From Opeltia flavorubescens (taxonomy: Eukaryota > Ascomycota > Lecanoromycetes > Teloschistales > Teloschistaceae): 64,000 nt of DNA. Both the position numbers and the translations under genes were made by a program. Under the pieces are notes generated by a model. That model was not told the DNA's origin. It ran no database searches and saw only the letters and a list, made by a program, of their open reading frames with translations. This document shows, in pieces, positions 1 through 64,000 of this stretch. Where the stretch lies: positions 622,583 to 686,582 of the forward strand of contig KE546971.1 of the NCBI GenBank assembly GCA_000442125.1. The letters are read 5' to 3'. Within the stretch, counting starts at the first letter, position 1. Each line of letters starts with the position of its first letter.

Positions 1-1065
1 TGCCTACAGTAATGCAGGGTTGGACGACTTGGTAGGACAATACGAGCGATCAGATGTGGGCAAGTCGCTCCGTGACGACATTGATGCAGCGGTCAAGAGT
101 TCGAATGTTTCCAATGGCCACCCGAACGGACATGTCAACGGCATGGTGGGCACGATGAAGACCTACAGGCGGATCGGCTGGCTGAGCCAGTTCGCCATAC
201 TTTCGAAAAGGACGTGGAGAAATCTCTACAGGAATCCAATGCTGATGCTGACACACTACGCTATCGCTATCCTCCTCGCCGTCCTTTCAGGCTTTCTCTT
301 CTATGGCTTGACCGATGATATCAAAGGCTTCCAGAACCGGCTCGGCCTTTTCTTTTTCGTACTGGCTCTATTCGGTTTCAGCACCTTGACGAGTCTTACA
401 GTATTCTCTTCGGAACGACTGTTATTTGTTAGGGAAAGAGCGAACGGGTACTATGCCCCAATCACCTACTTTGCAGCCAAGGTCGTCTTTGACATTGTTC
501 CGCTACGTCTCATCCCACCAATCATCATGGGAGCCATTGTATATCCAATGACTGGTCTGGTTCCAGATTGGCCGGAGTTCCTCAAGTTCATACTAATTCT
601 AGTTCTCTTCAACCTTGCGGCAGCAGCTATCTGTCTATTCATTGGCATAGTCTTCAGGGATGGCGGCGTCGCCAATCTCATTGGAAGTTTGGTTATGCTG
701 TTCAGTCTGCTTTTTGCCGGTCTACTACTTAATCATGATGCGATACCCAAGCCAGCACTCTGGCTGCAATCAGTAAGTCGCTACATCGCTTGAATGTAAT
801 ACAAGGTAGAAAACTGACGGCGTTTTAGCTTTCTATTTTCCACTACGGATTCGAGGCTCTCATTGTCAATGAGGTCACGTATCTCACATTGATCGACCAC
901 AAGTACGGCCTCGATATTGAAGTGCCTGGTGCGTCGATCCTGAGTGCTTTTGGTTTCGATGTCGGTGCACTTTGGACCGATGTTATCGGGCTCGCCATTT
1001 TCTCCGGTGCTTTCATCGTTGTCGCATATGTTGCGATGCACCTACTTCTTGTTGAGAAACGTTAA
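1..1065 (+). CDS. ABCG-type ABC transporter (ADP1/White-like), C-terminal part
   Basis: This is the 3' end of a gene that begins left of the window. The reading frame is already open at base 2. Exons are 1-772 and 829-1065, with a 56-nt GTAAGT..TTTTAG intron; the stop is TAA at 1063-1065. The visible part is the ABC2-type membrane domain: a cytosolic linker, then about five hydrophobic helices, then the conserved end starting [16 protein letters not shown] and closing with LLLVEKR. That ending resembles fungal ADP1-like ABCG transporters. Family knowledge gives ATP-driven export or lipid/sterol transport at a membrane. The nucleotide-binding domain is outside the window, so substrate and activity cannot be judged here. 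Confidence 0.82.
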
Positions 1066-2216
1066 AATTAGTGTTCACGTATGTTTTTGATATCCTACCT
1101 GTATCCCATCAAGCGCTTGGAGTCTGGAGTTGCGGAAGGCTACGATATTGTAGTCTCTGGGCCACTGTATAAATCATCGGGTTCTTTGTACGTCGGCGCT
1201 TTGAATCATATACTATTGCATATCTTTTTGGATAGCCAGATTGTAGGGTTTCGCGACTGGCTCAGCTCCGAGCGCAGCGATGAAACCCGATGGTGGATGA
1301 GGCTGCAACACCGTTGGCCCGCAGCACTCCGGTGCCGCATCGCGCTGAAACATTTTGGGGTTGCATGATTAACATCATTCGATACAGAAGCGGCCAACCA
1401 TTAATCCTGCCGGAACCATACGCTCTTTGTCTCACCTTACGTCATCCAAGTTTTGGGCTCCATCAAAGAGTCTGGTAAGTTGCGACCCACAGCTATGGGT
1501 GCCAACATCTACAACAGACCACCTATTCCGAATCCCAATCTCGCATTGTTCCTGTTGCCGGTCAGCCAGCCGTTTTCCGTCTCTCTATGAGAACCATGTC
1601 GCTGTTATTGCATCATCTCCTTCATTCATCAATTTGCATCGCCTCGCTGAAGGATTTCACATTCCGTGCTTTTTTTTTATTCATAAGCACAGTCATCCGT
1701 TAGCATTCTTAGTTACTTTCCCATCACTCGATTCGTCACTACAAAGAAAATTAACAAGCCAATAGAATTTGACCACAGCAAATATGCGTCGACGCTTCCA
1801 CGGATTCTTCGGCATCTATTCTCAAATATTCGCCGTCGCTCTCGCTGCGATTGCTGTGCTTTTCAAATAAGCCTTCTCTTTCTCTTTTACTTCTTTGTCA
1901 GCTGTCTACTCAAGCGCGCGTGACGATACGTATAAGGAAAGCGAAAAGTGAGATCCATCCTCTTGGCGAAAATCTTGCCCGTCATTTCCGTCCGACCACC
2001 GCGCAATAACAAAACAACACATCGGGAGTTGGTACACGCAGACACGACTAAGCGAGATTCGGACTTCCGACCATTCGAACTCCGAAGAAGTCAGAAGGAT
2101 AATAACACGACGGGGTATCACGAAAGTTTTTTGAATGTTACATTGATCATCGCCAAGGTTCTTGGAAATACGCAGCACACGGACATCTTATAAGCGTCAG
2201 AGTTGTATAAGAGGGG
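1066..2216. other. Intergenic region between the ABCG gene and a small secreted-protein gene
   Basis: About 1.15 kb with no gene I can support. The open frames here (for example 1081-1368 and 1948-2193) have no recognisable motif and no plausible splice continuation. It probably holds the ABCG 3' UTR and the promoter of the next gene. Confidence 0.5.
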
Positions 2217-2809
2217 ATGCAGCTGGTGCTTTCGCTGAGGTTATTGCTGGTTGCGATTCAGTTCTTCGTTGTTACGATGGCGTTGCCGAATGCTGAGGAG
2301 AGGGTTATGGGTTTGAGGCCGGTGATGGTGAGTTCATTCTATTTCGGTGTACCCCCATTAGGTCTGTTTTCGGGTTGCTGTTTTCTTGGTGTATACGTAT
2401 ACGTTGTGTAACCGTCGAATTATTTATGCACATGCAACATCTGCCTTTATTCGGTTCTCTTCTATATATTTCCCTCCTTCCTCATCCGTCTCAATATCTC
2501 ATCGACTTCTGCCTGCGATATACACATATACTAATCCCATCTTTTTAGCACGACACTTCATACAACTGCAAACCTCATTGCGACGTCAAGATCAAATGCG
2601 AACCGCGGGCTACGGAAAATACAGATTGTCTAGGCAATGAAGAACCAACTACGACATCAACCACAAAGGCAGCGATGATGATTGCAAGGGCGGCTGTGCC
2701 GGGGAAGATAGATCTGGGTGCGCCAGGTCAAGGAAGGAGGAAGAAGGCGAAGCTTAGGCTGGGCATGCGGTGGGCGAGTACGGGAAATTTGAGAGGGGTG
2801 GCTTCTTAG
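2217..2809 (+). CDS. Small secreted four-cysteine protein, unknown function
   Basis: I predict exons 2217-2327 and 2549-2809 around a 221-nt intron (GTGAGT..TTTTTAG, phase 0), giving 123 aa. Residues 1-22 form a signal peptide (MQLVLSLRLLLVAIQFFVVT, then MA). After the splice comes a short segment with four Cys (CKPHC, then KIKC and TDC), a Thr-rich stretch, and a basic tail with a dibasic cluster (GRRKKAK). I recognise no family. A signal peptide plus small size and paired Cys is typical of fungal secreted proteins, including effector candidates, but function is not shown. The intron is long for this window, and the second exon is accepted mainly because phase and cysteines agree. The gene is convergent with the mS26 gene 182 bp downstream. 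Confidence 0.55.
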
Positions 2810-2991
2810 ATTGGGTTTTTTGGGATGTATGATAGATGACGATGAATGGATGCAAGGTTTGGACATATATTTGTATGCATTTGAAGATATTCTGGATGCA
2901 CACTCTTGCCAATAATGTAACTTCCTTCTTTCACAACCCCAGGTCCACAAACCATACACACACTCTCTAACCCCGACCCCCTCCCTCCCAC

Positions 2992-3936
2992 TCACATCTT
3001 CCCCCCCGTCAACTCCTCCCCCAACCTCCTCATCCGCTCGTTCGTCAGAGCTCCATATCCCGCATGAGTGTCCACCGCCTTCCCCGACCCCTCTCTCTTA
3101 TTAACCTTTTCTAACATCTCCTTCACCGTATCCGGATAATCCAAGTTCCAAATATTCAAACCCCTCCTCGCCTGCGTATCAAATTGTTTGTTCGTCGGAT
3201 CAAACGCCTTCTCCACAGCCTCCTGCATCTTCTCCTCCGTAACGATGAAATCCCTCGCGTTCATGTACAAGCTATGTAAAGCGTTCCTACGCTCCGCTTT
3301 CTTAGACGCAGAGTGTGCGGCATAATTCGCTTGCTTTGCTGCAATGCGGGCTTCTCGATTGGGGTCAGGGAGACCACTGAGTGTGGTGGGGAGAGAAGAT
3401 TGTATGATAGACGGCGCGGTATATTTCTCATCCGCTGGTATCGGTGCCGCGAGGAGCGCTTCCCGTTCACTTCTTTGCAAGGCATTGACTTCAGCCAATC
3501 GGCGATCTGTCTTTTCCTTTCGATATCGGAGCTCCTTGAGGGATTCTCGCAGGTTCCGACGGCGGTGCTCGGCTTGTTTGGATTTCCAGAGGACGTTTCT
3601 GCGGATGGAGGGCTCGGGAGGTTTGGGGGTTGAGAGGGATTTTGCGGAGGGAGGAGGGGCGGTGGCCCAGAGGTAGTCTTCGCTGGTTTTTTCGGAAGGG
3701 TCGATTTTGGGAGGGAAGATTTTGCGGGGGACGGGGAGAATTCCTTTGATGCGTGGTTGGTATGGGGAGTCCGGTTGGGGGGGTTTGGGGATGTGGATGA
3801 AGTTTGGGGATTCGGGCTTGATTTGGGGGTGATGGATGCAGGCGGTGGTGGAAAGGGAGCGATTTGGCTGGCTTCTGGAGCTCTTATAGAAGTTTGTGCG
3901 TATGCAGCACTGTGCTTGTAGCCGTGGCGGAGGCAT
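2992..3936 (-). CDS. PET123: Mitochondrial small-subunit ribosomal protein mS26 (PET123 family)
   Basis: A single exon of 314 aa. I chose the ATG at 3936 (MPPPRLQAQ); the frame stays open upstream but the preceding segment does not look like this family. The N-terminus is rich in Arg/Ser with no acids (a presequence, including KSSRSQPNRSLSTTA). A Pro-rich segment follows, then a long charged helical region with the WKSKQAEHRRRNLRESLKEL-type sequence characteristic of fungal PET123, and a C-terminus ending ERMRRLGEELTGGKM. Known role: a component of the mitochondrial ribosome small subunit, required for mitochondrial translation in yeast. It is divergent from NOG2 with only 192 bp between start codons, so the two probably share a bidirectional promoter. 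Confidence 0.85.
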   Translation of the reverse strand: MPPPRLQAQCCIRTNFYKSSRSQPNRSLSTTACIHHPQIKPESPNFIHIPKPPQPDSPYQPRIKGILPVPRKIFPPKIDPSEKTSEDYLWATAPPPSAKSLSTPKPPEPSIRRNVLWKSKQAEHRRRNLRESLKELRYRKEKTDRRLAEVNALQRSEREALLAAPIPADEKYTAPSIIQSSLPTTLSGLPDPNREARIAAKQANYAAHSASKKAERRNALHSLYMNARDFIVTEEKMQEAVEKAFDPTNKQFDTQARRGLNIWNLDYPDTVKEMLEKVNKREGSGKAVDTHAGYGALTNERMRRLGEELTGGKM

Positions 3937-4128
3937 TTTGTATTGCTTTTCTGCTAGAGTAGGTGTAAAGTTCTTGAAGCCGTCTGGAAGCAATCGTGCA
4001 GTCTGAGGAAAGGCTTGGCGCGCTAGGATTCCGCACTCAAGAAGTAATTTCAAGCACACTGAAGATTTTCAATATCAGCCACCATTGTAGCAGCATCCTA
4101 CGGCAAGGACTTCAATAAGTTACTCAAG
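3937..4128. promoter_or_regulatory. Shared bidirectional promoter of PET123 and NOG2
   Basis: Only 192 bp separate the two start codons, which point away from each other. Both products act in ribosome production, mitochondrial and nuclear respectively. The spacing is seen directly; co-regulation is inferred. Confidence 0.5.
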
Positions 4129-6490
4129 ATGGGTACCGGCAAAAAAGAGGCCTCCCGAAAGGAGAGGCAGGGAAAGGTCAGCGACGGCATGAACAATGTA
4201 AAAACCAAAGGGGAGAACTTCTACCGGACGGCGAAGAAAGCGAAAACGATGAACATGTTCAAGGAGGGAAAGGCTCAACGAAATGCAGACGGCAAAATTA
4301 CAAAAGCTGCATCATTTCAGTCCCGAGAGCTCCCAAAGGCTCGCGTGGAACCAAACAGAAAATGGTTCGGAAACACTCGAGTTATATCCCAAGATGCCCT
4401 TAGCTCTTTTCGTCAAGCCATGGCGGAGCGAGCTTCGGATCCCTATCAGGTGTTGTTGAAGACGAACAAATTGCCTATGAGCTTGATCAATGATGGGCAC
4501 GGCAAGAATGGGTTGAAGCAGCATCAAGCAAAAGTCGCAGTTGAATCGACGCCATTCGGAGACACCTTTGGTCCAAAAGCGCAGAGGAAGCGAGTCAAGC
4601 TTGATGTCGGCTCGCTGGAAGATTTTGCAGGAGAGACGGTCAAAATGCACGACAAGTACCTGGATCGGCTGGAACAAGCAAAGGAACTCAATGGGACTGC
4701 TGGGCAAGAGGATGCGGCTGGAGAAGCTGTCGCCGAAGAGGTCACACTGACTACGGCACGAGAACCGATATTTTCCAAAGGCCAGTCCAAGAGAATATGG
4801 AACGAATTGTACAAGGTCATTGACTCTTCGGACGTTGTGATACATGTTCTGGACGCACGAGATCCACTAGGCACCAGGTGTCACAGTGTTGAAAAGTATA
4901 TCCGGGAAGAGGCGCCGCACAAGCATTTGATATTTGTTCTGAACAAGTGTGATCTGGTTCCTACGGGTGTCGCTGTAAGTCTACATGAAGCTCACTTGGC
5001 TTCGTACTCCTTTCGGTTCTCAAGTGTCACAAGTATTCCACTGTTAAGTCAAGACTCGCTCCTGCATTTTCATTGCTCTGTCTATGGAGCTGGCTGTCTG
5101 TTACAACTTTGGTAAATTGACCCCTGATCCGCTACTCCTGGCACTTGTGCTTTGAGTGGACTGCTCACCGTCTTGGAGAGCTGATCATAAAGGATCGGGG
5201 AATGTTGCGATTTGAGTTGAACGTCTCCACTACCATTGGTAGACAGATGGAGACTTTCTTAGTATCTGCTTCATACACATAAGAGCGCATACCAGGCATG
5301 GAGTGACCAACGAAGGGAGCCACTGCTAATGATTGAATTTATAGGCGTCCTGGGTCCGCCATCTCAGTAAATCCTACCCAACCCTCGCTTTCCACGCCTC
5401 CATCACAAACTCCTTCGGAAAAGGCTCCCTCATCCAGCTCCTCCGTCAATTTTCCTCTCTTCATTCTGACCGCAAACAAATCTCCGTCGGCTTCATCGGC
5501 TATCCCAACACCGGCAAATCTTCCATCATCAACACGCTTCGAAAAAAGAAAGTCTGCACAGTTGCCCCAATCCCTGGGGAAACCAAAGTATGGCAATATA
5601 TCACGCTCATGAAACGAATCTACTTAATTGATTGTCCCGGGGTTGTGCCGCCTAATGGTAATGACTCGGAAGAAGATATCCTGTTGAGAGGAGTGGTGAG
5701 AGTAGAGAATGTGGAGAATCCGCATGTGTACATCCCAGCTGTCTTGAAGAAGACGAAACCCCAGCACATTGAAAGGACGTACGACGTCAGGGGCTTCAAT
5801 AATGCGACTGAGTTTCTGGAATTATTGGCGAGAAAGAGTGGAAGATTATTGAAGGGTGGGGAGGCGGATGTTGACGGTGTGGCGAAGATGGTGCTGAACG
5901 ATTTTCTCAGAGGGAAGATCCCGTGGTTTACGCCGCCGCCGCTGTTGGAAGGTCAGGAGGAGAAGGAGAGAGGAAAGGGTGTAGAGGGGCGAAAAGGAGC
6001 GTTGGGGGAGATGGGTGTGGTAAGGCAGCCGAAGGAAGATACCATTGAACACAGTGTGGATGATTTTGTCGCTGCCTCGAAGAAGTCTGAGGATAAAACA
6101 GACAACGTTCCGGAAGATCTTCTTGATCCGGTGATTGCGGAACCCACAGCTGCGGAGATCATACCAGAAAACATCCCTAACGACGAAGATGACGACTTTA
6201 TCGGCTTTGGTGATGATAACGATCAGGATGCTGTTGGCGCAGAACAAGCCGGTTCATCATCAGGCTCCGACGGTAGCGAAGGGAACGAAAGTGATATTGA
6301 AGACGGCGGCGCTAGCCTGCTGGAACCTGATGACTTACTGACTGATGATTCTGATGAGGATTCAAATAATGACGAAGAAGAAGAGGCATTGGATGATGCG
6401 GCGATAGATGAAGTGGTAGCGAGCATTCAAGAGCAGCCAGCGGAGGAAGAGACTTCGAGACCTCTGAAGCGGAAGAGAAAAGGTCAATGA
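4129..6490 (+). CDS. NOG2: NOG2, nucleolar/nuclear circularly permuted GTPase
   Basis: Exons 4129-4974 and 5345-6490 give 663 aa. The intron is 370 nt (GTAAGT..TTTATAG, phase 0), far longer than its neighbours. The GTPase motifs come in permuted order: NKCDLVP (G4) ends exon 1, then exon 2 gives GYPNTGKSS (G1/P-loop), PIPGETK (G2) and DCPGVV (G3). The N-terminus [17 protein letters not shown] and the NMFKEGKA segment are NOG2-specific. The C-terminus is an acidic Asp/Glu/Ser tract ending in a basic [11 protein letters not shown]. Known role: pre-60S particle maturation and release checkpoint in the nucleus. In S. cerevisiae the NOG2 intron hosts snoRNA snR191, and this intron appears to do the same (see the ncRNA entry). 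Confidence 0.93.
5025..5280 (+). ncRNA. snR191: Candidate snR191-like H/ACA snoRNA inside the NOG2 intron
   Basis: The intron folds into H/ACA-like units. Hairpin 1: lower stem TTCCA (5036-5040) with TGG(T)AA (5110-5115); pocket strands AGTCA (5047-5051) and GTTAC (5100-5104); upper stem AGAC/GTCT plus GCTCC/GGAGC (5052-5062/5086-5099). The pocket complements the universal LSU rRNA segment GUAAC-UA-UGACU, which places yeast U2258 unpaired. Hairpin 2: pocket strands GAGT (5214-5217) and TAGT (5260-5263), matching ACUA-UG-ACUC (U2260); upper stem GAAcGTCTCCA/TGGAGACtTTC (5219-5229/5248-5258) with inner CTACC/GGTAG. An ACA box lies at 5275-5277, 16 nt below the pocket. An H-box-like AATTGA lies at 5115-5120, with one base off ANANNA. 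An extra helix (5121-5130/5192-5200) sits between them. The exact ends are estimates. Confidence 0.72.
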
Positions 6491-6998
6491 TATCGATTCG
6501 CCTACCGGAAATCCATTGTATTCCCTTGCGATTTAGCGGGCGATGTTGCTTTATACAGACGCTGAATAGCATGCGTCAAATCAGAGCCCTTTTAGATGGG
6601 CGTCTGTCTATATGGGCAAGCTTGGTTCGATAATATGTCAAGAAATTGTATCCTCTAAATCCAGCCAAGCCTAACCTCGACATATCGAATTTATGGAATT
6701 CGATCACTCGAATGCTACAGCCATGGATGGATGGACACGAATTTTTGATTCAAATGGCTGTCCCGTTACGTCACAAGGCGACTTCATCAATAAAAGGAGT
6801 GAATTGCAATCTGTTTAGGAATTTGTTCCAATCCTAGCCCAAGAAAAATCTTCATACATNAAATTCCGCCATTGCCAATGCCATGATCCTCGAGCCTCTA
6901 ATGTCTTTTAATGCAGTTGGCATAAGCAAATACAGAAGCAGATACAATCCTCCAGTGATGCAATCTGTCAATCATAGAACACCCATGTAAGGTGTCAT
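6491..6998. other. Convergent 3' UTR region
   Basis: About 0.5 kb between the stop codons of NOG2 and the coiled-coil gene. No gene or RNA is recognised. It contains one ambiguous base at 6860. Confidence 0.5.
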
Positions 6999-9071
6999 CT
7001 ATCCGGTCATCATCATATCAGCATTCAACTCAACCTGAACATCGAATTCAACCTCATCTTCGTCCTCCTCGTTGATCATACCCCAGATCTCCACTCCACT
7101 GTCAGGTCTCGGTGCACGCTTCTTGCCTCGCACATACTCCACATGTCCCTCTACCTTCTCATCGGTCTCCGCATCTCGGAATCTACCTCCCTCCACCACC
7201 GGTGTGATTAATCCGAATGATTGCGCGACTTGGTCACCGCGCTTCTTGGCACCTTCGGCGTGATATTCCTTGACGGCATCCACTTTGTTCGAACACCTCT
7301 TCACTTCTGATTGCATGGCTCTGACAGCATCAAGACCTGCTGCTTTCTCCTGTTGAACAATCTCCGCAAGCCGCAACATTTCAATGCGAGCAGCCGTAAG
7401 CTCAGCATTGGTGGAGGAAAGATCAGAAACGAGCTCGCCGATGCGGACGTTGAGTTGACCAACTTCTTTCTCCTGGCCGGACTTCGTTCGCTCGAGCTCG
7501 GATTCGAGATCGCGAATGATCGACTGTTTCTCATGAATCGCTGATTGGTATTCCTTTTGGCGATTCTCGAGCTCCTTGATGCGGGCCAGACGCTCAACGG
7601 CCGATTCCTCTGCTTTGCGGCGGCCGGTGGTCTCGGCGGCAATTTGAGCGTCGAGATCGGACTTGGCTTCTTCGAAGGCTAGTTGCTGACACGCTTGGGC
7701 GGCATCATTTTCGTCTGTAAGCTCCGCACGACAATGTTTGAGGGCGGCTTCATGAGAGGTTTCCAAGTCCATGATGGTCCGTGTCAATTCCATAACCTCG
7801 TTTTGATAGTAGTCAAGCGCAGGTCGTAGCCGCTCAATCGAGCGTTTGTGTTCGTCACGTTGCTTTTCGACCGCGCTGCATTTCTCCTTTGTATTGTCGA
7901 CCCGAGCCTCCAACGTTGCAACCTCTAACTCGAAGTGGTGAGCACGCTCTTTTTCCAGCTCATACTGTTCCTTCAGTACTTTGATCTGGCCATTGACATG
8001 TTCTAGCTGCGACAAGGCGCCGTTGAAGTTTCTTCTCATATTGACCTCCAAGGTCTCACTGACTGCTGCCTTTTTCTCTATGATGGCGAGTTCTTCTTTG
8101 AGCGTCCTCGCACGAGCAATCATGGCTTCGATGATCGGCTGGGGGTCCGATTCCTCAAGACCTAGAGTGTTCTCGCCAGGGAAGAGGTATTCAAAGGAAA
8201 GGCGAGCGGACCGGCAGATGTCGGATATTGAAGGGGAAGGGAGATCAACCTGTGTTGAAGCTTCAACAGCATTCATGGGAGAGAGAGCTCGATCACTGTT
8301 AGTCGTCTCATCATTGCCATCTTGAAAGTTGAGGGTTTGTCCGTCAAAAGGCACAATCTCTCCCGCAGTGTTTCCTACGCTGTCGACGCTCACATGTCGA
8401 GATACCGTGGTATTGATGGCTGGTGTTCGCTCACGCATCTCTTGCTTGAGACTAGAAAGCTCGTTTTCAAGCTCTGCAATTCTCCCACCATCTTCCGACT
8501 CGGCTTCAGTACTATGCATGGCTTTGCCACTGCCATTCTTGGCCACGGCTAGCTCTTCCCTCAGATTCTCGATTTCTTGCCGAAGAATAAGCTTCGATTT
8601 TTTCTTCTCCGCAAAAATGCTGTTCACTTCATCTGATAGGTGATTTCTCTTGAGACGTCGCATCATCCTCGGATCAATCGCTTGGCGAATAGGGGCGAAT
8701 TGAATGACTTGAGATGAGTGCGCATTGGGGAACTGAGGCGATGATGGAGACGCAGCTGGAGCCGCAAGCTGGGTAGGTAATGAGAGCCGCTTGCGAGCCT
8801 TGTCTGTTGATTGTGTGGATACGAGCTTGGTCCGATGCAACGCCGGAGTCAAACCAGTTGAGGAACTTGCGCTCATATTGGCAGGCTCAGAAAAGCGAGC
8901 ACGCTTTTTGCGGTTGCCTGGAGTCTTAGGCGGTTCACGAGGAGTATCTTCAACGATCAATACTTCTTCCAGCGATTGGGAGGTCACTTCCTGCGCCACA
9001 GGGTCTGCCAAACGAGTGCTGGCTCGGCGCTTGCGGCGAACAGCCAAAGGGAGCTCTTCTACAGCATCCAT
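6999..9071 (-). CDS. Coiled-coil protein with basic N-terminus, probably nuclear, unknown function
   Basis: A single exon of 690 aa from the ATG at 9071 (MDAVEELPLAVRRKRR). The frame is open further upstream, but without an ATG; a splice-acceptor-like TTTGTTTACAG sits there and suggests a 5' UTR intron. The first 150 residues are Ser/Pro-rich with NLS-like basic clusters (RRKRRAS, GNRKKRARF). Residues of roughly 170-620 are heptad-rich coiled coil with two gaps. The C-terminus has PRPDSGVEIWGMINEE and an acidic end. I do not recognise a named family. Layout and basic motifs would fit a chromatin or spindle-associated scaffold, but that is only a guess. Confidence 0.7.
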   Translation of the reverse strand: MDAVEELPLAVRRKRRASTRLADPVAQEVTSQSLEEVLIVEDTPREPPKTPGNRKKRARFSEPANMSASSSTGLTPALHRTKLVSTQSTDKARKRLSLPTQLAAPAASPSSPQFPNAHSSQVIQFAPIRQAIDPRMMRRLKRNHLSDEVNSIFAEKKKSKLILRQEIENLREELAVAKNGSGKAMHSTEAESEDGGRIAELENELSSLKQEMRERTPAINTTVSRHVSVDSVGNTAGEIVPFDGQTLNFQDGNDETTNSDRALSPMNAVEASTQVDLPSPSISDICRSARLSFEYLFPGENTLGLEESDPQPIIEAMIARARTLKEELAIIEKKAAVSETLEVNMRRNFNGALSQLEHVNGQIKVLKEQYELEKERAHHFELEVATLEARVDNTKEKCSAVEKQRDEHKRSIERLRPALDYYQNEVMELTRTIMDLETSHEAALKHCRAELTDENDAAQACQQLAFEEAKSDLDAQIAAETTGRRKAEESAVERLARIKELENRQKEYQSAIHEKQSIIRDLESELERTKSGQEKEVGQLNVRIGELVSDLSSTNAELTAARIEMLRLAEIVQQEKAAGLDAVRAMQSEVKRCSNKVDAVKEYHAEGAKKRGDQVAQSFGLITPVVEGGRFRDAETDEKVEGHVEYVRGKKRAPRPDSGVEIWGMINEEDEDEVEFDVQVELNADMMMTG

Positions 9072-10027
9072 TTCGAAAGCTGTGGACGATAAACTTGAGG
9101 AAGAGGAGGAGGAAGTCAAAGCGAAGGAGATACTTTGGAGAAAGATGGAGGAGAAGAGCAGCAGAAGTTGGGGATCTGTAAACAAATAAACAGAAGGAAA
9201 ACAAAGCTATGCCGTACAAAGCTAGACAATCATCACATACATTGAGCTACTCTACATAGACAAGATCGTTCAGCATCAGAGGACGATTATAAACAAGCAA
9301 ATTCATAGGGACGACAGGAAATGTATTGAACTGTGGTTAGTCAATCTTGTTTACTATTTCGACGCTAGTGGGTGTAAACATCGGGTAAATGGACCCCTGG
9401 TCGCACCGCACATTGGGCGCAATGATTGATAGGCTGTCATTTCTTTAATTATTCCTGGAGAAAACTGTCGAGTTTTGCTTTTGTGGTATCTTACTTCTGA
9501 ACCTAGAACTCATGACTACCTAGAGATGTGTCAGTCCGTTCTTTTAGCCTTTAGTGTGAACAGCGACACGGAGCGACCAAGCTATTCCGCAGAATGCCAG
9601 CCATGACCACGTGCGGATTACTTCCGTGCAATGGCCGAATCACATGGCATGCAAAAGATGGATAAGGAATTCGGTTCATCGGTAGGTGAGAAACGATGGT
9701 GCCGGTGTCGCTCAAGGCCTGGATCAGCGAAGGAAAAGGCGTTCTAGTGGAGCAGCTTTACATCATCGCCATGGATCGACCAGATCGCGCTAGACGAGCT
9801 ATTTTCGATATCTGCACGATGAGACATGCTAGCATTTATTTCCAGAAGGAACGTCAAAGCTAGTATTCCAACAAGATAGCCTTTCACCTGCTGATCCAAG
9901 TGACGATGATGCGACACAGGTATGAGAGTTTTCGAGCTTCCTTCTTGAGCTCATAGCGGCGAGCCGGCTACGGGAAGTAGGAGGACTAATCTCTCAAAAG
10001 GCTTTGCATGCCCTTGCGCCACGAAAG
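9072..10027. promoter_or_regulatory. Divergent promoter region
   Basis: Some 0.95 kb between the start codons of the coiled-coil gene and the F-box gene. It probably includes the 5' UTR and 5' UTR intron of the minus-strand gene. One CACGTG E-box core lies near 9608. No open frame looks coding. Confidence 0.4.
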
Positions 10028-11576
10028 ATGGACTTTCTCATTCGCATACTTAGCTGGTGGAAGCCGACCATCGTAGACTCATTTGATACATCCCCTACTC
10101 TACCTCAGATGGACTCTCCGGCTGTTCCTTCATCAGCTCACGCACATTGCACACCTCTGACAGTGCTGCCTGCTGAGATCCTTACTGAAATCTGTTCCTA
10201 CTTGCCCCCCTTATCTCTTGTCAGCTTAAGCCGCGTTTGCAAGCTTTTACGTACTCATGCTTTGATCGACACTCTTTGGTTCAGATTTGTTCGAGAGAAT
10301 GTGCCTCATCAGCCAGAACTACAATATCACCGTGTTGAGAGCTGGAGACAACTTTATATATCCCTTCACCCATATTGGTTTTTAACGAGGAACAGAGTAT
10401 GGTTCTCGGACAAATCTTACACTGGGACCACTATGACCGGCAACTTGATGGTCACTCGCTATGACGCCCAGAGGCAATGCATCGAGGGTTTACGTGTGGT
10501 GGCGAGGCATGGGATACATTCCTTTGAATCTTGGGAATGGAAGCCGGAAGTCATCATTCATACTTTCAACCCTCATGTCGGGTTATATGCCGATGATCCC
10601 ATCGTCAGGATAGACCCGGGAACTTATGCGCAGACAAATTCAGCATCGGATGAGGTCATGATGAGTACAGGATACATGGGTGGGATCAGGTCGATGATTG
10701 CGCTCTGCAAAGCTCTCCCTCCAGATCTTCAAAGTACCGCCATGGATTTATGGCCGCCACAAATCATTCCCGCGAAAGAGCGTGTGCGCAATCAGAGCAC
10801 AAATCTTTTTGCAGGTAAAGGACACCGGCCAAGTACGGCGCTTGATGCAAGTGACAGTACTTTCCGAGTACGCAAATGGGTTGATTCCGGCGGTGCTCGT
10901 TTAGGAGAAGATGTCATGACTTTCAGCACCATGGCGGACGAATATTATACAGCATCAAGGGAGAAGCCATGGCAAGGGATATGGGTTGGAGATTATTCTG
11001 GACACGGTTGCGAGTTTCTGCTGCTGATCCAGCGCGGTGTGGACCGTGCATCAGGATCCCCTAAAGCTGCTTCTGCGTCCCCTCTACGTCATCACCCTCA
11101 CAGAGAGGATTCACGGTTCTCTCGAGATTTACCTGTGGAACCTGGCGAGGACGGCACATGTGCTGGCAGACTCGAAGCAATCAAGTTGACCGGAGACCCA
11201 AATGTGCCGCGAGGCGAGTTCACATGGGTGGCGGAAGACATCGGCCCTGGAGGGCTTTTGCGAATTGCCGATGAAAATATGTTCAAGGGCGCAAGAATCG
11301 TCAGAAGCCTCGGCCATAGTGCAGCACACGGTTTTCGCAACGGTGAATTCTCTTGGGAATGTTCTATGAAGAAAAATGTGCTGATGTTGAAAAGACAAAT
11401 TTACGCCCTCTCAGCTTATCATGGTCAGTCAGAATACTCTGGCTCAATACTGGGAGGTGAGTTCTCTTCAAAATACTCTACGAGCTCTCGTTCTCGTTCT
11501 AACTTGGCCACAGGGATTTGGTCATGTCTCTTTTTATCAACGGGTCGATATCGAAAGTTTTCTGAAAAGCCCCTGA
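10028..11576 (+). CDS. F-box protein, FBXO31-like
   Basis: I predict exons 10028-11342, 11395-11456 and 11514-11576 (introns of 52 and 57 nt), 479 aa. The first ATG in frame is 10028 (MDFLIRILSWW). An F-box lies at about residues 47-90 (LPAEILTEICSYLPPLSLVS). The C-terminal half has the FBXO31-type conserved block: QGIWVGDYSGHGCEFLL, GRLEAIKLTGDPNVPRGE, IGPGGLLRIADE and then the spliced PSQLIMVSQNTLAQYWE and FGHVSFYQRVDIESFLKSP. Those last segments come into frame only if both small introns are removed; reading straight through gives a false tail. Known role of the family: substrate receptor of an SCF ubiquitin ligase. Its target here is unknown. Confidence 0.88.
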
Positions 11577-12557
11577 ACTTATCCGCTCGCATTTCGGAAT
11601 GCATGCTTGAATTTGAGTCTTTTAATCTGTCTTTAAAAATTGTATCTGACTGGGTATCTGACGAGTATGTATGCGATATCTGTGTGTTCTTGTCGGTGTA
11701 CTTTTGCATGGTCCGGAGTAAAGTTAACGTTTGATGAACTCAGCATGGCGACAAATTGGACAAGAGATGAACACATTGGATTTAGCGATCTGCTGTAGAT
11801 CTGGATATTGCATATTGATGGACATGGGATTATGTATGATGAAGCTAAGAATAGAACAGCGCAAAGAGAATTGCAAGAACCTTGGCATCTTCTATCTCTG
11901 CTACGGTTGACTCCTTCGATATGGTCACCCTTTGTTTCCTCATCATGGAATGATTAAATATGAAATGAAGGTCGTTCATTCATACAATGGTGAAACAGCA
12001 TTTAGAAGTCGAGCGCTTGTCGATGGTTTACTTTGAGGTCGTACCTGCATCTCCACTTGCCGCCGGGCCGAAAGGGGTTTGGTAGATGATGTGGTGTTCA
12101 GCCGTCAGCCCAGCATCTTACCACCCACGGCTCAATCAAGTTTCTGCAGTCTCGACATATCTGGAACCACATCCACCACCGCCAATCCGTGTCTATTGCA
12201 TGCTTGTCCTTCTATTCTCCTGTTCATCATGAGGTCACGATATTCCACGGCGTATTTTCCAGACATTTGATATCATTCACGGCTTCTTGCATGCTTACGA
12301 CGCCCTCTGCGGCTTACTGCAGCCCTAATCAACTTCACTCCGACAAGAAGCCCGATCTTGATTATGTTGTAACATCATTTTCTCCTACGAGCATCATACA
12401 ATAGAAGTATCGGAAGGCAATTGATGGTTAAGGCTATTGCAGAGCCAAGTACAGCAAATATATCCACGACTCCCAGCTTTACAATACACGGACTTCTGCG
12501 GAGAAGTCGCCAGCAGGTGTGGTCAGGACCATCTCGCTGCTCAATCCAAGAATTACT
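11577..12557. other. Intergenic region downstream of the F-box gene
   Basis: About 1 kb, holding the F-box 3' UTR and the promoter of the next gene on the same strand. I see no supported gene, RNA or repeat. Confidence 0.45.
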
Positions 12558-13955
12558 ATGCGACTTCCTCTAGAGATTAGAGCCGATGCATCCGATTCCG
12601 AAGACAAGAAACAAGGAGTGCCACCAAGCATCGTGTGTTGATGTTCCTACTCATCCTCTTTCGACTCTGCTAACCCACCTCAGATAGTTGGTATCGTTAT
12701 TGCTAGTCTACTGGTCTTTCTTGCCCTCTATCTTCTCCTCATCACCCTCCGCAGCTCCCATTCCAATCCAAAGTACATACCCACCTCATTCCTGAAGAGA
12801 CGATGGCAGACCTGGAGGCCCAAAACAATGAAATACCGCATGTTTGGTTTTGACCCAATATCTCCTATTTACAATCAGAATGGCCCACATGGTGGTGGAA
12901 ACCCTTATGGTCCGGGGAGCCCCAGAACCACACAAAACTCTTCGCTCGCTGCGACCGGCAATGGTTTGGACCCATCTAATACCACTGAAATGACCACGAC
13001 TGGTAGCGATGGCGTCAATCGTAACACCAGTATCCGCAGCATAATGACTCTTCCGCCGTACAGACCTTCCCCACTACCCAATGAGCGTCTCATTGCCCGT
13101 GAGGGTGAACGTGCCGGCGTCGATGTCGTAGTCGAATACCCTGAAACAGCCGAAGAAGTAGAAGCTCGTCGAGACGCCGAAATGGAAGAACTCTACCAAG
13201 TTCGCGTTGCCCGTCGTCAAGAGGCTGAAGAGCGCCGAGAGCGACGGCATGCACGACGAGCAGCCAGAGAAGCGGGTGACTGGGCCCGTGTAGAGCAATT
13301 ACGATTACAAGCAACGGTTGCATCCAACGCCCGAAGAGCGGAAACCTTAGGAAGTGCCGGCAGTAGCTCCACTAGTCTTCCCAGAGATGCTTCTGCCGCT
13401 TTGCTCGCGGAATATCATGCCAGAGCTTCAAGTCGAGAAAGGAGAGTCAGCAGTGTTAGCTATGCAGACTTAGGTCTCGCTAGACATGATGGAACTCGTA
13501 TCCGCGCTGATAGCGTGGACAGCGATCATCGACCGCTTTTGGACTCTGCAGCCAGCATGGGTGGATCGAGAAACGGGTCTCTCTTCCAGGTCCGCTCGAG
13601 ACCTGATCGACATTACCGTAACGGTAGCACGGGGTCCATCTTGACCATGGATTCAGAGAATCCTGCAGCTGATACCCCTCAAACTTCCAACCGAAGCGGG
13701 AGCGATCCTCCAATTCTTACCCCGAGTGTTACGCAAGGCTCGAGTAGCAGCGAGCAGAGTCGAAGCGGAAGCCACCCCGCCGAGGATCCACCAAGATATG
13801 AAGATGAGGATGCTCCGCCGTATACGAGCCCAGTGAGGAACAGTGCACCGCAGCTACCGCAAGTGAGGACTGTGCCGGCTATTGAAGTCGAAGTGGCGAC
13901 GCCAATGAGTAGTGTACCAGTGACACCCATCAATGGCCATGTTGAGCAAAGATGA
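12558..13955 (+). CDS. Single-pass membrane protein with PPxY motifs, unknown function
   Basis: Exons 12558-12632 and 12684-13955, 448 aa. The 51-nt intron starts GTGTGT and has a perfect CTAAC branch site before CCTCAG. The N-terminus is short and acidic (25 aa). It is followed immediately by one transmembrane helix (IVGIVIASLLVFLALYLLLI) and a basic stop-transfer segment (KRRWQTWRPK). The rest is a long, disordered, Arg/Glu-rich then Ser/Thr/Pro-rich cytosolic tail. Near the C-terminus PPRYEDEDAPPYTS carries two PPxY-type motifs, the ligand of WW domains in Rsp5/NEDD4 ubiquitin ligases. By layout it could be an Rsp5 adaptor (compare Ssh4, Bsd2, Tre1), but there is no sequence family match I can claim. 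Confidence 0.75.
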
Positions 13956-14252
13956 TCAATCTCGCGGCTTGTTGCAGGATTTAGGGTTGGCATTTGAATT
14001 TCCGCATTTTCAGCGAGCGAGCAAGGGAATTGTTATGCATTGCAGGCTAAGGGAAAGCATTGAGCATCTGGATGTCAATGGACGGGCTGCTATATTCATT
14101 GGGAATTTCATGTCGATACGAAAGGATTTGGGATATATGAATGTATACTTTTGGTCAATAACAGATTGCTTGAAATAATCGAGTTTTAATGTAAGATTCG
14201 CTTCACAAACTTTGTTCTCCCACGAATATCCACTATGTTCTGCTATTTCCTT

Positions 14253-15413
<1,161 letters not shown>

Positions 15414-15858
15414 TGAGGCTTTGGAGGTGTTCAATTGGTGTAAAAGTTGAAAGAGGAGCTTCCAAATTGGATAAATATTTTCTTGCAGGCATGCCCATAG
15501 AAGGAATGTTTAAGCGAGTAGGCCCCCTGACCAGCATTAATGCCCTTGCACAACAATAGTGTCCCCAAATTGTCATTGAATTGCTTGGATCATTGCTGGA
15601 GATCATTCTAATTGACACGCAGAGACAAGCAGTGGACAAGCAACCACAGCTCCGTCAAATATCAAGTGTGAGTAAAAGTCTTTCTATGTCATACGCGCAG
15701 CTGTGCCAATTATGCAGGCACGGCATATACACTCGGCTGCATCATCCTTTGTTGATATGTTTGTGCTTCATGTTTAAAATGAATCCACAAGAATCATCAG
15801 AGATGTTGGTTCTCCAAGATTTGGATAACTTTGCTAATTCTTTTCCAAATTTACAGTC
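15414..15858. promoter_or_regulatory. Divergent promoter of LYS12 with a 5' UTR intron of the next gene
   Basis: 445 bp between the two starts. A likely 5' UTR intron for the plus-strand gene runs 15668-15856 (GTGAGT, CTAAT branch site, TTTACAG) and ends two bases before its ATG. A short hairpin GTGCC..GGCAC lies inside it. Confidence 0.45.
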
Positions 15859-17643
15859 ATGTCAGCGAGAGGCATTGCGGATCTCAGGGCTAAGTTTGAG
15901 AGCAAAAACAACGACACGTCTCCGCCATCTCGAGGTAGATCACCTGCTGGGCAGGAGAGCATTATTGGAGGTGAGAAGCGGAAGATAAGGACAAGTTTTG
16001 TTTCGGTAGAGAGGAGTGGGCAGATGGGGCCTTCGGCAGATAGAGAGTCTATTGGCAGCACCGAGGGACCAAAAGTTGGGACGAATGGAGCGAACGACAC
16101 TGACGCAGGGGTAAACGGTGAAAAGAAGGAATTGCCATCGACTACAGAGAACTCCAAAAACGAAAGCGGTCATCAAGAAAATGGTAATAAACCGGACGAA
16201 ACTACAAATGTCACCAATACCAGCAATGGCGCTCTAAACCCGGAGGGGGCAACCGTGCAAGATGCCGTCAATCCTGATAAGCCAAGCACGACGGAGGAAG
16301 ACGATGCTCCTCTTATGCAACCCTCAGATCCCAAGGATGAGGTTGCCGTCTCGGGAGGTGCGGCTCTTGCACCTAAGGGGGAATCCCTAGGAGCACTTTT
16401 GAAAGGATCAGAATTCGAGGAAGGAGAAGAATCGAAGAGTCCAAGTCCAAAGAAATCTCTCCCTCCAGGTAACCCGACTACACCAAAGAAGACTAAAACC
16501 CCTCAAAAAGTCAATAACGGACGGTTAAATACCGACTCTATGGCAAAGATTAATGGTTCTCCCAAGTCCAAGCCAGCATCGAAACCAGCATCCACTCGTA
16601 CCACCCCTCTCAAAAAACCTGCTGGAAATCCCGATGCAAAGCCTGCTGCGACCTCCCCTCCCCTCAACGGGGATCCTGCAGAGTCTCCGAACGCTCCGCT
16701 TTCTCCCACGGCTACGAAGACATCTTCGCAGGAACCAATCCAAAAGCCAGCTTCGCCCAAGCAGAATCCCCAAACCAAAGACCAAGCACAGTCATCGGAA
16801 GCGGACAAGAAGAGGACGTCCAAAAGACCACTTACACGTCCATCAACAGCTGCAAAGCCTGTAAAGTCCACTGCGGCAAGTAGCAAGCCAGCTACATCTT
16901 CAGTGTCCACTAATGACACCAAAAAATCGAACCCCATTTCTCCGAAAACCACTCGACCGAGGGCGAAATCTCCGACTCGCCCTGTTCGTCTGCCCGGAGC
17001 AGCTACAGCAATGACTGCCGCATCGGCCGCCAAACACGGAAGCGCTGCTTCTCCACCTCAATCATCAAGTCGAGCCGATCTCTCAAACACCACGAGAGCC
17101 TCGGCCTTGCACAAGCCGACAGAATCAAAGGCTCCTCCCAAACCAGCACCATCCGTTGCACCGACTATACGTAACAAGGCTCCCCGTTCGTCACTTCCTG
17201 CGTCCAGCACAGCTCCAAAACCAAAACCACGGACCAGTATGGCTAGTACAACTGCAGTAGGTGGAGACTTTCTAGCTCGTATGATGCGGCCTACTCAAGC
17301 CTCTGCAAGCAAGACGCACGAGAAGGTCGAGCAGAAAACTCCGCCAAAGAAGCTTGTCTTCTCCCAGCCGAAGAAGGTCAGCGATGAGGATAGTAAGCAA
17401 GCAGGGAGTAAATCCGTGCAACCTGAGCCTGCAGCAGAGGAGGAAAAGCCAGCACAGGGTAGCTCTACTTCAGAACACCAATCGCACACTGACGAGGGTA
17501 CCGGGTCAAATGAGATGGGATCGACAACAGAGGGGACTGATAATGCCCAGGAAGCAGATATGCGCTCTTCGGCTGAAGAGTCAGCACAATCCAATATTGA
17601 GGGAACAGGTACTGGGGCTTCTGACCCTGTCTCTGTTCCATAA
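15859..17643 (+). CDS. Ser/Pro/Lys-rich low-complexity protein, unknown function
   Basis: A single coding exon of 594 aa, with the ATG two bases after a splice-acceptor-like TTTACAG. The N-terminus MSARGIADLRAKFES, followed by SPPSRGRSPAG and a TSFVSVERSGQMGPS motif, looks like a conserved block in ascomycete proteins of unknown function. The middle (residues 130-470) is disordered, full of Pro-Lys-Ser and SP/TP sites. A second ordered-looking block, GGDFLARMMRPTQASASKTH, follows at about residue 470, and the end is acidic. Such basic SP-rich proteins often bind microtubules or RNA, but nothing here proves it. Low complexity alone explains most of the shadow open frames. Confidence 0.75.
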   Translation: MSARGIADLRAKFESKNNDTSPPSRGRSPAGQESIIGGEKRKIRTSFVSVERSGQMGPSADRESIGSTEGPKVGTNGANDTDAGVNGEKKELPSTTENSKNESGHQENGNKPDETTNVTNTSNGALNPEGATVQDAVNPDKPSTTEEDDAPLMQPSDPKDEVAVSGGAALAPKGESLGALLKGSEFEEGEESKSPSPKKSLPPGNPTTPKKTKTPQKVNNGRLNTDSMAKINGSPKSKPASKPASTRTTPLKKPAGNPDAKPAATSPPLNGDPAESPNAPLSPTATKTSSQEPIQKPASPKQNPQTKDQAQSSEADKKRTSKRPLTRPSTAAKPVKSTAASSKPATSSVSTNDTKKSNPISPKTTRPRAKSPTRPVRLPGAATAMTAASAAKHGSAASPPQSSSRADLSNTTRASALHKPTESKAPPKPAPSVAPTIRNKAPRSSLPASSTAPKPKPRTSMASTTAVGGDFLARMMRPTQASASKTHEKVEQKTPPKKLVFSQPKKVSDEDSKQAGSKSVQPEPAAEEEKPAQGSSTSEHQSHTDEGTGSNEMGSTTEGTDNAQEADMRSSAEESAQSNIEGTGTGASDPVSVP

Positions 17644-18030
17644 GAACTTGCAAGAGACTGGAATACATTGGGCTTACTTACTTTCCCTGTTTTCATTTCA
17701 GCATTGTAATCATAGGGGCCAAAGGTCGTATTATCACGGAGCGTGGCTTGACTTCCGGTCGTTTGAAAGCGATTCACGATTCACCTGAAAATCTTGTAAT
17801 ACTAGCCGCAGCTGCTCTTTGAAACTCGAAAGTGATTCTTGTATCATACAAATGCTGTATTTGATCTTGCCCGAGTGCTCGATCCTTGATCCCACATCCA
17901 AAGCCTAATTTGGACGTGGGTTTCCAAGCCCACGACTCCATACTCCTATAGATGCACGCTATCGAATGCTCCCTTTGTACAATCGTGCTTTAGGGCCCCA
18001 TACCTACGAATGCCCACTTTCTGAGGGCAA
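17644..18030. other. Convergent 3' UTR region
   Basis: 387 bp between the convergent Ser/Pro-rich gene and uS8m. Nothing recognised. Confidence 0.5.
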
Positions 18031-18570
18031 TTACACCCCATTCACCCTACACAGCAGCATCCCGCCCGTCTTCCTCTCCACACACTCCCTCAATTCCATC
18101 ATCCCCCTATCAGTTGACACATACATGCTCTCGCCAATTCCCCTCAGTCCCTTCACATACCCACTTCTATCCCCCCTCGCCAGCTCCTCGATTTCTCGGA
18201 AGCCCATCCATATCCGTCTCGTCGGCTTCGACACTAACCGCATCTTCTGCAACACGGGTTCATTGTTCCAGTACTTCAGCCCCACCCATAATCTCCGCGT
18301 CGAAATGTTCTCTTGCGTTATTGCTGGCTGGCCTTCTGGGGTGAGTTGGGATGACGCTAGTGGGGCTGAAGGGTCAAGGATTGGATTGAGGGATGAGGGG
18401 GGTGGAGGTTCGGGCCCCCCGATTGTGACGGAGGTTATGTAGCCGGATTTTTGCAGTTGGAGCATCAGGGTGTGGAGGAGGTTGGAGGAGGGGATGGAGG
18501 TTAGGCCGAGGCGGGCGAGAGAGGCGTTTTGGAGGTGGGAGCAGCAGTGGGCGAGGTTTACAAGGGACAT
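18031..18570 (-). CDS. MRPS8: Mitochondrial ribosomal protein uS8m (MRPS8)
   Basis: A single exon of 179 aa starting MSLVNLAHCCSHLQNAS. It shows the S8 fold signatures: an N-terminal helix with LQLQKSGYITSVTIGG, then the domain with TRRLWVGLKYWNNEPVLQK and RIWMGFREIEELARG. It ends with the conserved GIGESMYVSTDRGMMELREC and KTGGMLLCRVNGV. Known role: binds small-subunit rRNA in the mitochondrial ribosome. It shares a 572-bp divergent upstream region with PBDC1, and that region contains the foldback element at 18860-19016. Confidence 0.9.
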   Translation of the reverse strand: MSLVNLAHCCSHLQNASLARLGLTSIPSSNLLHTLMLQLQKSGYITSVTIGGPEPPPPSSLNPILDPSAPLASSQLTPEGQPAITQENISTRRLWVGLKYWNNEPVLQKMRLVSKPTRRIWMGFREIEELARGDRSGYVKGLRGIGESMYVSTDRGMMELRECVERKTGGMLLCRVNGV

Positions 18571-19142
18571 GGTGTGGTCGGTGATGGGGATGGGCCTGAT
18601 GGCCCAAAGTTGGAGACTGATATGATGGAGGGACGGGTAGGGAGAGTTTTTGGTATTAGAATGGATGCTTTCGCGATGGTCGGGGTCGATTCAGTGCTTG
18701 TCCTCAAAATATTGGCATAATATCTCTGCGCAGTTTGATTCTTTTTGACTAGAGCATCCCCAAGTCTGGACAAAACCTCAAGATCCGCATGAGTAATTTA
18801 GCTCAGCCCTACGAGGAAATCGAAGGTTTCCGCTCGTCTAGTTTGTCCCCAGTCGGTCTCTCGCTGTGTCAAAAATAATTCGCAATGTGAGGGCCTACGG
18901 TAGCCGCTAGAACAGGCCGCCCAGACTCCCAATTAGGGGGCTGCTGGGCGACACTTGGCGCGGTCTTGGCGGCCACCGTAGACTCTCACATTGCGAATTA
19001 TTTTTGACACAACGAGGGTCTTACAATCTACATCACATTTAATCAAATTTAGTCGCTAGACTTCTCTACTTTGGAATCAATACAGCTAGACATTCGCATT
19101 TTGGATATATCAGTGGTCAGAATCAGATAGTAATCTGCGAGG
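18571..19142. promoter_or_regulatory. Divergent promoter region of uS8m and PBDC1, interrupted by a MITE
   Basis: 572 bp between the two start codons. A 157-bp foldback element occupies 18860-19016, leaving 126 bp on the PBDC1 side and 289 bp on the uS8m side. Confidence 0.5.
18860..19016. mobile_element. 157-bp foldback MITE with long terminal inverted repeats
   Basis: The two ends are inverted copies of about 48 bp, starting CTCG(C/T)TGTGTCAAAA, with an uninterrupted 27-bp identical core (18865-18891) and about four transition differences further in. The rest is GC-rich and partly self-complementary, so the whole element can fold as one hairpin. Flanking bases GGTCT (18855-18859 and 19017-19021) form a 5-bp direct repeat that could be the target-site duplication. 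There is no coding capacity. The transposase family that would have moved it is unknown. Confidence 0.7.
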
Positions 19143-19812
19143 ATGTCTCTTGGTCCAGCAGGCGCAAGCCTGGATCCAGACAAGGCGGATAATTTCGAAG
19201 ATGTATGTTGAAATAATGATATTTGAAGTGCCTATGCTGACGATATTCAGATGGAGAAACAATTTGCGGTTAAGGGTAAGTGGTGGGGAATCTCATTTAC
19301 AAATTTGATGTCTCCTAACATTTCCTTTCAGCCGTTCAACACATGACTACTTACTGGGCCATTCTCGAGAAGATGAAGGGATCCCAGCTTCGTCTCACTA
19401 AGATGGATGATGAAATATATGAGCATTTCAAAAGCACATTTCCAGAATTTGATCCCACGGAGACTATCGACGAGAACAAGATGAAGAGCAAAGAAGGCAA
19501 AGAAAAGTGGAGGGAGTTCATGATGACTTATGAGAAGAAAATTGATGATTACAATTTTGGAACAATGCTAAGAGCCAACCCAAAATTTGAATATGGAGAG
19601 AAGGAGACAATATTCGGTCAGTCCTTCAGTCGATCGCTGGGATATGTTCAGTAGCTGATGATATCTGGTTTTCAGCTATGAGGATGCAATTCTACGCTAT
19701 CGAGATTGCGAGGTGCGGATTTACCTTGCGCTGTACGCAATACGCAAGCTGACCATATTTCAGAAACCGACAAGGCCTCAACGATTGGGTTTATGAACAA
19801 GCGCATACCTAA
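19143..19812 (+). CDS. PBDC1: PBDC1-family protein (polysaccharide biosynthesis domain, yeast YPL225W-like)
   Basis: Five exons: 19143-19202, 19251-19275, 19332-19616, 19676-19712 and 19764-19812; 151 aa. All introns are 48-59 nt and phases agree. Conserved features are the N-terminal ADNFEDMEKQFAVKAVQHM, the WAILEKMKGSQLRLTKMDDE helix, FPEFDP, WREFMMTYEKKIDDYNFG and the end IEIARNRQGLNDWVYEQ. Family length is about 150 aa, so it looks complete. Despite the old domain name, the yeast member is reported as a translation-linked chaperone-type factor, not a sugar enzyme; I infer the same role here. The exon count is high for so small a gene. Confidence 0.9.
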
Positions 19813-20503
19813 AGCGCAACATCTCCCGCCTATGACCGCTGGTGTTCTGAGAACTTTTAGTCTTACGATGAACGGGTGACCGATGGCATCTCGTAAAGCT
19901 TCGTCTTTACGATCATGCCAGACTATCACCGAGTTGCCTGCGCATTGGACTCCAACATGAAATGAACCTCTCGACCGGAGGAACTTGGTAGCAGAGTCAG
20001 GGGCTGTCGCCAAGAGCCTTCATGTTCGAAGTACCTCGTCTGATGTGATCGATGTAAGATTTATTTACTTTCAGTCACGTGGCTTGTTTACTGATACTGT
20101 CGCTGCATCTCTCCAAGGGTACTTCGCCAAGGGGCAGCAACAATTAGTATACATATGCTGCCCCTCGTGCCTGGAACTTCTGGCGAACGTTAGCCGGGAA
20201 TCATCTTGTAGTGATTGTTGCCTGTCCATTGTATTAAAGTCTTGCAGCATTCCAGTCCGAGAACAATACTAAGGCACGACGCCATACATTGCAAGACACT
20301 ACCATGCTATGCTCAATCCGCCATTCATTTTACCTTTTGCTTCTCTCATATTGTACTACTTCGAGCCACTACTAAGGCGCTTTTCTAGCAAGGTGGAGTC
20401 TTTCACAAGCTATTCGATCAGCAACTCACCATAATAATATGCCGCCGCTCACACACGAATACCATTTCGCAAATATTGGACTTGGCTCCGGCTCATTAAG
20501 TCA
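19813..20503. promoter_or_regulatory. Upstream region of STE6
   Basis: About 0.7 kb. One HMG-box-type site, CCATTGT (ACAATGG on the other strand), lies at 20226-20232. An ATG at 20439 opens a 75-codon frame that overlaps the STE6 start in another phase. No gene is supported. Confidence 0.35.
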
Positions 20504-23500
20504 ATGGAGGTCGACATCGAAGAATCAGACCACCACAATCGTCGAGGATCGGAAGCCTCCCAAACGAGCAACGCCCGTTGGCGGTCCCTTTTCGCCTTCA
20601 CATCTCGATCTCACATCGTGCCACTCTGCCTCGCCCTCATTCTATCGGTGGCATCTGGCGCTGTAGCTCCTGTCCTATCATATTTGCTTGGCAAGGTCTT
20701 CGGCTGCTTCACAAATTACGGAGGGGGCAAGTATGACGGACCAGAACTCATCAGGAGAGTTTCAAAGTATGCAATTGGTCTTACTGGGCTCGGAGCGGGT
20801 AGCGGTTTGCTCCATACAGGCTTCTTTGGGTTCTGGCTGGTTTTCGGGGAATTGCAGGCCAAATCCGCGAGAAACAGTCTTTATGCTGGAATGTTGGAGA
20901 AGGACATGGAGTGGTACGATATGCGCAAAGATGGGATCGACGCACTCATTCAACGACTGCAAACGTACGTAATGGATTGCTCAAACGCTAGCTTCTTGCT
21001 GAAGAACATGATAGGCAAATCCGTGAGCTTCAAATGGCCACTTCTCAGCCGCTTGGATTCGCTCTTCAAAGCATAGTCACTGCATTTGCAGCTCTAGGTC
21101 TTGCTCTGTACACTGCCTGGGATCTGACTCTGATCACCACTGCTACGATACCGATTTCCGCGATCGTTCTGGGCAGAATATCTTCCAAAATGCAGCCTAG
21201 CATTGACAGTCAAGCAGAGGCATTGAGTGCCGCCTCTAAATTTGCGATCAATGCGCTCCAAGCTATCGATACGGTCAAATGCTTCAACGGACAGGATTTC
21301 GAGATATGGCAGTATGCGAAGGCAATCAGAAGAGCCGCCACTAAGTATTTGAGTCAAGCAATGGCCAACTCGCTACAGATCGGGTTCACTAGATTCGTGA
21401 CCCAGTCCATGTTCGTACAAGGGTTCTGGTATGGGAGCCATCTAGTCATTCAAGGCAAGAAAGATCCAGGACAGGTATTGACTGCCTTTTGGTCCTGTTT
21501 GATGGCGCTCCAAGCGGTCGAGCAAATACTACCGCAGATGATCGTGCTAGAGAAAGGGCGAGCCGCTGGCGCGACGCTCGCGGCCATCCTGACGCAGATG
21601 GGAAGAAGACGACAAGCGGTCATGACAGGGAATTTGAAACCTAGATTCTGTGAAGGAGACATTGAAGTGCGAAACGTGAGTCAAGATTTTATCGATGAAA
21701 CTCATGTACTAAGTTCTCTAGGTATCGTTTCGCTACCCTTCTCGGCCGGATCAGCTCGTCTTGAAGAATGCCAGCTTCTTCTTCCCTGCTGGAGAGACTT
21801 CTTTCGTGATTGGTAAAAGTGGGTCGGGTAAAAGTACTCTCGGTAACCTTCTTATGCGTTTCTATGAGCCATCGACTGGTGAAATGCTCATCGATGGTAA
21901 CGCCGTAACGACACTCGACATCGGCTGGCTTCGAAACAACATTACACTGGTACAGCAGCGAAATTTTCTGTTCAATGAAACGATTTTCAAGAATATCGCC
22001 TTCGGTCGAAGGGACTGGGATCAAGTCAACCGAGAGCAGGTCAAACGCTCAATTGATACGGCTCATCTGCAAGACACTATCAATGACCTACCCAAAGGCC
22101 TAGACACTGTTGTAGGCCCCAGTGGTAGTGCGATGAGCGGCGGTCAGAGGCAACGCGTGGCCATAGCGAGGGCACGGCTCAGGGATACGCCAATCCTCAT
22201 TCTGGACGAAGCAACCAGTGCCTTGGACCACATCAGTAAAGACATGGTCATGGATGCAATACGGGAATGGAGACGTGGGAAAACTACGATAATTATTACT
22301 CATGATCTCTCGCAGATCGAAGACCATGAATACGCCTACATCCTTGACCAAGGATTGGTCGTGCAAGAGGGGTATAGATACGCCTTAGAGAAGAACACTG
22401 CCGGGCCGCTGGCTGTACCACGGAGGCCATCGATCAGCTTTCCACAGAGTAAGCGGCTACCGAGGCTACCAGAGGAGAGTCGGAAGCGAAGTATCATCAC
22501 GACGAACTTGCTGTCACATGGCAGCATTGCCTCGAATAATTCCGTTGATTCCTTGGATATTCAATACCATCCGCGCCCGCAGTCGGTTTTCATTCCCGCA
22601 ATATTCAGTCCTGGAACCGAGCTTTCCAGGAACAGACAGTCTCATTTCGAGCCATTCGTATCGCCGGCTGCAGCCGGAGCATTCACCATGCGCCGGATGT
22701 CTGGTGTTCCCAGTATCTTTGGTCGTTCTCCAAATGCCTCAGCACAGGCATCCGATCGCTCAGATCCAATGCTGGATTGGTTGCCCCCTCCCCCTCAAGG
22801 ACAAAAGGTGGGAGACCTGTCATTGGTCAATGAACTTCATCATCCGAATTTTATCGCGAGGAGGAGAGCAATTGAGAGACGTGCCATTCGCTCTGTACCA
22901 AGCCAATCTAGCATCATCCCGCTCAAGGCTATCAAAGCTTCTACAGATGATCGCCCGGAAACTGCCGGCCGACCAACAGAAGCTGTCAGGAAACGGTCCA
23001 TTACACCAATCAAGAAGATTCTGCTTACNGTTTGGCCAACGTTGACCTGGAGACACCGACCATTGCTGCTAGGCGGATTTTTGTTCGCTGGCATCCACGC
23101 AGCGGCCACACCACTATTCTCGTGGGTGTTCTCAAAGCTGTTAGCGACCTTCTTCATGCCAGAAAATCGCTCACGAGAGGCGCTTAAATGGTCGCTCTCC
23201 GTGCTCGGGGTTGGTGGGGGGGATGCTGTTGCGGTTTATTTCATGCACTACCTTCTTGAAGCTTGCGGGCAAGCCTGGGTCGACAGTCTGAGGATAGAAG
23301 CAATAAAGCGAATCATTGACCAGCCGCGCACTTGGTTTGACAGAGACAAGAACGGTGTCTCCAAGCTTACAGAATGTCTCGATCGGAATCCGGAGGAGAT
23401 GAGGAACCTCTTAGGCCGATTCGCTGGCTTTGTTTTCGTTGTGGTCGTGATGCTCCTGATTGCGCTTACATGGAGCCTCGTAGTTTGCTGGAAGCTAACG

Positions 23501-24760
23501 CTCGTCGGCCTTGCCTCTGCTCCTTTCATCTATATTGTCACAAGATCCTACCAGGCAGTCAGCGAGAAGTGGGAGAGCAAAAGCAATGAAGCCGGTACTA
23601 CTGCTGCTTCCGTATTCACCGAGACGTTCGGAACCATTGGAACCGTGCGCGCCCTTACTCTCGAAGCATACCTACATGGAAAATATCTCAAATCAACCGA
23701 GCTTACTTTCAGGGTTGGCCTTCGACGATCTATTTATTCAGGCATCTTTTATGGCCTTTCTGATTCCGGCATCGTTTTTGCTACAGCCCTCATCTTTTAC
23801 TATGGCGCGGTTCTCGCAGCTTCGAAAGCGTTCAGTACCCAAAACATCATTCAGGTATTCAGCATGCTCTTATTCAGTATCTCGAATGCAAATGCCATCC
23901 TTTCTTTTATTCCTCAAATCAACTCGTCCTGCACCACGGCAACTCAATTGCTACGCCTGGCGAACCTTCCTCATAAATCGTCTCACGAGCATACTGGCCA
24001 TGTGAGGCTCCCGGCTCTGGAAACAATTACCTTTTGCGATGTCTATTTCATATATCCATCAAGACCGTTGGGATCTGTGCTTAATGGCCTCGACCTGACC
24101 TTGGCACCTTACACCAGCATCGCTCTTGTTGGCGCCTCAGGATCAGGAAAGTCAACGATTGCTTCTCTCATACTTGGTCTCTATCCACCAACTTCTGGCA
24201 CGCTCACTATCGGCTCGTTTCCAGTGTCTGAACTGCATTTACCCTCCCTACGTTCGCTCATCGCTGTCGTTCCCCAGACACCTCAAATATTCGCTACAAC
24301 GGTTGCCGGTAATATTGCTTATGCTCTGCCAGAGCGCTCAACCCTTGCTTCCAGAGAGGCCATTGAACATGCCGCTAAAGTTGTTGGCATCCATGACTTC
24401 ATTACCAGTCTACCTCAGGGCTATCAAACACTCATCGGAGAAGGTGGTACAGGCCTCTCAGGCGGTCAAGCGCAACGTATCGCAATAGCAAGAGCGGTGG
24501 CAAGGCAGCCTATGTTGCTGATTTTAGATGAGGCGACCAGCGCACTGGATTTGGAAAATGCAAGAGGCATCCGTGATCTTGTAAAGCGATTGACCAGTGA
24601 GCGGGTTGGAGTGCTGATGATTACACATGATCGAGAGATGATGGCTGCATGCGAGGATGTGGTTGTCTTGAAGGGTGGTCGGGTTTCAGAAAGAGGAAAT
24701 TTCGACGACTTGCGACAGAAACACGGTGGGGAGTTGAGGAGATTGCTGGGGGAAGCGTAA
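20504..24760 (+). CDS. STE6: STE6-like full ABC transporter, a-factor pheromone exporter type
   Basis: Exons 20504-20964, 21015-21675 and 21722-24760; introns of 50 and 46 nt; 1386 aa. The architecture is TMD-NBD-TMD-NBD. NBD1: Walker A GKSGSGKST (about residues 405-413), signature MSGGQRQR (about 512), Walker B ILILDEAT (about 532). NBD2 near the C-terminus: GASGSGKST, LSGGQAQR and LLILDEATSALD. A 200-residue Ser/Arg-rich linker separates the halves. The first NBD begins exactly after intron 2 (VSFRYPSRPDQLVLKNAS). The YMAL-like region MATSQPLGFALQSIVTAF follows intron 1. Known role: export of the farnesylated a-type mating pheromone at the plasma membrane. One N at 23029 falls in a codon where every base gives Thr. 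Confidence 0.88.
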
Positions 24761-25483
24761 TTTGATGACTCCTGCTCGACTCCACACGCCAGCTACGAGC
24801 TTGAATGAGGCCATCATTCAAATCACACGAGTCCACCATGATTAGAGNTGGACGATGCTCTGCTAGCGGTCATAAGAAGTCGTTTGCGTCCTGACTTTTC
24901 TGTTCGTCCTTGGTCCACCAGCAAAACTCCCGACAATTTGTACAGAAGTAATGATTTTGGCAAGTGAAGTGGTGGGACTGGATAGATCGTTTCATCACCG
25001 CGAAGACACTAGTATCGGTACATAGCATGTTTATGTAGGTCATCATCGCATTGGTATTCCTAGCTCTCTAATCTTACATTGTACCACTTTTGGCTCGTTT
25101 CATCTGCCACACAAAATTTTCAGAATCTCCCCTGGCAGACATGCCATATGTGGGGACAACATATTAGCGTGGAGTTACTGCTGTCAAGATCTTGTTATGC
25201 GGATTGCAAGGTCCTGCATCATCTTCCGCTGCCGTCATTGATGAGCATGCCGAAATTCATTGGAGAGCATATATCATCTTCGTGGAGATTCCTTACCAAT
25301 CCCGTCATCTTTCCCGCACGCGATTGGCGCCATTAGGTTTGCTTTTCCGAAGACGGCCGATTAAGTCATGGTGAGTAAATATGATGACTGGGCTAGACCT
25401 CAATGCCTAATACAGGTGCCTCATTCTTTCTGCGGACGTTACGACTTGCAGCAACAGGAGAACGATGGTACAAGTGAACCATC
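24761..25483. other. Intergenic region after STE6
   Basis: 0.72 kb with an ambiguous base at 24848. Short open frames (25079-25336) show no motif. It is likely the STE6 3' UTR plus the promoter of the secreted protein. Confidence 0.45.
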
Positions 25484-26014
25484 ATGAGCTTGCTTTTCAT
25501 TAGCATCTTCTACCTTTTATTTGCAACGATCGATGCAGCACCATCTCCTACAGTTCTAGCAGCAACCGAAAAAGCCCTCCCAACCTGCTTTCCCACCCGC
25601 CCACACTGCATCCGCCCCCGTGCCGAGGAATGTCGCGAAGCCACAGCCCTCATGGGCAGCTTCGAACCAGGTCACCCCGTAATCCTCTCGCGTCCTGAGA
25701 TGAGCGAACAATCATCTCGCTCCTACACCGTTCCTCGCCAGTGGGCATCTGTTCCCCCGAATTGCGTCGTCAAGCTCGATGTGACGGATCCAAAGGCTTC
25801 GGATCAGTTGTTCATCAAGTCGTTGGTAATACAAGGGGAGATTGTGATTAAGAAATGTATTATTGGGGGGACGGGGTGTGGAGGAGAAATTCTGGTGGGG
25901 GACAGGAGGGTGTTGAGGTTGACGCTGGCGTATTATACGGCTATCAAAGGGTTTGGTGAAGGGGTTCTAATGCTGGGGGAGAATGGGACAGTGAGGGTAC
26001 ATGTTGATGGCTGA
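25484..26014 (+). CDS. Secreted six-cysteine protein, unknown function
   Basis: A single exon of 176 aa. Residues 1-18 are a clear signal peptide (MSLLFISIFYLLFATIDA). The mature part has six Cys (35, 42, 50, 94, 125, 132). The pattern RPRAEECREATALM then VPRQWASVPPNCVVKLDV and a GCGGEILVG turn resembles a widespread fungal small secreted family with a 'CxxA..L' helix, a W-containing strand and a following Cys. The fold and function of that family are not known to me. Six Cys suggest three disulphides. It could be a wall-associated or host-facing protein. GC content in the first half is higher than in the flanks. Confidence 0.75.
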   Translation: MSLLFISIFYLLFATIDAAPSPTVLAATEKALPTCFPTRPHCIRPRAEECREATALMGSFEPGHPVILSRPEMSEQSSRSYTVPRQWASVPPNCVVKLDVTDPKASDQLFIKSLVIQGEIVIKKCIIGGTGCGGEILVGDRRVLRLTLAYYTAIKGFGEGVLMLGENGTVRVHVDG

Positions 26015-27085
26015 GGACGGAGCAGTTGTGGGTTTCTTGATTTGGTTTAAGTAGTGTATGCTAATTCATTGTTGAGTACATAATAAATATGACATAACGA
26101 AAATCTGTCTGTCTGACATGGAAAGAAAAGGGAGTGTTGCCTTTCGACAGGCTCGAATCTATCCAATTATTCGAGATCTGAGTTCAAAGTCGCAGCTTCG
26201 GATTTTGGTGTCGCGCAAGCAATCAAGTCGTCTCCTAAAAAAATTCCCCTGAATATAAGCATATGAGATGAACCAAGGGCATCAAAGTTACACTACAATT
26301 CTTTAAGGCCTGACTACCACTCAGATCTGGTAATGACGGAATGATCCAATTAAAGTGAAAGTACAATATCAGTGATCAGTTCGCTCTCTGTAGGGCAACG
26401 GCTTTCGCAACCTAGTTAATACCACGAATAAGAGAATTTACGAGATGTAAAATGTCTAAGGACATTTGAAGACGGGTAAAGATATCATAATCCCGGCCTC
26501 ACAAATTAGGATACTACTATTTCCTGGGATAAATCACTTATGTGGACTCCGCAAAATCCTCCATTGACGACTTATGCAATGTCTTTCCTCGTCGAATCAG
26601 CGACATAGTTGCCTACCTAAACACCTAGTCACGTGGCGCCGGAGCTTATCGCAGAGCCGCAGGAGAGGACCCTTGATCCTCGCGTAAATTTATTACAAGT
26701 ACAAAATTCTCAGGTGAGTCAGGTACACTGGTTTCGCCAAACTTCATGCCTTTGGTCTTCATAACCGTGTACCTTCAAACTTGATCATAGTAAGCACGAG
26801 CTTCAATTCATGTTGTAGATTCATTAGCAGCAAGCCTACACAGTGCATTACCAGCCAATCCTTAGCGTTTCAACGATTGATGCAGCATTCCTTTTCTTTT
26901 GTCGTCACAAGCTGAGATAGCAAACATTGATGCAATTTGCTCAAGCTGTACTGTGTCTCAAGGGTAACCTTGAGTTGAACTTGTCATTTTCCTGATCTTC
27001 TAGCTTCTTCAGAGAGTCCCAATCATCACCCTTATGTCACGTTTTCCACGATAGACGAGAGATATTCTACCTTTTCTCTGTCAGT
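26015..27085. other. Intergenic region before the DDX60-like gene
   Basis: 1.07 kb, AT-rich, without a supported gene. A CACGTG core lies near 26629. No tRNA-like box B was found. Confidence 0.45.
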
Positions 27086-30000
27086 ATGGTTGACTCAGCA
27101 GAGGAGTATACCGAGCTCTTGGACTGGTATGGAAAGCTATCGACCAGGCGCGTTGACCTGGTAGGTGACTACGCCGGACAGGAGCTGTTCATCGTAGAGG
27201 GCGACGGGTTACTGCTACGATGTTTTGATGACCCTGATCTCGACTTTCACGGTATGTTCTCTCTATTTTAAGTGACATGATCTACGAATACTGGCAGATC
27301 ATCAACTTCTCTGCTTTGCATTGCTGAAAGCCTACTGGCGCACAGATGGCTTTCAGCTACTACACGCTGTTTACGCAGTAGAATATTTTCTGCAAGGCCT
27401 TTTACAGCGCAAATGTGTTTTCCACATCGTCTTCTTCGATGTCCACGAACATCTCTGCATTCCTAGAGCATGCCCTTCCGCACTTCACGAGAAGTATTTG
27501 TTGGCCCGATCCATCATTGTGCGGCATCTTACTTCTAATTTGACAAAAACGCATCCAACTATAAAAGTCTTGAATTTCAAGTCGGCACTTGATCGAGCAT
27601 TTCAAGAATACCTCACTGCGTCAGGAGCATATTTTATCATGACACACGATGGTGCAAACCCTGTCCTCCTGGAAAATGATCCACAACTTCTTAAGCATGA
27701 TAATGTTGATCTTGGACTTGTCGAGCGTGAGGATTTGCAAAGACGTGCAGCCTTGAGAACGACCATCTTCTACTTCATAAACCATGGATACAACGTTGCT
27801 CTCATAGATGGACTAGAGTGGATGGATACTAAAGTGAGCTACATTGTTTCATGACCAACCTTCAAATAGCTAAAGTGAAAGCAGATCATGACAATGGTTG
27901 TTGAGGGCACTAAGAGGTCCAAATCATTGACAGCAGTCGACAATGCTGTATATGACTTCAGGCCTAACAAAAAGAATACCTCCAAAGCTGGTCCACCGGA
28001 AGACGATATCAGCAAGAGCGACTTGGACTGCCTGCTCGGTGAAATGGCAAAGGACAATGTGGTCACCGAGAGACTGCTGCTAACCATCACCGCCTTGCAT
28101 CTTATTTTGAAGCAGAAGTCAGGAGACACCACCTACGCAATGGCGATGTTGATTCATATGCTACTGATGACACAGACGGACTTGTCAAGTCGGTATCTAC
28201 AGAAACCAACATTCACGTCCGAACAACAGACCTTGCTTGATAAATTTCTGGTGAATTTTGCGAGAACCTCTAGACGAGTACTACAAGGTACAGTCTGGAA
28301 AGATCTCTGTGCCCGTCACGTTTTCCTATGCGATGTTGGTGACCTAGTTGATGGCAGGCTTTTCGCTAGCGTGCTTTTTGAGCAAGCCAAGAGACCTATA
28401 CAGCAGTTTCTTAGTAAAGATCTCCTACAACAAATTCAGGGATTGGTGAAGATTCTATCAACTACGACTGGAATTGCCGAGCCGTTCCCAGGCAAAACCA
28501 AGTTGGAGCTCTCAAAACTACCAGCACAAGAGCAGACCATGGATTCCGGTAAGGATATTACCATCCTTCCGTTCTCAAATACTATCTTCGACAAGCACTT
28601 GAAGTCAGTCAGTATCTTGGTGAAGCCGCCCAGAGATCCATCTGGTAAATCTGTTCGGATATTCCGGGAGCTCTCTCATTGGCATAATGCAAAGCGGCGT
28701 CTGGATCCGAAGGCTGCTCAGACGCTCACAGGTAGGGAGAAAGGACGAGTCCTAAGAAGGAATCAATTCTTCATGGCAGAAATGGCGGCATACGCTGCCA
28801 GTTTGACAGGAGTCACCGGCAAAATTCTCGAACCTGAATTGATCACCGTATCAGAAGGCGGAAAGCCTACAGACATCGTTGAAAGAGTCAAGGAAAACAG
28901 TAGTACCTTTAAGCAGCGCAAAGGACCCACAAAAGGCACTTCAAACGCAAAAGCAATCGTGGCTGCCAACGTTGCAGCCAAGGGCGGTGGAATCGCTGAT
29001 AAGGCAATCGCGGCTTGGAAAACAGTGCGTACGAATCTCGACGCTGAGCGGCAGTTGCAATCGCGGTATCGGAAGACAAGAGCTTATCTTCGGGACCTTA
29101 CAGATGACAAAAGGGTTATTCTGGAAGCTGAGGTGGAATATTACATCCTTGTGACATTACTGAAGATGTATCGGATTCTCTGCAAACAGAAGGAGATTCA
29201 AAGTCAGCATCAGACCGACGGAGTGGCCGCACTTCTATTCAGCATCGTCCGGGAGCTCACTGCCGCAAAAGGTTTGACCAAGACTATCATTAACCAGGTC
29301 AAATCAGTGCTTCAAGCTCTTAAGCTTCCGAATGTCGAATTTCCTCCTACAGATGTTGATCGGAAGTTATCCTTCGACAGCGATCTGCGGCTTAATGAAA
29401 TCAAGCCTGCAGCTTCTGCTCTTGCCGACTTCCAGCTACAGCATTGTGGGCCTTATATGGATCGCAACCTGGATTCCGCACCTGATTCCCGTGTCAACGG
29501 ATTTCATCCAGATGGCTGGCAGAGAAAGGTCCTTGACGAGCTAGATGCAGATCGAAGTATCTTCGTTGTAGCACCTACGTCAGCCGGTAAGACCTTCATA
29601 TCCTTCTATGCCATGGAAAAGGTGTTGCGTAGGAACGATGATTCCGTCCTCGTCTACGTGGCTCCCACCAAAGCTCTCGTCAACCAGATTGGTGCAGAGA
29701 TTCAAGCTCGCTTCAAGAAAACATACAAACATGCTGGTCGATCTGTGTGGGCCATCCATACTCGAGACTATCGAATCAATAATCCATCAGGATGTCAAAT
29801 CTTGGTTACTGTCCCCCATATTCTGCAGATTATGTTACTTTCCCCAAGCAATGCCAAAACTTGGTGTCGCAAGGTCAAATGTATTATCTTTGATGAGATA
29901 CATTGTATCGGCCAAGCAGAAGATGGTGTAGTATGGGAACAGCTACTTCTGCTGGCTCCTTGCCCTATCATTGCTCTGTCTGCCACCGTTGGTAATCCAG

Positions 30001-32717
30001 ATCAGTTCAACTCATGGCTCGAATCTACGCAAAAATCATCAGGATTTGACCTTACAATGATCACACATCAGCACCGCTTTTCAGATCTAAGGAAATTTGT
30101 CTTTAAGCCGCCTAAAAGGTTTGCTTTCAATGGGCTACCAGAGCCGGCATTTGCAACATTGGGTCTGGATGGAGTCGATGGTCTTGCTTTCCTCCATCCC
30201 GTTGCCAGCCTCGTCAACAAATCTCGGGGCATGCCACAGGACCTGAGTTTGGAAGCGCGTGACTGTCTATTTCTGTGGCAAGCAATGGCCCGACATCAAA
30301 CCAAAGAATACCCAGTGGACGAAAATTTAAGCCCCAAATATCTGCCTCATGTCATACGCAAAACCCATATTATAAATTGGGAGAAGCAACTGAAGAAATT
30401 ACTCAGATCCTGGATGGCTCAAGAACAGTCTCCTTTTGACAAGGTGGTGGAAGAACTCGGCAAGCCAATTCAGGATTCAAGTCATGCTCACAGCTACAAG
30501 TCTCGGCTTGACGAAGCCTCGATGACACCCGAGGATGCTCCACTTGACCCAGATGATTTGAATCAGACCACACTCCCTTTACTCTGTAAGCTCCAAGAGC
30601 GGGATGCACTACCAGCTATTCTTTTCAATTACGATCGTGGAAAATGCGAGAGCATCTGCAAAGCAGTGATGAAGCAATTGGTAGACGCCGAAGCCACAAT
30701 GAAGCAGACAAGTCCAACATGGAAATCTAGAATGAAAGGGTACGAGCAGTATGTAAAGAATAAGAGCAAGCAAACCAAAAAGGTGGTAGATCCCAAGAAG
30801 AAGGGCAAAGCAAATGATGAGGAAGGAATGTCAAAGGCGGATAAAATGCAAGACGCTGCGAGTGAAGAAGTCAACCCGTATGCGAACTTCAATCCGGATG
30901 CACCAGTCGAAGGGTTTCATTTTGCCAACGTTGCAAAGGCGGAAATAGCAGAGCTGGCAGCTATCCACCGAGAGCTCAATCGAAGAGGTCTTCAACCATG
31001 GTTGATGGAGTCCTTGACGAGAGGTATCGGTGTCCATCATGCGGGTATGAACCGCAAATATCGTCAAGCGGTGGAGATGCTCTTCCGGAAAGGATTTCTT
31101 CGAGTGGTTATCGCAACAGGTACACTGGCACTGGGTATCAACATGCCCTGCGCTACCGTTGTCTTCTCAGGTGACAGCGTTTTCCTCACAGCATTGAATT
31201 ACAGGCAAGCAGCTGGACGAGCTGGCCGTCGTGGCTTCGACCTTCTAGGTAACGTGGTTTTCCAAAATATTGCCACAGCCAAAGTGTGTCGCCTTCTCAG
31301 CTCTCGCTTGCCGGATTTGACAGGCCACTTCCCTGTCACTACGACACTCATACTCCGGCTGTTTACCCTCTTACATGAATCCGGCTATTCGAAGTATGCT
31401 GTTGACGCTGTGAATTCTTTGTTATCGCAGCCGCGACTGTACCTTGATGGGCCGTCGTTTAAAGATCAGGTACTGCACCACTTACGATTCTCTATCGAAT
31501 ATCTTCGACGACATGATCTACTCAGTGCTGAAGGAGTACCACTCAACTTCGCCGGGTTGACGTCCCATTTGTACTACACCGAAAACTCTAGTTTCACCCT
31601 CAATGCTCTGATCAAAGAAGGCTTCTTCCACGATCTATGTTCCGAGATTGACACCGCGGAATCTCGAGTCCTTCGCACGCTGATGATCGTTCTGTCTCAC
31701 CTATTTGGCCGCCGTCCCTGCAGACACTCAGACCAAGAATACATCGAGGAGATTGTCAAGCGGTCGCCAAGTGTAGTCTTCCTACCATCTCTCCCAACCT
31801 CCGCCTCTCGAATCCTCCAACAACACAATAAACAAACCCTGGATATCTTCACCACCTATGTCCGCACCTTCGTCGACCAGCACATCCATACTCCAGACCA
31901 CACACTCCCCCTCACGGGCCTCTCCGTCGGCCGCCCCTGCGACGATAATAACGAAGAGGAAGAAGACACAACCCCACCTGCCTCCTTCCTTCCCCCCGCT
32001 TCCTCCGCCCCCAAAATCCGCTCCCCCTTCGTCGCCCTCTCCGGCCACACCGATACCTTCACCTCCATCCCCTCCCTCTGCCGCACCGTCCGCTCCGGCG
32101 TCTTCCTCGAAGAATCCGTCATCCCCCACCTAGACGTCTACCCCGACGAAACCTCCACCCCGCTAAACGCCTACCTCTACGACTTCTACATGCACGGCGA
32201 CATCGACGCCCTGGAGCGCGCGAACGGGATCCGCAAAAGCGATGTATGGTTTCTGCTGAATGATTTTTCGCTTGTGCTGGCGACTATATTGACGAGTTTG
32301 GCGGGGTATATGAAAATTCCCGAGGTCGATGGTGGGAATATGGAAGACCTGGTTGGTGGCGGGGACGAAGGCGTGAGCAAAGATGAAGAGGCGTTGGAGG
32401 CAGCAGACTCTGGGTACGGAAGCGCGGAGAGCGTGAGCGATCTAATTTCTTCGACGAGTGAGGTGAATATCGCCTCTGGTGGGAAGGGGGGCAAGGGGAA
32501 AAAGAAGGTTGTGGAGGATGATTGGGAAGCAGAGGCTGATAAGCAGCAGGAGGAAGAAGATGAGGAGGAGGAGAAAGGATGGGACGATGATAGTGAGGAG
32601 GAGGTTGAAGAACCGAAGACGGTGAGGGAGATGGAAAAGGGGTTTCTGGATATATACAAGGCTTTTTCGAAGTTGAAGAGGGAGTTTGATGAGAAGTTTA
32701 GGGCGATGTTTGCGTGA
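27086..32717 (+). CDS. DDX60-like Ski2-family DExH RNA helicase
   Basis: Exons 27086-27251, 27298-27833 and 27885-32717; 1844 aa (the acceptor at 27881 would add one Gln). The first 235 residues hold a PIN-like/NYN-type beginning common to DDX60 proteins (GLEWMDTK, then MTMVVEGTKRSKS). Helicase core: APTSAGKT (motif I, about 797-804), DEIH (motif II, about 904-907), SATVGNP (III), then GIGVHHAGMN and YRQAAGRAGRRG (VI, about 1340). The C-terminus has a lysine-rich insert in the middle and an acidic end. In animals DDX60 takes part in antiviral RNA sensing; the fungal function is unknown. I infer RNA unwinding linked to RNA decay or surveillance. Length is normal for the family. Confidence 0.87.
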
Positions 32718-33079
32718 TTGGTGGTGGTGGTTGGTAGAGTGGGAAGGATCCTGAGGGAATGAGAGTGCAGGAAATGCGTCCGGTTTGCTAAAATGTTGGA
32801 ATGGCTGGGGATGATGAGGGAGATGATGGAGAGTTGTGGAAGGAGTATGGATTGACGATGTTATGAGCTTCAAAAGCGTGTTTCATGAGAATATGAGTGA
32901 GTAGCCATGATGAACATAGATAGCATCAGAGGGATTAGGGAGTAAAAGAATGATTAGAGATTAGATCTGGGTTTCCTAGCAATCGTTACATCGCCAGCAT
33001 TTTCGCTATTGTTGACCGGTGTATTATAGGGATTGTAGTCTCGATGTCTATCGCCCACCTCTATCCGTAAATCGACTCT
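32718..33079. other. Convergent 3' UTR region
   Basis: 362 bp between the DDX60-like gene and the Cys-rich membrane protein. Nothing recognised. Confidence 0.5.
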
Positions 33080-34109
33080 TCAGAAACCCATCTGGATGAC
33101 CGCCCTCTCCAGCATGTCCACCCTAACGGCGCATTCCGGTGTCCTCAACTCCGGCGGTCTCACCCTCCCGCCAATTCCCGGCATCAATCTTCGTGTGTTC
33201 ATAGTAGACGGAGTGGAACCATCAACATCCAGTATAACAATAGAGTCGTTAACACTATCTTCTTGTGGCGGTTTCCGACAAGGTTTATGGTGATGCTGAT
33301 GTCGTGGCCGCGGGTTTCGCCGTCGGTGAGCGAGGTAAATGATAGCGATGAAGAGGAGGACGAGCGCTATACTGATGCCTATGACGGCGGCGTAGACAGG
33401 CGGGAATTTGGAGGGGTGGGAAGGGGCAAAAGGCGAAGGTGATGCTGGAGGTGGAGGGGAGGCGGTTGGGGAGCTTTGAATGGATTGAAATTGTGTCGTT
33501 GCTGTGGGCGTAAAAATTGACAAGGTCGACGATATACTACGGGTTATGGTTCGCAAGGGCGGCCTCGATGTAAAAGTCCGACTATCGATCCGAGTTCCCT
33601 CCCGTTGAATGCAGCAATTTGACGCCTGAGGCCCCGTCCCACAGCAGAAACTGCCGTCATCGCAAGCTGTGACTTGTTCATCGCCCATAATCATTTGATT
33701 GTTGTTTTGATCTATGGACATGTTAAAGGTGTCATACTCCACGTCGATTCCGACAGATCTGGACATCCAGAGTCGATCCTGAAANCGTACCAGTACCGGT
33801 TATACACAATTTGACACACGAAGGACTCTGCCACGTTGGATCTGTGCAGCTTTCACGCCACAGTTCGTTATGCTGAAAATTGGAGCACAAGCCGTCGTGA
33901 CGGCATTCATCGCTGTCCTTCCGGCAGCACATGGAGTGCTCGTCATCTCCACCGCAAGCTTGATAAAGCTGGTAGGACAAGCCGAGATTACTGTCGGTGC
34001 CATTGGGGAAGTAGCAGTTCGCAGTCACAGAGGAGAGCAAGATGGACAGAATTGTGACAAATGCAGCGTTTCGCAGTCCTCGTACAGGACGTAGCATCAC
34101 ATTCGTCAT
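33080..34109 (-). CDS. Cys-rich single-pass membrane protein, frame broken at an ambiguous base
   Basis: It reads as one protein in two frames that meet at an N (33785). The upstream frame (34109 down to about 33786) gives a signal peptide, NCYFPNGTDS, SMCCRKDSDECRHDGLC and WRESCTDPTWQSPSCVKLC. The downstream frame gives QVTACDDGSFCCG and SNCCIQREG, then a Pro/Ser/Thr stalk, a transmembrane helix (VYAAVIGISIALVLLFIAII) and a basic cytosolic tail. That order of Cys blocks is common in fungal surface proteins of unknown role. Either a frame-changing consensus error sits at the N, or an intron has been lost there; the 5' part shows GTACG and the 3' part TTTCAG directly around the N, but the phase does not close. 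About 340 aa in total. Confidence 0.65.
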
Positions 34110-34367
34110 TCTGAGCCATCACAGCCATTGGTATTGCGAGAAAAATCATCGTAAATGAGAAACAAGAGGCAGCGGCTGAAGTGCTGATGATTAGGTCCGA
34201 GCGCTTCTCGTCTGGGATGAGGTGTTTTTGAGCTTCGGACCACGAACCAATTGATGTCATTCATTCCCGGTCGGCAACCCACGCGGTTGTGCGGCTATCC
34301 AAATGATCGACGAAATGGAGGTCATCTACGTTTGAAGGGTCATCGTATAATGAGCAATCTCTTTGCT

Positions 34368-36028
34368 TCACCCAATCTTTTTCTCTAATTTCTTGAAAAA
34401 CCGGTTTACTCCTTTGTCAAGTCTGCCCGCTTGCTGCTCCAATTTCCCTGTTGGTTGCCCAGCATCAGAAGGTCGATGCTGCTTGTGCCGATGCATCTCC
34501 TCTTGGGTTGGCCTATATAGCTGGTTATGAACGTCGTACCCATTATCAGGCTGGTTGGAATGATGATGGTGATGGTTCTGCGGCTGAGAATAGCTGTAAT
34601 CTGAATATCCGCCAACCGGCTCCTGAGCCTGCCCATGAGGTTGTTGCTGTGGTCGGCTGGCAAGATAATCGGCGTACTGAGGTTGGAGGTGTTGTAAGGG
34701 CTGTGGGGAGTGCGCGACATATGAATTACCAAGAATTTGCGCGGACGGAGAATCAAGTGGCCTGTCAACCCCAGGATAATGGAGATTTGGATCACGAGGA
34801 GGGGGGCTGAATGCGGTTTGCTGGGGTGTCACGCTCGGAAAGCCTTGGGTCTGCGTCGACAGTGCCCTGGCTGGTGTCTGTGAAGAGGAGACCGGTGGTT
34901 TCTGGGCGCTCTGAGGAGGTGGAGGCGGAAGGGCAGACATGCTGCCGGCCCGGCCATCCGGCATAGGGGACATACCGGTCAGGCCAGCGAAAGGTGGTGA
35001 GGCATACGGACTGCTGTGTGGCTGAGGGCTCGTGTACGCCGACGAGTGGACTGAAGTAGGATACGGAGGCTGTGACAACGAACCGTGGGATAGGGGCGAT
35101 GCGGCATGTGCGTGGTCATTATAGGCTGCTGCAGCGAGGCCGGTACCCTCATGCTCAGCTTCCGGCGGCGGGGGAGTCTTCTCTCTGTGTTTGATAGGTT
35201 CCGGAGCAGGAGGTGCAGCAGGATTGTAAGCTAAGGGCTGGAATGACTTTGGCTGTGGTTCCTCTTGAATATTACCGCTAGCAGCTGTTGGCGGAGGCGC
35301 AAACGTTGCCGTAGTCGATCGAGAATCACGCGTCTTGCCGTTTTGATAAGCCGAGTCCTCGACAGCGACGTTCTCGAGCTTTTGCACGACTGGGCTCATG
35401 AGATGCTCGTGGGCAGCGGGCGCAGAAGGCCGATCGACTATCTCCACCTGCTGAGAATCAAGCATTTTCTCCAGTGCATCCATGAATGTTGTCGCGTCAG
35501 CTACAGTCCAGAAGTACACATCCAATGTATGCAATCTGAACAGGTATTTCCCTTCATTCCTGGGATCCGTATTTGGTAAACGCCAGTGGTGTTCCGGATG
35601 CTGGGTTGCAGCATTGGACGAATGAGGATGTGCTGGGTTTCCATCGACGGTTATTGTACAAAGAGTAGGATGCTTATGAGATTGGTAGACTTTGACGGAA
35701 TCTAAGGCTGCAACGTCACGGCATCAGCTTCTTTCCCTGAGGCATTGAGGATATGTACCTACATCCAGTAAAGGCATCTTGCTCCGGTTTGCCGACGTAG
35801 TTGGCAATCTCTATCCTGCCACCTTGATCGCCCTTGTTCCTATAGAGATAGAAGTATGAACCTTTGTCGAACCTGTGCGACAACTGTCTGGGATTTGGGG
35901 CGTTGAAGTAATAGTGGACGTCAGCATACCTAGAGTAAAGGCTCGATGTCAGCCTGCACGGTTTCGCTAAAGTGATTTTTAGGAGCTTACACAGTCATGA
36001 GACGTTCTTCTCGTGCACGATCTGCCAT
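34368..36028 (-). CDS. Conserved protein with ordered N-terminus and Pro/Gln-rich tail, unknown function
   Basis: Exons (minus strand) 36028-35991, 35929-35763 and 35707-34368; introns of 61 and 55 nt; 514 aa. Residues 1-165 look folded: MADRAREERLMTVYADVHYY, FDKGSYFYLYRN, GRIEIANYVGK, then FRLHTLDVYFWTVADATTF and a helix. The strand pattern resembles a PH/EVH1-like fold, but this is a guess. From residue 165 on it is disordered, Pro/Ser/Gln-rich with a His run. The end LDKGVNRFFKKLEKKIG is a short amphipathic basic helix that could touch membranes. It lies on the same strand as pyruvate kinase, 350 bp downstream of that gene's stop. Confidence 0.78.
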
Positions 36029-36378
36029 CTTGAAAGGTCGTTTTCCACAAAGGACTGGGACGGTGGAGAAAGAGGTTTGATTAAACAGGTAGCCGCCGGT
36101 GTTGAACGCCAGCGCTTACGTCAGTCGTTCATCTTCAGAACCTAAAGCAGTTTAAACATCCTGCATTTACACAATCAAATCAAGCTTTCTTGCTCGAAGA
36201 AGCTCTTCGAGCAAAAGGTCTGTGTGTAGGAAAGAAACCTTTCAGCTATGAAGCAAATAATATGCATTGTTGCTCTACGAGCCTTCTATTGGGCACGTAG
36301 CATATCCCATGTGTATCCGTCTAAAGCCGAGGCTGCGGAAGCAATATGCCCCAGACATGAACGTTAACTTCGAAGTCC
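36029..36378. promoter_or_regulatory. Spacer between pyruvate kinase and the Pro/Gln-rich gene, with a perfect palindrome
   Basis: 350 bp holding the PYK 3' UTR and the next gene's promoter (both minus strand). An 11-bp perfect inverted repeat with a 3-nt loop lies at 36190-36214. Confidence 0.45.
36190..36214. repeat. Perfect inverted repeat, 11-bp arms, 3-nt loop
   Basis: The arms are TTGCTCGAAGA and TCTTCGAGCAA around AGC. It lies 165 bp beyond the PYK stop and 162 bp upstream of the next start, both on the minus strand. It could be an RNA 3' hairpin or a dimeric protein site. Confidence 0.6.
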
Positions 36379-38351
36379 CTACTCTTGCGAGAGCCCCAGA
36401 TCCTCCTCAGCTGGTACAATCCGGGTGGTATTCGTGTGCCCCTGACCACCGCGCCAACCCTGAACACAGACAACAAGGTCACCCTTGGTTAAGATGCCGA
36501 GCTTGATAGCCTGCGATATTCCCCATATCAGGCGCTTGTCGACATCCTGTTGCCAATCAGCGCTCTTGAAGTCGGGCTTGCTCTCGGGAAAGAGGAAAGG
36601 ATAGACACCGCGGTAGAGGTGTGAGTACTGCTGACTGTGAGCATCTTGTGACTGCTATTTCCCATGTGCACTTACTCGACAGGCTGTAGCATTTCGTGTA
36701 ACCATGATGATTGGGCAGATTGGCCGGTATTTGGACAGCATACGTGCAGAAGACCCACTGTGATTGTTGATCAGCGCAATGCTAACAATGTTTCCGAGAA
36801 ATGAAAGGTGTATACCTTGTCGTTAGGACCAAGATGGCGCCAGCGTTTAATTCCATACTGGAACTGACAGCAGAAGTTGCAGTTGCTTCGACTTGGCTTA
36901 TCGGCTTGGTGACAACATCGCGGAGATCATTGAACAGGCTTATATATGGAATCGCAGCCTCTGCTATGGCGCAAGCCTCGTGCATCATTTGCACAGACTC
37001 TTTTGGGTAGTTGCCTTTGGCAGTCTCGCCAGACAACATGACGCAATCGGCACCATCAAGAACAGCATTGCCTACATCGCTGACCTCTGCACGGGTTGGC
37101 CGAGGATTGTAGGTCATGGACTCGAGCATCTGTGTTGCACAGATGACTGGTTTGCCCGCACGGTTGCACTTGGCTATCATCATCTTTTGGGCAATGAAAA
37201 CCTGAGCCGGAGGAATTTCGATACCAAGGTCACCGCGAGCCACCATGACCCCATCAGTTTCTTTCAAGATTTCATCAAAGTTATTAACTCCTTGCTGATT
37301 CTCAATCTTTGCGATGATCTGAATTTCTTTCCCATCTTGACCGAGCACCTCCCGAATGGCGGTTATATCACTACCACGTCGGATGAAGGACGCAAAAACC
37401 ATATCGACTTTATTCTTTACGCCAAATCGCAAGTCATTTTTGTCTTTCTCGGACAGAGCAGGAAGGTCGACATCGGTCTTCGGCAGATTGACACCTTTCT
37501 TGGAAGAGATCTTGCCATTGTTCATGCACCGGACTCGGACAGTCTTATCATCCACAACATCAAGGACCTCGAAGGACAGGACACCATCATCGACGTAAAT
37601 TGTGCGGCCTTTCTCGATTACCTTGGTAATGTTCTTATAGTCGACATACCTGTCCCCCGATCAGGCCAACGTTCGGATAAACAAGCTTTCCACTTACATG
37701 TTTTTCGCATCGCATGCGGTAGCATACTTGTCGTCAGTGGTGATATTGAGCTCGGTGCCTTCTGAGATTGGTATATCTTCATCTCCTTTAGTGTTCCCTG
37801 TGCGGATCTCGGGTCCTTTCTGAAACCACGTTAGACATAAAGAGCACCCAAATGCTATTGAATGTGCATAAAGAGGCGTGGCATACTGTATCAAGTGCAA
37901 TGGCTAGAGGGCGACCTGGCTCCAGGCGTTCTGCTTCCCTCGCATTATCAATCACAGATTGATGATACTAAACGGTTCTTCATGAGCTCTTTTGCGAGGA
38001 TGATAGGATCATTGAAGAGGAGGGTACCTCGTATGCACCATGCGAAAAGTTCATACGGACGACATTGAGGCCGGCTGCAACATGTTTAGTCTCGGGGTCC
38101 GAAAGCCGTAGCTAAACGCACCTGCACGTAGCTGGTTTATCTTCGCCACCGAATTGGTTTTTGGGCCTGTGAATTACATTCAGTACATCGGCGTGATTCT
38201 GGGATAACCAGCCTGAGCAAGCGGGCTCACCAATTGTGCCAATGATGGATGTGCGTCGGTAATTCCTCTTTGGCTTGTATTCGGTATTGAGGCTTGAGAG
38301 CCACTCAATGCGAGTCCTGCCTGACGCCATATGATCAAGTGAGTCTCCCAT
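36379..38351 (-). CDS. pyk1: Pyruvate kinase
   Basis: Eight exons (minus strand): 38351-38231, 38166-38122, 38074-38028, 37967-37887, 37819-37698, 37649-36816, 36757-36676 and 36627-36379; introns of 47-67 nt; 526 aa, the usual fungal length. All phases close. It shows [16 protein letters not shown] (N-terminal barrel strand), [17 protein letters not shown], the K/Mg site region [10 protein letters not shown], and [12 protein letters not shown]. It also has [24 protein letters not shown] and the C-terminal allosteric domain ending [12 protein letters not shown]. Reaction: phosphoenolpyruvate + ADP to pyruvate + ATP, the last step of glycolysis, in the cytosol. The many 5' introns are typical of highly expressed fungal genes. 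Confidence 0.95.
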
Positions 38352-38903
38352 TTGGCAAAGTTGAATTGTTCTGTGGTGAACTAATTGATGAGTGGGCAGG
38401 AGAAAGGTTCGGGCCTTTTCAATAAAAGCAGGAAAAAGAAAAGCAGTTGATTGTAAGCTTAGAGTAGCTTCAGCAGCTAGCTTTCCTGCACGTCGGGGAA
38501 CAGCCTAAGTAATGTGATGTTTGGTGGGGGTGGGGCAGCCGTGGTAGGCCTTGCGCCGAAACCTGCATTCTGATGGCAGCAGAAGCTGAGCTGTTGAATC
38601 TCATTACCTGAATATACCATTGTATATCAATAAGGACGGCCACAACTGAATATCGTTGAATTGGAACCGCGATAACGTACAGGTAATTGTCAAGGCCGAT
38701 ATTTGCAAAATGTCGCGCGCTGGCTTTTCAGCCCTACGCCACAACGCCCTCCTTTAGGCGGTTTCCGTTTCTCGGCAACATCTGACCATTGAGCAGGCTA
38801 AGACAGATACTCGAGATTTGAAGATACCCAGCCATTATCAGAGACTTATCCTCATCAAACGATTAGCCACCTTGTCTTGATAACACCTGTCGCCTTCCCG
38901 AAG
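38352..38903. promoter_or_regulatory. Divergent promoter region of pyruvate kinase and mitofissin
   Basis: 552 bp between start codons. No TATA box or named site is clear. No open frame looks coding. Confidence 0.4.
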
Positions 38904-39339
38904 ATGGTGGTAAGAGTTCTCGAAAGCCGGACTATCGGTTCCTATTAACCTTCGATACAGCTAGGCAGACTTACCCACTACGCGTTCGATGCTGTCCTCA
39001 GTACGTATCTACTATCGCAATTGTCTATCCAACGTATATCAGCTCATAACTTCTTCTAGTCTCTGCCTTCCTCGCCGGCGTCAAGCGTTCTACTGGATTA
39101 ACGTATGTCGGAAATATTACCCACGCTCGTTCTAGCTGCGACCTCGCTGTTTTTAAAGCACACAGTTGCTGACAATACCCTTATGGTGGGACCTTAGCCC
39201 CAGCTTCAAATCAGACAAGATATCTGAAAGCAAAGAACTCAAGCGGTGGGTCGACAATTACCTCGGTATGGGAGAGTGGATCATGGATCAAAGTGTCGCG
39301 ATCATGGGCTCAACCGGCTACTTTGAACGCAAGAGGTGA
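38904..39339 (+). CDS. ATG44: Mitofissin (ATG44 / DUF1748 family)
   Basis: Four exons: 38904-38909, 38961-39000, 39060-39102 and 39198-39339; 76 aa. The first coding exon is just ATG GTG. The spliced protein starts MVLGRLTHYAFDAVL, then ISAFLAGVKRSTGLT and WVDNYLGMGEWIMDQSV, and ends GYFERKR. This is the DUF1748 family, about 75 aa, now called mitofissin. The yeast member Atg44 sits in the mitochondrial intermembrane space and drives mitochondrial fission needed for mitophagy. No predicted protein of useful length appears without splicing, so simple open-frame calling misses this gene. It is divergent from pyruvate kinase. Confidence 0.88.
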
Positions 39340-39724
39340 CAGGATCCGGTCGTATATGGTTTTGGGATAACAATTGGGAGTCGGAGTCGTGAGGGCCATT
39401 TGTGGTACGATGCGCAGTGGTATGGCGCTGGAGCATGATACTATATAACCCATTTCAAGCGTTGCTCCCTAGTGGAGATATTTGGTGTAGGATCTCGAAG
39501 TGACACTACATGCGGGAGTCAGGAAGGTATTCCCTGGATGAAGGGATCGCATCTGTTCTACAACAATGCGAAGTCATTCTAATCCTTCTTGTTCATCATT
39601 TATCCCCCACAGAATGCGTCATTCCCGGCTAGCGAGCTACGATGAAAATCGGAATTCATATCTTTTCCTTTTTACACCAGACGCAGAAGTTGAGTGACTG
39701 TTAACTTAACTCGGGTTGCTCCAT
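39340..39724. other. Intergenic region between mitofissin and the DUF1769 gene
   Basis: 385 bp, with both genes on the plus strand. Nothing recognised. Confidence 0.5.
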
Positions 39725-40849
39725 ATGGCGGATAATTACTTGCTTCGGGTCACGTCTGGCCCCTCCTATGACCCCGCCTCACACGAAACCGTTGCTGTGA
39801 ATTCAGGGACACCACTGAATATTAGGTCGTCCCTTTGTGATGCCAGCATTTTAGTCCGCATCCAAAATTATCGCGGTAAGATATTCCTCATTGTTCAGTA
39901 GTAACTTAATCTTACGCGTCATAAATCACCAGGTCTTCCACGCGGTTCTCCTTCCACATCCCCCTACTTCTCTATACCTCCGCATACGCACGATCAGTAT
40001 TCCATAGCTTTCTCCTTTACCCCCAAACGAACTATATCTGGCAAGTCGCTTGTCTTCGGAAACGATTTCGAGCATCCTGTCCGCGATCGCATACCGCCCG
40101 GCTTCAATGCCGCTCTCAGAATCGTCAAGTGGGCGATTGACCCTGGCCTCGATGGTGATGTGTATGCCGATAAACCTCACCTTTATGGAAATGCTTTGAG
40201 CAGTATCAATGTGCTGCGTGTGGGGCCCAAGGTTGGGGAGAATGGTCTGGATAGTGTCATCGATGTAGAGGCTGGGCAAGAAGAGGACCCCATCACAGAA
40301 GGCGGCTTTGAGGGAGGGCAAGAGCTGCGGGAAAGCCTGGATATTCCCGAAAGCGCGGCTGCAAGACAGAAGTGGTTTCTTGGCGGCCACGATCGGCTAG
40401 AAAAGTGGCAATGGGAGCAAGGTCGTGTATACGAGGCAGACTTCTTTAATCCTTACCTCGACTTCAATGGTAATAATCTCTACAGCCTCTCAATACACTC
40501 ATGCTTATCAACCTCGCAGAATTTGCTTTGAAGTTGCCAGGATTTTCTCTCAAGGTTTTGGGCTATCTAGGCGGTGAGGACTATCTGAGGTAAGTGCATG
40601 ATAATTCTTGCTTCGTTTTCACCGCAACACTGCATCTGCAGTCAACCACCAAATCACTCACATCTGTGTAGATACGTTTTGAAGGACAAGGACACTGGTG
40701 AAGTACTATTCGTCGTCGTCTTTACCCTTCTGCCGAAAGAGCAGGTGGAAGAAGAGGAAGCCAAAAGCCCGCATCCAGGTATCAAGGAAACCAAACTTGA
40801 AACTGGGCCTGAGAAGGACTTTGAACCTCAGCAGGACGACGTAGATTAG
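39725..40849 (+). CDS. DUF1769 / UPF0590 family protein
   Basis: Exons 39725-39875, 39933-40469, 40520-40589 and 40672-40849; introns of 57, 50 and 82 nt; 311 aa. Family blocks: MADNYLLRVTSGPSYD, then HDQYSIAFSFTPKR and LVFGNDFEHPVRDRIPPGF. These are followed by KWAIDPGLDGDVYADKPHLY and LYGNALSSIN, the YEADFFNPYLDFN segment and the spliced FALKLPGFSLKVLGY. The N-terminal half is strand-rich and the tail acidic. The family is conserved in fungi, with no established biochemical role that I know of. The last stop is TAG at 40847-40849. An open frame in another phase runs on to 41141 but looks non-coding. Confidence 0.85.
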
Positions 40850-42502
40850 GTACAACCCGAATGTTGATGTGCCGTATTTTTCATGGACTATTAAGATCTT
40901 CGGAATCGCTGATGTGGACATGCACCTCATGTCTCCTCCCGCTAACACATTGAACCTAAAAGAAAGGATCCGGAATATCATCTTGTACCTTTGGATACGT
41001 ATCTCGCAGGTCTTTCCGATGCTCATAGGTGCCTGGGAGCTTTACAGACGTTGTATATGCAGATTATCTGTCATGCTAACGGAGGTTTTGGAGAAGTCGA
41101 GGTCTCGGAAAGGTCGTAAAAGACGATTTCGAATGCAGTGAGTCGTCGTTATCCTTGATTGCGGACGTATATCGCTCGATGCGGCTTTCCATATATGTCT
41201 CCAGACCGACAAAAGTAGCAAACATCGAAAGATAAGGTGATCTTGGGAAAGGGCAAATATCAGTCTTCATGGATTCTTGTTTTCCGAGTGAGCGGCCCAA
41301 TCCTGACAGCAAATCTGGATCTCCTAGAATAAGTCGATTATTCTAAATTCATTCTATTGATCTCTTCCCACGAAGATTTACTGTCGACTGATCTTTCCCT
41401 CGATCTCTGCAATTCAAGATACCTTACTATCCTTTTCTTTTCGCGATATTCCTCAATCTAATGATTCACCGTCTATAGGAAATTGACCACTCCAGACGGG
41501 GCTACCACCCCTATCATTCTTGCTGTTGTTCTTACTATCGTCCAATTTATTTGAAGTACAACGGTTCAACCGATTCAATGCATCCAATTAAGCTACGAAG
41601 AACTTCTTACAGAACTCACATGTCTATCAAAAAATCTCCTTAGACATCACAACTCGCCGGCATTAGAGAGAGCAGTACCTTCGCAACGACACAAGTCTCC
41701 TATGTCTATCTTACTTTGATTGATGGACTAGTGCATCTATGATGGCCAGCTTGGTGCCAGGGCTCCCTCTGGAGCCCATATTCGAGCCGCAGCTAACACT
41801 AAGGCCACCTGCCAACTCAAGAGCCGCGTTCTCTCTCTTTCAAGAAGCACTCAGATCACTTATCCAAGTATCGGATTGCTTACATCCAGAATCCTAGACA
41901 AGCCCACAGCCCTTCCCAAACCTTCTAATTCTTTGGACGACAAAGACGGGTTGGATGTTGGGTAAATCGCTAAACCTCAATGGGAGAGCATACCATACAT
42001 AGCGACGTCGACTCAATTTTGTGGCTGCAACATCTCAGCATGTTCTTTGTCCTCGCAGGTTCGTGATTAATCAGGCTTTGAGGGACTCGGCTACCTTGAG
42101 GTAACCGCGGCTTTGTGAAGGCTGTAGAACAATGGAGTCTCGACGTTGGAAGATGTGCTAGGGCTTCCCTTTGTATAGTTACCATGTGTTTGCAGATCGT
42201 TTGAGTAGATCATCTCCTTTTTCTATATATTAAGGAAGTTTCTTTCAGTTGCTTTACGCGAGTAGTTTCTTTTTCGTCTTGTCGAAATTCTATTATTCAA
42301 TCAGCTTGATTCTGTCTCCATTACAGTATATTTTTAACTTTGTCCATTCGCGAAGCAGTACTATCACTACAAATATAGCAAGCCAAAGATACTAGCGAGG
42401 CCGACTTTCTCCTTTCCTGAGTAGAGCAAATTGGACATCGCCACACCATCTACTCGACATTGACTTCCGAGCACGAAAATCGATCGACTCATCGACGAAG
42501 CA
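40850..42502. other. Long intergenic region upstream of the RNxxxH gene
   Basis: 1.65 kb. The first 290 bp hold a chance-like open frame (to 41141). A TATA-like TCTATATATTAAGG lies near 42221, about 280 bp before the next ATG. No RNA gene or repeat recognised. Confidence 0.4.
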
Positions 42503-44321
42503 ATGCCTTTCACATCAGCTTATATAGAACTGGAGTCTCTGACGGGAGTCCGAGATAATCTGTACGAAGGAATTGTGACCCAGGTCACCGTCGAAGATGG
42601 AGGGAGAACACCTGCGGATGAGGGCTTAGCACGTGCCAATAAGAGTAAAGACTATCCAAGCTGGTCATCCCCGTTACCTGACGCTGTATCAGCGGAACTC
42701 AACTTCACGGCAGGTGGAGCACACCTTGAATTTCTATCTTTGTTTCTGACAGAACCCAGGCAAGTCGACATAGGATTCGCAAAACAACATGCACTCATAT
42801 CTTTTCTTATGGAGAAACTCGAAATAAGTATCTGGGACTTCACTCGACGGAGGGTACCAGTGGAATTTGAACTTCTACAAATACTTTCAACCGACGAATT
42901 AGAACCTCAAGTCTCGGCAACTTTCATGAATATCAGTATATATGGCGAATATGATCCGCTTGATTTTGACCGCATGAATAACATTAGGAATATCGCAGTT
43001 CACAGATGGGATTACGACACATCGATTATAAGGGCCGCAGCAGCTCAAGCCTTGATACTTTCCGACGACATGCTTCTTCATCAGCTTGAGACAATTCTCA
43101 AAGTCCTCTGTAGGTCGTTCTTATACTACCCCTGCTGCTAGACGAAAACGCTAATTCTATTGTCTCCCAGACGCAGATGTTGCTACAGACTCGAGGTATT
43201 CCGTGACCGAACAGGAAAGAAAAACGGCCCATGATCTTTTGTACCCACCCAGCCGTTCCATAGAATCGACACATCAACTGTTCAAAACCATCCAAAGTCT
43301 CGGGGAAATTGCGAGCTACGAGTATTGCAAACGCCATCTCCCTCGAGCACTTGATCATCACAAAGTCACAGTGGGCGAGCAAATTGAACTTAGTTGGTGG
43401 CATGAGATCATAAGAGATCAACGCGACTGTGTACCAGTCGATGCTCAAGAACGAGACTTCGCCGCCCAAGTATCGGAGCAAGTCCGGCAAACATGCACAA
43501 GAGCACTCAGGAACGCAACAGCTCACCGCAAGATGATCCACCTTAACGAAGACGAAATTGGTAAGCTCGACGCCTTCACTGACCCTGTAGCGAAGTACGT
43601 TCGAATCCTAGGGGACGAGGAAACAGCTGCTAAGATCGAGCAGCTTACCGCAGAAACCAAGGCACATTTGCTTCAAAGATATGAAGAATGGACAGACCCC
43701 ACGTGGTGCCACACAAGAGACTGGAGGTCGATTCGAGACGCAATAAGGCGCAGGACCACTGAATGGGAATCTCGATTGCACCCTCTGCTCGCGAAAAAGG
43801 TGGATATCAGCCCTATCATTGGGATGTTGAATCGTAGCGATGAACGGTTGTACACTATGATCTGGAAAAATGGATGGTTGATGGATTCAGTTCCAGAATT
43901 ACAATACTACGATACTCCTCGGCCTCCCGTTGAATATAACTCGTCCGCCGATGAAGGTGATGAGGACGAGGAAGCAGATCAAACAGATGCAAGAGACTCC
44001 GTGGATACTGCAGACGAAGAAAATGCAGCCGACGAAGTAGATTCAGCAAATGAGCCGGCTGATGATGACGATGATCTTGCCACTAGAAATCACGAAGCTT
44101 TTACCGGAATCGAATGGCCCACCAGCGATGGCAGAGCAGAGAACGAAACAATAATATGTGATGAGAGTTCGTGGAACGAGTATGGAGGGCAATGGAACGA
44201 GGCCGTGGACCATAACCAGACATCGCAAGCCGAATTCGGCGAAATTGACGCCAAAGGCAATGGTTGTTGGGTAAGCTCTTCCTATGTGGACGGTGCTGGT
44301 GATAGAAAAGTCACTTGGTGA
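42503..44321 (+). CDS. Protein with two HEPN-type RNxxxH motifs, unknown function
   Basis: Exons 42503-43109 and 43171-44321 (61-nt intron GTAGGT..TCCCAG, phase 1), 585 aa. Two copies of the HEPN RNase signature R-N-x-x-x-H are visible: RNIAVH (residues 162-167, nt 42986-43003) and RNATAH (316-321, nt 43509-43526). Each is followed by an H/R and a helix-rich segment (IIRAAAAQALILSDDMLLHQ; then VAKYVRILGDEETAAKIEQL). The RN-A-A-HR...LGD..A..I..L pattern recurs in uncharacterised fungal proteins as I recall them. The last 150 residues are acidic and disordered, with Asp/Glu repeats. I infer a possible metal-independent RNase or RNA-binding role; the family is not one I can name. Confidence 0.72.
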
Positions 44322-45021
44322 ATGGAGCAGCAAGGCTTTCCAGTCTATTCATTTGTCAATGTTTCTACTGCTTCTCATTCCTTAAAACCTACTATATATG
44401 TAACAGCCTTTGATGCCTATCTTTCCTTTGTATTCTCACGTTATCAACGTTGACCTTTTTGGCTTGTTGGATATACTTTCACATGAACGATTATTGTAAT
44501 AATACCTTTTTATTCTCTACCCTTCTTGAAATATTTGCCTCATCTCAAAGTATCGATCATGTAACCGATTATGACCGTAAATCGATACCGTGATGTACCT
44601 ACAGCTGCCTACACGCAATATCATATTTTAAATCACCATCGCCTGCTAGCAGAAGCCTCTCTATCTTCAGGTATAGTAGCGGACGAAAATCATATGGCGT
44701 AAAAAGTGAAGTAGGAAATTATGATAGCGTAACATCTGGGTTATGGTTTCCCTTTAGACCGCAAAGCGACTCCAAGAAGGAGACCTGCGACGAAAGCGAC
44801 CTCGGACGCCTTTTGGTCCAGAATCACATCAGATAAGTTATATTGAGTGAAGAGCTGTAATCATTATGTTGGTAGCTTGTTTCGAAAAAATCCTCGAAGC
44901 CGTCCTAGCGATTTCATTACATCCAAGGCGTACACATGTTTCCGAACCACTTCCGACCCTCTCCTTTAAGTAAATCCTAACATACACGACAGCCCAACTA
45001 ACATACAAGACAACAAGACCC
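44322..45021. other. Convergent intergenic region
   Basis: 0.7 kb between two convergent genes. AT-rich, nothing supported. Confidence 0.5.
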
Positions 45022-45777
45022 TTACCACCTTCGCCAATCGAATCCCAGCCCCATCAAAACCACCCTCAGCAACTCTGTCATCACGACCATTTTCATCCAA
45101 ATGATGAAAACCCTCCCCGTCTCCCTCCAAAACCCACCCATCCCCTCCCTCTCCCTCAAATCCCGAGAAACCTCCTCATACCTCCCCTTCAGCTCCAGAA
45201 ACAAGTCATGAGCTCTCTTCCCCCCAGCCTCATTCGCTTCCTTATACTCCTCATACTCAGCGCGCACCTCCCGAAGTTCCGTCTCCAACCACGCGACCAG
45301 CGTATCGCTCGCCTCCTTCTGCTCTTCTAGAGTAGCGATCCTTGCTTCCCTCGCTTTCAAAATTTTCTCCTGTGTTGTGAGGAGCTTTTCTTGCGTTGCT
45401 ATCATCATGTTTGCTTTCTCGAGGGAGAGGAATTTGGGGATTGGTGGTGTTCGTGGGGGGAGGGGTGGTTCTGTATCACTGTTGCTGTTATTTGATGGGT
45501 TTGAACTTGGTTGCTTTTGCTGAGGCGTTGAGGTATGGGGTAGAGATACAGGCTTTTCGCTAATTTGGGGCTGCGAGGTAGGTTCATTCCGTTCCGTTGC
45601 TGTCTGGGAGGTTTGTGCTTTGATCCTTTTGGTGGGCTTCCGGGTGAGAGCCGTGTAGATGTATGGTCTGGGATCTGCGCAGGGCGACAAGTGATTTGGA
45701 TTTGTGGCTGAATGTGCTGATTCTTGTTTTGGCATCGTGCTTGGACGGGGAAGTAGTGCTTTGAAGAATGGGTCCAT
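45022..45777 (-). CDS. Coiled-coil protein with C-terminal membrane segment, unknown function
   Basis: A single exon of 251 aa starting MDPFFKALLPRPSTMP. Residues 1-115 are disordered, Ser/Thr/Pro-rich with a PPLPPRTPPIP stretch. Residues 118-210 form a strong coiled coil (MMIATQEKLLTTQEKILKAR and on). The C-terminus has a hydrophobic segment (VFIIWMKMVVMTELLRVVLM) close to the end, so it could be a tail-anchored protein. Codon use is strongly C-biased in the 3' half, which supports coding. No family recognised. Confidence 0.62.
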   Translation of the reverse strand: MDPFFKALLPRPSTMPKQESAHSATNPNHLSPCADPRPYIYTALTRKPTKRIKAQTSQTATERNEPTSQPQISEKPVSLPHTSTPQQKQPSSNPSNNSNSDTEPPLPPRTPPIPKFLSLEKANMMIATQEKLLTTQEKILKAREARIATLEEQKEASDTLVAWLETELREVRAEYEEYKEANEAGGKRAHDLFLELKGRYEEVSRDLREREGMGGFWRETGRVFIIWMKMVVMTELLRVVLMGLGFDWRRW

Positions 45778-46362
45778 TCTTCGGTTTGCTGAAGCAGTTC
45801 TTTGAAGGTCTTGGGAATGCTTGAGGGATCTTCATAACGAGAAGAGGATTTTGGAGAGGGAAGAGAGAGGAATACTGTGTGTCGTACTTAATTTGCTATG
45901 ATTTGTGCGTTTGTGATGAGGGCCATTAATGGGAGATGAGACATAATTTAAGGTCTGTTGATATATTTCTGTCGTAGTTAAATTCTGACCTCCAACAGCT
46001 TAATGGTTTCTTTATGTTTGTCATCTTCTTGATCAATTTCAAGGTATGAAAATAAGCCGATAGTAACGGCCTCATATTGCGAAATCCCATGACTACTTAC
46101 TGGTGAAGAAAGTTATCTTCGCCTCCCTCCTGACAATTACTGAAGTTAGTTTTTTCTTGCTAGCAGGTCGATACCTGGTTATGAGAAGGCATTGAATAAA
46201 TCATAGCTCAAGTGAAAGCCAATGTCTACTTTACTGATTAAGCTCATTGAGAGGTTTCTCCATTGACTGCATCGCTGTCGAAGCCTCGGTTGGAAAACCA
46301 CTTTCGTTGCTAGTCGATATTGAGTCGAACGTGTCTCCGTTGTCTTCATGTCTAATTACCTT
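45778..46362. other. Intergenic region, AT-rich
   Basis: 585 bp between two minus-strand genes. No gene, RNA or repeat recognised. Confidence 0.45.
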
Positions 46363-47721
46363 TCATTGGGTGTCATTACCAAAGACATCGTCAAGTTCGC
46401 TCTCAGAATCTACATCATGCTCGGCTTCCGATGGCTCCGGGGATGTTCCATAGTCAGACATGTGAGAAGCATGGTCACTGCCAGAATATGTACCGTTGTC
46501 AATCGAAGCAGCCTCCTCGTTCCCAGAGTCTTCATATCCAAAGGTTGGATAACAGTTTTTGGTTGTGTCTGCGTCTCCGTTGATGATTGGATCTTCACTG
46601 GGGTTGACATCCTCGGTCACGTCTGGTGGCCAGCAGGGGTTTTTGAAGTTTTGGTTAACACGCTGTTCGGGAACTAGCTGCTTATCTTTTATTGGTCGAG
46701 TGACGTGATCTGACGATCTGATGTTGTGAAACAGTGATCAGTACTTTGCTGGTTGGCTAGACGTTCATGTTTTGTCGGTATACTTGTGTTCTTCGATTGC
46801 AACGCGTCCGCTTTAGTATCCTGTAGCTCTTTGACTAGCTGTGCACTGGAAATTTTCGACTGCAACATCTTTGCTTCCATCTCATGCGAAGATTCTTTGA
46901 CCAATGAATTGACCATTTTCAAAGCACTTACGTAGCTTGCGTTTGCTCGGCATCCTCTTGCTGCCATTCACCCCTGATATAGGCATCTACTTCTTTGCAC
47001 GGCTTCTTCAGAAGTTCGACAACACACATGCCTGCATCGAGGGCTAACCACTCTTTGCTTGAAGTAGGAAATTCGGTATTCCCAACGATCGAAATTGCGG
47101 CTTTGACTGTCCGAGCACGCTCTGCCATCAACACAGTAACTTTGTGACCGAGCCAGACCATGTTCTGCCAAAGATCCGACCGCCCTTTACCGTCATGTCC
47201 ATCATTGACGGACCAGATTGTAGGCTTCTGGCTACGAATAGCTGTAATGTTGANATCTGGTACACCCCTGAAACCCTCCACCTCTTTCACCACATTTTAT
47301 CAAAGCTAACAGGTGGAGTGTTGCAAGTGCCTGATCTCTACGAAACAAGTTGAGATAACAGAACTCCCACCGCTATCTGTCTTCGTAAATGTTCAGGTCT
47401 CTAATAACGCTTTCCTCCGTTCTCCCACGTTATACGAAATCCTACTGAGCACACGCATTGCATTTTCCTAAGTGTGAAGTACCTTCTTCCGTCTTTTGTG
47501 AATTCTCCATATGGATTAAAAGATGCAACTCCATTACAGTAGGGAGGGTGGTGCGGAAAATCTCTTAGGATCACGGTCCAGGGAGTTATTTCTTCGGAAT
47601 TGGCGTGCAGGCTCGAATAACGTTGTTTTCTGACCGGCTTTCTTGCTCTATTTTCGTAAATCTGTCTGTTATTGGCGATGTCTGCACTCAAAAGCCCTGG
47701 ATTAATGATGATGCATGGCAT
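46363..47721 (-). CDS. Predicted four-exon orphan protein, unknown function
   Basis: I assembled this model from splice signals. Exons (minus strand): 47721-47483, 47267-46932, 46845-46784 and 46709-46363; 327 aa. Every junction keeps phase. Splice sites are GTACTT..TTTCAG, GTAAGT..TTCCAG and GTATAC..GTCAG, the last with a CTGAT branch. A second in-phase donor at 47428 would lengthen exon 1 by 18 codons. The protein has a basic N-terminal part, a middle block (NMVWLGHKVTVLMAERARTV, then WLALDAGMCVVELLKKPCK) that looks folded and helical, and an acidic Ser/Asp tail (SEAEHDVDSESELDDVF). No family recognised. One N at 47254 lies near the start of exon 2. It could also be a degraded gene. Confidence 0.42.
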
Positions 47722-48410
47722 CAAGCATTCACATCATCTTTCCTCGCAAGATCCCAAGGGTCCTGTTCACATTATAACCAAACTCCAAATCAAGCTGGAG
47801 CGACCCTGGGTTTGACTCCAAAGTAGCTAATTCGTTGACTGTTTCGAGCAACATCTCTCTTACACGTCCAACATGCTTACCAGCGATAGCATAAGGATCT
47901 CGACAGGGTATCGTTATTCAGTCAGAAATTCTCTGCGCTGGAATCATTGAATCTGGTTTGCTGACTGCTAAATTTGCGATCTGAATGAGTAGGGTGAGGC
48001 CAATGCTGGATGATTGTAAAGTTCTAAACGCCACATCGTCTCCACGACTGATCCATTCAGTGAACGAATTGACTAACCATCACCTCGGCGCAGCTTTTCC
48101 AGCTGCTGGAGTAATTGGACTCGGGCTCGTTGCTATGAATACATCGTAAGGCGTCTAAATCATTTCCTAAAAAGCAATACCCAGTATTAGAAGGTGTGGT
48201 AAAAAATACGCTGAAAAAATGTAAAATCTATTGTCTGGCCTGTGAATGCTTCGGTTATTCGTGTCATGCGACCAGGAGGGCTTGAAATTGCCTGTCTGAT
48301 CGTGCAATATATCTCAATGATGGCAGTATATCACATTGCTTCAACCAGAACTCCTTATCTAGCCCAAGACTCCTTATTTGGCAATGATGAGGTGTAAATC
48401 GAGCCGAATA
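47722..48410. other. Intergenic region between the orphan gene and the TLC gene
   Basis: 0.69 kb, both flanking genes on the minus strand. A short tandem-like pair, ACTCCTTAT(C/T)T, lies near 48350-48380. Nothing else seen. Confidence 0.4.
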
Positions 48411-49323
48411 TTACTTCTCTTTCCTTCCTTGCTCTTTGTTCGACTTATCAAATCGTTTCGTAACTGCTTGGACCATCTTACTGAACCAGTAGAAGTTCAA
48501 ACAACTCAACGCAGTCGTACTTGCTAGGTACGCCAAAGCAAGCCAAGATGGAACAGGTAGCTCTCCAGGGCTATTGATAGCTTTCCATAGATCCTGGTAC
48601 ATGTTGTAATTTTGATATGTTCCCCAGACCAGTCGACTGCCGCCGAAGGTAGTGAGGAGGGCAATGCCATTGACGAGCTGGATTGTGCTACCGGTCATGC
48701 CAACTTTGTCCAACCACCAGTGGATATTCAAGAATGGGGTTGAAAGCTCGTAGAGAATGAGATTAACTCCGTAGTAATTGACGAAGGGCCGCTATAAGAT
48801 ATCAGTCATTGTCTATAGCCATTGAACATCTCAAACCACATACAAATCCCATCATAGACACGGCAAGGGCGCAAGCAGCATGGAACAGCGCACCCCAACC
48901 ATGTACATCCACGTCTTCGATGCTAGCCAGAAGATCCCATGCAAAATATCCAGCAGCGAACCCCTGTACCATACCGCCAGCACCTGTGTATCCCCATACT
49001 CTTTCCTTCCAGCCCATGGAGCTCCTCTCTCTGTCGGCAAAGATCACCCACAGCGCCAACGCGTTGATAAAGCAGGATTGGGCCATCGACACAAAGTGGA
49101 CATTCCAATTGATCTTCGTTTTGCGCGAGAGCTGAGGATAAGTCTGGGGAGCAAGTCGGGCCGAGACATAAGGGGAAACGACACGGTTGATGAATTCATA
49201 GAAGCAAAAGGCTGGTAATATCTCATGGGCGTGAGATGGAAGGGTCTTGAGGGCGAGTGATCCCGCAATGGGTTCAGTAGCTCTGACGAGAAAGTTTGGC
49301 GGGGGAAAAAAGGGATCGCGCAT
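48411..49323 (-). CDS. TLC-domain (TRAM/LAG1/CLN8) membrane protein
   Basis: Exons (minus strand) 49323-48844 and 48791-48411; 52-nt intron GTATGT..TTATAG, phase 0; 286 aa. The start is MRDPFFPPPNFLVRATEPIA. The TLC domain runs over most of the length with six to seven hydrophobic helices: LPAFCFYEFINRVVSPYVS, KINWNVHFVSMAQSCFI, GYFAWDLLASIEDVDVHG with the GALFHAACALAV helix, and then after the intron RPFVNYYGVNLILYELSTPF. This is the TMEM56-like subgroup rather than ceramide synthase, because the Lag1 HH motif is absent. Likely an ER or Golgi protein involved in lipid handling; the substrate is unknown. Confidence 0.87.
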
Positions 49324-49602
49324 TCTTTGATGTTAATGATGCTGTCCAAATGGTACTCTAATCTATCGTCATAGAAAGTCACCATCTGCATAGGGCTAGC
49401 CCTATCAGCTATTTCTTTCTTCCCCTTTCTGTCTGAACACGGGAATAATAATGTCAAGTTTCCAACAGCCACCAATGCCCCGATACCTAAGAAGCGCTCA
49501 AAGTGCTATAATTCCGGATAATCCTTTAAGAAGAGGTACTGAATTGGTAGCCAAGGTCATATCTTTTCTGAATATCAATTATGTCGGTTAGAGCATAACT
49601 AT

Positions 49603-51129
49603 TTACCACCTTCCAGGCTTGTAGTACGGACCATCTCTTCTAGTTCGTTTGATTGTATCTGGAGACGTAGCAACTACTCCTGTATCGTAATGGGCATAGG
49701 AGCACTGGGCAGCAGTTTTGGCGCAATGTCCATTCTTCCAGAAGTAGCAGGTCAAGTGATTAACCTTGGGCCATCGTTCCTTATCCACATCCAACATCTT
49801 GCGCTTAACAGGACGTGGTGATATAGAGGTCTTTATCTGAACAGATGTAGAGCTTGAGGATCCAGGCTGGCCTTTGGGCCTTGAGACCGACTTATCCTGA
49901 TCTTTGCTGCTTGATCGGTCCGGATTCCCTGCGGTAGATCTCTGATCCCGGCTATCGGGCTTATGGTATGGATCATGACCTTGCTCAGTAGTCGTGAGGC
50001 GCTTTGTGCCCACTGATTCTGCCTTAGGATACATTTGTGGGACAACCCTTGAATCTTGAGCGGTTCCTACTGCCCTCAATTGCTGAGCGGACTGTATTCT
50101 CTCTACTGCAGATCTTGTATTTTGGACATCACCCATGCCCTCTCTTTCAAAATCATCAATAATAACAGGTGTCCTCGGTTTAACGGGGCCCGTGGGCTCT
50201 GGGGAATGTGAGTCATTGGTAACGGATGCTGGTTGCGCCTTGATCGCTGACGACAGCTTGAAATGGTGACGAAGCTCAAGGACCTTGCGTTCGTGCTCTA
50301 ATTCCAGAGCCAATGCCTGCTTTCTACGCGTCATATCCGCTTCATGCTTTGCTTGAGCGATCGCCGCTTCTTCCTGGAGTATGGCAATCTTGGAGGAGGC
50401 GATTGGGAATTTTTCTGTTTGGGTACTTGCGTTGACGTAGAGACATATATTGCCTATCATACGGACGTTAGTACGTGAATCAGATATAAAGGATAAGGAT
50501 TTCCACGACTTTCCTGCTAAATTAAGTTCCTTTGCTGGCTGAGCTTCTTGCAGTTGATGACGAGCTTGTTCGGTCTCTGGCTCGAGGCGCTGGTGTGAGC
50601 TATATGCTGGCATGGTTCTCGCCTCCGGCTTGGAGGAAGATTCACTTTCTGTTACTGCCTTTCGTTGACGTTTGATGATACTGTCATTTGTCGAGTCTTG
50701 TACTGGGGATTGTGCTGGACGTTTGAGGGTGTTGCTTGATACGGCCACAGCAGTCGATATATCACCATTGATGTGACGATCACCATTTCGATCGTAAGGT
50801 GTGAGGTATCGGTGATCTGTGCTAACTTTTCGATGCATCATACCCGGAGCATTAAAAAGCCGACCATTATCAAGCTCGATCTGATCTAGAAAGGAGGTGA
50901 CCGGCGACAGAGGTCGTCTATCATCATGCTGATTTTCACGTCCCTTAGAAGTTATGACCGGTCGAAGAGAACTAAGCCCTGATAGAGGGATGTAATCAAT
51001 AGACATTACATTCGAAGTATTGCCGAGATGATAGGTTTTGTGTTCCCTTCGATGATCTTCCTGTGCCGGCCATTTGTTCTCATTACCTCTATCGGACCAG
51101 CGAGATCGAGCATCCTCATATAAACCCAT
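49603..51129 (-). CDS. CCCH zinc-finger protein with coiled coil
   Basis: A single exon of 508 aa from MGLYEDARSRWSDRG. Most is disordered and rich in charged and Ser residues. A short coiled coil sits at about residues 245-295 (ILQEEAAIAQAKHEADMT and on). Close to the end is one CCCH finger: CYFWKNGHCAKTAAQCSYAH (C-x7-C-x6-C-x3-H), followed by TGVVATSPDTIKR. The finger plus the downstream VATSP segment is shared by fungal proteins annotated only as C3H1-type; such fingers usually bind RNA. A TACTAAC sequence inside the frame (near residue 220) hints at an intron, but no in-phase donor/acceptor pair fits, so I kept the open frame. Confidence 0.75.
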   Translation of the reverse strand: MGLYEDARSRWSDRGNENKWPAQEDHRREHKTYHLGNTSNVMSIDYIPLSGLSSLRPVITSKGRENQHDDRRPLSPVTSFLDQIELDNGRLFNAPGMMHRKVSTDHRYLTPYDRNGDRHINGDISTAVAVSSNTLKRPAQSPVQDSTNDSIIKRQRKAVTESESSSKPEARTMPAYSSHQRLEPETEQARHQLQEAQPAKELNLAGKSWKSLSFISDSRTNVRMIGNICLYVNASTQTEKFPIASSKIAILQEEAAIAQAKHEADMTRRKQALALELEHERKVLELRHHFKLSSAIKAQPASVTNDSHSPEPTGPVKPRTPVIIDDFEREGMGDVQNTRSAVERIQSAQQLRAVGTAQDSRVVPQMYPKAESVGTKRLTTTEQGHDPYHKPDSRDQRSTAGNPDRSSSKDQDKSVSRPKGQPGSSSSTSVQIKTSISPRPVKRKMLDVDKERWPKVNHLTCYFWKNGHCAKTAAQCSYAHYDTGVVATSPDTIKRTRRDGPYYKPGRW

Positions 51130-52450
51130 GCTGTCAATTCAGGCCTTGAGTTACGTGAGTGGCCCCCACTATTACGTGCGTGGATTAGCAGTGGGATGGA
51201 GAGTCTAGCTTTCGGATGATCGGGAAGGGTGACGATGGATATTTACCAGCTATTGACCAGTAATGGCTAAGCCCACGGGGTGAGATGATAGATACTTTTA
51301 ATCTTGTCAAAAGCATCAAGGACACCTTCACGTAATTTATTCTTGACTTAGTAAGCTCAAATCTTGTTTTCGAAATATGTAAGTGATACAATGATGTATA
51401 CGGGATGTGATGAAAACCCCACAAAAAGTGGTTGAGCATGAACGAAAGAGACCAACAATGATTTACCTCCTTAAATCGACCTATCGACATTAATCCAGAT
51501 CTAGATAATTACCCGGTTCAGTGGCCTGCTCCAATAGTTCGAATATCCTCCAACCACGAATATTTATATTACGGTTCCACTGGGCATCAGAAATTGATCC
51601 ATCCGGCTATGCGAGTTACAAAATTTCGCAACTCATCTTAAGATATCCGTACAGCCATAGCTGTCTTTAGTCCTTGAATCGCGCTCACATACCCCTAGAC
51701 TCTGCGTTCTTAATATGGAAGGCGAAGCTCTGAAGACAAAGCGACCGTTTGCTGTCATTCAGTAGGCGTCAAGCATTTTGGGAAAGGCAAGCTGTTTGAA
51801 ATTTTCATGCTGAGAAAGCTAGCGATTGTCAGGGAAAGTTACTAACGCGACGTTCACTCAGTGAATGGTAACTTCTGAATCTGGTAATATTGTCGTCTGG
51901 CAGAATTTGCTCTGCCATGCTTTGGTGTAATAGAATATGTTCAGGACTTTGAGGTTGGAGACCAATACAAACCCACCTGCTCTATCAGTAATGTAAACAC
52001 CATTGGCTACTCTTTGTTCCGAGCTGAGAACCTAGCATCAATAATAGTTGCGAGCTACTTACCATAATCATGTTCCGAGAATACGAGGCTATAGTCGAGT
52101 AAACAAAGAATCCACCAATAGGAACGCGCCAGAAAACGATGGTATATTGGAAATGACGTCGTTTTGCTTACACTGTGTGGTCAAGCTTCCGGATCGTCCC
52201 ATGGTTACCGTCAGCTGAGCTGAGCAATACGAAGGAAATCCCCACATGGAAACGGCTTTTTATGGCCAAGCTGATGCATGATGTTGATGAGCTACTGCAA
52301 GCCTTATTCCTATTCGGATGAATAAGTATGTATAAATTGATGGAGGCTGCTGTTGCCCATTCACTTCATCCTACCCATCCATCTCTTGATTTTCCCTGCA
52401 GCTATTCAATCCTTAAACTTAAAAAGTCTAGAAACACACTGTCCCTAACC
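51130..52450. other. Intergenic region upstream of the 14-Cys secreted protein
   Basis: 1.3 kb with divergent flanking genes. A TATA box lies at 52331-52336. No other gene, tRNA or repeat recognised. Confidence 0.45.
52331..52336 (+). promoter_or_regulatory. TATA box of the secreted-protein gene
   Basis: TATAAA lies in GTATGTATAAATTGATG, 115 bp before the ATG at 52451. TATA boxes are common in regulated fungal secreted-protein genes. Confidence 0.45.
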
Positions 52451-52982
52451 ATGCATTTCATATCCACACTTACAGCCATTGCTGGCTTGACGACAGTAGC
52501 ATTAGGCAGCTGCAATCATGACAACTGTTTCAGAGCCATCAAGCAGTACGAGACGACTTCGACCGCCTTCTGCAAGAGTTACCTTGCCACTCCGTAAGCT
52601 TCATGCTAGGAGGTAACATTGAATGACCACTGACAGCCCGCCAGTACCAAACAAGCTCCAACCCCATTTGCAACTTGCGGTCCCTCGGTAGCGACTTCCT
52701 CGCCCACCAGAATCACGTGGTGATGGCTGACTTGTTCTCTAGCGGATATCCAGCGCATGTAGCTGCTTGACCTCCACCAGCACCACCACTACTCCCACAT
52801 CCACCTTTATCACCTCGACTTGCACTCGTAGCAGTGCCAGCGCCTGTCCGACAGCTTTCGACCCATGCTGCCAATATACCTGTGCCGAGGCTCAAGTCCC
52901 GTTTTTGTTGTGCTCTCCATCGGATACTTCGGGCCAATTCGAGGTTTGCAGCAAGTGTCCTTCCCCAACGCCTACTCCTTGA
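52451..52982 (+). CDS. Secreted Thr-rich protein with 14 cysteines, unknown function
   Basis: Exons 52451-52593, 52645-52687 and 52743-52982; introns of 51 and 55 nt; 141 aa. Residues 1-19 are a signal peptide (MHFISTLTAIAGLTTVALG). A first Cys block follows (SCNHDNCFRAI, then AFCKSY), with TCGPSRISSACSCL joined across intron 2, a phase-0 junction that restores a motif common in fungal secreted proteins. A Thr/Ser-rich spacer, likely O-glycosylated, leads to a second Cys block (ACPTAFDPCCQYTC, then LLCSPSD and EVCSKCPSP). There are 14 Cys in total, an even number consistent with disulphides. The role is unknown; it may be a wall-associated or host-facing protein. Confidence 0.72.
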
Positions 52983-53286
52983 AAACTCAGTAGCCATATC
53001 AGGCGTAAGAGCCACAATTGGTAAAAGGAGAAGCCCGGATCTGGAAGTTGAAAGTATTGGAGCAATCTGACACATCGTGAATATTATTGTAGTGGTAGAG
53101 GAAAAAATGGGACAGTGAGCTCATCACCAATATTCAATCATTGATGACTTTGGGTGTAGAATTACAGCCATGCTTGTGACTGATATATGAGAAGAAATGA
53201 GCTCATAACCATGGATGTACGAACAAGCCATTGCAAGCTGTACATGAAGGCATTGTCGTCCATCTGAAGGGTTTTGCGGTTCAGTG
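52983..53286. other. Convergent 3' UTR region
   Basis: 304 bp between the secreted-protein gene and BNA4. Nothing recognised. Confidence 0.5.
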
Positions 53287-55114
53287 TCATCGATGTAGTC
53301 TCTTGAAGCTTGCAAAGGCCACAATTCCGGTGATACCGAAAAACCCTAGGCCGATGCCTGAGAGTATAATTCTCCCCTGCCCTGCCACTGCCTTCTCCAA
53401 TTCGCTGTACCTTTGGTTTTCAAAACTAACTCTGCTATATTGCGTGCTCCATCCGAGGCTTGGAAAGTATATATTTATTGACTCTTCTAGCCATTTCCTC
53501 ATCCTATAAATGGGGGACTTGACGCCCGAGCGCATTTCTTCGTAGTTACGTAAGGCCAAATCATTGATTGCTGCGGCGTCGGGAGTGCGTTGAGACGTAT
53601 ATTCATTGAGAGCACCCGCTCTTCTTTCCTTGCGGGTATTGGCCATATTTGGAGACTCGGCGTAAACGCCATGGGAATCCAAGAAATCAAAGAGAACCCT
53701 AACATCTTCGAGGCCGGCATTCATACCTTGGCCATAGAACGGGACCATCGCATGAGCAGCGTCTCCAACGATGACCATGCTAGATTTGTAATGATAGGGC
53801 GTACATTTTATAGAAATCAATGGAAGATGAGGATTTTCTGTGAATTGCTTTTGCAATTCTTCTGGAGAGATTAATTCAGGGCAGACCCCCGGAAAGTTCC
53901 TGGAGAAAGAGGAAAGAATTTCGGCTGGTGGAGAAGCCGCTAAAGATATAAAGTAAGAATCAGGAGCGAATAGAGTGCAGGTGAAAGATCCATCGAGTGA
54001 TGGAATGGCAATAAACATGTGGGAACCACCCGGCCAGATATGTAAATGATTTGGAGAAATTGCAAAGGATCCATCAGGCGATCTCGGTTCTATATGGAAT
54101 TCGCACCACAGGGTATCAATGTACTCTTGCTGGTAAGTTAGCCTGGCAAATTTCATCATATGGTATCTCGCAGCTGAATGTGCGCCATCAGCACCAATCA
54201 AGAAATCGAAGCCAACGGCGATCTCTTTCGGCCGGTCGGGCTCCGAGTTGACCGTTACGTCCTCGGTAGGATTCTGAGCATGGTCAGTTTTGGCAACCTT
54301 TTGTTGCTCGAACCAGGCAATATTTCTGTTAAAGTCGGCTCCGGTGAGTTTGTGGCTGAAATTTAGCTTAACATTTGGCATATGTTCCAAATGGTCGAGG
54401 AGCTGCTTGTTAAGTCGTGCTCGGTCTACAGCTCGTATATACTGTGTATCGTTAGTTGAGTCCTATCAGTGAACAGAGGCAGATCATAGCATACTCTGCC
54501 TCGAGCATCGTATGACTGAGACTCTTCATACAGAGTGCCACCGGTTTCACGACCATGGATCATTCGTCCATGCATGGGAATAGTTTCAGAAAGAACCGCG
54601 TCAAGGAGGCCCTCGCAATTGGCGAGTTTCATGGAATTGATCCCACGCTCTGAGAGGGCCAGGTTGATCGATTTGGTAAAATTCAAGGGTGTTGTGGAAG
54701 GATCGCGGAGATCTACTCAGGATAAATCGTAAGCCTTCGGCGATCGGCAGCATACACATCAGACAAAAGACTGATGGTACCGATAAACCTAACGTTCAAC
54801 GAAAATAAAGCAATGCTACTATGTCGGAGTTGGGAGTCAGTGAAGCAGAATGTTCCGGCTCCCCTGGTTGATTCAGAAAATAAAGAAGAGATAATAGCTA
54901 TGACATTTGGAAAGGGAGAAGTGACAGAAACTCAAAACGAAATGGTAAAAGAGAGAGAATTTTAGATATATATAAATTTGCTTAGATCCTTACCAGCCCT
55001 AAGCTCGTAAACCTCGACAATATCGCCCCTGTTAGCAGCATAGAGGGCTGCAAGGGCACCGACTGGACCAGCACCTATGACGATTACCTTCTCTTTGCCA
55101 TTGGGGTTTGCCAT
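53287..55114 (-). CDS. BNA4: Kynurenine 3-monooxygenase
   Basis: Exons (minus strand) 55114-54994, 54712-54495 and 54441-53287; 497 aa. The first intron is 281 nt (GTAAGG..GAGTAG), long for this window; the second is 53 nt. It shows [20 protein letters not shown] (FAD-binding GxGxxG), [14 protein letters not shown] (the KMO-type substrate-side segment), [16 protein letters not shown], and the second FAD motif [20 protein letters not shown]. The C-terminus has a hydrophobic anchor ([19 protein letters not shown]). Reaction: NADPH- and O2-dependent hydroxylation of L-kynurenine to 3-hydroxykynurenine in de novo NAD synthesis, at the outer mitochondrial membrane. The anchor agrees with that site. 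Confidence 0.93.
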
Positions 55115-55370
55115 GTTGTGTGAGAAGCGTGATCAGATAGAAGGAAATTTTCATTGGATGACGACAAGAGATGTAACCCTAATATAAGCTGCTTGCTAGG
55201 CGCTCTAAACCCGCTCGAATGTTTCAGATGCCGCCGGTGCCGCAATCGATAGTAGTAGCTCCTGATGCAAGCTCCGGAGTAGATTCCTAATCCATGCTCA
55301 CACCTCCCCTACTCTTCCCTCTGAGTTCAGCATCTGCTCCTTCTCTAGTAGTTGCTGCACCAAAATTACC

Positions 55371-56712
55371 ATGACTGCGGAAGTCCCTGTCAAAAAAGCT
55401 TGTATGGGCGTGGACTGCCCCAACGAAGCTGGCTCTCTGCAATGTCCAACATGTCTGAAAATCGGCAAGCAAAGTACCTTTTGCTCACAAGATTGCTTTA
55501 AGCGGAGTTGGGTATGCTACCCTGTGCCTCCGTAAGGTACACGTACGACAAAATCTGTATTGCGGCTGTTGATGACTCTTCTAGGCAGAGCACAAGGTCG
55601 TCCATACTGCAGGCATGTGCCTTTCCTAGTCCAAATCCTCAATTTTGACCTAGCGCTCATTGTAGTAACAGCTTCTGGGGGATTGTTACACAATCCATTT
55701 CCCTCTTTCAAATTTACTGGATCTCTGAGACCAGTCTACCCGCTCTCCCCCAAACGGCCAATACCCGACCACATTGTCAAGCCCCCTTGGTCTGAGGATG
55801 GCAATCCTAAGTACAAGATGTTTGGTCGAAACAATATCACTATCCTCGACAAAACAGGCCAAGATGCCATGCGGAAAGTCTGCCGTCTCTCACGCGAAGT
55901 TTTGGACATTATTGGCCGTGAAGTAAAACCAGGAGTGACTACGGACTATCTTGACGAAGTCTGCCACAATNCCTGCATAGAACGAAACGTGCGCATCGAA
56001 TTCTTCAACCATTTCACTTATTTCTCTGACTATATGACTTCCTTAGGCCTATCCCTCCCCACTCAACTACAATAACTTTCCCAAATCCGTCTGCACTTCT
56101 GCGAACGAAGTGATCTGCCACGGCATCCCTGATTCCCGCGTCCTCCTCGACGGCGATATCCTGAACCTTGACGTTTCCCTCTACCACGGCGGCTACCATG
56201 GTGACCTTAACGAAACCTACTATGTCGGCCCCTCTGCCCTTAACCGCAAAAATATCCACCTTGTCGAAACCACCCGCGAATGCCTCCGCCTCGCCATCGA
56301 AACCGTTAAGCCCGGCCTCCCCTTCCGCAATATTGGCAACACCATCGAAAAACACGCCAAGGCAAATAGTTGCTCGGTTATTACCACCTACGTCGGTCAT
56401 GGCATCAATACCCTCTTTCACTGTGCGCCAAATATCCCGCATTATGCGAAGAACAAGGCTGTTGGGGTGGCGAAACCAGGCATGTGTTTTACTATTGAAC
56501 CGATGATAAGTGCGGGCAGCAATCGGGATCGGACATGGCCGGACAATTGGACGAGTGTTACGGTTGATGGGGCAAGGACGGCGCAGTTTGAGCATACTTT
56601 GTTGGTGACGGAGAAGGGGTGTGAGATTTTGACGGCGCGATTAGAGGATAGTCCGNGCGGGAAGGTGGAGATGCCTGCGGAGAACGGAGAGAAGGCTTCA
56701 GCCGCAAATTGA
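55371..56712 (+). CDS. MAP1: Methionine aminopeptidase 1 (type I, zinc-finger form)
   Basis: Exons 55371-55511, 55585-55612, about 55666-55988 and 56047-56712; about 385 aa. The N-terminal C6H2 zinc finger ([18 protein letters not shown], then FCSQDCF) is the form that docks on ribosomes. Catalytic part: [51 protein letters not shown] (two metal-ligand Asp), [18 protein letters not shown] and FTIEPMI (metal-ligand Glu). Known role: removes the initiator Met from nascent cytosolic proteins. The intron after exon 2 seems to use a GC donor (AG|GCATGT), and the start of exon 3 could also be 55672. Ambiguous bases at 55971 and 56656 each affect one codon. Confidence 0.9.
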
Positions 56713-57434
56713 AGTGTTCACTGTCGATGAATCTCTGCAGAGGATTCTGAATGAGAAGACTCTTCCATTTTGAAAATGACGCATGGACGACTAGGAGTTG
56801 GAAAGTACAGGTCACGGCGAGTATGCAATCATGAGGTCAAAAGGGGCATTTTACTAAGGTGCTGGTGCACTTCTCCTCAGAAGCTGCAGAGGCACAATGG
56901 TTGAATAACACGGTACTCTAGAATATCTAGATTTGCTTATTACTATTTTACTCTTGAGGGTAGACTGAGTTTTAAATATCATCACGTGAGATCTCAGCTT
57001 ACTCACTTTACCCAATTTCAACCATCGTATAATTGGGGGAGAATGAAGTCGTTATGGATACTACTTTCTGAAGGCTCACTGACATTTGTCGCAGCGTATC
57101 GTTCATCAAGGGTGTCATCTACGTAGCGTCGATTTCTCAGGTTTTTGTATCCGTCGTCTTCATTGACCTTGGTAGTTGATACTGTTCGTAGTCTTCTGGG
57201 TCACTGATGTAGCGGTTCGGATGAAGTTCTAAGGCATAGCAGATCAACTGAGGCAGTGTGTCCTGCCTGAAAGCGCTTGGTGATCCGAGTCATCGTCCAG
57301 TGACGAATGTCTCGATGGTCTATTCAGCCCTGTCAAGATATCACGGTGCTTCTTCGTGACTAGTCCCTGTGCCTTCTTTCTCTTTAGGCAAGGTGCAAGA
57401 GTGCCTTATCGGATTTCAGGAAGTTGTTCGGAAA
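56713..57434. other. Convergent 3' UTR region
   Basis: 0.72 kb between MAP1 and the MFS gene. AT-rich first half, no supported gene. Confidence 0.5.
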
Positions 57435-59249
57435 TCATTTGCCAAGTCGTCTCTCACGGACAAAGTCTGGTTCGTGCGTAAGTCAATCAAAATACTCCAG
57501 GATAGGAAATCCGACTTACATGCGCTCAGCATGGCGAAGAAAACCATACCCAGCATCAAACAGAATCCATCTCTTGTCGCATGGCTGTAGCATTCTCGCA
57601 CGATTTGCCTTACCTCGGGCGGAAGGGTCTTGATGTAATCAAGACTTTGTCGTACTCTCTGAACAACTTCCTCCGCATCATCACCATTGTTGAGTTGGTC
57701 CTCTAGCTGGTTGCGCAAGGATTGCTGGACCACAGTTGCAGATAACGCCAGGCCAACGACGGATCCCAAAGTTCGGAAAAGATACGAGCAAGCGGTTGCC
57801 ACAGCTTGATCAGCTTGTGCGGCGTTGGAGATGAGACCGATCAGTGAAGACGTTACCCCTATACCGTTGCCAAATCCTGTAAGGACTAAGCCGACTGCTA
57901 TTCCATAGTAGGTGTTGGCTACAAAGTCCGAAAATAGCATCACAACAAGGACACCACCGAATAGCATCGTGTAGGCAATGACAGTCAACCAGTAATACTT
58001 CCCGGTCTTCTGCATCAATAGGCCTCCAAATAAAGATCCGGAAACACCAGAGATTATGGTGGGTAAAAGCCTTAAACTAGCTTGTGTTGCCGTGTATCCG
58101 TTGACAGCTTGGAAGAATAAAGGCAAATAGAATATCAGAGACAGATATCCGGCGAAGCTGAAGAAGTTGCAGAAATAGCAGGCTACTAGGCTCCTGTCCC
58201 AAATAATACGGCTCGGTGCAAAAGGTTCAGCTGCAAACCGCTGTTCCACAAGAGCGAAGAGGATAAATAGTACGAACGAGACTGAGAGAGAAGCGATGGT
58301 GATTGGGATTGACCAACTGACATTGCTTCCACGGTCGAGTCCAAGGAGCATTGTGAACACGGCCGAGACAAGCACAAAAGCTCCTATGAAGTCCACTCGC
58401 GCAAGTTTCTTCTTCCATCCCGCACTCTCTCTTCTTGGTAGACGCAGAACGAAAGTGACACTTAGGAAAGCCAAAGCACACATAGGGGCTTGTGCAAGGA
58501 AAGCCCACCGCCAGGAGAAGAGATCTGCTAGTATTCCGCCAAGAGGAGCACCACAGCCGGCCCCTGCGGCGTAGATGATGTTGATTATCCCCTGCCATGT
58601 GCCTCGTTCTCGCAATGGTACAATGTCACTCATCAAAATCGAGACGACGGTTGTCATGCCTCCGCCGCCAATTCCAGCAAAGGCTCTCGCCGCGATTAGC
58701 TCGTTCATGTCCCTAGCAAGGCCACAGAACAGACAGCCAATTCCGAAAATGGCATATCCGAACAACAAAGCAGATTTCCGTCCAAAGATGTCGGAAAGTT
58801 TACCATATAGAGGCTGGAAGGACGTAAGGGTGAGGAAGTAGCTTGGCAAGGTTAGTATAAGCAGTACAAGTTGAGGGTAATGAGATCCTGGACGTTTCTC
58901 ACGCAGTCGAGACCCAAGAAGTCTTATTCAATGCCTTTAAGTCGCTTCCAATCTTGCCATACATGGTCACAATCAAGGTCTGGTCGGCAGCTGCGAGGAA
59001 GATCCCAATTGCAATTGCAGGCAGGATGTACTTTAGCCTTGCCTTGACTTCGGGCATACCCTGATATTCGGTCACATGATCTTGATTCTCTTCATCATCG
59101 CCGCGCTTGACTGCTCCATTCACCTGCTCATCGGCACCGCTGCCGTTTGGAAGAGCTCCATCCGGTACAGTCACGGGCTTCGAAAGGACATCAGAGGGTT
59201 TTCGAAGCAAAGGCGATGTCTCGGTGGCCTCACTATGACCTTTCGGCAT
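57435..59249 (-). CDS. MFS transporter, 14-TM DHA2/vacuolar amino-acid type
   Basis: Exons (minus strand) 59249-58903, 58841-57520 and 57466-57435; introns of 61 and 53 nt; 566 aa. The short last exon gives YFVRERRLGK and a stop. Reading through the intron instead yields a false tail. The protein has 14 hydrophobic segments, MFS motif A (GKLSDIFGRK) after helix 2 and DIVPLRERGTWQGI (antiporter loop). The cytosolic N-terminus starts MPKGHSEATETSPLLRK, in which ETSPLL is an acidic dileucine (ExxxLL) sorting signal, often directing proteins to the vacuole. It resembles Fnx1/Vba-type vacuolar basic amino-acid transporters more than plasma-membrane drug pumps, but the substrate is inferred. Confidence 0.85.
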
Positions 59250-59596
59250 GTTCTGAATGTAGTCACGCCGCCGACAGTGATGGTCCTATCGAGTGAGTGA
59301 ATCCAAAAAAGTTTCAGTTCTTGTTGGGATTATAAAGCTGGAACGCTTAGTCAGGACTGAGTCTTGGCATTGAGCTCCGCTCCGCTCTTCGTCTCCGCAA
59401 CACGCAAGGAATTTAGGTATCTACGGATTTTTACAAAGCAGCTCTCTACCTTCTGAACACTTGTGTCAATCCTTCGGTGATTTTATCACCAAATAAGCCT
59501 TTTCTTCCTTTGCGTTTGCATACTGACTGCATCCTTCCTTCCGCCCAATTTCTTTATACATTTAAGCCGAATTCAATCTTTGGCACATGAACTTCG
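59250..59596. promoter_or_regulatory. Divergent promoter of the MFS and twin-CX9C genes
   Basis: 347 bp between two start codons. Pyrimidine-rich near the plus-strand start. No specific site recognised. Confidence 0.4.
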
Positions 59597-60707
59597 ATGG
59601 GTTGGTTCTCAGGATGGCTTGGGAACGATAGTTCTTCCTCAAAATCGAGCAATGATCCTCTCCGCGACCTCGATCCCAGTCTCCGTGAATTCCTCGAAAA
59701 GGAGTCGCCAGTCAAATATGAAACATCCCCTGCTCCTCCTCTACCGCCTCCCCAACCAGAACCCTCTTCGGCACTTCAATCCTCCTCTGATCCCTCAGAA
59801 ACAACCTCTTCTTCCGTACCACCACAATCCCTCTTCCAAGATGGCCGCTACGCCCACCTTTGGAAAACTTACAAACCCCGCCAAGAGGTTGAAAATGCCT
59901 ACAAATCCGACCAAGAAAAGCTCATGGACCTTCTCGAAGGCTACCAATCGCGCAAAGCCCGGATTGGGAAAGCTGCGCTGGAGAACTGCGCTGAGGAGCA
60001 AGCGGCTATGAGTGACTGCTACCGTAATGGGAGCTGGCAAAGCAAAATGACAATGTGCAGGGCGGAGAACAAGGCGTTCGAGAGGTGCTATACCATGCAA
60101 GCGGTATACATTCCCGATCCCTCTTCTTTTCTATGGGGCTAGGAACTTGGATACTGACTGACTACCATAGCGTTTCCTCAAAGCCCTCGGCTATCTTTCC
60201 GCCTACGACCGCCCTCCCGAAATCGACGAGCAAATCCAGATGCACGCCGATACTCTGTACCACCGCATGCTCGCGCAAGAAGCCGCCGTCGCCGAAGCAA
60301 AAGCATCCAACGCCCCAGTCCCGTCCTTCAACCCTCTGATTTCCTCTGCTACCCCCCCTGAGAACTCGGGCCCCACGACATCAACCGGTCAACCCGTTTC
60401 CGCCTCTGCGGCCGCAACACTTGAGTCTGCATGCCCAATGTCGTATGAAGAAAGCATGGAGGCACATCTAAAAAGACTGAAACCGAATATCCGGCAAAAA
60501 CTGGAAGAGGATTGGGAGAAGCAAAAATTGACTACGGAAGAAAAGATGTTGGAAGCGAAGGCGCATGCGATGGAAGCGGAAGCCGGAGTTGGGGTGGCGA
60601 ATCAAGTCGGGCAGATGATGCAGGATGCACAAAAGGGGAGGGAACAAAGGAGAAAAGAAGGAACGGCAACGTTGGGGGATCTGGTCAGTGGATGGTTAGG
60701 ACGATGA
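59597..60707 (+). CDS. Twin-CX9C (CHCH-like) protein, unknown function
   Basis: Exons 59597-60103 and 60171-60707 (67-nt intron GTATAC..CCATAG, phase 0), 347 aa. After a Ser/Pro-rich N-terminal 85 residues comes FQDGRYAHLWKTYKP and then two Cys pairs with exact CX9C spacing: C-AEEQAAMSD-C and C-RAENKAFER-C, with helices between. This is the pattern of CHCH proteins imported into the mitochondrial intermembrane space by Mia40. The intron then joins YTMQA to RFLKALGYLSAYDR, and a long helical, Ala/Glu-rich C-terminus follows. It resembles DUF3128/Emi1-type fungal proteins. The exact role is unknown. It is much longer than the classic small CX9C proteins. Confidence 0.8.
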
Positions 60708-61001
60708 TGCAAAGCCTGCATACGGCAAGGATCTTGGGATCATATCAATCGAAGCAAATCTCGGCAACCTGAGCTGAATGCTTTTGGTATATCAACGGTC
60801 TCAAAAGTCCGTTGAGGACGTTATTGTTTCAATTATTACATGCTACTTTGGTGCATGATATTCAGGTACCTGATCGCTTGAAGAACCTTCGCAGCCATAT
60901 TTGCAATGGCTTTAAAGCCAGCAGAAGATTCCGATTCATATCTTCGACTCCCATACGCCAATGCTAGATATTACACGAGGATTTTATGGCCAAGGCTGCT
61001 G

Positions 61002-63154
61002 TTACTGATGCTGCTGGCCTGGTCTGGGAAAAACAGGGATTGTTGGAAGTTGCTCCAAACCGCCCACGGAGCCCTGGTTGGACTGCCAGCCTTGGCCAGT
61101 CTGCTGACTGACGAAAGTGCTCTGACGGAAGGGATTCGTGCTTCCTGTGGAGCTAGGCAGGATTAGTGGAGGCGTGGAGATCTGGGACGTAGGGGGGGAT
61201 ATGTTGCGAGCGAATGGGTTGGTGCCTGTACGGTGAGGTTGCAAGGCTTGTGAAGCTTGTTGCGGAAAGAATTGTGATGACTGGGTGGGAAAGGCCTGCG
61301 GAGTTTGCTGAGGAGGAGCGGAGGTGAAAGGCGAGCTCTGGATTTGTCCAGCAGCAACTGGAGGAGTGCCTCGAGTAAAGGGGTTCGTGCTTTGTTGGCT
61401 GATTGGCGACAACACCGAGGGTGGACTTGTGAAAGAAGAAGTGGATGCTCCCGTCGGCATTGACGTTTGGCGGAAAGGGTTGGTAGATTGCTGGGACTGC
61501 GGACTGAAGTTGAATGATTGTTGCCCTGTATTGAAATGTTGCTGCTGCTGCGGGAATGCTTCCGCAGAATTTGTTTGGGGTAGAGAAGCGAATGCGGTTA
61601 ATTGCTGGCCGAATGGCTGTTGAGAGTAGCCACCAAAACTAGTGCCTGTGAAGTCTGATTGTCCGCCGAGCTGGACCTGGTTATTGTTTGCAGTATATGG
61701 ATTGCTCATGGAATTAATTTGCTGCTGTTGAGGCTGTGTACCTGGTATGAAAGGGGCCTGTGTAGCGGAAGAAAACGTCGAGGATTGCGGCTGTTGGAAG
61801 TACTGAGACCCGTTCTGGACAGTAGGCATTTGCTGAGTCTGGAATGCCATAGGCTGTTGTTTCTGTTCAATGGAGTCAAAGAAGTCAATCAGATCGGGCG
61901 CTGGGCCTTTGGCTTCGAAAGGTTTCGCAGTTGGTGCAGTGGCAGTAACTTTGGAGCCCGCAGAATCCTTGTTTGGCGCATTTTTGGTCGCATCAGGAGT
62001 AGATTTCGTAGGAATACTAGCGGTAGGTTTCTTCCCCTTTTTGGCCTCTTGTTGAGCCAAGTACTGCCTCCTATTGATTTCAAAATCCGCGTCGTTTAGG
62101 TATTCCTCTAACGAACTGGTCAGACTTGTTGGTGCGTGTTTCAGCTTCGGTATCTCTAGTCTTGTAGCATTTTCGTACTGGCGTGCAACACTGAGGAATT
62201 GCACCACTTGGTCCGTTTGCTTGCTGAAGGTTTTGTATATTTTGAATGCCCGTTCAGCGTCGAATTTGGACATTTCAAAGTAATGCTCTACTCGGTTCAG
62301 CGCAAATACTGCGAACAGCTTTAAAATCTAGTCCTCACCCAAGACATTGATAGTGCCTTCATTCATGATACCAAATAATATCAATAAATCCATAGTCAAT
62401 AAACGGAATGCAGTTAAGGTAATCTCATTCTCCGGATCATTGCTAAGGAGCTGAACAGAAAATGGTTAGTCAGAGCAAAATAAGATAGGAGTTCGATTTA
62501 GTACTCACGTCACACTTGAGCAGGGCGTTGATCTGGGTCTGGATACTTTCCGTTTCTCGAAGGAGACCCTTGTCTACCGTCTGCCTTTTAAGCCGTCCTT
62601 GACCTTCACGGACCCAATCGATTTTTGTATCCCGGAAAGCCTTCGCGCGGGCCAGTAGGTAGGAGTAGTAATGGCGGATGTTGGTTCCTTGAACTTGGAC
62701 TAAGTAGAAACAAGTATTAGCGAGGAGTACCCAATTACTATCTCATAACCAGACAGGCTGTTGCTTTTCCCCTTGCCCAACTCATGTATCACATCAACTG
62801 CATCCTCCTCTGCAAGGTTTTTACGAACATCGCCCTAGTAGTACAGACGGGAGCCCTTGACTACGTACCGTCGGAGAAGTTGCTAATCGCCAATTTGGAC
62901 GGGGAATCAGCCAGATGCTTTAGTGTAACCCGAGGTTCTCCTTCTCTTATCATAAGATGAACGATGATCAGAGCCTTGAAGACTATAGTCCATGTCGAAT
63001 CTCTTAATCGGTTCTGTAGAGCTCTGAAGATCTCGGCGACACCAGCTTCCCCCGCATGAGTTGCAACAAGTATGTGCTCAACATATTTTGCTTTAGGTGC
63101 AGCAAGTTTGATCTTTGTTCCACCTTTTACCGATTTCTCAAAGGAGCCTGACAT
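61002..63154 (-). CDS. AP180/CALM-type clathrin adaptor (ANTH domain)
   Basis: Exons (minus strand) 63154-62869, 62699-62509, 62450-62339 and 62287-61002; 624 aa. A possible extra 60-nt in-frame exon at 62809-62750 would give 644 aa. ANTH domain, residues 1-270: SFEKSVKGGTKIKLAAPKAK (PIP2-binding Lys cluster), YVEHILVATHAGEAGVAEIF, NIRHYYSYLLARAKAF, VDKGLLRETESIQTQI and KHAPTSLTSSLEEYLND. The C-terminal half is Gln/Ser/Pro-rich with four NPF motifs (ligands of EH-domain proteins) and ends GGLEQLPTIPVFPRPGQ. Known role: membrane-bending clathrin adaptor in endocytosis (yeast Yap1801/Yap1802). Confidence 0.92.
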
Positions 63155-64000
63155 TGCCGCCAAATTCTCAGGATGTTGCCTTTAACGGGAAGCAACAAGC
63201 GCGCAGTGGAGGCTAATGGTAAGAGTTTGGGATTCGATAGTTGGCTACGATTGCCCAAGAGCTCATATTTCTGTACTCTTCTGGTTCTCAGCGTTGGGAG
63301 CTGTATGATTCTCCACTCTTGTCACGGAGAGCCTGAAGCAAGAAGTGCGGGCAGGTCGGTACGCTGGAGTCTTAACATACTGTCGATTTGTGAATTCCGT
63401 CCATGGTGAACCGATGAGTCGGATGAGTGAAACTGTTAGCTGTGTGAATGAGTAGTCTTCATTGAAAGCATCTTGTTACCGGACCTCAACCTCAAGCTGT
63501 CAGGCTCTGAGTCGCATCGCTTCGTTCAACGCCAAGACTTCAAATGATTGGCGTGCGTCTTCACACAGGTCTCTACCGCGAGCAGCTGCTTGATTTCTGG
63601 ACTGCTAAAGCGTCGGAAGTATAACATAAGTTATCAAGGCTAAATTATGTACGATTAAGAATAGCTAAAAACCTCTATCAACTCATCTACTTTCGCAAAG
63701 GTCGAGACTGGGCTCATTATGAGCTACAGGCTTCAATACGGATTCATAATTCATTACAAAAATTCCCTTTAGCGCTACAATGGGTAGATCAGAGCTACAA
63801 CAACTTGAAATCTTAGAAATAGATTCGTAGGTTATGGGCAAAACGTCAGAACCATCGGCTAAGTAGCGATGTCATGTACATGAAAACCTGATTACTTCCA
63901 AGCTGAATGGTCAGATGCCTGCATCGCGTCCGTTAATGTAACAAGATGGGTGTGCCGAACGCCGATATCATCCTTCGCTTTTCCGTCAGCATGGCGGCCA
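63155..64000. other. Upstream region of the AP180 gene to the window end
   Basis: 0.85 kb without a supported gene. The last bases, CAGCATGGCGGCCA (ATG at 63991), could be the start of a plus-strand gene beyond the window, but four codons are too few to judge. Confidence 0.35.

Follow-up and report, generated by a model that had tools for sequence, protein, structure and literature searches.

The NOG2 locus and its long intron

The window, the whole 64-kb stretch of DNA analyzed here, carries a two-exon NOG2 gene on its forward strand (Table 1). The host was identified by its Pfam domains, NGP1NT and MMR_HSR1, together with matches to PDB Nog2 chains; exon 2 aligns to these from its first residue, which corresponds to residue 271 in yeast Nog2. 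The initial annotation had placed a 370-nt NOG2 intron at 4975-5344, and this proved to be a clean phase-0 intron with a GTAAGT donor, a CTAAT element at 5326 and a TATAG acceptor. Its excision leaves a single open frame of 663 aa, with no further intron needed to keep that frame open. The proteins closest to this NOG2, among the best 120 of 6697, came from lichen fungi, Gyalolechia foremost: one protein (P0001) matched at 88% over the full length, and a shorter one (P0031) at 96% over 69%. We take the Gyalolechia matches to represent Teloschistaceae.

Nine other reading frames of the window were also searched for domains. Four of them (10004-11734, 21761-24760, 57416-58849 and 61002-62273) gave matches, with the domains F-box/Cyclin_D1_bind, ABC transporter, MFS transporter and ANTH, and the remaining five had no domain match at E 1e-5.

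Table 1. Features of the NOG2 locus and of the RNA predicted in its intron (25S positions in yeast numbering; L001, the related fungal locus described below)
Feature	Position	Strand	Remarks
NOG2 exon 1	4129..4974	+	NGP1NT domain (Pfam); ends ...VPTGVA
NOG2 intron, snoRNA host	4975..5344	+	phase-0 spliceosomal, 370 nt
Predicted mature snR191/SNORA74-type H/ACA snoRNA	5036..5280	+	SNORA74 match 5037-5279, nhmmer 5036-5277, fold
5' hairpin	5038..5112	+	lower stem CCA/TGG and GTT/AAC
5' pocket, left arm AGUCA	5047..5051	+	pairs with 25S 2260-2264
5' pocket, right arm GUUAC	5100..5104	+	pairs with 25S 2253-2257; target U2258
H box position, AAAUUG	5114..5119	+	14 nt from 5' pocket
Middle (third) domain	5122..5200	+	predicted three-way junction; closing stem CCCTGATCC/GGATCGGGG
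Middle-domain hairpin GCTCACCGTCTTGGAGAG	5163..5180	+	18/18 identical in L001
3' hairpin	5201..5274	+	SNORA74 match, single-sequence and consensus folds
3' pocket, left arm GAGU	5214..5217	+	pairs with 25S 2262-2265
3' pocket, right arm UAGU	5260..5263	+	pairs with 25S 2256-2259; target U2260
ACA box	5275..5277	+	15 nt from 3' pocket; conserved in L001 alignment
NOG2 exon 2	5345..6490	+	GTPase domain MMR_HSR1 (Pfam); starts ASWVRH...

Layout and guide pockets of the predicted intronic RNA

Rfam searches at gathering score gave no match in the window, and a whole-window search to E 10 listed nothing at the NOG2 intron. When positions 4900-5450 were searched to E 10, SNORA74 alone was listed, matching at full length over 5037-5279 with 17.4 bits (gathering score, 71) and E 0.034, a value scaled to 551 bases and 4227 families. 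Because this match was unlisted in the whole-window search, it would not prove the case by itself. Elsewhere in the window, the search to E 10 returned four matches with E from 0.72 to 9. A snoU13-labelled match at 60424-60512 (E 9) was taken as chance.

The elements singled out by the initial annotation were all found where it had placed them: the pocket arms, the ACA at 5275 and the upper stems of both hairpins (GCTCC 5058-5062 with GGAGC 5086-5090, and GTCTCCA 5223-5229 with TGGAGAC 5248-5254). Its two-hairpin layout held for both hairpins but overlooked the large middle domain at 5122-5200. The length of about 255 nt that it had claimed comes down to about 245 nt for a 3' end 3 nt past the ACA; we inferred the ends of the RNA from the lower stem and from ACA plus 3 nt.

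H/ACA RNAs keep 14-16 nt between a pocket and its H or ACA box, and the spacing lies in this range both in the window (14 nt to the H box, 15 nt to ACA) and in L001 (14 nt and 14 nt). The H box is AAAUUG in the window and AGAUUG in L001, against AGAUUA in the consensus of the Rfam snR191 family RF01263; its last base, G, departs from ANANNA. Both fungi thus have two of the three consensus A residues at the right spacing, and an A follows the final G.

The minimum-energy fold of 5036-5278 (243 nt) consists of the 5' hairpin, the middle domain and the 3' hairpin. Two hairpins with pocket loops, a hinge and a tail were given by this fold and by the two-sequence consensus; the H/ACA shape was not given by the fold of the whole window intron, nor by L001 folded alone. 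Within the 5' hairpin, the single-sequence and consensus folds draw different pairings for the apical stem. Fold z-scores were modest, at -1.86 for the 243-nt segment, -1.93 for the whole intron and -1.40 for L001, and shuffled sequences folded at least as well in 9/200, 4/100 and 18/200 cases, respectively. Accordingly, single-sequence folding was rejected as proof.

We then compared the pockets with a helix 69 (H69) segment of large-subunit rRNA. The segment is from the 28S rRNA of another eukaryote, given as the R2 target oligonucleotide in PMC12180492, and was numbered by the yeast modification list in PMC8307265, which assigns Psi2258 and Psi2260 to snR191. The stretch facing the pockets reads GUAACUAUGACUC. 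As targets, we scored the 17 U residues that lie at least 8 nt from the ends of the segment. In both the window and L001, the best target of the 5' pocket was 2258, with 5+5 Watson-Crick pairs (runner-up, 1+4), and that of the 3' pocket was 2260, with 4+4 (runner-up, 3+1). The pockets therefore fit the rRNA around yeast U2258 and U2260, as the initial annotation had it, at least on the H69 segment of another eukaryote.

The full pattern of two pockets, spacing and ACA occurred once on the two strands of the 64-kb window and in none of 20,000 dinucleotide-shuffled versions of the intron. Neither pocket is compelling singly, because each recurs alone in the shuffles: 54 of the 20,000 contain pocket 1 and 205 contain pocket 2. 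At 25364 of the window, the 5' pocket pattern was also found without a second pocket, and we took this occurrence as chance.

Conservation of the RNA in a second fungus

A scan of contigs from prokaryote genomes yielded 86 stretches fitting a search pattern, one of which was a relative (L001), and no related locus was found in viral contigs in three scans. L001 is NYXK01000235.1, 66134-74217, on a 107-kb contig in a metagenome-assembled genome titled Deltaproteobacteria. A fungal NOG2 with introns in a bacterial genome record is apparently eukaryotic contamination. Among the 120 proteins picked for closeness to the window, the best matches to L001 NOG2 came from Venustampulla, Lachnellula, Cudoniella and Hyaloscypha, all of which we take to be leotiomycetes, so L001 looks like a leotiomycete locus.

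The L001 intron interrupts NOG2 at the same codon boundary as that of the window (GVA|A). It matched Rfam snR191 over positions 1-273 of 273, with 43.0 bits and E 1.6e-8; at gathering score, which is 46 for this family, Rfam gave no match in L001 either. Annotation by gathering scores would overlook the RNA, since it is missed in both of the filamentous fungi examined. SNORA74 and snR191 both belong to Rfam clan CL00043, and the pocket letters GUCA/GUUAC and GAGU/UAGU are present in both consensus lines. Homology of the window RNA to the snR191 side of the clan runs through L001 and its alignment with the window. A covariance match of the snR191 type, for which the initial annotation had called, was obtained: weakly and at full length with SNORA74 in the window and with snR191 itself in L001, but not with snR191 among the matches listed for the window.

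Between the window and L001, 167 of 241 aligned bases of the snoRNA part were identical, against 11/29 and 15/34 in the intron flanks, where the alignment has many gaps. The local alignment score was 142, whereas none of 500 shuffles scored above 37. An nhmmer search of the window with the snoRNA segment of L001, to E 10, listed a single place, 5036-5277, with E 8.3e-25. Fourfold sites of the host gene agree at just 65 of 185 (in one of three open L001 splice forms), so the snoRNA sequence appears to be under strong selection. Of the seven identical runs of at least 8 bases, four are the pocket arms. The 5' hairpin contributes CTGCATTT, the ACA box region TTCATACA, and the middle domain a run of 18 bases.

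RNAalifold of the two sequences gave 51 pairs. All 102 of the 102 cells pair, compared with 37-46% and 0-1 double changes for slid partners, and 3 of 500 column shuffles reached the observed covariation values. Compensatory changes, another expectation from the initial annotation, were found in this alignment of NOG2 introns, with 9 of the 51 consensus pairs changed on both sides. The covariation comes from two sequences, and because the structure was derived from those same two, the pair count favours it.

These data leave little room for chance. That a long intron should hold fortuitous hairpins and rRNA complementarity would find backing in the single pockets that recur in the shuffles and at 25364, yet both pockets and boxes together appeared in no shuffle, and the homologous intron of a distant relative matches Rfam snR191. 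Contradicted already by the L001 match, the intron alignment and the pattern shuffles, an origin by chance has a practically negligible probability.

Three of the papers drawn on below, PMC8476143, PMC4202332 and PMC5033589, are presumably Lim et al. 2021, Hooks et al. 2014 and Donovan et al. 2016, respectively. Passages of the latter two describe snR191 as lost or moved in some yeasts (PMC4202332, PMC5033589), so the intron copy might be a decayed snR191 whose working gene lies elsewhere. snR191 is free-standing in Candida parapsilosis and C. orthopsilosis (PMC5033589), a copy lies outside NOG2 in Kazachstania africana (PMC4202332), and the weak Rfam score in the window would fit decay. However, the pockets, spacing and ACA are intact; the 51 consensus pairs all form in both species, from which the structure was derived; and conservation lies far above that of host synonymous sites, none of which would be expected of a decaying copy. 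We regard a decayed copy as very improbable.

The middle domain is itself conserved. Its 18-base stretch at 5163-5180 ranks second in length among the identical runs of the window-L001 alignment and lies outside the guide pockets, and the closing stem has compensatory changes in three of its six consensus pairs. The hairpin GCUCACCGUCUUGGAGAG is thus the same in a lichen-type fungus and a leotiomycete-like one, whereas the stem that closes the domain has changed by compensation. The RF01263 structure line has a comparable middle domain; the CCG-UCU-UGG tip of the hairpin aligns with cgUUUug of the RF01263 consensus, which it matches as CGUYUUG. The longest complementarity of the 18-mer to the H69 segment was 7 nt, G-U pairs included, and was judged unconvincing. 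A tentative idea, which we consider rather doubtful, is that the middle domain is a working module that binds a protein or pre-rRNA partner and couples H69 modification to Nog2-dependent 60S assembly.

This invariant stretch, for which no target is known, could also be read as a sign that the conserved structure serves mainly a cis function, in the splicing of NOG2 or by forming a stable intron, instead of guiding pseudouridylation. In yeast, the linear NOG2 intron accumulates under stress, but removal of the intron left NOG2 mRNA and protein unchanged, according to passages of PMC10667330. Four of the seven identical runs are pocket arms fitting two adjacent known sites. A cis role could coexist with guiding, but it leaves the pockets unexplained, and as the main function it is a slimmer prospect still than decay.

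Taken together, the weak full-length SNORA74 match, the snR191 match in L001, the homology of the two introns and the fit of the pockets to H69 bear out the snR191-like guide that the initial annotation had proposed in the NOG2 intron. We put at about 95% the probability that this intron holds an snR191-type H/ACA RNA, likely released, that is a predicted guide for the H69 equivalents of U2258 and U2260. By sequence comparison it is the orthologue of yeast snR191 and vertebrate SNORA74; production of the snoRNA and pseudouridylation of H69 are predictions. NOG2 would be transcribed and the intron spliced out, as the splice sites suggest; H/ACA proteins on its hairpins would then trim the debranched intron to a snoRNA of about 245 nt. 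Judging from pairing potential, the 5' pocket AGUCA/GUUAC could hold GUAAC-U(2258)A-UGACU, and the 3' pocket GAGU/UAGU could hold ACUA-U(2260)G-ACUC. Cbf5, the pseudouridine synthase of H/ACA guides, would then convert the equivalents of U2258 and U2260, as yeast snR191 leads one to expect.

Comparison with known snR191-type RNAs

The linkage of snR191 to NOG2 across fungi is already published, and the locus described here is an ordinary new example of it. According to passages of PMC8476143, the position of the NOG2 intron is retained in 72% of fungal species, and in eight species poor in introns the NOG2 intron codes for an H/ACA snoRNA, which is snR191 in S. cerevisiae; stem-loop 2 and the antisense element were of low confidence in one of the eight. 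The same source considers guide and host to be possibly coordinated. An intronic 251-nt snR191 from a Trichophyton rubrum cDNA library is in print as well (PMC3890542). The initial annotation had presented host-gene linkage kept from yeasts to a filamentous fungus; such linkage is present here, but its novelty did not stand (PMC8476143). That the intron sits at the same position as in yeast is taken from PMC8476143; the alignment made here compares the window with L001.

What the locus contributes is a likely lichen-forming, Teloschistaceae-like ascomycete among the fungi that keep this guide inside NOG2. The guide serves the two most conserved pseudouridines of the large subunit, and its place inside NOG2 fits the published idea that an assembly factor and a guide are co-expressed. 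Among the matches listed from the open-access literature, none reports an snR191-type RNA in a lichen fungus, and neither snR191 nor Nog2 occurs in the matched passages of a paper on 17 fungal structural RNAs (PMC8216456). A possible connection with rDNA introns that lie close to H69 in lichens (passages of PMC8527467) was considered and dropped.

Human SNORA74 targets 28S 3741 and 3743, and the host genes of SNORA74 differ from NOG2. The RNA resembles this vertebrate family (SNORA74/U19, RF00090) in its full-length covariance match, albeit one of only those 17.4 bits, in having the same pocket cores and in having one more hairpin ahead of the 3' hairpin. T. rubrum Trnc_4006 (KC353316, labelled RF01263 snR191) is, like the window RNA, intronic, from a filamentous ascomycete and of similar length (251-nt cDNA). 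Its predicted targets include 25S Psi2245 and, unlike here, 18S-935 and 25S-1239, and its host gene goes unnamed in the passages of PMC3890542. Psi2245 would correspond to about position 2258 of yeast if positions in T. rubrum are numbered 13-14 lower, an offset suggested by the snR13 site, which is Am2267 there and Am2280/2281 in yeast.

From S. cerevisiae snR191 (RF01263), the RNA differs in its length, inferred here as about 245 nt against 274 nt in yeast (PMC12389098), in its AAAUUG H box where the consensus has AGAUUA, and in stems so diverged that SNORA74 alone of the clan is listed for the window. With it, the RNA has in common the host gene, the intronic site, the pocket letters, the pair of targets, the three-domain layout and the ACA tail.
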